DNA from: Eubacterium sp.
GTDB lineage: Bacteria > Bacillota > Clostridia > Lachnospirales > Lachnospiraceae
Length of the DNA: 38,647 nt
Assembly (NCBI GenBank): GCA_022767895.1
Contig: JALENH010000140.1
Coordinates: 1 to 38,647 of the forward strand
Direction of reading: 5' to 3'
The translations under genes were made by a program, and so were the position numbers. Below, piece by piece: positions 1 through 38,647 of the stretch (positions are counted from its first letter, which is position 1; each line of letters opens with the position of its first letter). Below the pieces are notes generated by a model. It worked only from the letters and a program-made list of their open reading frames with translations, was not told where the DNA came from and did not search any database.

Positions 1-39
1 TTTTTAGCAAATATTCATAAAAAATTATCTCAAAAACTA

Positions 40-68
40 TGGACATGTCACAAAAATGGTGATATACT
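40..68 (+). promoter_or_regulatory. Probable sigma-A promoter of the carbohydrate operon
   Basis: TGGACA at 40-45 and TATACT at 63-68 are separated by exactly 17 bases; each hexamer matches the vegetative consensus at 5 of 6 positions. The -35 overlaps a perfect 8-base palindrome, GACATGTC, at 42-49. Transcription would begin near 75, leaving an AT-rich leader of about 110 bases before the first gene. No other good promoter was seen in 1-184. Whether the palindrome is an operator is unknown. Confidence 0.6.
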
Positions 69-184
69 TTATTACAAACTGTATACATATTATACAAAAA
101 AAACATCGTGTGTTTTGCATAGGGGACATGGTTCATTGGCAGAATGCATAAAAAGAGAAACAACGAAAGGAGATTGCGACAGCT

Positions 185-3100
185 ATGTCAAAGTTGATGA
201 AGAAAAAAGGCTTACGGACATTCCTGATTGTAGTACTTGTGATTATTGCATTTGTACTCTTTTTCAAATTAAAGGGTTCGTCTGTCAGCGACAACTCCGA
301 CAAGTACGCAGGTGTGGATTTTGACGCTATGAGCAGCGAATATCAGCGTGAAGGCCAGTATAGTGATTATGTGGCGAAACGCACAGATGCCAATACACCA
401 AGTGGCATCTATGATATTCCGGTTGCGGATTTCGAGAAGAATGAGACAACCAAAAATGTCACTGTACATAACGATCTTGGTCCGGAGAATGAGAAGGGAG
501 AAACTGTTCTGATTCCAGAAGAGGGAAGTGCAGTGTATTCCGTGGATGTGAAGGAAGAAGGCTATTATAATATGCGCCTGGAGTATTATCCTTCGACAGG
601 GGATAAGGATGACCGAGGTATTGCGATTGAGACCAAGGTGGAACTCTACAATGAGGAGACGGGGAAGTTTGAGTCCCCATTTAATGGTGCTGAGGGTATT
701 GACTTCGGACGTGTTTACACTGATGACGGCAAACCGACGAAGGATAACCAGGGGAATGAGATTCGTCCTTCGCAGATTGAAGACCCGACTCGTACATGGA
801 TTTCTTCCTATTTTGAAGATCCTACCGGATATGAGGCAGAACCATATTATTTCTATTTCCATAAAGGTGTGAATAAGATTCGTCTGACTGGTGTTAATGA
901 ACGCCTGATTATGCGCAAGCTGGAAGTCGGCAATAAGAAGAAGACACCTACTTATGCAGAATATGCAGAAGCGAACAAAGGTAAGCCCAATGAAGTTGAG
1001 AAAACCTATGTGAAGAAGATTCAAGGTGAGAAATCGGATCGCCGTTCCTCGCCGTCTTTGTATGCAACTTATGACCGTACATCCGGTGATACAGAGTATG
1101 AGGATCAAGAGGGCAATGTAACAAAGCACAATACGGATAAGCAGGTTCTTAATGTAATCGGTGGTACCCAGTGGAAGGTTGCCGGTGATTGGCTGGAGTG
1201 GACCACTTCCGTTGAAAAAGAAGGTGACTATGTCATTGGTATCAAGGGACGTCAGGGTTATAACCGTGGTTATATTGCCAACCGTTCTCTGCTGATTGAT
1301 GGTGAGGTGCCGTTTGAAGAGGCTTCAAAAGTTCAGTTTACATATAGTAATACGTGGAGTATGCTTTGCCTGCAGAATGAGAAAGGCGAAGCTTACAAAT
1401 TTCATCTGACAGCAGGTGAGCATAAGATTCGTCTGAAGATTACGCTGGGCGAGCTTGGTGAATATCTGCAGCAGCTTTCTGACAGCGTGTACCGCATGAA
1501 CCAGTATTATCGTCAGATTCTTGTATTGACTGGTACCGAGCCGGATGAATTCCGTGATTATCAGATTGAAAAGGTATATCCGGAAATCATTGAAGCTATG
1601 GACGATGAGTCGAAAATTCTGTATCGTCTGGTTGATCAGGTGACAGCATATACCGGTGAGAGAGGTGGCGAGATTTCAGTCGCACAGACGCTGGCTGCAC
1701 AGATGGCCAAATTCGTAGAACGTCCGGATAAGATTCCACAGACACTTTCCAATTTTAAGGAAAATGTTAGCTCGTTGGGAACTTCTATCAATAACCTGAG
1801 TGCTACGGCAATGGATATTGACTATATTGTTCTGGCTGGTGACAAATCGGCAATCGAGGAAGTGAACGAGGGAAGCTTTGACAGAATCGTGCATGAGTGT
1901 ACACTGTTTGTTAATTCCTTCCGCTCGGATTCATCTGCTCTTGGTAACGTGTATGATTCTGATGATCCGGATGTGATTGATGTGTGGATTACCGCTGGAC
2001 GTGACCAGAGTACAATTTTGAAGAATATGGTTGACCAGCAGTTCACGCCGGAATCCAAAGCAAAATACGGAAAAGAAATAAAAGTAAATGTCAAGCTGAT
2101 TGATGCGGCGGCTTCCGCCAACACGGTTACAAACTCAGCTGGTGCGGTAAATGCGATGTTGCCGGCGGTAATGTCCGGTAATGGTCCGGATGTGGCACTT
2201 TGTATTTCACAGACGGAGCCTGTCAACTATGCCCTTCGTGGTGCGACTGTTGACTTGACTCAGTTCCCGGATTACAAAGAGGTTCTTTCGGATTATCAGG
2301 AAAGTTCCTACGTATCTTACTGGTTGAAGGACAAAACGGGACATACCGGATTGTATGGACTTCCGGAGACGGAAAACTACAATGTGCTGTTCTATCGTAC
2401 GGATATTATGGATGAGCTTGGAATTGATGCCACTCAGATTAAGACGTGGGATGATGTTATTAAAATTCTTCCTATACTTCAGAAGAACAGTATGTCTTTT
2501 GCGATTCCTTCGGTAGAGCGTAAGATTAACAATGCATCAAACCCTGACTTGGCAAATTATTATGCACAGTTAGTTCAGCGAGGTGGTTCCCTGTACCGTG
2601 ATGACGGTATCGAGACGACCATCGGAAGCACTGAGGGTATTGAGGCATTTGAGTTCTATACAAAATTGTTTACGAACTATAAGCTGGTTAAACAGTATGA
2701 TTTTGCAAACCGTTTCCGAAGCGGTGAGATGCCAATCGGTGTTGCGGATTATAGTACATTCAATACCTTGTCTGTATTCGCGCCGGAGATTAAAGGTCTT
2801 TGGAACTTTGGAATGGTGCCTGGCGTCCAGCAGGAAGATGGTTCTATAAACTCTTCTGTCCAGAGCTGGGGTACTGCTTCTATGATGCTTCGCGGTGCAG
2901 AGGAGCGCGGCAAGGAAGATATGGCATGGAGCTTTATGAAATGGTGGGCAAGTTCTGATACTCAGGCGACCTATGCAAGAGAACTTGAGGCTGTCATGGG
3001 TGCGGCGGCACGTTATGCAACAGCCAACAAAAAAACTTTCAAGACGCTGTCCTGGAGCAGCAAGGAATCAAAAGCTCTCGAAGAACAGCATAAATGGGCA

Positions 3101-3322
3101 TTTGGTATTGCTCAGGTTGCCGGTGGTTACTATACTGAACGTCATATCACCAATGCAATCCGTAAAGTTATGAATAACAACGAGGATCCCCGTGAGACGA
3201 TTCTTGATTATGTTACTACGATAAATAAGGAGTTGTCGAACAAACGAGAAGAGTTTGGATTGAAAACTCTGGAGCAAGAAGAAGCTGAAAAAAACAAAAA
3301 TAAGAGAGGAGTGAGAAGATGA
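185..3322 (+). CDS. Large membrane-anchored ABC solute-binding protein with N-terminal carbohydrate-binding-like domains
   Basis: This is a 1045-residue protein, more than twice the usual length of a CUT1 sugar-binding protein. Residues about 11-30 form one hydrophobic segment after a lysine-rich start. No lipobox cysteine follows, so it looks anchored by a transmembrane helix rather than lipidated. Residues about 60-250 and 285-440 look like beta-rich jelly rolls of the CBM6/CBM35 kind, joined by a helical stretch at about 440-570. From about residue 597 (DVWITAGRDQ) the sequence is a family-1 extracellular solute-binding domain, with typical features such as SGNGPDVAL and YGLPETENYNVLFYRTD. 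The SD GGAGA at 169-173 supports the ATG at 185. The stop overlaps the next permease start by 4 bases, so the two are translationally coupled. The binding-protein call is firm; the ligand (perhaps xylan-derived aldouronates) is inferred from the downstream genes. Confidence 0.85.
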   Translation: MSKLMKKKGLRTFLIVVLVIIAFVLFFKLKGSSVSDNSDKYAGVDFDAMSSEYQREGQYSDYVAKRTDANTPSGIYDIPVADFEKNETTKNVTVHNDLGPENEKGETVLIPEEGSAVYSVDVKEEGYYNMRLEYYPSTGDKDDRGIAIETKVELYNEETGKFESPFNGAEGIDFGRVYTDDGKPTKDNQGNEIRPSQIEDPTRTWISSYFEDPTGYEAEPYYFYFHKGVNKIRLTGVNERLIMRKLEVGNKKKTPTYAEYAEANKGKPNEVEKTYVKKIQGEKSDRRSSPSLYATYDRTSGDTEYEDQEGNVTKHNTDKQVLNVIGGTQWKVAGDWLEWTTSVEKEGDYVIGIKGRQGYNRGYIANRSLLIDGEVPFEEASKVQFTYSNTWSMLCLQNEKGEAYKFHLTAGEHKIRLKITLGELGEYLQQLSDSVYRMNQYYRQILVLTGTEPDEFRDYQIEKVYPEIIEAMDDESKILYRLVDQVTAYTGERGGEISVAQTLAAQMAKFVERPDKIPQTLSNFKENVSSLGTSINNLSATAMDIDYIVLAGDKSAIEEVNEGSFDRIVHECTLFVNSFRSDSSALGNVYDSDDPDVIDVWITAGRDQSTILKNMVDQQFTPESKAKYGKEIKVNVKLIDAAASANTVTNSAGAVNAMLPAVMSGNGPDVALCISQTEPVNYALRGATVDLTQFPDYKEVLSDYQESSYVSYWLKDKTGHTGLYGLPETENYNVLFYRTDIMDELGIDATQIKTWDDVIKILPILQKNSMSFAIPSVERKINNASNPDLANYYAQLVQRGGSLYRDDGIETTIGSTEGIEAFEFYTKLFTNYKLVKQYDFANRFRSGEMPIGVADYSTFNTLSVFAPEIKGLWNFGMVPGVQQEDGSINSSVQSWGTASMMLRGAEERGKEDMAWSFMKWWASSDTQATYARELEAVMGAAARYATANKKTFKTLSWSSKESKALEEQHKWAFGIAQVAGGYYTERHITNAIRKVMNNNEDPRETILDYVTTINKELSNKREEFGLKTLEQEEAEKNKNKRGVRR

Positions 3323-4254
3323 ATTTTCTGGGAAAATACGTGCAGATTAAGAAGCGCAATGCAAAGATTGCCTGGAAAAAGGCTAAGATGTCCAAGACAT
3401 GTTACCTGTTCCTGTTGCCATATTTGATTGTGTTTACTGCATTTTACATTTTGCCGGTATTGATGTCGGTCTTCTACAGCTTTACGTACTATAACGTGCT
3501 GGAGCCGGCAAGATTCGTCGGTGTAGATAATTACATCGACCTGCTCCTTGCAGATGATGTGTTCCTGATTGCGGTCAAGAACACATTCCTGCTGGCAGCA
3601 ATCACAGGTCCGCTTGGATATATTATGGCGTTCCTCTTTGCCTGGTTCATTAACGAGCTGCCGAGATACATTCGTGCGTTTGCCGTTTGTGTGTTCTACG
3701 CACCTACAATTTCGGGTCAGGCATATCTGGTATGGTCCATTCTGTTCAGTGGAGATGCATACGGCTATGTAAATTCATTTTTGATAAAGTTTGGTTTGAT
3801 TAGTGAGCCGATTCTATGGCTTACAGACACAAAGTATATGATGAATGTTATTATCATCGTTGTACTGTGGATGAGTCTTGGTCAGGGATTCTTGTCCTTT
3901 GTTGCCGGACTTCAGGGTATTGACAACTCGCAGTTTGAGGCTGGTTATGTGGACGGTGTAAAGAACCGCTGGCAGGAGTTGTGGTACATAACACTTCCTG
4001 GTATGAAACCAATGCTTCTGTTCGGTGCCGTTATGGCCATTACTCAGACCTTTGGTGTGGCAGACCAGACGATGTCACTTTGTGGTTTCCCTAGTACCGA
4101 TTACGCGGCGCGTACGGTAGTTACCCATTTGATTGATTATGGTACAACTCGATTTGAAATGGGTTACGCCTCTGCGATTGCAACCATATTGTTTGCGGTG
4201 ATGCTTCTGTTGAATAAGGCAATACAGTCGCTGCTGAGCAAAGTTGGAACTTGA
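3319..4254 (+). CDS. CUT1 sugar ABC transporter permease (LplB/UgpA type), first pair
   Basis: A 311-residue integral membrane protein with a basic cytoplasmic N-terminus, a first helix around FLLPYLIVFTAFYILPVLMS and about five more helices. This is the layout of the MalF/LplB-like half of a type-I sugar importer. The cytoplasmic coupling loop reads FEAGYVDGVKNRWQELW, then LPGMKPML, which is the EAA motif with glycine in the third position. The ATG overlaps the preceding stop (ATGA), with SD GAGAGGAGTGAG just upstream. It pairs with the next permease and the upstream large binding protein. The specific substrate is inferred only from context. Confidence 0.92.
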   Translation: MNFLGKYVQIKKRNAKIAWKKAKMSKTCYLFLLPYLIVFTAFYILPVLMSVFYSFTYYNVLEPARFVGVDNYIDLLLADDVFLIAVKNTFLLAAITGPLGYIMAFLFAWFINELPRYIRAFAVCVFYAPTISGQAYLVWSILFSGDAYGYVNSFLIKFGLISEPILWLTDTKYMMNVIIIVVLWMSLGQGFLSFVAGLQGIDNSQFEAGYVDGVKNRWQELWYITLPGMKPMLLFGAVMAITQTFGVADQTMSLCGFPSTDYAARTVVTHLIDYGTTRFEMGYASAIATILFAVMLLLNKAIQSLLSKVGT

Positions 4255-4271
4255 TAGGAGGTATCGCAAAG

Positions 4272-5135
4272 ATGAAATTATTTAAAATAAAACGAAGAAA
4301 GCCGAACCGCTCCGTTGGTGGTGATATCGGTATTTACATTTTGCTGATCCTGTTTGGTATCTTCTTTGTACTGCCATTGGTATATTCCATCAGTAGTGCA
4401 TTTAAACCGTTGGATGAGATTTATATCTACCCGCCAAGATTTTTCGTGAAAAATCCTACCTTTAACAACTTTCAGGATTTGCTTGTTGTTATGTCAAGTT
4501 CTTATGTGCCGTTTACGAGATACGTATTTAACACCGTATTCATTACCGTACTTGGTACAGTAGGACATCTGATTATCGGCTCTATGGCCGCATATGTATT
4601 GGCAAAATATGATTTTCCGGGTGGAAAAAGAATATTTAAAATTATTCAGGCAGCCATCATGTTTAATGCCTATGTGTTGCAGATTCCTACCTATATTATC
4701 ATGAGCAAACTGGGATGGATTGATACATATCTGGCATTGATGGTTCCGGCACTTGCCCTGCCAATGGGATTGTTCCTGATGAAACAGTTTATGGAGCAGA
4801 TACCGGATGCGCTGATTGAAGCGGCAAAGATTGACGGTGCCAAGGAAGGACGTATCTTCCTGCGGATTGTTATGCCGAACGTAAAGCCGGCATGGCTGAC
4901 AGTTACGATTTTCTCTGTACAGAACCTTTGGAATATGAAAGGTCAGGTATATATATATTCGGAAGAATACAAGATGCTGCCATATGCTTTGCAGCAGATT
5001 ATGGCCGGTGGTGTCGCTCGTGCAGGTGTTGGCTCGGCGGCAACCATGGTTGTTATGATGGTGCCGATTGTAATCTTTATTCTGGCAGAGAGTAACATTC
5101 TGGAAACCATGGCTAGTTCCGGAATTAAAGACTGA
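4272..5135 (+). CDS. Carbohydrate ABC transporter permease (LplC/MalG type), first pair
   Basis: A 287-residue permease of the MalG-like half, with six predicted helices. The EAA coupling loop is canonical (IEAAKIDGAKEGRIFLRI, then MPNVKPAW). The ATG at 4272 is chosen because AGGAGGT at 4257-4263 lies at proper spacing; an upstream in-frame start would overlap that SD. It lies 17 bases after the first permease and completes the first import channel. It ends in the family-typical short tail after the last helix (ASSGIKD). No ATPase follows, so the pair must borrow one encoded elsewhere, as MsmX-dependent CUT1 systems do. Confidence 0.92.
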   Translation: MKLFKIKRRKPNRSVGGDIGIYILLILFGIFFVLPLVYSISSAFKPLDEIYIYPPRFFVKNPTFNNFQDLLVVMSSSYVPFTRYVFNTVFITVLGTVGHLIIGSMAAYVLAKYDFPGGKRIFKIIQAAIMFNAYVLQIPTYIIMSKLGWIDTYLALMVPALALPMGLFLMKQFMEQIPDALIEAAKIDGAKEGRIFLRIVMPNVKPAWLTVTIFSVQNLWNMKGQVYIYSEEYKMLPYALQQIMAGGVARAGVGSAATMVVMMVPIVIFILAESNILETMASSGIKD

Positions 5136-5151
5136 TAAAGGAGGAAAAGAA

Positions 5152-6639
5152 ATGAGAAAAATGAAACGATTTACTTCTGTATTTGCGTTATTACTCGTTG
5201 CATCCCTCCTTGTAGGCAATGTGGAGGCTCTGGCAAACAGTTCAGACGGCAAACATTATACATATACATATGATTGCTGGGATGTGGATCGTGAATCTCC
5301 GGATGCCTATTCGGTTGAACGGGTTATTTCGGGCTCTGATTTTAGCAAATGCGGAAATTTTTCCGAACCACAGGGAATCTACTCAACAGGCAATAAGATG
5401 TATGTTGTAGATACCGGAAACAACAGAATCTGTGAATTCGTTTATGAGAACAGTGAGTTTACCTTTGTGAAGGATGTGAAAGGTTACAAGAATGCTGAGG
5501 GAAAAGATGTTGCACTCAATGGTCCTCAGGATGTGTTCGTAACAGAGGACGGACAGATGTATATTGCCGATACCGGTAATAACAAAATCGTTCATCTGGA
5601 TGCACAGGGAGGTCTTGTAAAAGAGATTGGACGTCCGGAGGATAAGACCTACACAGACCCCAAATTCTTGCCACAGAAGCTGGTAGTGGATGGAGCGAGA
5701 CGTGTTTTTGCTCAGGTTCAGAATGTTAACAAAGGTTTCCTGGAATTCGATGATGCCGGAGACTTTACCGGTTTTGTAGGAGCAAGCGAAGTTACTTACG
5801 ACTTCTTCACATATTTGTGGAAAATGGTGGCAACGAAAGAGCAGAGAGCACAGATGGAGTTGTTTGTACCAACAGAGTACTCGAACCTGTGTCTTGACTC
5901 AGAAGATTTTATTTATGCGACTATCAGTACCTTTGATGGAGCAGTAGAATCTGCTGAGCCGATTCGTAAGCTGAATGCAAAAGGTACCGATATCCTCGTC
6001 CGCAATGGTTATAACGATCCATACGGTGATTTGCGTTATACCGAGCGAGGAGAGATGAAAGGACCTTCCAAGTTTGTCGATATCTGTTGTCTGCCGAATG
6101 ACGTATATTATGCACTGGATAATACAAAGGGACGTATCTTTGCTTATGATTTCCAGGGTAACATGCTATATGCTTTTGGTGGACATGGTTACAAAGCGGG
6201 ATTGTTTATGAATCCGTCTGCGATTGAGGATCTCGGTGATTCACTTCTTGTTGTGGATCAGAAACTGGGAACCATTACTCAGTTTACTTTGACCGAATAC
6301 GGAAGACTGATTAATGAGGGCCTGGCAGAATATAAGAAGGGGCATTATGAGAAATCTGCTGAAATCTGGCGTGAGGTACTGAAACATAATGGTAACTACG
6401 ATCAGGCATATATTGGAATTGGTCGTGCACTCCTGCGTGAAAAGAAATATAAAGAGGCAATGGAGTATTTTGAGTTGAAGTTGGATGCAAAGAACTATTC
6501 CAAAGCATTCAAACTATATCGAGAAGAGTGGTTTGAAGAGAACATCGGCACAATCCTTGTGATTCTTGCAATTCTCATTCTTCTGGGCTTTGGCGTTGGA
6601 TTCGTGAAGAAAGCCAGAAGGGAGGTTGAAAAAGGATGA
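5152..6639 (+). CDS. Exported NHL-repeat beta-propeller protein with TPRs and C-terminal membrane anchor
   Basis: A 495-residue protein with a classical signal peptide (basic MRKMKR, hydrophobic core, likely cleavage after ALA at residues 26-28). Residues about 60-380 contain NHL-type repeats, seen as recurring MYVVDTGNNRI, MYIADTGNNKI and YALDNTKGRI. Residues about 385-450 look like two tetratricopeptide repeats (GLAEYKKGHYEKSAEIWREV; AYIGIGRALLREKKYKEAME). Residues about 465-485 form a transmembrane helix followed by a basic tail (KKARREVEK), so the propeller and TPRs face outward. NHL/TPR proteins usually scaffold protein or ligand binding and no catalytic motif is visible, so a scaffold or receptor role for the transporter is inference. 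SD AAAGGAGGA precedes the start, and the 3' end overlaps the next gene by 4 bases. Confidence 0.8.
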   Translation: MRKMKRFTSVFALLLVASLLVGNVEALANSSDGKHYTYTYDCWDVDRESPDAYSVERVISGSDFSKCGNFSEPQGIYSTGNKMYVVDTGNNRICEFVYENSEFTFVKDVKGYKNAEGKDVALNGPQDVFVTEDGQMYIADTGNNKIVHLDAQGGLVKEIGRPEDKTYTDPKFLPQKLVVDGARRVFAQVQNVNKGFLEFDDAGDFTGFVGASEVTYDFFTYLWKMVATKEQRAQMELFVPTEYSNLCLDSEDFIYATISTFDGAVESAEPIRKLNAKGTDILVRNGYNDPYGDLRYTERGEMKGPSKFVDICCLPNDVYYALDNTKGRIFAYDFQGNMLYAFGGHGYKAGLFMNPSAIEDLGDSLLVVDQKLGTITQFTLTEYGRLINEGLAEYKKGHYEKSAEIWREVLKHNGNYDQAYIGIGRALLREKKYKEAMEYFELKLDAKNYSKAFKLYREEWFEENIGTILVILAILILLGFGVGFVKKARREVEKG

Positions 6640-7301
6640 AAATAAAAGAAAGACTGACCAATAAAGATGCATGGATTCGTTATCGTGATTCACTTCGTTA
6701 TTCCCTGCATTGTATCGTAAGACCTTTTGATGGTTTTTGGGATTTGACTCATGAAAAGAGAGGTTCTATGGCGGCTGCCAATACAATTATCATTTTGGTT
6801 CTTTTGACAAACCTGATCAAATTGGGAGCAACCAGTTTTGTGTTTAATCCTGTCAATTGGGATAATGTGAACCTGATTTTAGAAATGGCAACTTTCATTG
6901 TACCATTTATTGTGTATGTTGTGGCAAACTGGTGCCTGACAACGTTGTTTGATGGTAAAGGTACATTGAAGGATATCTGGATGGGAACAGCTTATGCGAT
7001 GACACCTTACGTGCTCATTCAGTTGATTCTGATTCCGCTTAGTAATGTTGTTACCGAAGAAGAAGGTGCATTTTACTCGGTGTTCAGTAATTTCTCACTG
7101 ATATGGTGTGGACTGCTGATAATTGCATCGGTTATGATGATTCATGATTTCATGTTGGGAAAAGCATTTTTATCACTGATTTTCTCAGCTGTGGGAATGC
7201 TGATTATCGTATTCCTGCTAGTACTCTTCTTCAGTTTGATTAGTGATGGTTTCTCATATTTCTATTCGATTTATAAAGAAACCGTATTCCGAATGTATTG
7301 A
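6636..7301 (+). CDS. Yip1-like multi-pass membrane protein
   Basis: A 221-residue protein with a short soluble N-terminus and five predicted helices (starting near residues 48, 82, 113, 152 and 178). Its shape and motifs such as RPFDGFWDLTHEKRGS, the LFDGKGTLKDIWMGTAYAMTPYV region and the late helical hairpin resemble the bacterial Yip1 family. Its start overlaps the stop of the NHL/TPR gene (ATGA), which implies coupled expression and perhaps a joint complex in the membrane. The function of bacterial Yip1 proteins is not established. The family call comes from pattern recognition without a profile search. Confidence 0.7.
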   Translation: MKIKERLTNKDAWIRYRDSLRYSLHCIVRPFDGFWDLTHEKRGSMAAANTIIILVLLTNLIKLGATSFVFNPVNWDNVNLILEMATFIVPFIVYVVANWCLTTLFDGKGTLKDIWMGTAYAMTPYVLIQLILIPLSNVVTEEEGAFYSVFSNFSLIWCGLLIIASVMMIHDFMLGKAFLSLIFSAVGMLIIVFLLVLFFSLISDGFSYFYSIYKETVFRMY

Positions 7302-7321
7302 TGAAAGGAGGAAATGGCAGA

Positions 7322-9913
7322 ATGAAAAAGAAATTGTATTTGCTCCTGATTGCAGTACTTTCGTGTTTTTTGTTTGTTGCCTGTGGTGAAAGTGATGAAG
7401 GCGGCAAGGAAATGGAGACATATGAGTATGACAATAGCGGAGATGTTACAATTGAGAATGATTCATTGAAACTTACTGTTAGTGGTTCCTCCACTCAGAT
7501 TGAGATTACAGATAAGGCAACCGGCAAGACATATAGTTCTAATCCATCATCGGAAGATGTGGAGAAGTATGCTGCCGCTGAGGGACACTACAAAGATGTA
7601 TTGAGTTCAACTTTGAATCTTACATACTCAAATAGCACGGATACCAAGAAAGAGATTGATAATTATTCGCAGTGTATTCGGGACAATCAGTTTTATAAGA
7701 TTGAGAAAGTAAGTGACAATGAAATTAAAGTAAGTTATTCGGTAGGTGATTTCGAGAAAACCTATACTTGCCCGGTGGCAATCAAAGAATCTCGGATGAA
7801 ACAGTATTTGGATAAAATGTCTTCATCAGAACAAAAGTCGGCGCTTCGTAGTTATATTTATTACAATTATGAAGAACTGAATTCCTCTGATGAGGCTTCC
7901 GACAAAGAGCTGTTGACGAAGGGGGAGAAGTTGTTCCCGGATTTGAAAGATGAGCCAATTTACTATTTGGATGAAGAAGTCACAGATTCTCGTCTTCAGC
8001 AGTTGGAGACAAAATTTGAAAAGGCTGGTTATACGTTAGATGATCGTGCGAAAGATATGGGAGATTACAAAGTATCCCGTAACGAAGGAAAGCCGATTTT
8101 CGATATTTCCGTACATTATGTACTTGAGGACAATCATCTGCTTGTAAAGGTTCCGATGAAGGAGATCTCTTACAATGAAGATTATCCGATTGTTAAGTTG
8201 CAGCTTCTTCCTTATATGGGAGCATCTAATAAGGACGAGAACGGTTATATGCTCGTTCCGGAAGGAAGCGGTGGAAAGATCAACTTCAATAACGGCAAGA
8301 CCGGTCAGCAGAGATATCAGAGTGATATTTATGGATGGGATTACGGACAGGCTCGTACAACAATTGTAGATGAGACAAAATCCAATTTTCCATTGTTTGC
8401 GATTGCCAATGAGACAAGTAAAAGTTCCTTCCTGTGTGTTGCAGAAGAGGGAAGCTCCTATGCTACCGTGCAGGCTGATATATCAGGAAAGAATAATGGA
8501 TACAATTACAGCACGTTCATTTATAGCATGATTCATGGTGAGAATATGGATGTGTCGACCAAATCGGATACGACGGTTCGTGTTTATGAAGACGGTCTTC
8601 CGGATGAGACAATTTCCCAGAGATACATCTTCACAGATTCAACTGATTATTCAGAATTGGCGAAGGAATATCGCGGCTATCTTCAGAAGAAGTATCCAAA
8701 TCTTGGAAAAGTAGATGGCAATAGTCAGGCACTGGCTGTAGAGATGATTGGTGCTGTGGACGATACGGAACATATTCTGGGGTATCCTGTTGTTCGTTCC
8801 CAGTCGTTGACTTCCTATACACAGGCAAAAACGATTCTAGAGGACTTGAAAAAAGCCGGGATTGGAAATGTTAATGCTAAGTATACTGGTTGGTTTAACA
8901 CCGGTGTAAAACAGACATCGGCACAGAAAGTAAGTACTGTTGGTCGTCTTGGAAGTTCTTCTGATTTGGAAGATTTGACAGCATATGCAGACAAGACAGA
9001 TGGTATGGATCTTTATCTGAATGGTACATTCAACTATGTATACAAAGATAAATGGTTTGATGGATTCAGCTCAACAAGAAATGCGGCCAAGTTTGTCAGC
9101 AGAGAAGAGTGTGAATTGTATAACTGGGATCCAATTACTTATCAGGCAAATGATGATTATACAGAATATCATAATTATGATAGTTATTACCTTGTGAAAC
9201 CAGCCTATGCGATGGAATCCGTTGACAATTATGTAGAAGAAGTCAATGATTACGGAAGTAAAAACATAGGTATGGAAGATATCGGTAATACACTTGCCGG
9301 TGATTACAATCCGAAAGATCGCGTATCCCGTGAGGCCGCGTTAAATCTCCAGGTGAAGAAAATGCAGTCCCTGAAACAGGGTGGCAATAAGGTAATGATC
9401 ACCGGAGGTAACCAGTATGCTGTACCATATGCAGATTTTGTGACGGATATGAATCTGGATGCCCGCGCTGTCAATATCATTGACGAGCAGGTTCCGTTCT
9501 ATCAGATGGCGTTACATGGCCTGGTAAATTATTCCGGAACAGCTATTAATCTGGCAGAGAATCAGGAAGAAAATATTCTGAAATCTGCAGAAACAGGTGC
9601 TGGTTTATACTTCACCTACATCGCAGAAAAGACAAGTGTTTTACAGGATGGTAAATATACCAGATATTATGCTTGTAATTATGATGATTGGAAAGATGAT
9701 ACTTTGAACTTGTATAACAAGTTCAGCGAGACATTCGAGGGTACTTACGATAAAGGAATTGACAAGCATGAGAGACTTGCTGATGGCGTATATAAGACGA
9801 CCTTCGAAGGCGGAAAAGCAGTAGTTGTAAACTACAACTATAGCAACTATCAATACAATGGCCAGGAGATTCCGGCCAGAGATTTCGCAGCAGTGAAGGG
9901 AGGTGAAGAATAA
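7322..9913 (+). CDS. DUF5696-type surface lipoprotein, possible glycoside-hydrolase-like fold
   Basis: An 863-residue lipoprotein. The signal sequence MKKKLYLLLIAVLSCFLFVA ends in a lipobox cysteine (VAC-GES). After a short linker, residues about 35-330 start with ENDSLKLTVSGSSTQIEITD and DKATGKTYSSNP, which resemble the super-sandwich domains that precede (beta/alpha)8 barrels. Residues about 470-810 contain barrel-like pieces: ILEDLKKAGIGNVNAKYTGW, DLYLNGTFNY, and NIGMEDIGN with E652/D653. I recognise the overall protein as the DUF5696 family found beside CUT1 transporters; no activity is established to my knowledge. The ATG at 7322 is preferred because AAGGAGG at 7305-7311 is well placed. 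The TAA directly abuts the next permease ATG. Confidence 0.72.
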   Translation: MKKKLYLLLIAVLSCFLFVACGESDEGGKEMETYEYDNSGDVTIENDSLKLTVSGSSTQIEITDKATGKTYSSNPSSEDVEKYAAAEGHYKDVLSSTLNLTYSNSTDTKKEIDNYSQCIRDNQFYKIEKVSDNEIKVSYSVGDFEKTYTCPVAIKESRMKQYLDKMSSSEQKSALRSYIYYNYEELNSSDEASDKELLTKGEKLFPDLKDEPIYYLDEEVTDSRLQQLETKFEKAGYTLDDRAKDMGDYKVSRNEGKPIFDISVHYVLEDNHLLVKVPMKEISYNEDYPIVKLQLLPYMGASNKDENGYMLVPEGSGGKINFNNGKTGQQRYQSDIYGWDYGQARTTIVDETKSNFPLFAIANETSKSSFLCVAEEGSSYATVQADISGKNNGYNYSTFIYSMIHGENMDVSTKSDTTVRVYEDGLPDETISQRYIFTDSTDYSELAKEYRGYLQKKYPNLGKVDGNSQALAVEMIGAVDDTEHILGYPVVRSQSLTSYTQAKTILEDLKKAGIGNVNAKYTGWFNTGVKQTSAQKVSTVGRLGSSSDLEDLTAYADKTDGMDLYLNGTFNYVYKDKWFDGFSSTRNAAKFVSREECELYNWDPITYQANDDYTEYHNYDSYYLVKPAYAMESVDNYVEEVNDYGSKNIGMEDIGNTLAGDYNPKDRVSREAALNLQVKKMQSLKQGGNKVMITGGNQYAVPYADFVTDMNLDARAVNIIDEQVPFYQMALHGLVNYSGTAINLAENQEENILKSAETGAGLYFTYIAEKTSVLQDGKYTRYYACNYDDWKDDTLNLYNKFSETFEGTYDKGIDKHERLADGVYKTTFEGGKAVVVNYNYSNYQYNGQEIPARDFAAVKGGEE

Positions 9914-10828
9914 ATGGCTCGCAAAAACAAAAAGAAAAAGACCCTGGCATTTAAAAATGCAGTTGCAGGCTATTTATTTATTGCACCATTTATCATCGGG
10001 TTTATCTTGTTCCTTGTTGTTCCGCTGATACAGTCATTGCGAATGAGTTTTAGTACGGTAGAACTTGAGGGCGGATTGTCTATGACTTGGGCAGGACTTG
10101 AAAACTACCGCCAGGCGTTCTTAGTGGATGAGCAGTTTGTTCCGAACCTGATTTCAGAGCTTGTAAAGATGCTGACTAATGTTCCGGCGACATTGATTTT
10201 CAGTTTCTTTATAGCATTACTGTTAAATCAGTCCTTTAAGGGAAGAGGTGTCGTGCGTGCTATCTTCTTCCTGCCGGTAATTCTTTCATCCGGCGTTATT
10301 GTTGGTCTGGAGAGTGGAAACACACTTCTGGCTGACATGAAGGATGCCATTGAGGCTTCCTCAAACGATACGAGTATTACAGGAGTACTGGAAAGTATTT
10401 TGATTACTTCAGATTCCAGTCCGATGTCACAAATGTTTGGATATGTATTTGATATCATCAACAGTGTATATGACATTGCGATTGCGTCCGGTATCCAGAT
10501 TATTATTTTCCTTTCTGCTTTGCAGACAATTTCGCCAAGTATGTTTGAGGCGGCTAAAATTGAGGGATGTACCGCATGGGAGAGTTTCTGGAAGATTACA
10601 CTTCCAATGGTTAGTTCCATGATTCTGGTAAATATCGTGTATACCGTTATTGACTTCTTCTTAAAGACAGATAATACGGTTATGGAAAGAATTGATGCGA
10701 TAGGTATCGGAGGCCGAATGGATTATGGTCAGGCGTCAGCTATGGCGTGGGTATATTTTCTATGTGTAATTGTAGCGTTGGGTATTGTTTCGTTGATTAT
10801 TTCTAGGAGGGTATATTATTATGAGTAA
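9914..10828 (+). CDS. CUT1 sugar ABC transporter permease (LplB/UgpA type), second pair
   Basis: A 304-residue permease with an N-terminal KKKKTLAFKNAVAGYLFIAP followed by the first helix, typical of the MalF-like half. The EAA loop is FEAAKIEGCTAWESFWKI, then LPMVSSMI. Between helices 3 and 4 there is an extracytoplasmic insert (residues about 120-180, polar, rich in S, D and T) that the first-pair permease lacks. It starts immediately after the DUF5696 stop, using SD GGGAGGTGA inside the end of that gene. It overlaps the next permease by 8 bases. It belongs to a second, separate permease pair, so the operon encodes two import channels. Confidence 0.9.
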   Translation: MARKNKKKKTLAFKNAVAGYLFIAPFIIGFILFLVVPLIQSLRMSFSTVELEGGLSMTWAGLENYRQAFLVDEQFVPNLISELVKMLTNVPATLIFSFFIALLLNQSFKGRGVVRAIFFLPVILSSGVIVGLESGNTLLADMKDAIEASSNDTSITGVLESILITSDSSPMSQMFGYVFDIINSVYDIAIASGIQIIIFLSALQTISPSMFEAAKIEGCTAWESFWKITLPMVSSMILVNIVYTVIDFFLKTDNTVMERIDAIGIGGRMDYGQASAMAWVYFLCVIVALGIVSLIISRRVYYYE

Positions 10829-11816
10829 GATAGGTAGTAAGTTTAAGACCTTCAGGGAACGTAATAAAAAATCCAACGGCTATTTGTTACGAAAAGTGTC
10901 CTTCAATGTGGCATATAAAATTATTCGTTTTGTATTGTTGTTTGGATTATGTTTCCTGATTTTGCAGCCATTGCTGAATAAGATTTCCATTAGTTTTATG
11001 GAAGAACGGGATTTGTATGACTCTACAATAAATGTTATTCCTCGCCATTTTACGCTGGACAATTTTAAGATAGCCAGTGACCTGATGGATTATTGGGCGG
11101 CTCTTGGAAATACTTTGTGGATTTCCCTGTTAGTAAGTCTTCTTCAGATCGTTTCCTGTACTTTGGTAGGATATGGTTTTGCAAGATACAAGTTCCCGTT
11201 GAAGGGCCTCTGGTTTGCTATGGTGGTGCTGGTGATTGTCATTCCACCATCTACAATCCAGTCTTCCCTGTATTTGAATTTCCGTTACTTTGATATTTTC
11301 GGAATATTTACGTTGATTACGGGACAACCGTTAAACCTCTTGGATTCCTTTGCTCCATATGCGTTTATGTGTTTGGGCTGTATGGGATTGAAAAATGGAC
11401 TTTATATCTACATGCTTCGTCAGTTCTTCCGTGGAATACCAAAAGAGCTGGAAGAGGCCGCTTATGTAGATGGATGTGGCAAAGTAAAGACTTTTATTCG
11501 GATTATGTTGCCGGATGCAAAACCAATGATTACATCCTGTTTTCTGTTCTCCTTCGTATGGCAGTGGACGGATAGTTTTTATTCGGGAATGTTCCTTCCA
11601 AACTATTCGATTCTGGCCAATAAGGTAGCACGTCTGTCTGAAGTGCTTAACTCTTATGTGAAGGCAACAACAGGTCTGGACAAAGCTTCGACAGCATATG
11701 CTTCGGCAATGATTGGTACAGGTACTTTGCTGGTAATCATTCCATTGATTGTTGTTTACCTGTTTGCTCAGAAAGGCTTTGTAGAAAGCTTGAGCCAGTC
11801 AGGTATTAAGATGTAA
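10821..11816 (+). CDS. Carbohydrate ABC transporter permease (LplC/MalG type), second pair
   Basis: A 331-residue permease with a longer cytoplasmic N-terminus than its first-pair counterpart. The coupling loop reads LEEAAYVDGCGKVKTFIRIM, then LPDAKPMI, an intact EAA motif. The C-terminus is FVESLSQSGIKM, the usual end for this half. SD TAGGAGGGT lies inside the preceding gene, and the coding regions overlap by 8 bases. It forms the second channel with the gene at 9914. A stable UUCG hairpin follows within a dozen bases of the stop, before the binding-protein gene. Confidence 0.92.
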   Translation: MSKIGSKFKTFRERNKKSNGYLLRKVSFNVAYKIIRFVLLFGLCFLILQPLLNKISISFMEERDLYDSTINVIPRHFTLDNFKIASDLMDYWAALGNTLWISLLVSLLQIVSCTLVGYGFARYKFPLKGLWFAMVVLVIVIPPSTIQSSLYLNFRYFDIFGIFTLITGQPLNLLDSFAPYAFMCLGCMGLKNGLYIYMLRQFFRGIPKELEEAAYVDGCGKVKTFIRIMLPDAKPMITSCFLFSFVWQWTDSFYSGMFLPNYSILANKVARLSEVLNSYVKATTGLDKASTAYASAMIGTGTLLVIIPLIVVYLFAQKGFVESLSQSGIKM

Positions 11817-11823
11817 TATATTT

Positions 11824-11839
11824 CGCCGCTTCGGCGGCG
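11824..11839 (+). promoter_or_regulatory. UUCG tetraloop hairpin between permease and binding-protein genes
   Basis: CGCCGC at 11824-11829, TTCG loop, GCGGCG at 11834-11839: a perfect 6-bp all-GC stem closed by a UUCG tetraloop. No U-run follows (GGAGATGCAAAAC), so it is unlikely to terminate transcription. The position, just after the last permease and upstream of the solute-binding protein, is that of mRNA-stabilising or decay-blocking elements which let a binding protein exceed its permeases. That role is inference. Confidence 0.6.
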
Positions 11840-11922
11840 GGAGATGCAAAACAGCAAAATTTGGTTATAACCGGCTGGTGTGCAACCGGTATAGCAATAT
11901 AAAAAATAAGGAGGCAAAAAAA

Positions 11923-13359
11923 ATGAAAGCAAGCATGCAAAAACTGATTGCAATGGGTCTTTGTGTCGTTCTTGCAGTAGGAACACTTACTGGATGTAAT
12001 GGCAGCGATTCCGCAAAGGATGGCAAAACAGCATCCGGTTCCAGTGCGAATGGCAAATCTGCAGATAAGAAGACATTTGATGACCTGGGTGGCATGGAGA
12101 TTACAGTTGGTGACTGGTTTACATCAAAGGATACCCTTGCTGACCGAACAGACGAATTTGGTAAAAAGCAGAACGAATACTGGAAGAGTATTCAGGATCA
12201 GTATAATTTCAAAATTACTCGTGATTCTGTATACTCCTATACAGATGCTAAGTCAGATTATGTAAATGATGTTATGGCGAGCAGCCCGAAATATGAGTTG
12301 TACTATCTGTATCAGGAATTCGTATCAGAGCCATTGATGAAGGGTCTGATGTATAACTTGTCAACACTTCCTGAGTTTGATTTCTCTGAGGAGAAGTGGA
12401 ATCCTACGGTAAAAGAGTTGATGAGCATTGGTGATGGAATCTGGGGTATGAGTCCTGACAACGAGCCACGTGGAGGTATCTTCTACAACAAACGTCTCTT
12501 CAAGGAAGCAGGTATTCCAGAGGATGAGCCATATGAACTGCAGAGAAAGAACAAGTGGACATGGGATAAATTTGAAGAGTATTGCAAGAAGCTGACCAAA
12601 GATACCGATGGTGATGGTAAGACAGACCAGTATGCAATGGCAAGTTTCTCCAAATATTATTTGCCTATGTGTGCAGCTAATAATAATGCTACATTCGTAA
12701 GCCGTGGAGAAGATGGCAAGTACCAGAATGCAATCACGAGCAAAGAGTTCAAAGATGCTATGAACTGGGGTGTTGACTTGATTAAGAAAGGTTACATTAA
12801 GCCAAAACCATCAGAGAATGTAGCATGGGATTGGTACAAAGCAGCATTCCGTGATGGTGAAGCAGCAATGCAGACCGCTGAGGTTTATGAGATTAGTGCT
12901 TTCGCTGATATGGAAGATGACTGGGGCTTCGTAATGTTCCCATACAATCAGGATCAGGAAGGTGCAACCAACAAGCAGACACCAAACGACAATATTGTAG
13001 TTATGCCAGCCTGCTTTGATGCTGAAAAAGCTGAGAAGATTGCTTTTGCTTATGACTTGTATACAGAGCCAATCGATGGTTACACACCTGAGCAGCAGAT
13101 TCTTGAGCAGTATTATCCAAAGTTCAGAGATGATTATGCTGTCGATGAGACCATTTCTATGATGCTTGAAGAAGAGCACAAATCAACCTCCTATCTGCCA
13201 ATGATCAGTGAGATTGATTATGGTGATTTCTGTTATCCGGTATATGCAATGGCAACAACGCCAGCAAAGAAGATCGAAGAGCTTTCGACCAAATGGGATG
13301 CTAAGATCAGTAAAGTAAATGCAGAATATGAGAAGTTTGCAAAAGCGCACACAAAATAA
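11923..13359 (+). CDS. Sugar ABC transporter solute-binding lipoprotein
   Basis: A 478-residue lipoprotein of the family-1 extracellular solute-binding group. The signal peptide MKASMQKLIAMGLCVVLAVG ends at the lipobox LTGC-NG, followed by a Ser/Gly/Lys-rich linker. The mature domain begins near GGMEITVGDWF. Typical features are GIFYNKRLFKEAGIPEDEP, a tryptophan-rich segment WTWDKFEEYCKKLTKD, and DTDGDGKTDQYA, which looks like a calcium-binding DxDGDGxxD loop. The ATG at 11923 is chosen over an upstream frame opening because AAGGAGG at 11908-11914 precedes it at correct spacing and the lipoprotein signal starts there. It probably serves the second permease pair. Ligand unknown; aldouronates are plausible from the downstream enzymes. 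Confidence 0.9.
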   Translation: MKASMQKLIAMGLCVVLAVGTLTGCNGSDSAKDGKTASGSSANGKSADKKTFDDLGGMEITVGDWFTSKDTLADRTDEFGKKQNEYWKSIQDQYNFKITRDSVYSYTDAKSDYVNDVMASSPKYELYYLYQEFVSEPLMKGLMYNLSTLPEFDFSEEKWNPTVKELMSIGDGIWGMSPDNEPRGGIFYNKRLFKEAGIPEDEPYELQRKNKWTWDKFEEYCKKLTKDTDGDGKTDQYAMASFSKYYLPMCAANNNATFVSRGEDGKYQNAITSKEFKDAMNWGVDLIKKGYIKPKPSENVAWDWYKAAFRDGEAAMQTAEVYEISAFADMEDDWGFVMFPYNQDQEGATNKQTPNDNIVVMPACFDAEKAEKIAFAYDLYTEPIDGYTPEQQILEQYYPKFRDDYAVDETISMMLEEEHKSTSYLPMISEIDYGDFCYPVYAMATTPAKKIEELSTKWDAKISKVNAEYEKFAKAHTK

Positions 13360-13394
13360 TTTGATTTAATCGAATTAAAGAAAGTTAGTTTCAT

Positions 13395-13440
13395 AAGGGC
13401 TGTTCAGAATAAGCGGAAGGTTTGTTTTGCACAGCCCTTT
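13395..13440 (+). terminator. Hairpin terminator after the binding-protein gene
   Basis: AAGGGCTGT at 13395-13403 pairs perfectly with ACAGCCCTT at 13431-13439 (9 bp, 27-base loop). Downstream sequence is TCTTAAAATAATTTTT, only moderately U-rich, so termination may be partial. It separates the nine-gene transport module from the enzyme genes. Confidence 0.6.
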
Positions 13441-13447
13441 CTTAAAA

Positions 13448-13462
13448 TAATTTTTGAAAATT
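13448..13462 (+). promoter_or_regulatory. Possible CodY box upstream of aguA
   Basis: TAATTTTTGAAAATT matches the CodY consensus AATTTTCWGAAAATT at 12 of 15 positions, with the right half perfect. It lies between the terminator and the aguA start, 61 bases before the ATG. CodY is encoded in this window and has a strongly conserved recognition helix. AT-rich DNA gives such matches by chance about once per window of this size, so this is suggestive only. Confidence 0.3.
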
Positions 13463-13522
13463 AGGGATTATTTAATCTTTTAAAATACATAGTACATCAT
13501 TGAAGAATAAGAGGAGATTGCG

Positions 13523-15493
13523 ATGAATTTTAGCAAATGTTGGCTGGATTATAAACCCTTGGCAGAATATGAACAGGAGTGGCTGACTTTGGCTGTGCAA
13601 TGTGAGGGTAAAATTGTCAGCAGTGCTGTACGGGAATATAAGCTTGCCATGAAGGAAATGACTGGGAAGGGACTTGATGTTATCAATACCCCGGCAGAGC
13701 AAGGAGTTAATTTGAAACTGGATGCCGAATTGGTATCCGGCCAGGATGGTTATACCATCTCTGTCAGTGGAGAAAAATATGAAATTACCGGGCAGTCAGA
13801 AAGTGGTATACTATATGGTGTATTTCATTTTCTGCGGCTGATTCGCACTGGGCATCTGGAAGAACTTCCCGTGGCAAATACACCGGAGATGCCTTTGCGC
13901 ATCATGAACCACTGGGACAATATGGATGGCAGTATTGAGAGAGGGTATTCCGGGGAATCCTTTTTTTACAAGGACTACGAGATTCTCTGGGATGAGCGCA
14001 TTGAGCAGTATACCCGTATGATGGCCTCCATCGGTATCAATGCCATTGTCATTAATAATGTCAATGTGCATGAGAAGGAGACGTATCTTATCACGGACCG
14101 TTATCTGCAGCAGGTAAAGCAGTATTCAGATTTGTTCAATCAGTATGGAATTTCCTTGTATACCAGTGTCAATTTTGCTGCGCCGATGGAACTGGGGGAT
14201 TTTGATAATTGTGACCCCCTGAATCCGGATGTGGCAGCGTGGTGGAAAAAAACAGTTGCCCATGTTTATGAAGTAATACCGAATTTTGGAGGCTTTTTGG
14301 TAAAGGCAGACTCCGAGGGAAGACCGGGGCCTTTTACCTATGACCGCACCCATGCAGACGGTGCCAACATGTTGGCAAGGGCGCTGGCTCCGTTTGGTGG
14401 TACCTTGATTTGGCGTTGTTTTGTTTATAATTGTGGACAGGACTGGCGGGATAAAAAGACAGACCGTGCCAGAGCCGCTTACGATAACTTTATTGGTCTG
14501 GACGGACAGTTTGATGACAATGTGATTCTGCAGATTAAAAACGGACCGATGGATTTCCAAGTGAGAGAACCGGTATCGCCTCTGTTTGGTGGGTTGAAAA
14601 AGACCAATATGATACTGGAAGTGGAGATTGCCCAAGAGTATACCGGTCAGCAGATTGATCTCTGTTATCTTCTGCCGATGTGGCGGGAAATCCTTGATTT
14701 TGATACGTATGCTGAAGGAGAAGGCTCTACGGTACAGAAGATTGTCAATGGCTCTGTCTATGGGCAAACGCTCTGTGGTATGGCAGCGGTGATTAATACG
14801 GGTAATGATTTCAACTGGACCGGCAGTGATCTGGCGGCGGCGAATACTTATGGTTATGGCAGAATGACCATGAATCCGTCTCTGTCATCGGATGTGATTG
14901 CCAGAGAATGGACCGAACTGACACTTGGCTCAGAAGTAGAGCAGGAAATCGTGCCGATGCTTATGAAGTCCTGGTCCACTTATGAAAAATATACGTCGCC
15001 CCTTGGCATTGGCTGGATGGTGACACCTCATTATCACTACGGGCCGGATATTGACGGCTACGAATATGACCGATGGGGAACCTATCACCGGGCAGACCGG
15101 GATGGTCTGGGTGTGGACCGTACACCGGCTGGGACAGGCTACACGGATCAATACAATGAACCTTGGCGGACTGTGTATGCGGATCCGGAAACGTGTCCGG
15201 AGGAATTGCTGTTATTCTTCCATTATGTGCGGTATGATGCTGTACTCAAAAGCGGAAAAACCCTGATTCAGCATATCTATGACACCCATTTTGAAGGAGT
15301 GGAAGAGGTTGAGGAGATGATTGCCCGTTGGGAGTCGTTGCAGGACAAACTGGCAGAGGATGTTTATGAACGCGTGCATGAGCGTATGGAGAGACAGCTT
15401 GCCAACGCCAGAGAGTGGCGAGACCGTGTGAATACCTATTTTTACCGCAAGAGTGGTGCAGAGGATGCACAGGGACGTAAAATTTATGAATAA
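13523..15493 (+). CDS. aguA: GH67 alpha-glucuronidase
   Basis: A 656-residue enzyme, close to the usual GH67 length. It removes (4-O-methyl)-alpha-D-glucuronic acid from the non-reducing-end xylose of short xylo-oligosaccharides. It starts with an N-terminal beta domain, then the family sequence LRIMNHWDNMDGSIERGYSG opening the TIM barrel. The expected catalytic residues are all present: E265 as acid (VKADSEGRPGP), and D344 (NGPMDFQVREP) with E372 (EVEIAQEYTGQ) as base, with the same spacing as the Geobacillus enzyme. There is no signal peptide, so it acts in the cytoplasm on imported oligosaccharides, which fits the upstream transporters. SD AGAGGAGA precedes the ATG. A possible CodY box lies upstream. 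Confidence 0.95.
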   Translation: MNFSKCWLDYKPLAEYEQEWLTLAVQCEGKIVSSAVREYKLAMKEMTGKGLDVINTPAEQGVNLKLDAELVSGQDGYTISVSGEKYEITGQSESGILYGVFHFLRLIRTGHLEELPVANTPEMPLRIMNHWDNMDGSIERGYSGESFFYKDYEILWDERIEQYTRMMASIGINAIVINNVNVHEKETYLITDRYLQQVKQYSDLFNQYGISLYTSVNFAAPMELGDFDNCDPLNPDVAAWWKKTVAHVYEVIPNFGGFLVKADSEGRPGPFTYDRTHADGANMLARALAPFGGTLIWRCFVYNCGQDWRDKKTDRARAAYDNFIGLDGQFDDNVILQIKNGPMDFQVREPVSPLFGGLKKTNMILEVEIAQEYTGQQIDLCYLLPMWREILDFDTYAEGEGSTVQKIVNGSVYGQTLCGMAAVINTGNDFNWTGSDLAAANTYGYGRMTMNPSLSSDVIAREWTELTLGSEVEQEIVPMLMKSWSTYEKYTSPLGIGWMVTPHYHYGPDIDGYEYDRWGTYHRADRDGLGVDRTPAGTGYTDQYNEPWRTVYADPETCPEELLLFFHYVRYDAVLKSGKTLIQHIYDTHFEGVEEVEEMIARWESLQDKLAEDVYERVHERMERQLANAREWRDRVNTYFYRKSGAEDAQGRKIYE

Positions 15494-15603
15494 TTGCGAT
15501 TTACGTTTGTAAATTGTAATAGAATAATAATAAGGCGTGTTTCGCCGCATACTAATTTCGTGGTAGACACGACAGAATATCCAGAGAAAAGAGGTAAAAA
15601 ATT

Positions 15604-16674
15604 ATGGACATGACATTGAGATGGTATGGAGAGGGAAACGACAGTGTAACATTGGATCAGATTCGCCAGATTCCCGGCGTGACCGGTGTAATCACCGCTC
15701 TTCATGATATTCCGGCAGGAGAGCCATGGACTTATGAAGACGTTATGAAACGCAAGAAAGAGGTAGAGGCCAAAGGCTTGAAATTAGTGGGCGTTGAGAG
15801 TATCAACGTGCATGAGGATATCAAAATTGGTCTTCCTACAAGGGACAAATTGATTGAAAATTATTGCAAGTCCCTGGAGGCAATTGGAAAAGCAGACATT
15901 CATCTGGTTTGCTACAACTTTATGCCGGTGTTTGACTGGACCAGAACTGATCTTGCCATGCCTTTGGAGGATGGCTCCACGGCACTTGCCTATGATTCCT
16001 CTATCATTGACGGAATTGACGCCAGTGAGATGTTTGACCGCATTGAGAAAGCCAGTGGCGGTTTCGTAATGCCGGGCTGGGAGCCAAACCGTCGGGATGA
16101 GATTATGGATTTGTTCGATAAGTATAAAGATGTAGATGCAGACAAGCTTCGTGAGAATTATAAATATTTCCTGGATGGAATTATGCCAACTTGCGAGAAG
16201 TATAAGATTAAGATGGCTGTGCATCCGGATGATCCGGCATGGGATGTTTTTGGACTTCCAAGAATTGTTACCTGTGAGGAGGATCTTTTGAAGATTGCTG
16301 AGATGAATCCAAGCATTTACAATGGATTTACCCTTTGCACCGGTTCCCTGGGAAGTAATTTGAACAACAACCTTCCGGAGATTATCCGCAATCCGAAAAT
16401 AGCAGAGAGAATCCATTTTGCTCATATCCGCAATATTAAATATGAGAATAAGGATTTGTTCCATGAGGTATCCCACTTGTCCAGCGATGGTAATCTGGAT
16501 ATGTATGAAATCGTGAAGGCGCTGATTGACATGGGCTTTGATGGCTGTATCCGTCCGGACCACGGACGGATGATTTGGGATGAGCAGGCAAGACCGGGTT
16601 ATGGGTTGTATGACCGTGCACTGGGAGTGGCTTATCTCAACGGATTATGGGAAGCAATTCACAAGAACAAATAA
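15604..16674 (+). CDS. uxuA: Mannonate dehydratase
   Basis: A 356-residue cytoplasmic enzyme that dehydrates D-mannonate to 2-keto-3-deoxy-D-gluconate in glucuronate catabolism. Length and motifs fit UxuA: H207 in HPDDPAW, C245 in LCTGSLG, H274 in HFAHIRN and D319 in RPDHGR are the expected metal-site residues. It lies 110 bases after aguA, a gap with small hairpins (for example TCGTG/CACGA at 15558-15572) but no convincing terminator or promoter. uxuB follows after 12 bases. SD AAGAGGT is eight bases before the ATG. Together with uxuB it processes the uronate released by AguA; the uronate isomerase needed before them is not in the window. Confidence 0.95.
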   Translation: MDMTLRWYGEGNDSVTLDQIRQIPGVTGVITALHDIPAGEPWTYEDVMKRKKEVEAKGLKLVGVESINVHEDIKIGLPTRDKLIENYCKSLEAIGKADIHLVCYNFMPVFDWTRTDLAMPLEDGSTALAYDSSIIDGIDASEMFDRIEKASGGFVMPGWEPNRRDEIMDLFDKYKDVDADKLRENYKYFLDGIMPTCEKYKIKMAVHPDDPAWDVFGLPRIVTCEEDLLKIAEMNPSIYNGFTLCTGSLGSNLNNNLPEIIRNPKIAERIHFAHIRNIKYENKDLFHEVSHLSSDGNLDMYEIVKALIDMGFDGCIRPDHGRMIWDEQARPGYGLYDRALGVAYLNGLWEAIHKNK

Positions 16675-16686
16675 AGGGAGGCAATT

Positions 16687-18294
16687 ATGAAGTTATTAGA
16701 TGTGGAAAATGGTTCCAGAAAAGAGTGGGAGGAGAAGGGCTATGAACTGCCGGCTTACGACAGGGAAGCTGTAAAGAAGGAAACAAAGGAAGCTCCGACC
16801 TGGGTTCATTTTGGTGCCGGTAATATTTTTCGTGCCTTTCCTGCTGCTAAACTGCAGGAGCTTCTGAACGATGGAAGCTATGATAAAGGTGTTATTGTGG
16901 CTGAAAGTTTTGACCATGAGATTATTACAAAAGCTTACAAACCCTATGATGGATTGAGTCTGTCTGTTGTTTTGAAGGCAGGCGGCACCATTGAAAAGCA
17001 TGTGGTAGGAAGTGTTGTGGAATCGCTGGTTGCGGATCCTTCGGAGCCGGAAGATTTTTGCAGATTGACAGAAATTTTTGAAAATCCTTCTCTGCAGATG
17101 GTGACCTTTACTATCACGGAAAAAGGCTATTCTTTAGTCAACGGAAAAGGTGAGAATCTTCCGGGGGTAGAGGATGGACTGGCGGCTGGGCCGGGACAGC
17201 AGAGTCATCTTATGGGACGGATTGCGACCCTCTGTTACGAGCGTTTTCAGAAAAATGCAGCGCCTCTGGCACTTGTCAGTACAGACAACTGCTCTCACAA
17301 CGGGGACAAGCTGAAGGCCGGTGTGATGGATTATGTGAAAGCGTGGAAAGAGGCCGGTAAAGTGGGAGACGACTTTGTATCTTATATGGAAGAAAAAATT
17401 TCTTTCCCATGGTCCATGATTGATAAGATTACGCCGAGACCGGACGAGAATGTCAAGGAGATGTTGGAGAAGGACGGTTTTGAAGATACGGAACTGATTA
17501 TTACAAGCCGCAACACCTATACAGCTCCTTTTGTGAATTCCGAGGAGACCGGTTATCTTGTAATTGAGGATGATTTCCCCAATGGCCGTCCGCCATTGGA
17601 AAAAGCAGGAATTGTCTTTACGGAGAGAGAGACGGTGGATAAGGTAGAAAAAATGAAGGTTTGTACCTGCCTGAATCCGCTGCATACGGCACTGGCAATT
17701 TACGGCTGTATGCTTGGGCATACTTCTATTCACGATGAGATGGAGGATGCTGAGCTGAGCACCCTGATTGAGAAAATGTGTTATGACGAGGCAATGCCGG
17801 TGGTTGTAGATCCGGGTGTTATCAATCCGAAAGAGTTTGCGGAAGCTGTTTTGAAAAAACGTCTTCCCAATCCTTTTATGCCGGATACCCCACAGCGTAT
17901 CGCCTGCGATACATCCCAGAAACTGCCGATTCGATTTGGCGAGACCATCAAATTGTATCAGTCCAGAGAGGATTTAGATCCGAAGAACCTGACATTGATT
18001 CCTCTTGTACTGGCAGGATGGTGCCGTTATCTCATGGGAGTGGATGATGAAGGAAATGCATTTGAGCAGAGTCCGGATCCTCGTCTGGATGAGGTGAAAG
18101 CCTACGTGCAGGGAATCTCCTTTGGAGATAGCAATGTGCATGCGGCACTGAAACCGATTCTTTCCGATGCTACCATATTTGCCGTAGATCTTTATGAAGT
18201 GGGACTTGGTGAGAAGGTAGAGGGAATGTTTGTGGAACTGATTGCAGGACCGGGAGCGATTCGTGCGACATTAAAGAAGTATACGAAGGCCTAA
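16687..18294 (+). CDS. uxuB: Fructuronate reductase, mannitol dehydrogenase family
   Basis: A 535-residue polyol dehydrogenase-type oxidoreductase expected to reduce D-fructuronate to D-mannonate with NADH. The N-terminal Rossmann motif is VHFGAGNIFRAF, the family signature SMIDKITPRP is present, and the catalytic-region sequence KVCTCLNPLHTALAIYG carries the usual Lys, Asn and His. Tagaturonate reductase or mannitol dehydrogenase are alternatives within the family, but the tight pairing with uxuA (12-base gap, SD GGGAGGC) points to fructuronate reductase. This is the E. coli-type UxuB rather than the short-chain dehydrogenase used by Bacillus subtilis. It is the last gene of the island and runs into the terminator at 18299. 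Confidence 0.88.
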   Translation: MKLLDVENGSRKEWEEKGYELPAYDREAVKKETKEAPTWVHFGAGNIFRAFPAAKLQELLNDGSYDKGVIVAESFDHEIITKAYKPYDGLSLSVVLKAGGTIEKHVVGSVVESLVADPSEPEDFCRLTEIFENPSLQMVTFTITEKGYSLVNGKGENLPGVEDGLAAGPGQQSHLMGRIATLCYERFQKNAAPLALVSTDNCSHNGDKLKAGVMDYVKAWKEAGKVGDDFVSYMEEKISFPWSMIDKITPRPDENVKEMLEKDGFEDTELIITSRNTYTAPFVNSEETGYLVIEDDFPNGRPPLEKAGIVFTERETVDKVEKMKVCTCLNPLHTALAIYGCMLGHTSIHDEMEDAELSTLIEKMCYDEAMPVVVDPGVINPKEFAEAVLKKRLPNPFMPDTPQRIACDTSQKLPIRFGETIKLYQSREDLDPKNLTLIPLVLAGWCRYLMGVDDEGNAFEQSPDPRLDEVKAYVQGISFGDSNVHAALKPILSDATIFAVDLYEVGLGEKVEGMFVELIAGPGAIRATLKKYTKA

Positions 18295-18298
18295 AACC

Positions 18299-18372
18299 AA
18301 AAGGAATTTCAATCGACTCGAGAAGAGATGATGCTTCGCATCAAATTCTCTCGCTGATTGAAATTCCTTTTT
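18299..18372. terminator. Strong bidirectional terminator between uxuB and sigG
   Basis: A 16-bp perfect stem pairs AAAAGGAATTTCAATC (18299-18314) with GATTGAAATTCCTTTT (18356-18371). A second hairpin sits inside it (TGATGC, TTC, GCATCA plus flanking CGAGA/TCTCG pairing). A T-run follows on the + strand, and the minus-strand read-out also ends in T-rich sequence (TTTTGGTTTT), so it can stop both convergent genes. Confidence 0.9.
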
Positions 18373-18413
18373 CGTTTCGTGTAACAATCTGATATATATA
18401 GTAACTATTATTC

Positions 18414-19190
18414 CTACTGCAAATGATTCTTCATCAGATTCAGTGCATTCTTTTCCAGTCTTGAAACCTGTGCCTGGGAAATATGGATTTCCTCTGCGAC
18501 CTCCATTTGGGTTTTGCCCTCGAAATAGCGAAGCTTGATAATGTTATTTTCCCGTTCAGGCAGGTGGTCCAGGGCATCCTTCAAGGAGAGATGTTCTACC
18601 CAACTTGATTCCTTGTTCTTTTTGTCGCTGATTTGATCCATGATATACAGTGTGTCACCACCTTCGGAATAAACAGGCTCATAGAGGGAGACCGGGCTTT
18701 GGATAGCATCCAGAGCGAAGGCAATATCCTCGGGAGAGACATCGATCACTTTTGAGATATCCTCAAGGGTAGGCTCTGTTTCCTGCTTTTTCATTAACGC
18801 CTCTTTTGCATAAATAGCTTTGTATGCTGTATCACGGAGTGAGCGGCTGACACGGATGGCATTGTTATCCCGAAGATAGCGGCGTACTTCGCCAATGATC
18901 ATGGGGACCGCATAGGTGGAAAATTTGACATCCTGTGTTACATCAAAATTATCGATGGCTTTGATGAGTCCGATGCAGCCAATCTGAAACAGATCATCGA
19001 TGTTTTCATTACTGTTATTAAAACGCTGGATAATGCTGAGAACCAGCCGGAGATTGCCACGAATATACTGTTCTCTTGCCTCTTTATCTCCATTTTTTAT
19101 CTTGTCAAAAAGTTCTTTTTTCTCATCATTGGAAAGGAGTGGGAGTTTGCTGGTGTTGATTCCACAGATTTCAACTTTGTAGTGTGCCAT
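18414..19190 (-). CDS. sigG: RNA polymerase forespore sigma factor SigG
   Basis: A 258-residue sigma-70 family protein (B. subtilis SigG is 260). The N-terminus KVEICGINTSKLPLLSNDEK is the hallmark of SigG, followed by region 2 (DDLFQIGCIGLIKAIDNFD, then KFSTYAVPMIIGEVRRYLRD), region 3, and region 4 with a helix-turn-helix (MEVAEEIHISQAQVSRLEKN). It directs late forespore gene expression during sporulation. SD AGGAGG (plus-strand 19199-19204) lies 8 bases before the start. A consensus SigF/SigG promoter lies upstream at 19234-19263. It is convergent with uxuB and divergent from the ylmC-like gene. In many clostridia sigG sits near ylmC and nrdR in one orientation; here it faces away from them. 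Confidence 0.96.
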   Translation of the reverse strand: MAHYKVEICGINTSKLPLLSNDEKKELFDKIKNGDKEAREQYIRGNLRLVLSIIQRFNNSNENIDDLFQIGCIGLIKAIDNFDVTQDVKFSTYAVPMIIGEVRRYLRDNNAIRVSRSLRDTAYKAIYAKEALMKKQETEPTLEDISKVIDVSPEDIAFALDAIQSPVSLYEPVYSEGGDTLYIMDQISDKKNKESSWVEHLSLKDALDHLPERENNIIKLRYFEGKTQMEVAEEIHISQAQVSRLEKNALNLMKNHLQ

Positions 19191-19233
19191 GTCGGTTTCC
19201 TCCTATTGCCTTTTTAGATAATTATTCTCCTTT

Positions 19234-19263
19234 TAGCATGAACGGAGTGGGAACGATTTATGC
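19234..19263 (-). promoter_or_regulatory. SigF/SigG-type forespore promoter of sigG
   Basis: On the minus strand GCATA (19263-19259) and CATGCTA (19240-19234) are separated by 18 bases. Both match the B. subtilis SigG consensus (gHATR, 17-18 bases, CATNHTA) at every constrained position. It lies about 45 bases upstream of the sigG start codon, in the correct orientation, so forespore-specific and probably autoregulatory transcription is expected. Confidence 0.75.
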
Positions 19264-19308
19264 GTCCAATCATAGAATAATCGTAAGAATAGAAAGCGGA
19301 GTTAGGAC

Positions 19309-19569
19309 ATGCGGATTTGCGATCTCAAAGAAAAGGAAGTCATAAATATATGCGATGGCGAGCGAATGGGCTTTGTGGAGGATGTGGAATTTGATTTGTG
19401 CACAGGAAAGATTACCCATATTATCATTCCCGGGCCGTGTAAATTTTTTGGTGTACTGGGAAGAGAAGAAGAGTACATTATTGAAATTTGTCATATATGC
19501 AAAATTGGTGAGGACCTGATTTTAGTGGAAGTAAATAAGGAAAGAGTTACCAAAAAATGTGGAATGTAG
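19309..19569 (+). CDS. ylmC: YlmC/YmxH family sporulation-associated PRC-barrel protein
   Basis: An 86-residue small protein with the PRC-barrel fold pattern: DLKEKEVINICDGERMGFVED then DVEFDLCTGKITHIIIPG, and IKFFG-like KFFGVLGREEEYIIE. I recognise it as the YlmC/YmxH family, conserved in spore formers and commonly next to sigG. The molecular role is not established. SD GGAG at 19298-19301 supports the ATG. It has four cysteines in its second half (ICHICKIG and KKCGM), as often in clostridial members. nrdR follows after its own promoter. Confidence 0.85.
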   Translation: MRICDLKEKEVINICDGERMGFVEDVEFDLCTGKITHIIIPGPCKFFGVLGREEEYIIEICHICKIGEDLILVEVNKERVTKKCGM

Positions 19570-19571
19570 AC

Positions 19572-19600
19572 TTTACTTCTGAGGGGAAATCCGATATACT
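19572..19600 (+). promoter_or_regulatory. Probable sigma-A promoter of nrdR
   Basis: TTTACT at 19572-19577 and TATACT at 19595-19600 have a 17-base spacer and lie about 30 bases upstream of the nrdR start. The leader would be very short, with SD AAAAGGAGAG. Confidence 0.65.
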
Positions 19601-19630
19601 TACAGTAGTAGAAAAAAAGGAGAGAAAATT

Positions 19631-20101
19631 ATGAAATGTCCATTTTGTTCTGAGGAAAATACAAAGGTAATCGACTCTCGTCCGGCAGATGACAATAGTT
19701 CCATCCGCCGTCGTCGTCAATGTGAAAAATGCGGAAAACGTTTCACTACCTATGAAAAGCTGGAGACGATTCCGCTCGTTGTAATTAAGAAAGATCAGGC
19801 GAGAGAACCCTATGACCGTTCCAAGATAGAGAAGGGCGTATTCCGCTCCTGTATCAAGCGTCCGATCTCTGTGGATCAGATTAATGAACTGGTGGACTCT
19901 GTCGAGAGTGCTGTTTTTAATCTGGGGGAGAAGGAAGTGCCAAGCAGCCAGATTGGTGAGATATTGATGGACAGACTGCAGAAACTGGATCCGGTGGCAT
20001 ATGTCCGTTTTGCTTCCGTATATCGTGAATTTAAGGATGTTAATACTTTTGTGGATGAAATTAAAAAATTGTTGGATCATCAGGGAACCATAGAAGATTA
20101 A
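19631..20101 (+). CDS. nrdR: Transcriptional repressor NrdR
   Basis: A 156-residue regulator of ribonucleotide reductase genes. The N-terminal zinc ribbon has C3, C6, C31 and C34 (MKCPFC and CEKCGKRF), with the arginine-rich IRRRRQC segment that contacts DNA. An ATP-cone domain follows from about residue 49 (PLVVIKKDQAREPYDRSKIE to about residue 140). Length matches the family. It senses ATP/dATP and represses nrd operons when dATP is high. No NrdR box pair was noticed near its own promoter. SD AAGGAGAG precedes the start. Confidence 0.97.
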   Translation: MKCPFCSEENTKVIDSRPADDNSSIRRRRQCEKCGKRFTTYEKLETIPLVVIKKDQAREPYDRSKIEKGVFRSCIKRPISVDQINELVDSVESAVFNLGEKEVPSSQIGEILMDRLQKLDPVAYVRFASVYREFKDVNTFVDEIKKLLDHQGTIED

Positions 20102-20109
20102 AAAAGGAC

Positions 20110-20138
20110 TTGCACACTCTCATGACGTGTGATATGAT
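20110..20138 (+). promoter_or_regulatory. Probable sigma-A promoter of the comM-dprA pair
   Basis: TTGCAC at 20110-20115 and TATGAT at 20133-20138 with a 17-base spacer. The TTG here could be mistaken for a start codon of the comM-like gene, but it is better explained as the -35 element, since the real SD and ATG lie at 20161-20175. Confidence 0.7.
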
Positions 20139-20172
20139 GAAGATGGATCAATCCTCGGATGAGGAGGACTTT

Positions 20173-21705
20173 ATGTTTAATAAAGTGTTTGGTGCAGATG
20201 TGTCAGGTGTGGAAGCCCGGGTCATTTGCATCGAGGCAGACGTCAGTGACGGACTGCCTGTTTTTGATATGGTTGGTTTTCTTGCCTCGGCAGTGAAGGA
20301 GGCGAGAGAGCGGGTGCGCATTGCGGTGCGCCAGATGGGAATCCGCTTTCCGGCGAAGCGGATTACTGTTAACTTGTCGCCGGCGAATCTGCGCAAGGAA
20401 GGGACTTCTTTTGACCTTCCCATTGCTATTTCTCTTTTGACCGCATTCGGTCATCTATCCTGTGAATGCACGGAAAATACGCTTTTTATTGGTGAATTGG
20501 GCTTGGACGGTACGTTATATGCTGTCAACGGTGTGCTTGCTATGGTTCTTGCCGGAAGGGAGCAGGGGATTCATCGTTTTGTCGTTCCCACTGCCAATGT
20601 TTGGGAGGCCGCAGTTCTTCAGGATATTGAACTTTATGGCATGGACACGCTGAAACAGACGGTTCAGTTTTTGCGGGGAGACATCGAAAAAGAGAAAGTA
20701 CATATCTCTTTTGAACAGTGGCAGAATTCCCAAGAGGATTCTGTAGATTTTTCTGACATAGTGGGACAGAGTGCGATGAAACGGGCGGCAGAGATTGCTG
20801 TCAGCGGCAGACACAATTTATTGATGATTGGACCACCGGGAAGTGGTAAAACCATGCTTGCCAAACGTCTGCCGACCATTATGCCGCGGATGGATATGGA
20901 GGAAAGTCTGGAGATTACGAGACTTTACAGCATATGTGGTCTTTTGCCGGAGCGTACTTCTGTAGTTACAAAGCGCCCCTTTCGTGCACCACATCATACT
21001 GTTACGCCTACAGCTCTTACCGGAGGAGGGAGAATCCCCATGCCGGGAGAAATTACATTGGCATCGAAGGGCGTACTTTTTTTAGATGAGCTTCCGGAAT
21101 TTTCCAGAGCTTCTCTGGAGGTGCTTCGTCAGCCTTTAGAGGAGCACAAAGTTACGATATCCCGTGTGGGAAAGAGTTACGAATATCCTTCCGACTGTTC
21201 CTTTGTGGCGGCCATGAATCCTTGTCGCTGCGGCTATTTTCCTGACCGGGATAAATGCCGCTGTACCGTGGGAGAGATTCGGAAATACCTGGCGAAAGTT
21301 AGTGAACCACTCTTAGACCGCATGGATTTGTGTGTGGAGACAGGACTTCCCGATTTTCATTTATATGGGCACGAAAATGAGAGCTCAGCAGATATTCGGG
21401 AACGTGTAAGCCGGGCCATGGAGATGCAAAGGATGCGGTACCGGGAAGAAAGCTTTTCCTACAATGGGGAATTGACAGGGACCGCTCTTAAAAAATACTG
21501 TCCTCTGGGCAAAAAAGAGCGCGAATATCTGGAAATGCTTTTTCAGGGACAGGAACTGAGCATGCGGCGTATATCCCGGATTATCAAAGTGTCCCGTACG
21601 ATTGCGGATTTGGCAGGGAGCAATGATATTCGAGAGGAACATATCACGGAAGCAGTTCGCTTTCGCAGTGTGGACCGGAAATATTGGGGGGTGGCAGAAG
21701 GATGA
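20173..21705 (+). CDS. comM: ComM/YifB-type Mg-chelatase-like AAA+ ATPase
   Basis: A 510-residue protein. The N-terminal domain is Lon-S5-like (FNKVFGADVSGVEARVICIE to about residue 165). A Mg-chelatase-type AAA+ core follows with Walker A GPPGSGKTML near residue 220, Walker B VLFLDELPEF, and a cysteine-bearing NPCRCGYFPDRDKCRC loop. It ends in the Mg_chelatase_C helical domain. In proteobacteria ComM is a branch-migration helicase that aids integration of transforming DNA; the same role here is inferred. The ATG at 20173 is preferred because GAGGAGGA at 20161-20168 is the SD and the family begins at MFNKVFGA. It overlaps dprA by 4 bases, which links it to DNA uptake or recombination. Confidence 0.9.
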   Translation: MFNKVFGADVSGVEARVICIEADVSDGLPVFDMVGFLASAVKEARERVRIAVRQMGIRFPAKRITVNLSPANLRKEGTSFDLPIAISLLTAFGHLSCECTENTLFIGELGLDGTLYAVNGVLAMVLAGREQGIHRFVVPTANVWEAAVLQDIELYGMDTLKQTVQFLRGDIEKEKVHISFEQWQNSQEDSVDFSDIVGQSAMKRAAEIAVSGRHNLLMIGPPGSGKTMLAKRLPTIMPRMDMEESLEITRLYSICGLLPERTSVVTKRPFRAPHHTVTPTALTGGGRIPMPGEITLASKGVLFLDELPEFSRASLEVLRQPLEEHKVTISRVGKSYEYPSDCSFVAAMNPCRCGYFPDRDKCRCTVGEIRKYLAKVSEPLLDRMDLCVETGLPDFHLYGHENESSADIRERVSRAMEMQRMRYREESFSYNGELTGTALKKYCPLGKKEREYLEMLFQGQELSMRRISRIIKVSRTIADLAGSNDIREEHITEAVRFRSVDRKYWGVAEG

Positions 21706-22775
21706 ATCAAGAAGAGGAAAAATATCTTTTTTGGCTTTGCTCGATACATGGTCTTGGGCTTTCAGCTATCCGGAAGGTCCATGACATCTTTTCGACGGCA
21801 GAGGCAATCTACTATGCTACGGAAGAGCAGATTATGGGTGCGGATGCCTTGAAAAAGCGAGAGCGGGAACTTGTCGCAGAGGCAAGAAATAAGAAAAACT
21901 GGGAAAGTGAATGGGAAAAAATGCGAGAAAAGAAAATCCAATTTGTTTCCTTTTTTCACGAACAATATCCGGAGGCTCTCCGGAATCTCTACCAGCCACC
22001 AAAGAAACTTCTGGTAAAAGGGAAACTCCCCTCAAAGGAGCGTGTCTCCATCGGTGTTGTGGGAGCCAGAAACTGTACACCCTATGGAAGGGATATGGCG
22101 AGAGTGTTTGGATACCGTCTGGCTGAGGGGGGCGTTCAGGTTATCAGCGGCATGGCTCTGGGTATTGACGGCTGGAGTCATCAGGGAGCTTTGGAAGCGG
22201 GAGGAGATACCTTTGCCGTACTTGGCTCCGGTGTGGAAGTATGTTACCCTGTCCGTCATCAGCGGCTTTATGAAAGCATCCGGAAACACGGGGGTGTGTT
22301 TTCGGAGTTTCCGGCATATGCCCGTGCACAGCCCGCATTCTTTCCCATGAGAAACCGTATTATTAGTGGATTGTCAGACGGAATCCTTGTGGTGGAGGCG
22401 AGAGAAAAAAGTGGTTCACTGATTACCGCGGACGCTGCCTTAGAGCAGGGCAAGGATGTATTTGTGATTCCCGGAAGGATTGGGGATGAATTAAGTGTTG
22501 GGTGCAACCGCCTGATTCGGCAGGGAGCAGTACCGGTCCTTTCGCCAGACGATATTCTGGAGTATTATGGTCTGAATACAAAGGAGAAAATAGAACCGGA
22601 AACGGGTATGGAGAGGGAAGTTTTGGAATATATTGGAGCAAGACCGACCCATATGGATGAATTGGCAAAGGGACTGGATGTATCGCAGACAGACCTTATG
22701 AAGTGTATTTTGAAACTGAAAAGGCAGGACCTGGTGGAGGAGATACAGAGGGGGTACTTTATGAAAAAAATATAA
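21702..22775 (+). CDS. dprA: DNA-processing protein DprA
   Basis: A 357-residue protein that loads RecA on incoming single-stranded DNA during natural transformation. It has an N-terminal helical/SAM-like region (residues 1-90), then the Rossmann-fold DprA core beginning GVVGARNCTPYGRDMA. The core contains ISGMALGIDGWSHQGALE, AVLGSGVEVCYP, FPMRNRIISGLSDG and SGSLITADAALEQGKDVF, all diagnostic. A C-terminal winged-helix DML1-like domain follows at about residues 295-355. The start at 21702 overlaps the comM stop (ATGA), so the two are co-translated. Presence of dprA alone does not prove competence. Confidence 0.96.
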   Translation: MNQEEEKYLFWLCSIHGLGLSAIRKVHDIFSTAEAIYYATEEQIMGADALKKRERELVAEARNKKNWESEWEKMREKKIQFVSFFHEQYPEALRNLYQPPKKLLVKGKLPSKERVSIGVVGARNCTPYGRDMARVFGYRLAEGGVQVISGMALGIDGWSHQGALEAGGDTFAVLGSGVEVCYPVRHQRLYESIRKHGGVFSEFPAYARAQPAFFPMRNRIISGLSDGILVVEAREKSGSLITADAALEQGKDVFVIPGRIGDELSVGCNRLIRQGAVPVLSPDDILEYYGLNTKEKIEPETGMEREVLEYIGARPTHMDELAKGLDVSQTDLMKCILKLKRQDLVEEIQRGYFMKKI

Positions 22776-22782
22776 ATTTTGC

Positions 22783-22811
22783 TTGAAAGGCTGATAAAAA
22801 TGGTGTATGCT
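22783..22811 (+). promoter_or_regulatory. Probable sigma-A promoter of topA
   Basis: TTGAAA at 22783-22788 and TATGCT at 22806-22811 with an exact 17-base spacer. Just downstream, AATTTTCAGGAACAG at 22824-22838 is an 11 of 15 match to the CodY box, which may be chance. Confidence 0.7.
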
Positions 22812-22886
22812 AGGACTTGTTGAAATTTTCAGGAACAGAACAATCCGGAAACAGTGGAATGCTGACGCTTCGGAATGGAGGGTAAT

Positions 22887-24968
22887 ATGGCAAAGAATCT
22901 GATTATTGTGGAGTCTCCGGCTAAATCGAAGACCATTAAGAAGTTTTTGGGGAAGAATTACGAAGTTGTGGCATCAAACGGCCACGTTCGCGATATGCCT
23001 AAAAGTCAGATGGGGGTAGATTTTGAACATGATTTTGAACCCAAATACATTACAATTCGTGGAAAAGGTGATTTACTTGCCTCTTTGCGCAAGGAAGTAA
23101 AAAAGGCTGATAAAATCTATCTGGCAACCGACCCGGACCGTGAAGGAGAGGCAATTTCATGGCATTTATGTCATGCTTTGAAGCTGGATCCCAAGAAAAC
23201 CAGCCGCATTACCTTTAATGAAATTACGAAAAACGCAGTCAGACAATCCCTGAAACAGTCCCGGGATATTGATATGGATTTAGTGGATGCCCAGCAGGCA
23301 AGACGTGTATTAGACCGCCTGGTAGGGTATTCCATCAGTCCCCTTTTGTGGGAAAAAGTAAAACGAGGCTTAAGTGCCGGACGTGTGCAGTCTGTGGCAT
23401 TGCGCATCATTGCAGACAGAGAAAGTGAGATTGATGCTTTCATACCTCAGGAATACTGGACGATGGAGGCTAAGCTTTCTGTTTCCGGTGTGAAAAAGCC
23501 ATTGGTTGCCAAATATTATGGTAATCCGGAGAAACATGAAATTGCATCCAGAGAAGAGGCGGAAAAGATTCAAAAGGAATTAGAGGGTGTGCCTTTTTCT
23601 GTGAGCAGTATTAAGAAAAGTGAGCGGACCAAGAAACCGCCGCTTCCATTTACTACTTCCACGCTTCAACAGGAGTGTGCCAAGCATCTGAATTTTCCGA
23701 CGAGAAAAACGATGCAGATTGCGCAGCAACTCTATGAAGGTGTGCAGGTGAAGGGGCATGGAACCATCGGTCTTATTACCTATCTGAGAACAGATTCCAC
23801 CCGTATTTCCGAGGAAGCAGACAAGGCATGTAAAGAATATATCAGCGCCACCTATGGCGAAGAAAATATTATTGAGAAAGCGGCAACTCCGAAGACGAAT
23901 GGCAAGATACAAGATGCCCATGAGGCAATCCGCCCTACGTATGTGGATTTGACGCCGGTTCAGGTGAAAGAATCTCTGACCAGAGATCAGTTTCGTCTCT
24001 ACCAGTTGATTTGGAAACGTTTTGTGGCAAGCCGTATGCATTCGGCAAAATATGAAACTCTTTCCGTGCGGATTAAGGCGGGCAGTCATCAGTTTGCCAG
24101 TTCCGGCTCCAAACTGGTATTCCCGGGATTTATGTCAGTTTACCAGCAGGATGAGGATAAAGAGGAAGCGAATGCCGTACTTGCCAAGGTGACGAAAGAT
24201 TCTGAGCTGAACTTAACGGAACTTGTACCGGAACAACATTTTACACAGCCACCGGCTCATTTTACCGAGGCGTCTCTTGTCAAAACACTGGAGGAGCTGG
24301 GAATTGGCCGTCCAAGTACCTACGCACCGACGATTTCAACTCTGATTTCCCGCCGCTATGTGGCAAAAGAACAGAAAAATTTGTATTTATCGGATTTGGG
24401 AGATATTGTCAATCAGATCATGGTCAGTGCTTTTTCGACTATTGTGGATGTGAATTTTACAGCCACCATGGAAGCGTTATTGGATGGTGTGGCGGAAGGT
24501 AACGTTGAGTGGAAAACCATTGTCCGCAATTTCTATCCGGATTTGGAAAAGGCTGTAAAACATGCAGAGAAGGCTCTGGAGAAAATAAAAATAGAAGACG
24601 AAGTGACAGATGTGGTCTGCGAACTCTGTGGCCGCAACATGGTTATTAAGTACGGGCCCCATGGCAAGTTTCTTGCCTGCCCGGGATTTCCGGAGTGCCG
24701 CAATACTAAGCCGTACTATGAGAAAATTGGAGTGAAATGTCCGAAGTGCGGTGGTGAAATTGTGATTAAGAAAACCCAGAAGGGACGCCGTTATTATGGT
24801 TGCGAAAACAACCCGGAGTGTGACGTGATGACTTGGCAGAAGCCATCCGGTCAGACATGCCCCGAGTGTGGCGGTATGATGTTGGAGAAGGGGAATAAAC
24901 TGGTTTGTGCCGATAATTCCTGCGGATATATCATGGAAAAGAAGACAGATAAAAAACCAGAGAGTTAA
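22887..24968 (+). CDS. topA: DNA topoisomerase I (type IA)
   Basis: A 693-residue topoisomerase that relaxes negative supercoils. The TOPRIM domain starts at NLIIVESPAKSKTIKKFLG with E9 and the acidic motif ATDPDREGEA. The cleavage domain has catalytic Y299 in LITYLRTDSTR. At least two C-terminal zinc fingers of the topoisomerase C4 type are intact (CELCG then CPGFPEC; CPKCGG then CENNPEC), followed by a third (CPECGG then CADNSC). The ATG at 22887 is chosen because GGAGGG at 22877-22882 is its SD; an upstream in-frame ATG at 22875 overlaps that SD. codY follows 54 bases after the stop. Confidence 0.97.
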   Translation: MAKNLIIVESPAKSKTIKKFLGKNYEVVASNGHVRDMPKSQMGVDFEHDFEPKYITIRGKGDLLASLRKEVKKADKIYLATDPDREGEAISWHLCHALKLDPKKTSRITFNEITKNAVRQSLKQSRDIDMDLVDAQQARRVLDRLVGYSISPLLWEKVKRGLSAGRVQSVALRIIADRESEIDAFIPQEYWTMEAKLSVSGVKKPLVAKYYGNPEKHEIASREEAEKIQKELEGVPFSVSSIKKSERTKKPPLPFTTSTLQQECAKHLNFPTRKTMQIAQQLYEGVQVKGHGTIGLITYLRTDSTRISEEADKACKEYISATYGEENIIEKAATPKTNGKIQDAHEAIRPTYVDLTPVQVKESLTRDQFRLYQLIWKRFVASRMHSAKYETLSVRIKAGSHQFASSGSKLVFPGFMSVYQQDEDKEEANAVLAKVTKDSELNLTELVPEQHFTQPPAHFTEASLVKTLEELGIGRPSTYAPTISTLISRRYVAKEQKNLYLSDLGDIVNQIMVSAFSTIVDVNFTATMEALLDGVAEGNVEWKTIVRNFYPDLEKAVKHAEKALEKIKIEDEVTDVVCELCGRNMVIKYGPHGKFLACPGFPECRNTKPYYEKIGVKCPKCGGEIVIKKTQKGRRYYGCENNPECDVMTWQKPSGQTCPECGGMMLEKGNKLVCADNSCGYIMEKKTDKKPES

Positions 24969-24971
24969 TGC

Positions 24972-25000
24972 TTGTCAATAGAAAGAAATTATGATAATAT
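24972..25000 (+). promoter_or_regulatory. Possible sigma-A promoter of codY
   Basis: TTGTCA at 24972-24977 and TAATAT at 24995-25000 with a 17-base spacer; GATAAT at 24993-24998 is an alternative -10. It begins three bases after the topA stop, so codY may be transcribed both from topA and on its own. Confidence 0.5.
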
Positions 25001-25022
25001 TGTTCTATGGGGGACATATGAC

Positions 25023-25802
25023 ATGAGTATTGAGCTGTTGGACAAGACTCGCAAGATCAACCGTCTCCTCAATGACAAACATTCTTCCAAGGTGGCGTTT
25101 ACCGATATTTGTTCCGTGCTGGGGCAGGTTTTACGGGCGAATGCCTATGTGATTAGCAGCAAAGGAAAGCTGTTGGGGACTTATGTAGATGGTGACGGGA
25201 CGATTCCGAGTTTTCAGGACAAGAGGGGGAGTTATATTGAGACAGCGATGAATGAACGTTTTCTCAATGTACTTTCCACAAAGGAAAATGTGAATCTGGA
25301 GACCCTGGGATTTTCCAAAGAGGAAATTGCAGGGTTTAAAGCGTTAATTACACCGATTAGTATTGGTGGAGAGCGTCTGGGAACATTATTCCTGTATCGT
25401 CAGGAAGAAGAGTTTTCGATTGAAGACATTATTTTAAGTGAATACAGTACAACTGTGGTAGGACTGGAGATTATGAGAGCCGTTCAGGAAGAATCGGATA
25501 TGGAGCAGCATAAGAAGAGCAATTTTTCTTCTGCTCTGACAGCGCTCACGCCACTGGAGCAGAAAGCAGTAAGTCATGTGTTCCATGCATTGGCTGGCGA
25601 GGAAGGAACTCTTGTAACGAGCAAACTGGCAAATGAGATAGGCATTACCAGGACGGTAATTGTCAATGCACTCCGAAAGTTAGAGAGTGCCGGTCTAATA
25701 AAGACCAAATCTTCCGGTGTAAAAGGAACCCATATCAGAGTGCTTAACGATATTGTTTACACAGAATTTGACAGTTACTACCGTGAGAAATGGAATTCAT
25801 AA
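25023..25802 (+). CDS. codY: Global nutritional regulator CodY
   Basis: A 259-residue protein, the same length as B. subtilis CodY. The N-terminus MSIELLDKTRKINRLL leads into the GAF ligand domain (residues about 1-155), which binds branched-chain amino acids. The C-terminal winged helix contains SKLANEIGITRTVIVNALRKL, then LESAGLIKTKSSGVKGTHI, nearly identical to the Bacillus recognition helix, so the AATTTTCWGAAAATT-type site should be kept. The start at 25023 follows GGGGGA at 25009-25014 and aligns with known N-termini. It lies between topA and flgB as in Bacillus, but without clpQY before it. In Bacillus, CodY represses the fla/che operon, which makes this neighbour relation regulatory as well as positional. 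Confidence 0.96.
   Translation: MSIELLDKTRKINRLLNDKHSSKVAFTDICSVLGQVLRANAYVISSKGKLLGTYVDGDGTIPSFQDKRGSYIETAMNERFLNVLSTKENVNLETLGFSKEEIAGFKALITPISIGGERLGTLFLYRQEEEFSIEDIILSEYSTTVVGLEIMRAVQEESDMEQHKKSNFSSALTALTPLEQKAVSHVFHALAGEEGTLVTSKLANEIGITRTVIVNALRKLESAGLIKTKSSGVKGTHIRVLNDIVYTEFDSYYREKWNS
25768..25796 (+). promoter_or_regulatory. Possible promoter inside the codY 3' end driving the flagellar operon
   Basis: A perfect TTGACA at 25768-25773 is followed after 17 bases by TGGAAT at 25791-25796 (4 of 6). Transcription would begin near 25803, right at the hairpin between codY and flgB. The -10 is weak and the element lies in coding sequence, so this is tentative. Confidence 0.35.
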
Positions 25803-25849
25803 ACGCAAAGGGAATTGTGATATGGGATCATAATGCCATTTGCGTTTTT
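25801..25849 (+). terminator. Hairpin terminator or attenuator between codY and flgB
   Basis: AAACGCAAA at 25801-25809 pairs perfectly with TTTGCGTTT at 25839-25847, followed by TTC; the 3' arm runs into five Ts (25845-25849). A small inner stem TGAT/ATCA is possible. It looks like a terminator for codY, or an attenuator if the promoter at 25768 drives flgB. Confidence 0.65.
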
Positions 25850-25869
25850 CTAAGAGAGGAAGTGAGGAT

Positions 25870-26259
25870 ATGGTTTTATCAAATGCTTACAACTACATAA
25901 ACGTATTGGATCGGGCAGCGGATGCCAGCTGGACACGAAATGATGTGCTGGCAAATAATATTGCCAATGCCGATACGCCGGGGTACAAGAGAAAAGATGT
26001 GCAGTTTGAGACCTATTTGTCCAATGCCGTGGCGGGGACGGATTCCCTGGATGAGACTGTGGCAAACATTGACCTCAACGAATTAAATGCCACCGTATAT
26101 ACGGAGCAGCCGGGACTCAGTTATCGTATTGATGGCAATAATGTGGATATTTCCACGGAAAATGTAGAACTGGCAAAGAATCAGATAAAGTATTATACGT
26201 TGATGAATTCCATCAATCAGGAATTTTCTCGTATGAAGTCAGCTCTTAAAACAACATAA
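25870..26259 (+). CDS. flgB: Flagellar proximal rod protein FlgB
   Basis: A 129-residue rod subunit. The conserved rod/hook N-terminal motif NDVLANNIANADTPGYKRKDVQFE is present (residues about 28-50), and the C-terminal helix NQIKYYTLMNSINQEFSRMK matches FlgB. The start at 25870 is chosen over an upstream TTG at 25840 because that TTG lies within the terminator stem, and GAGGAAGTGAGG precedes the ATG. It is the first gene of the flagellar operon, with flgC 21 bases downstream. It is exported by the flagellar type III apparatus without a cleaved signal. Confidence 0.96.
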   Translation: MVLSNAYNYINVLDRAADASWTRNDVLANNIANADTPGYKRKDVQFETYLSNAVAGTDSLDETVANIDLNELNATVYTEQPGLSYRIDGNNVDISTENVELAKNQIKYYTLMNSINQEFSRMKSALKTT

Positions 26260-26280
26260 GTAAGCTAAGGAGGGATTGAT

Positions 26281-26721
26281 ATGTCAGTATTTGGAGCCAT
26301 GGATGTCAGTGCTACCGGTATGACCGCGCAGCAGCTTCGTATGGACACAATTTCAGAAAATATAGCCAATGTCAACACAACAAGAGGGGCAGATGGCAAA
26401 CCATATAAACGGAAGGCGGTTGTTTTTCAGGAAAAGAGTTATCCGACTTTCAGCGAAAGCTTGAGTATGGCAAATCGTCATAATATTGGGAAGGGTGTGA
26501 AAGTTTCCCAAATTGTGGAGGATAATTCAGAGGGGAACATGGTATATGATCCCTCACATCCGGATGCAGATGAAGATGGTTACGTAACTTATCCGAATGT
26601 TAACACGGTGACAGAGATGACTGATATGATCGATGCTACCCGTGCTTTTGAGGCCAATGTAACAGTGTTGAATTCCACCAAGGGGATGGCGATGAAGGCT
26701 CTGGATATCGGTCAGGGTTGA
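26281..26721 (+). CDS. flgC: Flagellar proximal rod protein FlgC
   Basis: A 146-residue rod subunit. The N-terminus FGAMDVSATGMTAQQLRMDT and the motif ISENIANVNTTRGADGKPYKRK identify FlgC. The C-terminal segment MTDMIDATRAFEANVTVLNS fits the rod-protein helical core. SD AAGGAGGG at 26266-26273 is strong. It is placed between flgB and fliE as in other Gram-positive fla operons. Confidence 0.97.
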   Translation: MSVFGAMDVSATGMTAQQLRMDTISENIANVNTTRGADGKPYKRKAVVFQEKSYPTFSESLSMANRHNIGKGVKVSQIVEDNSEGNMVYDPSHPDADEDGYVTYPNVNTVTEMTDMIDATRAFEANVTVLNSTKGMAMKALDIGQG

Positions 26722-26758
26722 TGATATCAGGATATGATTGTGGGAACGGAGGAATAGA

Positions 26759-27085
26759 ATGGATATAGCGAGTTTATCTGCCATTAGTGGCATTGAAAAT
26801 ATAAGTAAATATGCGGATAACAGTATGCAGACGGAGAAGTCGAAGAATACAGGGACAGCAAGTTTTGACAGCCTGTTGAATTCGGCCATGAATCTTGTGA
26901 AGCAGACCGAGGATTATTCCAATGCTGCTGAGGTGGAGGAAGTAAAGTATGCCATGGGACAGAGTGACAGTCTCCATGATTTGATGGTGGCACAGCAGAA
27001 AGCTAATGTGTCTCTGCAGTATACAGTAGCCGTGAAGAATACGGCAGTGGAAGCCTACCGCTCAATTATGAATATGCAGATTTAG
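26759..27085 (+). CDS. fliE: MS-ring to rod adaptor FliE
   Basis: A 108-residue protein linking the FliF ring to the rod. The C-terminal half, with DLMVAQQKANVSLQYTVAVK then NTAVEAYRSIMNMQI, is the conserved FliE signature. The ATG at 26759 is used because ACGGAGGA precedes it and an upstream frame opening adds only non-conserved residues. Size and location between flgC and fliF support the call. Confidence 0.95.
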   Translation: MDIASLSAISGIENISKYADNSMQTEKSKNTGTASFDSLLNSAMNLVKQTEDYSNAAEVEEVKYAMGQSDSLHDLMVAQQKANVSLQYTVAVKNTAVEAYRSIMNMQI

Positions 27086-27116
27086 AGACTATAGCTTTGG
27101 GGAGCGATAAAAAACA

Positions 27117-28745
27117 ATGATGGATCAATTGATTGCAATCAAGGATAAAATTCTTGAATTCTGGAATAAGTATACAGCAAAACAAAAAACAATCATTATC
27201 TGCGTGGCATGTGCAATTTTGATTGCTATTGTTTTGCTTGCTTATTTTATGACTCGTCCGGTCTACACGGATGTGGCAACGCTGAGTGGGGATTCGGCCA
27301 CCACCTTTGACAAGGCGTTGGAGGGTGCCGGAGTGGATTATGAAAAGGAATCAGACAGTGATGGGAATACGACTTTCCGAGTGGAACAGTCGGAGTATTC
27401 GGATGCGATTCTTCTGATGGGAGAAAACCAGATTACCGATGATGAAATGACATGGGAGAAGGCGTTGGAATCTGATATGACAACGTCCTCTGATGAGAAG
27501 CAGACGAAGGCAACTCTGGCTTTGCAGTCATCCATCAGGAAGGGGCTTCTGAATTTTGAGGGAGTGGAGGATGCTACTGTTTACATCAACCGCCCCAAGG
27601 ATGATGGCACGATTTATGCAGATAAGGAAGAAACTTCGGTCAGTGTTTCATTCAAGATGGCAGGTAACAAGACCATGGATGGAGAGACTGCGGAGGCGGT
27701 TGCTTACTATTTGGCCAATGCTGTGGGAAGCGCAAAACCGGATCATATTGTATTGACTGATACCAAAGGAAATCTGTTGTTTAATGGCCAGGAAGATACA
27801 GGACTTGGCGGAACGATTAGCAGTACAGAGGAATATCGGGATAAACTGAAAAATAATTTTGCCAAATATGTCCGTGATTTGCTGACAAAGGCCGGCTATG
27901 ATGATGTGGAAGTATCAAAGAGTAATATTGTCTTTGATATGAACAAGATTACGGAACTGGTAACTACATATACCACCAATGAGGGGCAGGACCAGGGACT
28001 TTATGGAAGTTCTTATGAATATAAATCCACGGGTAATTCCGGCTCCGGAGGGATTCCGGGGACAGAGAGCAATGGTGATGTGACGGATACGATGATTGAT
28101 ACCGGTGGAAACAGTTCTTCCGAACAGATACTGAATAAATATGAGTACCTTCCGAACAAGACAGTACAGAACATCGAGCATGAGATTGGAGCTGTCAAGA
28201 AAGATGAATCCTCCATTGCCGTTGTGCTGACCAGATATAACGTGATAAAAGAGGAAACGCTGGAAGATCAAGGGGCTCTTGACGAAATGTCATTTGATGA
28301 ATATGTAGATGCCAACAGCAATGTGACGGAGCAGGAAGTGCCTGAAAATCTGCCACAGCTGGTTGCAGCGGCAACTGGTATTGCGGAAAATAATATACAG
28401 ATTCGTGTTGTGGAAAAGCCGGTATTTGAGGCGAAGGAAGAGAGCTCTTTTGGAGACAACGTGACCAATTATCTCATGGTGATTCTTACTGTGCTGATTG
28501 CAGGGCTTTTGGTATTTGTGATTATCAAGGGAACGTCACCGGTTGAAGTGACGGAGATGGAACCGGAATTGTCGGTAGAGGATTTGCTTGCCACAACCAG
28601 GGAGAATGAGCCAAATCTTGATGAGATTGAGTTGGAAGATAAATCGGATACTCTTTTGATGATAGAAAAATTTGTAGATGAAAACCCGGAAGCAGTAGCA
28701 TTGCTTCTGCGCAATTGGATTAACGATGACTGGGGGGCTATTTAA
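27117..28745 (+). CDS. fliF: Flagellar MS-ring protein FliF
   Basis: A 542-residue membrane protein that forms the MS ring. A first transmembrane helix lies at residues about 24-44 (TIIICVACAILIAIVLLAYF). It is followed by YscJ/FliF ring-building domains (LQSSIRKGLLNFEGVEDATVYI region and the later KNNFAKYVRDLLTKAGYDD region), a low-complexity Gly/Ser loop at about residues 300-330, and a second helix at about 450-470 (YLMVILTVLIAGLLVFVII). The acidic C-terminus (TLLMIEKFVDENPEAVALLL) is the FliG-binding tail. Two adjacent ATGs (27117, 27120) could serve. Its stop overlaps the fliG start by one base (TAATG). Confidence 0.97.
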   Translation: MMDQLIAIKDKILEFWNKYTAKQKTIIICVACAILIAIVLLAYFMTRPVYTDVATLSGDSATTFDKALEGAGVDYEKESDSDGNTTFRVEQSEYSDAILLMGENQITDDEMTWEKALESDMTTSSDEKQTKATLALQSSIRKGLLNFEGVEDATVYINRPKDDGTIYADKEETSVSVSFKMAGNKTMDGETAEAVAYYLANAVGSAKPDHIVLTDTKGNLLFNGQEDTGLGGTISSTEEYRDKLKNNFAKYVRDLLTKAGYDDVEVSKSNIVFDMNKITELVTTYTTNEGQDQGLYGSSYEYKSTGNSGSGGIPGTESNGDVTDTMIDTGGNSSSEQILNKYEYLPNKTVQNIEHEIGAVKKDESSIAVVLTRYNVIKEETLEDQGALDEMSFDEYVDANSNVTEQEVPENLPQLVAAATGIAENNIQIRVVEKPVFEAKEESSFGDNVTNYLMVILTVLIAGLLVFVIIKGTSPVEVTEMEPELSVEDLLATTRENEPNLDEIELEDKSDTLLMIEKFVDENPEAVALLLRNWINDDWGAI

Positions 28746-29761
28746 TGGCAGGAAATACATATAGTGAGCTGGACGGAATCCAAAAAGCGGCGATTATGCT
28801 AATTACGCTGGGACCGGAGAGGGCGGCTGTTGTTTTTAAACATTTAAAAGAGGATGAAATTGAACAGCTTACCCTGGAGATTGCCAACACGAGAAGTGTT
28901 TCGCCGTCTCAGAAGGAGCAGGTTCTCAATGAGTTTTACGAAGTCTGTCTGGCACAGCAGTATATCGCAGAAGGTGGTATTGGTTACGCCAAGGATTTGT
29001 TGCAGAAGGCATTGGGAGAGAGCAAGGCTCAGGAGGTGCTTGGCAAACTGACAGCATCTCTTCAGGTACGTCCATTTGAGTTTATCCGCAAGACAGAAGC
29101 ATCACAGATTCTCAACTTTATTCAGGATGAACATCCTCAGACCATTGCCCTGATTTTGTCCTATCTGTCGCCGCAACAAGCAGCGGGAATTATCAGTTCC
29201 CTGACACCGGACAAGCAGACGGATGTGGCAAAGCGAATTGCCATGATGGACCGGACATCACCGGATGTCATCAAGGAAGTGGAAAATATTCTGGAGCAAA
29301 AACTGGCTTCTCTGGTGAGTCAGGATTACACCATTGTTGGTGGTGTGGATTCGGTAGTAGAAGTGTTGAATACTGTAGATCGTGGAACAGAGAAGCATAT
29401 TATGGAAAATCTCGAAATCGAGGAACCGGAACTTGCCGACGAAATTCGAAAGAAAATGTTTGTGTTCGAGGATATTCTTATGCTGGACGATCGTTCTATC
29501 CAGCGCGTTCTGCGTGAAGTGGAGAACAGTGAATTGGCAGTTGCTTTGAAGAATGCCAATGAAGAGGTACAGAATGTAATCTTCAACAACATGTCTACCC
29601 GTCTGGTTGATATGATTAAAGAAGATATGGAATATATGGGACCGGTTCGTCTGAAAGACGTAGAAGAAGCACAGCAGAAGATTGTAAATATTATTCGCAA
29701 GCTGGAGGATTCTGCTGAGATTGTAATTTCCCGTGGCGGAGGTGACGAGATCATTGTCTAA
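28745..29761 (+). CDS. fliG: Flagellar motor switch protein FliG
   Basis: A 338-residue rotor protein, full length. The N-terminal domain (LDGIQKAAIMLITLGPERAA) binds FliF, the middle domain has the EHPQT motif near residue 129 (FliM contact), and the C-terminal domain carries the charged ridge (MFVFEDILMLDDRSIQRVLR, then EVENSELAVALK) that interacts with MotA. It is coupled to fliF by a one-base overlap and overlaps fliH by 8 bases. Confidence 0.98.
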   Translation: MAGNTYSELDGIQKAAIMLITLGPERAAVVFKHLKEDEIEQLTLEIANTRSVSPSQKEQVLNEFYEVCLAQQYIAEGGIGYAKDLLQKALGESKAQEVLGKLTASLQVRPFEFIRKTEASQILNFIQDEHPQTIALILSYLSPQQAAGIISSLTPDKQTDVAKRIAMMDRTSPDVIKEVENILEQKLASLVSQDYTIVGGVDSVVEVLNTVDRGTEKHIMENLEIEEPELADEIRKKMFVFEDILMLDDRSIQRVLREVENSELAVALKNANEEVQNVIFNNMSTRLVDMIKEDMEYMGPVRLKDVEEAQQKIVNIIRKLEDSAEIVISRGGGDEIIV

Positions 29762-30590
29762 TTTGATCAAGTATCCCTTTGTCAATTTGCAGGGGAAAGA
29801 AACGAAAGTGATTCAGTATGAGACGGATGAAGGAAAATTTGTTCCTTTTGACCAGAAGAAAAAAGTGGTGGTGAAATCACTTGACGAGGTAGAAAAGGAG
29901 AAGGAACTCCAAATCATGGAGGAAAAAGAGGACGTAAAGGACTCAGAGTTTTCTGCCGGTGTTCCGGTGACAAATTTTGATGAAATGTTCAAACAGAAAT
30001 CCGAGGAGGCAGACAAAGAGGCTGCTTCTATTTTGGAAAATGCACGAGAAGAGGCCAGAGAAATTGTTCAAGAGGCGAGAGAGCAGGCGGATGCTGTGCG
30101 GGAGAATGCCAGACAGGAAGGAACAGTTTTGGGAAAAGAAGAGGGGCTTCGTGAAGCGCAGGAAGAGATTGAGCAGATTAAGGAAGATCTTTTCGAAAGG
30201 AAAAGGCAGCAGGAACAGGAATATGAAAAAATGATTCAGGAGACAGAGGGACAATATGTGGATATTCTCTGTTCCCTGATTCGAAAGCTGACAGGTGTTA
30301 TTGTGTCCGACCGGAAAGAGGTTATTTTACACCTGATTCGCAGTGGAATTGCAGATATAGAACCGGCGAAACATTACACAATCCGTGTCTGTGCGGAGGA
30401 TCTTTTGTATATTGAGAGTAATAAGGAAGATATTCTGGAAAAAACCGGCATTACCGGAACCTTGGAAGTTCAGGAGGAAAAGGGTCTGACAGAAGGAGAA
30501 TGTATTATAGAGACAGACAAGCAGATGATTGACTGTGGATTTCAGACCCAGCTGGGGAATCTGATCAGTACACTCCGTATGCTGGTATAA
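29754..30590 (+). CDS. fliH: Flagellar export ATPase regulator FliH
   Basis: A 278-residue protein with a long charged coiled coil (residues about 75-175; EARE, EQAD and EEIEQIKEDLFERKRQQEQE runs) and a C-terminal FliH/V-ATPase E-like domain (DILCSLIRKLTGVIVSDRKE onward). It binds and restrains the ATPase FliI. The start is judged to be TTG at 29754, giving MSNLIKYPF as in related proteins, because a perfect SD GGAGGTGA lies at 29738-29745, eight bases upstream and inside fliG. GTG codons at 29733 and 29742 are poorer choices since they overlap or precede the SD. fliI starts 31 bases after its stop. Confidence 0.88.
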   Translation: MSNLIKYPFVNLQGKETKVIQYETDEGKFVPFDQKKKVVVKSLDEVEKEKELQIMEEKEDVKDSEFSAGVPVTNFDEMFKQKSEEADKEAASILENAREEAREIVQEAREQADAVRENARQEGTVLGKEEGLREAQEEIEQIKEDLFERKRQQEQEYEKMIQETEGQYVDILCSLIRKLTGVIVSDRKEVILHLIRSGIADIEPAKHYTIRVCAEDLLYIESNKEDILEKTGITGTLEVQEEKGLTEGECIIETDKQMIDCGFQTQLGNLISTLRMLV

Positions 30591-30621
30591 TTGAGCACCA
30601 TCAAGCAGGAAGGTTATTAAC

Positions 30622-31956
30622 ATGCCATCGATTAATTTTGAGAAATATGATATGCTGATGGACAAAAGCTATGTCAGCCAGTTGGGAAAAGTTGCAAAAG
30701 TGGTTGGACTGACCATTGAATCCATTGGCCCGAGTGCAAAATTAAATGATTTGTGTCTGATTAAGTCAAACACCCGAACAGAACCCGTAAAAGCGGAAGT
30801 AGTGGGCTTCCGTGATGACAGGGTTCTTTTGATGCCCTATGATGATGTGGAAGGAGTTGGACTGGGCAGTTGGGTGGAAAATACCGGAGCACCTTTGCAA
30901 GTGGCGGTAAGTGATGACCTGTTGGGGTGCACACTGGATGGTGTGGGACAACCCATGACGATGACTTCTATCGATGAGAATTGTCCGCGTTATTCCGTAG
31001 AGGCTGTTCCTCCTGACCCGTTGAGCAGAGAGATTATTGCAGATGTGCTTCCGCTGGGGGTCAAGGCGGTAGATGGCACGATTACGGTGGGAAAAGGGCA
31101 GAGAATCGGTATCTTTGCGGGAAGTGGTGTGGGAAAAAGCACTTTGATGGGGATGTTTGCCCGGAATACAAAGGCGGATATCAATGTCATTGCTCTGATT
31201 GGAGAGCGTGGCAGGGAAGTTCGCGAATTTATCGAGAGGGATTTAGGGGCGGAAGGTATGAAGCGTTCGGTAGTGGTTGTCGCCACTTCGGATAAGCCGG
31301 CGCTGATTCGCAATAAGGCGGCAAAGACGGCAACGGCAGTGGCAGAGTATTTTCGTGACCAGGGAAAGGATGTTCTTCTAATGATGGATAATCTGACGCG
31401 ATTTTCCATGGCTCAGAGAGAAATCGGCCTGGCCTCGGGTGAACCTCCGGTTTCTCGTGGTTATCCACCCAGTGTATATGCAGAAATGCCGAAACTTTTA
31501 GAACGTGCGGGCAATTCGGACAAAGGTTCCATCACCGGTTTGTATGCTGTGTTGGTGGATGGTGATGATTTTAATGAGCCGATTGCAGATACTGCTCGGG
31601 GAATTCTAGATGGACATATTGTGTTGTCCCGATCCATGGCACAGCGGAATCATTATCCGGCCATTGATGTGCTTGCCAGTATTTCCCGTGTTATGAGTGC
31701 TGTGGCATCCAGCGAGCATAAAGAACTGGCGGGGAAAATGAAAAATATTCTGGCTACTTACCGAGATGCGGAAGATTTGATTAACATCGGTGCATACCGT
31801 GCCGGTTCCAATAAAAACATAGATTTTGCCATAGAGAAAATTGATGCGGTCAATAATTTTTTACGGCAGGGAACCGATGAGAAGTTTTTGTTTGAAGATA
31901 TTCTGCAAAAGATGAGGGATATATTTGCAGAAAATCCTATGAGCGAGGAAGGATAA
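30622..31956 (+). CDS. fliI: Flagellar type III export ATPase FliI
   Basis: A 444-residue ATPase related to F1-beta that helps drive flagellar export. Walker A is GIFAGSGVGKSTLMG (residues about 163-177), followed by ALIGERGREVREFIE and Walker B DVLLMMDNLTRFSMAQREIG. The C-terminal section DAEDLINIGAYRAGSNKNID is typical of FliI/YscN. SD AGGAAGG precedes the ATG. fliJ follows after 3 bases. Confidence 0.98.
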   Translation: MPSINFEKYDMLMDKSYVSQLGKVAKVVGLTIESIGPSAKLNDLCLIKSNTRTEPVKAEVVGFRDDRVLLMPYDDVEGVGLGSWVENTGAPLQVAVSDDLLGCTLDGVGQPMTMTSIDENCPRYSVEAVPPDPLSREIIADVLPLGVKAVDGTITVGKGQRIGIFAGSGVGKSTLMGMFARNTKADINVIALIGERGREVREFIERDLGAEGMKRSVVVVATSDKPALIRNKAAKTATAVAEYFRDQGKDVLLMMDNLTRFSMAQREIGLASGEPPVSRGYPPSVYAEMPKLLERAGNSDKGSITGLYAVLVDGDDFNEPIADTARGILDGHIVLSRSMAQRNHYPAIDVLASISRVMSAVASSEHKELAGKMKNILATYRDAEDLINIGAYRAGSNKNIDFAIEKIDAVNNFLRQGTDEKFLFEDILQKMRDIFAENPMSEEG

Positions 31957-31959
31957 GCG

Positions 31960-32409
31960 ATGGCAAAGTTTGTGTTTTCCATGCAGAATATTCTGAATAT
32001 GAAAGAAAAACTGGAAGATCAGGAAAAGAATAATTTTGCCCAGGCCAATCTTCGTCTTCAGGAGGCGGTTGCTGAACAGGAAGAACTGGAACAGCGACTT
32101 GCTGAAGCCAAGAAAAAGTTGCAGCAGGAGGTATCAGATGCACTGGATGTGAGGACAATTCGCAGCCGGGAGGATGCTGTGGAAATTCTTCGGATGTATG
32201 TCCGTCAGCAGATTCTTGTGGTGAAGCAGCGGGAAAAGGAAGTAGATGTGGCAAGGGAACATTTGAATGAAGCGATGAAGGAGCGAAAGACCTTTGAAAA
32301 ACTGCGGGAAAAAGCACTGGAGGCATTCCTGGCAGAGGAAAATTTGAGAGAACAAAAGGAAGTTGATGAGCTGGTGAGTTATCGTTACGGCGTTGACAGT
32401 CAGGAGTGA
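31960..32409 (+). CDS. fliJ: Flagellar export chaperone FliJ
   Basis: A 149-residue almost entirely coiled-coil protein rich in Glu, Lys, Gln and Ala. The N-terminus FVFSMQNILNMKEKLEDQEK is typical of FliJ, which sits in the FliI hexamer. Sequence conservation in the family is low, so the assignment rests on length, coiled coil and position directly after fliI. SD is GAGGAAGG, at the end of fliI. It ends just before the SD of the next gene. Confidence 0.92.
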   Translation: MAKFVFSMQNILNMKEKLEDQEKNNFAQANLRLQEAVAEQEELEQRLAEAKKKLQQEVSDALDVRTIRSREDAVEILRMYVRQQILVVKQREKEVDVAREHLNEAMKERKTFEKLREKALEAFLAEENLREQKEVDELVSYRYGVDSQE

Positions 32410-32422
32410 AAGGAGATCAATT

Positions 32423-33181
32423 ATGGCAAAAAAGGATAATAAGGATGAACAGGAAGTAAAAAATGACGAGAGTGCCGGTGGCAAGTTTATCACGATTTTG
32501 ATTGTGTTGGTGATAGTGATTATTTGGCTGGCTATTTTTGGTGTATTGATTAAACTGGATGTGGGGAATTTTGGAAGCGAAGTACTATATCCGGTACTGA
32601 AAGATGTACCAGTTGTCAATATGATTCTTCCGACTCCAGCGGAGAAGGAGGATGGAGAGGAAAAAGAGTATGATAATCTGGCAGAGGCCAATGCCCGAAT
32701 TAAGGAGCTGGAGAGTCAGTTGGCTGCCAGCAAAAATGCAGGCTCTGCCAACAGCAGTGAGGTGGAGGAACTGCAGGCAGAGGTTAACCGGCTGAAGAAG
32801 TTTGAGGAAGCTCAGAGTTCCTTTGCAAAACGGGTACAGGAATTTGATGAAAATGTCGTATACAATGACAAGGCACCGGATACGGAAGAATATAAGACAT
32901 ATTATGAGGGGATCGAGCCGGATAATGCAGAAAAAATCTATAAAGAAGTTTGTCAGGATTATGAATATTCCCAGGAAATCAAAGACCAGGCAGATACCTA
33001 TGGAAAAATGGAACCGGCCAGTGCAGCAGCAATTTTGTCTGAGATGACCAATGATCTCAGTCTGGTGGCGAAAATCCTTGACAGCATGCAGCCGTCAAAG
33101 AGTGCCCTGATTCTTCAAAACATGACACCGACTACAGCGGCCCAGGTGACGACAAAGATGACATCCATGAAAAAGAAATAG
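32423..33181 (+). CDS. MotE/YlxF-like flagellar membrane protein
   Basis: A 252-residue protein with a charged cytoplasmic N-terminus, one transmembrane helix (residues about 22-43, FITILIVLVIVIIWLAIFGV), a coiled coil (residues about 90-130) and a C-terminal MgtE_N-like helical repeat domain (KMEPASAAAILSEMTND, then ILDSMQPSKSALILQNM). This matches YlxF of B. subtilis, which lies between fliJ and fliK, and resembles MotE, a flagellar chaperone. Specific function in this lineage is unproven. The ATG at 32423 follows AAAGGAGAT at 32409-32417; a start upstream of that SD would overlap fliJ. Confidence 0.85.
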   Translation: MAKKDNKDEQEVKNDESAGGKFITILIVLVIVIIWLAIFGVLIKLDVGNFGSEVLYPVLKDVPVVNMILPTPAEKEDGEEKEYDNLAEANARIKELESQLAASKNAGSANSSEVEELQAEVNRLKKFEEAQSSFAKRVQEFDENVVYNDKAPDTEEYKTYYEGIEPDNAEKIYKEVCQDYEYSQEIKDQADTYGKMEPASAAAILSEMTNDLSLVAKILDSMQPSKSALILQNMTPTTAAQVTTKMTSMKKK

Positions 33182-33193
33182 AAGACTATAAAC

Positions 33194-33221
33194 TAAAGAA
33201 AGCAATATGGTCTGCCGATAT
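33194..33221 (+). promoter_or_regulatory. Sigma-D (FliA)-type promoter upstream of fliK
   Basis: TAAA at 33194-33197, preceded by C, is followed after 16 bases by GCCGATAT at 33214-33221, an exact match to the sigma-D/FliA -10 element. The usual form is TAAA, 14-16 bases, GCCGATAT. It lies between the stop of the MotE-like gene and the fliK start, with transcription expected near 33230, ahead of SD AAAGGAGGG. Flagellar sigma use is known from the family; activity here is inferred. Confidence 0.65.
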
Positions 33222-33262
33222 ATATTTCGTAGATGATTTTTAAGAAGAAAGGAGGGAAGAGA

Positions 33263-34666
33263 ATGACAATGCAGGGAATAGCCCGGATTACAACAAAGGC
33301 GGGCAGCATTACACCGGAGCGGAGTACAAAAGCAGGAGATACAGTTTTTGAAACCTTTATGAACAAACAGGCAGTACAGGTTTCAGGAAAATCAGGCAAC
33401 GCAGATGCTAATTCTAATATTTCCAACAGGAGCAAAGGTTTATCAGCTAATCGCTATAACAAAGATAATAGTGTAAGCGCCAACAACGATTCCACGAGAT
33501 TGAAGGTGAAGGAACCCACATCTACCAATCAGTCACCGGAAGAATGTGGAACGGATTTGAAAGAAGTTTCGGAAATCGTTGCGCAGACTATGGTGATCCT
33601 TCAGGAAATATTCGGTCTATCTGAAATGGAACTGCAGGATATCATGAACCAGTTCTCGATGGAACCTCAGGATTTGCTTTTGCAAATGGAAGGGGACCGG
33701 ATGGTGCCGGTCAATACTGCTGCTATTCAGGAATTAATTCTTGGAATCCATGGAGTTGATGATACGGCGTCTTTTCTTACGAATGACACGCTGAATCAGG
33801 AACTTACGGCTGTGACGGAACAGATAACCGAGCTTCTTGCGGAGAGTTTCGGCGTGAGTGAGGCAGAACTTGCGAAAGTGGAAACGTCATTTCTTTCAGA
33901 ACTCGCAGGACAGCTTGAAAAGGTGACAGAGATGACAGGATTGGTAGATTCTTCCACGATGCAGATGGAGAATCAAATGGTATCGGAAGAAGATGTAACC
34001 CAGGCACAACAGGTAGAAGAGCCGTTGACTGTTGTATTTGAAACTCAGGAAGATGCGGGAGACGGAGATGGTGGAAACGAACAGATGATGACGGATCATC
34101 AGCCGGCTTCGCAGGGGACACAGGACATTTCTCCGCAGACACAGGCTACAACAGTGGAAGTTTTCAAGGAGAACCTGGTACAGGCATTTGAGGAAGTTCG
34201 TGGCACAGAAGGAACATCTGCTGAAAGCGTAATGAATCAGATTGTGGAACAGGTGGTACATCATGTAAGGGTTCGTGTCATGCCTGAGACAACCAGCATG
34301 GAACTTCAACTAAATCCGGCAAGTTTGGGACGTGTTAATCTTACTGTTGCCACTACCGCCGGAGCTGCAACGGCAACACTTGTTGTTGAGAATCAGATGG
34401 CAAAAGAAGCACTGGAAAGTCAGATGATTCAATTGAAAGAAACATTTGCTGAGCAGGGATTGAAAGTAGATGCGGTGGAGGTTACTGTGGCGGAATTCGG
34501 ATTGAAAAAAGAGAATGAACAGCAGGATGAGCCATCTGGTGGCGGAAGACAGAATCGGAGATCTCATTCTGGTGACAGGACCGTAAAAGAAGAGGAAAGC
34601 GTGGCAGACAATGTTACCGCCCCGGACCGGAGAGATGCGGAGAGTACGGTGGATTACACCGCATAA
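33263..34666 (+). CDS. fliK: Flagellar hook-length control protein FliK
   Basis: A 467-residue exported ruler/switch protein. The N-terminal two-thirds is polar and low in conservation, rich in Gln, Glu, Ser and Thr. The C-terminal Flg_hook domain is clear at residues about 330-415 (VHHVRVRVMPETTSMELQLN, PASLGRVNLTVATTAG, LVVENQMAKEALESQMIQLK, LKVDAVEVTV). A disordered charged tail follows (QQDEPSGGGRQNRRSHSGDR). The start at 33263 follows AAAGGAGGG. A sigma-D-type promoter lies directly upstream, suggesting it can be raised separately from the rest of the operon. flgD follows after 27 bases. Confidence 0.92.
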   Translation: MTMQGIARITTKAGSITPERSTKAGDTVFETFMNKQAVQVSGKSGNADANSNISNRSKGLSANRYNKDNSVSANNDSTRLKVKEPTSTNQSPEECGTDLKEVSEIVAQTMVILQEIFGLSEMELQDIMNQFSMEPQDLLLQMEGDRMVPVNTAAIQELILGIHGVDDTASFLTNDTLNQELTAVTEQITELLAESFGVSEAELAKVETSFLSELAGQLEKVTEMTGLVDSSTMQMENQMVSEEDVTQAQQVEEPLTVVFETQEDAGDGDGGNEQMMTDHQPASQGTQDISPQTQATTVEVFKENLVQAFEEVRGTEGTSAESVMNQIVEQVVHHVRVRVMPETTSMELQLNPASLGRVNLTVATTAGAATATLVVENQMAKEALESQMIQLKETFAEQGLKVDAVEVTVAEFGLKKENEQQDEPSGGGRQNRRSHSGDRTVKEEESVADNVTAPDRRDAESTVDYTA

Positions 34667-34693
34667 GAAAGAGAAACGAAAGGAAGTGAGAAA

Positions 34694-35509
34694 ATGGCGG
34701 TAAGCAGTACAGGCAATTTGACAACTGCAGTAGAAGATCTTACTGTGGGCAGTACGGAGCGTAAAGTCAATCAAAGAGGCTCCAGCGAACTGGGAAAAGA
34801 AGAGTTTTTAAAGCTTTTAGTAACTCAGCTTCAGAATCAGGATCCATTGAATCCTCAGAATGACACAGAATTTATTTCCCAGCTGGCACAGTTCTCGTCC
34901 TTGGAGCAGATGACCAACATGAGCGCAACGATGTCCAATACATCGGCCTATAGTCTGGTTGGCAAAGAAGTGATTGTACAGACGAAGGATTCCACAGGAG
35001 CTTACAAAGAAGTTCGTGGTACCGTGGATTATGTGGAAATGAAAAACGGAGATGCCATGTTAGCAATTAATGGACAGACCTACAGTCTCGATGATTTGGT
35101 TCAGGTTATGGACAGTATGTATGCCATCAAGGAGTATTTGCCTTCGGTACAGGAACAGACAGAGACCTTTGACAAGACCAATCCGGCGTTGATAACAGTG
35201 AAGATTGATCTGGGAAGCAAAGGGTATGAGGCGAGTAGTGTTGCAGTTGCTTTGAATGGAGAATATATCGATAAAGAGTTTCTTAACTACAACGACGGGG
35301 AACTGACAATATCTCCAGAGGCTTTCAAAGATCTGGAACCGGGAAGTTATTATCTTGGCTTCTACTTTGATGATCCATTCCAGACATCGGTAACGGATAA
35401 AGTTAATATCAAGATTATTGACAGTGGCATTGTGAAAGATGATTCGGAGCAGAATGTCGAAGAAGGGAATAGCACTTCCACGGAGGAAACCAGCACGGAC
35501 AATGCATGA
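34694..35509 (+). CDS. flgD: Flagellar hook assembly (cap) protein FlgD
   Basis: A 271-residue hook scaffold. The conserved N-terminal region [20 protein letters not shown] then [20 protein letters not shown] is diagnostic. It is followed by the FlgD Tudor-like/FlgD_ig region ([20 protein letters not shown]) and an unusual extended C-terminus that includes a beta-rich segment (about 155-245) and a Ser/Thr/Glu-rich tail. SD AAAGGAAG lies upstream. It fits its place between fliK and flgE. Confidence 0.95.
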
Positions 35510-35526
35510 CAAGGAGGTCGGGAATT

Positions 35527-35883
35527 ATGAATGTAACGAAAAATTTTACATCCATTGAGCAGATTCGTGGCCAGATAAAAAACCGGGAGCCGGAACGAAA
35601 AGCCGGAACACGGACAGAAGATGTACCAAGCTTTGACGAAATCCTTTTTTCCAAACATGCCTCAAGAAGACTGGAGACAAGACAAATTGATATGTCGGAT
35701 GAACAACGGGCAAGGTTGCAGGATGCAACAAGTCAGGCAAGGGAAAAAGGAATGAAAGAGTCACTTGTGATGGTAGACAATCTGGCATTTATTGTCAATG
35801 TAAAAAGCAACACCGTGATTACCGCTGTAAATGATACAAAGAATGCGGTGTTTACAAACATTGATGGAGCAATCATTAACTAG
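35527..35883 (+). CDS. Small conserved flagellar operon protein (TIGR02530 type)
   Basis: A 118-residue soluble protein with the pattern SFDEILFSKHASRRLETRQI, DMSDEQRARLQDATSQAREK and SLVMVDNLAFIVNVKSNTVI. I recognise this as the TIGR02530 'flagellar operon protein' found between flgD and flgE in many clostridia and other Gram-positives. It has no signal peptide or membrane helix. Its role is not known to me; an export or hook-assembly helper is plausible from position. The ATG at 35527 follows AAGGAGG and begins 17 bases after flgD. Confidence 0.85.
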   Translation: MNVTKNFTSIEQIRGQIKNREPERKAGTRTEDVPSFDEILFSKHASRRLETRQIDMSDEQRARLQDATSQAREKGMKESLVMVDNLAFIVNVKSNTVITAVNDTKNAVFTNIDGAIIN

Positions 35884-35981
35884 TAACAGAAACGAAATAT
35901 GCTGGCCCTTAACAGGAAGCATAGGCGCTCTTGACTGACAGAGAGAGTGCATAAGTGAAAGAAAATGGAGGGTGATTCATT

Positions 35982-37427
35982 ATGATGAGATCATTGTATT
36001 CCGGAGTTTCCGGATTAAAAGTACATCAGACCAAGATGGACGTTATCGGTAACAATATTTCTAATGTAAACACAGTTGGTTTTCGTGCCAGCTCCGTAAA
36101 CTTTACGGATGTGTTTTACCAGACGACACAGAATGCGTCCGGTCCCAATGCCAATACCGGTACGGCCGGAACCAATGCCGTGCAGATTGGTCTTGGATCT
36201 AATGTGGCATCAATCAGTGTAGATTTGAGCGGTACAGGTGCAACACAGCGTACAGACCGTGGTATGGATATCATGATCAATGGTGATGCTTTTCTGATTG
36301 TTAAAAGTAATGGCAATACCTATTTTACCAAATCAGGAGCACTGGATATTGATGCAAACGGTACTTTGTATTGCACCACCAACGGAGCATCGGTGCTTGG
36401 CTGGGGCGTAGATGAAGATGGAGAAATTCGTAAAGATACAGCTGCTACTCTGAATCTGATGGGCGGTGAGAATGCGTATTCAGACCCGAATGCCACGACG
36501 GATGTTTCTCTTTCCGGTAATGTGGATCAGAAGGATCCTCTTGTGGCGTACAGTGCAGATGGAGCCGGATATCCGATGGCTGTCAGTTTTTATGACAATC
36601 TGGGTAATTTGTGTACGGCAAAATACAGTATTATCCAGACCAGTGCAGATTCCACCAATACATACAGCGTCCGTCTTCATGACATTCTGGGGGCAGATGG
36701 TAAATCCATTTTGAAAAGAAAGGATGAGGCGTCGGGAGACTATGTTTCCACTGAGCAGCCTATTAATTTTAACGAACTGGATTTGGGTGGAACCAATTAT
36801 ACAGTGGATGCCAGCAGTGGTGACATTAGTTTTGGCGATGCTGTGGACTGGCCGATACTCACATTTAATTCTGTAACAGGTGCGTTCACCAGCGTGAGCA
36901 GTGATAACGGAGAGGCTTTGAATCTGAATCTCAGTGCAGATAACAATCCTTATCCAACCAGTGGTGTAGATATTGATTTTTCTGATTTGACCATGTATGC
37001 CAGTGATAAAACCTGTAAAGTTAAACCAAGCCGCGGTGGCGCGAATGGCGATGGGGCAGGAAATGCAGCAGGAACATTAAATGGTTTCTCGATTCAGACT
37101 GACGGTATGATATATGGTGTATATAGCAATGGTGATAAAAAACTGTTAGGACAGATTGCTGTGGCAACATTTGCCAACCCATCCGGCTTGGAGTCCGTTG
37201 GTAACAGTATGTATGCCGCTACTCTGAACTCTGGTGATTTTGATGGTATTGGTATAGATATTACGGAAGTGGGTAAGTTCTCAGTTGGCGCGTTGGAAAT
37301 GTCGGATGTCGATTTGGCAAATGAATTTACCAGTATGATTACAACACAGCGTGGTTTTCAGGCAAATTCACGAGTGATTACAACTTCTGATACGATGTTG
37401 GAAGAATTAATTAACTTGAAACGATAA
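35982..37427 (+). CDS. flgE: Flagellar hook protein FlgE
   Basis: A 481-residue hook subunit. The N-terminal motif SLYSGVSGLKVHQTKMDVIG then NNISNVNTVGFRASSVNF and the C-terminal NEFTSMITTQRGFQANSRVI then TTSDTMLEELINLKR are the coiled-coil D0 parts shared by hook proteins. The central region is long and carries FlgE D1/D2 features (FDNRGMDIMINGDAFL-like RGMDIMINGDAFLIV; KDTAATLNLMGGENA). SD GGAGGGTGA is strong. The 98-base gap before it holds no clear promoter. A 93-base structured gap follows before flbD. Confidence 0.96.
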   Translation: MMRSLYSGVSGLKVHQTKMDVIGNNISNVNTVGFRASSVNFTDVFYQTTQNASGPNANTGTAGTNAVQIGLGSNVASISVDLSGTGATQRTDRGMDIMINGDAFLIVKSNGNTYFTKSGALDIDANGTLYCTTNGASVLGWGVDEDGEIRKDTAATLNLMGGENAYSDPNATTDVSLSGNVDQKDPLVAYSADGAGYPMAVSFYDNLGNLCTAKYSIIQTSADSTNTYSVRLHDILGADGKSILKRKDEASGDYVSTEQPINFNELDLGGTNYTVDASSGDISFGDAVDWPILTFNSVTGAFTSVSSDNGEALNLNLSADNNPYPTSGVDIDFSDLTMYASDKTCKVKPSRGGANGDGAGNAAGTLNGFSIQTDGMIYGVYSNGDKKLLGQIAVATFANPSGLESVGNSMYAATLNSGDFDGIGIDITEVGKFSVGALEMSDVDLANEFTSMITTQRGFQANSRVITTSDTMLEELINLKR

Positions 37428-37439
37428 GTGGATAGCATA

Positions 37440-37492
37440 GTCCCGGTGTGCGGAATTTCTGTCACCGGGACGATTGTCTCAAATGACAGAAA
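37440..37492 (+). ncRNA. Candidate RNA pseudoknot or alternative hairpins between flgE and flbD
   Basis: Stem 1 pairs GTCCCGGTG (37440-37448) with CACCGGGAC (37463-37471), 9 bp perfect. A second perfect pairing joins TTTCTGTCA (37456-37464) with TGACAGAAA (37484-37492). The 5' arm of stem 2 lies in the loop of stem 1, so the two form an H-type pseudoknot (7-bp stem 2, loops of 7, 0 and 14 bases) or compete as alternatives. No strong U-run follows. The flbD SD begins 16 bases downstream. Confidence 0.5.
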
Positions 37493-37520
37493 ATTGTTTG
37501 TGTTCAGAAAGGAGATCCTC

Positions 37521-37709
37521 ATGATTGATGTAACAAGGATGAATGGTTCTGTACTCACAATAAATAATCATTTAATCGAATCGGTGGAAGAAACACCAGA
37601 TACGGTCATCACTTTGACCACTGGTAAAAAAATAATTGTAAAAGAAAGTAGACAAGAAGTAAAAAATTTAGTAAAATTGTATGAGAAAGAAATATCTTGT
37701 AACTTTTAA
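37521..37709 (+). CDS. flbD: Flagellar protein FlbD (SwrD-like)
   Basis: A 62-residue protein with the FlbD signature: IDVTRMNGSVLTINNHLIES, then VEETPDTVITLTTGKKIIVK. Homologues (SwrD in B. subtilis) raise flagellar motor power and are found after flgE. The ATG at 37521 follows AAAGGAGAT at 37508-37516; the frame is open further upstream, but that extension would cover the structured intergenic RNA and is not conserved. motA starts 12 bases later. Confidence 0.93.
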   Translation: MIDVTRMNGSVLTINNHLIESVEETPDTVITLTTGKKIIVKESRQEVKNLVKLYEKEISCNF

Positions 37710-37721
37710 GGTGGTGGCATT

Positions 37722-38537
37722 TTGGATTTAGCTACAATAATCGGACTCGTCGGCTGTGCGGGGGCCGTTTTTTATGGTATTGTTTCGGGAGACCAGGGAT
37801 TTGCTGCGTTGGGAAACTTCTGGGATTTGGCTTCTTTCCTGATCGTTGTTGTCGGATGCTTGATGTGTATGATGACGATGTCGGGGAATATTGGGGAGTT
37901 TGTGAATTCGCTGAAGTCTTTTTTACTGACGATAAAAGTGCAGGAATCCAATGAAGGCGAGACGATACATAAAATCATTGATCTGGCAAATGTGGCCAGA
38001 AAGGAAGGACTTCTGCAGTTGGAAGAGGCGGCAGGAGAAATTGATGATGATTTTCTAAAAAAAGGAATCATGTTGATTGTCGATGGAACGGATCAGGAAC
38101 TGGTATCCAGTATTCTGGAGACGGAACTTGACTGTATAGAGCAGCGACACAGCAAGATTTACAGCTTTTGGGACAACCTGGCTGCCATGGGTCCTGCTTG
38201 GGGTATGATTGGTACACTGATTGGTTTGATTAACATGCTGAAACTTTTGGATGATCCAAGTTCTATCGGACCGCAGATGGCGATTGCGTTGATTACGACA
38301 TTGTATGGTTCTTTGATTGCCAACTGGATTGCCATTCCGGTTGCTACCAAGCTTCGTGCAAAGAACCGGAAGGAGATTATGTTAAAGGAAGTTATCTGTG
38401 AGGGAATCCTTTCGATTCAGGCGGGTGAAAACCCTCGAGTTATTGAGGAAAAACTGAAATCTTTCCTTGCACCGGCTGATCGGGAAGCAGTCCTTGGCGA
38501 CGATAGCAAAGGCGGCGGACAAGGTGGTGACGCTTAA
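37722..38537 (+). CDS. motA: Flagellar motor stator protein MotA
   Basis: A 271-residue stator protein with four transmembrane helices. Helix 1 begins ATIIGLVGCAGAVFYGIV, and the conserved stator regions DNLAAMGPAWGMIGTLIGLI and IGPQMAIALITTLYGSLIAN are present near the C-terminal helices. The start is TTG at 37722, the only one consistent with AAGGTGGTGG at 37708-37717 and with MotA N-termini. Its C-terminus ends in a Gly-rich tail (GGGQGGDA). It overlaps motB by one base (TAATG), so stator subunits are co-translated. Whether the motor is H+- or Na+-driven cannot be told from this. Confidence 0.96.
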   Translation: MDLATIIGLVGCAGAVFYGIVSGDQGFAALGNFWDLASFLIVVVGCLMCMMTMSGNIGEFVNSLKSFLLTIKVQESNEGETIHKIIDLANVARKEGLLQLEEAAGEIDDDFLKKGIMLIVDGTDQELVSSILETELDCIEQRHSKIYSFWDNLAAMGPAWGMIGTLIGLINMLKLLDDPSSIGPQMAIALITTLYGSLIANWIAIPVATKLRAKNRKEIMLKEVICEGILSIQAGENPRVIEEKLKSFLAPADREAVLGDDSKGGGQGGDA

Positions 38538-38647
38538 TGGCCAAAAAGAAACGGGAAGAAGATCAAGGTGGCGGAGGCGGAGGCTGGATCAACACATTTG
38601 CGGATTTGATGAACCTGCTACTCTGTTTCTTCGTCCTTTTGTTTTCT
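38537..38647 (+). CDS. motB: Flagellar motor stator protein MotB, 5' part (cut by window end)
   Basis: Only the first 37 residues are present and the frame is open at the window edge. They read MAKKKREEDQ, six glycines, WINTFADLMN, then LLLCFFVLLFS. D23 in FADLM is the essential ion-binding aspartate of MotB (D24 in B. subtilis) at the start of the single membrane helix. The poly-Gly run is longer than usual. The start overlaps the motA stop by one base. The peptidoglycan-binding OmpA-like domain lies beyond the window. Confidence 0.95.
   Translation, partial: MAKKKREEDQGGGGGGWINTFADLMNLLLCFFVLLFS

Follow-up and report, generated by a model that had tools for sequence, protein, structure and literature searches.

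The window, the whole stretch of 38,647 nt of Lachnospiraceae DNA (Eubacterium sp.) that was analysed, carries the genes of a fla operon, all on the + strand, in the order topA-codY-flgB-flgC-fliE-fliF-fliG-fliH-fliI-fliJ-flgY-fliK-flgD-TIGR02530-flgE-flbD-motA. The gene for the sporulation sigma factor SigG shares the window with this operon (18414-19190, − strand). The features from flgY to the end of the operon segment are as follows.

32393-33181, + strand: flgY/ylxF-type gene, directly upstream of the gap, with an MgtE_N-like C-terminus and FlbB-like
33182-33262, + strand: non-coding gap, containing the predicted promoter, the 5' leader and the fliK ribosome-binding site
33193-33198, + strand: putative −35 element CTAAAG (CTTAAG, TTAAG or CTAAAG in genus relatives)
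33214-33221, + strand: putative −10 element GCCGATAT, whose CGATAT recurs unchanged in 28 of the 29 gaps of the genus
33229, + strand: predicted transcription start, placed by a conserved TG 7-8 nt past the −10 element
33250-33255, + strand: AGGAGG, ribosome-binding site of fliK, from the sequence
33263-34666, + strand: fliK, hook-length control (PF02120)
34694-35509, + strand: flgD, hook cap (PF03963)
35506-35883, + strand: TIGR02530 flagellar protein (TIGR02530)
35982-37427, + strand: flgE-type hook protein (profile match)
37428-37709, + strand: flbD/swrD (PF06289)
37722-38537, + strand: motA, stator, the final gene of the contig (PF01618)

The open reading frame at 32393-33181 gave only weak matches to MgtE_N (PF03448) and to FlbB, and it was assigned as FlgY/YlxF because of its synteny, FlgY being mostly found next to fliJ and/or fliK (PMC13023049). 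A flgY gene was present in 37 of 39 genomes of the genus; tandem copies of flgY-type genes were seen in two genus genomes (G135:C75 and G142:C64).

Between the flgY stop codon and the fliK ATG (33263) lie 81 non-coding nucleotides (33182-33262), in which CTAAAG (33193-33198) is followed, after 15 nt, by GCCGATAT (33214-33221) on the + strand. An earlier, sequence-only reading had described CTAAA (33193-33197)-N16-GCCGATAT in a non-coding gap and proposed it as a sigma-D promoter, and the motif was found exactly as described. The site has the two boxes that define such a promoter, a TAAA −35 box and a CCGATAW −10 box about 15-16 nt apart, and the host genome has both the sigma factor (FliA/sigma-D, contig C191, TIGR02479, 262.9 bits, close to cheD) and the anti-sigma factor FlgM (contig C248).

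The pattern TAAA-N14-18-GCCGATAW has a single match in the window and none in any of 100 shuffles; in the 2.58 Mb draft genome it has four, as does the reversed control pattern. Because the genome-wide count equals that of the control, an exact match is not significant by itself, and the rarity of the pattern was dropped as evidence; the argument rests instead on place and conservation. At the genome-wide rate, about 6 per 100,000 is the chance expectation for an 81-nt gap to hold the exact pattern. None of the other three exact matches in the genome, inspected at the level of open reading frames, precedes an obvious flagellar gene. The equal counts (4 vs 4) are what one would expect if the match to the sigma-D consensus had arisen by chance and had no function, and this explanation must be weighed against the comparisons that follow.

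Promoters of flgM provided the reference for scoring. Of 120 Lachnospiraceae genomes, 64 were found to carry this gene; a two-box site lies upstream of it in 27 of the 31 loci examined, and a weight matrix was built from these 27 promoters, which were chosen by similarity to the known consensus; the matrix is therefore partly circular, and the controls are shuffles, other operon junctions and a count of CGATAT. With this matrix the window site scores 18.6 bits, as compared with 19.4 bits for the genome's own flgM promoter (TTAAAG-N14-TCCGATAA), and the runner-up position in the window reaches 12.5 bits. Markov shuffles of the window gave a maximum of 11.6 ± 1.8 bits per strand (highest 15.7, n = 30), and the fliK site is the only one in the window that clearly exceeds background by this measure. 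TAAA is separated from the 8-base −10 box by 15 nt in 26 of the 27 training sites, and the N16 of the fliK site is one base longer than this commonest flgM spacing. A published in silico consensus for Butyrivibrio fibrisolvens, TAAA-N16-17-MCGATAa, has its spacing measured to a shorter −10 box (PMC3720852).

The flagellin operon of the genus is preceded by CTAAAG or TTAAAG with a CGAAAT-type −10 box, mostly at N16 like the fliK site. This box (L158-L177, upstream of a gene for a DUF6240 protein) is weaker than the CGATAT before fliK, and the leader that follows it carries a conserved GTGAGAGTGAAATCTATG without an obvious AGGAGG. DUF6240 proteins occur in 37 of 39 genus genomes. The one at G000:C250:1391-4264 (locus L096) has 957 aa, with a DUF6240 domain, a further DUF6240 stretch of weaker match and, at its C-terminus, a weak FliK-like domain. 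Its gene lies directly upstream of a flagellin gene and fliS; it is a second FliK-like protein, in a flagellin operon.

Conservation within the genus was assessed in 29 loci with a readable flgY-fliK gap, the window's own included. The site is kept before fliK in these close relatives, scoring at least 11.5 bits in 26 of 29 gaps as compared with 11 of 1000 shuffled gaps, and CGATAT is present, without variation, in 28 of 29 (1.2 expected in shuffles). The −35 box is retained as [CT]T[TA]AAG or TAAAG. A mismatch scan requiring TAAA had suggested that this box was lost in relatives, a result that we rejected, as TTAAG or CTTAAG stands in this place in most close relatives; boxes of the TAATG, TAAAG and TTAAG types can be taken as normal for the family because its flgM promoters show such variation (TAAAG, TAATG, TAAGG and TTAAT). 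Past the −10 box, a TG at 7-8 nt is also conserved, the G being present in 23 of 28 gaps and corresponding to G33229 in the window. The spacer and the upstream region are not conserved, and the length of the gap varies, with the site lying anywhere from an overlap with the flgY stop to about 65 nt beyond it and at variable distances from the fliK start. An invariant CGATAT, a −35 box and a TG amid otherwise unconserved sequence thus constitute the signature of a promoter rather than of a coding or leader constraint. The recurrence of CGATAT with a properly spaced −35 box in 28 of 29 gaps that differ in both length and sequence argues strongly against a functionless chance match, which we consider extremely improbable and, given conservation across the genus, refuted in practice.

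An alternative is that the conserved element is something other than a promoter, such as a binding site for a regulator or a structured mRNA leader. A possible hairpin directly after the predicted start in some relatives (L018, L022 and L076, by eye) and the short conserved stretch past the −10 element are consistent with such an element. However, what is conserved is a pair of boxes with 15-16 nt between them, in agreement with flgM promoters across the family; the pair lies at varying distances from the flgY stop and from the start of fliK, and the gap in the window has no such hairpin, also by eye. An Rfam search for riboswitches or other known RNAs gave no match. We therefore regard a conserved non-promoter element as very unlikely. 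By eye, inverted repeats with the potential to fold into a hairpin were noted at or close to the predicted 5' end of the transcript in L018, L022, L076, L078 and L080, and not in the window.

In the wider family, 80 Lachnospiraceae-type loci were surveyed at a threshold of at least 12 bits. A site was found at the flgY-fliK junction in 21 of 73 cases, as compared with 1.4% of random windows of equal length, and at each of fifteen other operon junctions in 0 to 7 cases. Among the junctions surveyed, enrichment is thus confined to the one before fliK, a second observation that a chance match does not explain. On a tree of FliG and FliI, all six rows in the clade of the window have the site, and several further clades have it too, but it is missing from all 22 rows of the Roseburia/Pseudobutyrivibrio/Agathobacter clade, and its presence and absence require at least eight changes of state. 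Conservation before fliK in Roseburia and Butyrivibrio-type genera, which the sequence-only reading had put forward as a check, consequently failed in that clade (0/22). Because many Lachnospiraceae, including Roseburia and Pseudobutyrivibrio, lack the site, it is not essential to the design of the operon; it precedes the same gene throughout most of the genus and is patchy in the family. Some lineages that lack it at flgY-fliK have a good site elsewhere, near codY-flgB (L046 and L058) or after flgD (L046 and L088). Strong sigma-D-type sites (20-22 bits) were recorded elsewhere in the fla operon at L046:14007, L058:3850 and L088:14069.

Sequence, position and conservation across the genus all lend strong support to the proposal that a sigma-D promoter precedes fliK. 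We hold with high confidence that the site is such a promoter, placed inside the main fla operon, at which transcription would restart near G33229 to give an added transcript over fliK-motA and probably on to fliA. A start near 33230 had been anticipated, and the predicted position, at the conserved G33229, agrees with it. This start, the dependence on sigma-D and the length of the transcript are all inferred from sequence. A boost of fliK, flgD, flgE and motA, also part of the sequence-only reading, fits the uninterrupted gene order.

How far such a transcript would extend depends on the region beyond the window. The contig stops after motA, and linkage to fliA in the host genome is inferred from genus relatives, of which three (L015, L020 and L022) have fliA about 22-23 kb downstream of fliK on the same strand. 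From the motA region to fliA, these three relatives are 96-98% coding on the operon strand, with no gap between open reading frames above about 160 nt; in two of them no other sigma-D site occurs in this interval, and the remaining one has two borderline sites there. Predicted sigma-70 sites and terminators within the operon showed no excess over shuffles. One study places fliA at the end of the flgB-fliA locus in the Lachnospiraceae species that it covered (PMC3720852). With fliA downstream in this orientation, feedback of the promoter on sigma-D itself is probable; this likely main consequence was absent from the sequence-only reading. The promoter could, however, be genuine and act only at short range, on the hook genes and motA, with no contribution to fliA. 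The 22-23 kb that separate the site from fliA are consistent with this, as is the finding in Bacillus subtilis that position in the long operon matters for expression (Cozy and Kearns 2010, as cited in PMC3865298). The uninterrupted, unidirectional coding in the three relatives, together with the effect on sigD ascribed to the PylxF3 promoter of B. subtilis in the same paper, argues against it, and we consider a short-range promoter possible but rather unlikely.

The probable role of the promoter can be placed within the order of flagellar assembly. In the Salmonella system, FlgM holds sigma-D until FlgM is exported through the finished hook-basal body. With sigma-D so held, a promoter ahead of the hook genes would be of no help in building the first hook, except through leakage. 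In the early phase, the upstream promoter would transcribe the whole operon. Once sigma-D is freed from FlgM, RNA polymerase carrying it would initiate near G33229, and this second transcript would cover fliK-flgD-TIGR02530-flgE-flbD-motA and probably the remaining operon genes as far as fliA. The promoter would thereby serve as reinforcement, topping up the hook, hook-length and stator genes for further flagella once some are complete, and transcription of fliA would raise sigma-D by positive feedback.

A second, late promoter within an early operon would then act on hook-length control, the hook and the stator, and probably on sigma-D as well. The hosts are gut and rumen Lachnospiraceae, mostly uncultured, and comparing genera that have the site with related ones that lack it offers a natural way to ask about its role in flagellar number and in the on/off decision for motility. 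We give about even odds to a view of this promoter as a movable component that recurs in the fla operon of Lachnospiraceae. Whole genera would have retained it ahead of fliK, the Roseburia/Pseudobutyrivibrio/Agathobacter clade would have lost it, and some lineages would have it at codY-flgB or flgD-TIGR02530 instead; it would set how strongly the genes for hook, stator and sigma-D are held in the on state after the first flagella are complete.

In Lachnospiraceae, the sigma-28 promoters of flgM and of flagellin genes share the two boxes with the fliK site at nearly equal spacing (PMC3720852), but they head late operons of their own, whereas the fliK site lies inside an early one. In the long early flagellar operon of Clostridioides difficile, internal sigma-D promoters have likewise been predicted, upstream of motA and fliQ (PMC3865298, Table 3). 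Those sites differ in lying at other junctions and in being weak matches, and a site before motA was found in 0 of 43 cases in Lachnospiraceae. The known precedent is the fla/che operon of B. subtilis, for which PMC3865298 describes two internal SigD promoters, one of them, PylxF3, partly governing the expression of sigD. PylxF3 and, as proposed, the fliK site are both internal SigD promoters in a homologous operon, upstream of sigD/fliA on the same strand, an arrangement that the genus relatives display. PylxF3 is named for ylxF (= flgY, which adjoins fliK), and the Lachnospiraceae site occupies the gap after flgY, directly before fliK. Unlike fla/che, the operon here also includes motA. The distribution of the site across Lachnospiraceae is patchy, and sites preceding fliK may have arisen repeatedly rather than sharing ancestry with the one in B. 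subtilis. The general idea of an internal SigD promoter was already established in B. subtilis, and we conclude that the fliK site is very probably a real, new and well-conserved instance of this known kind.
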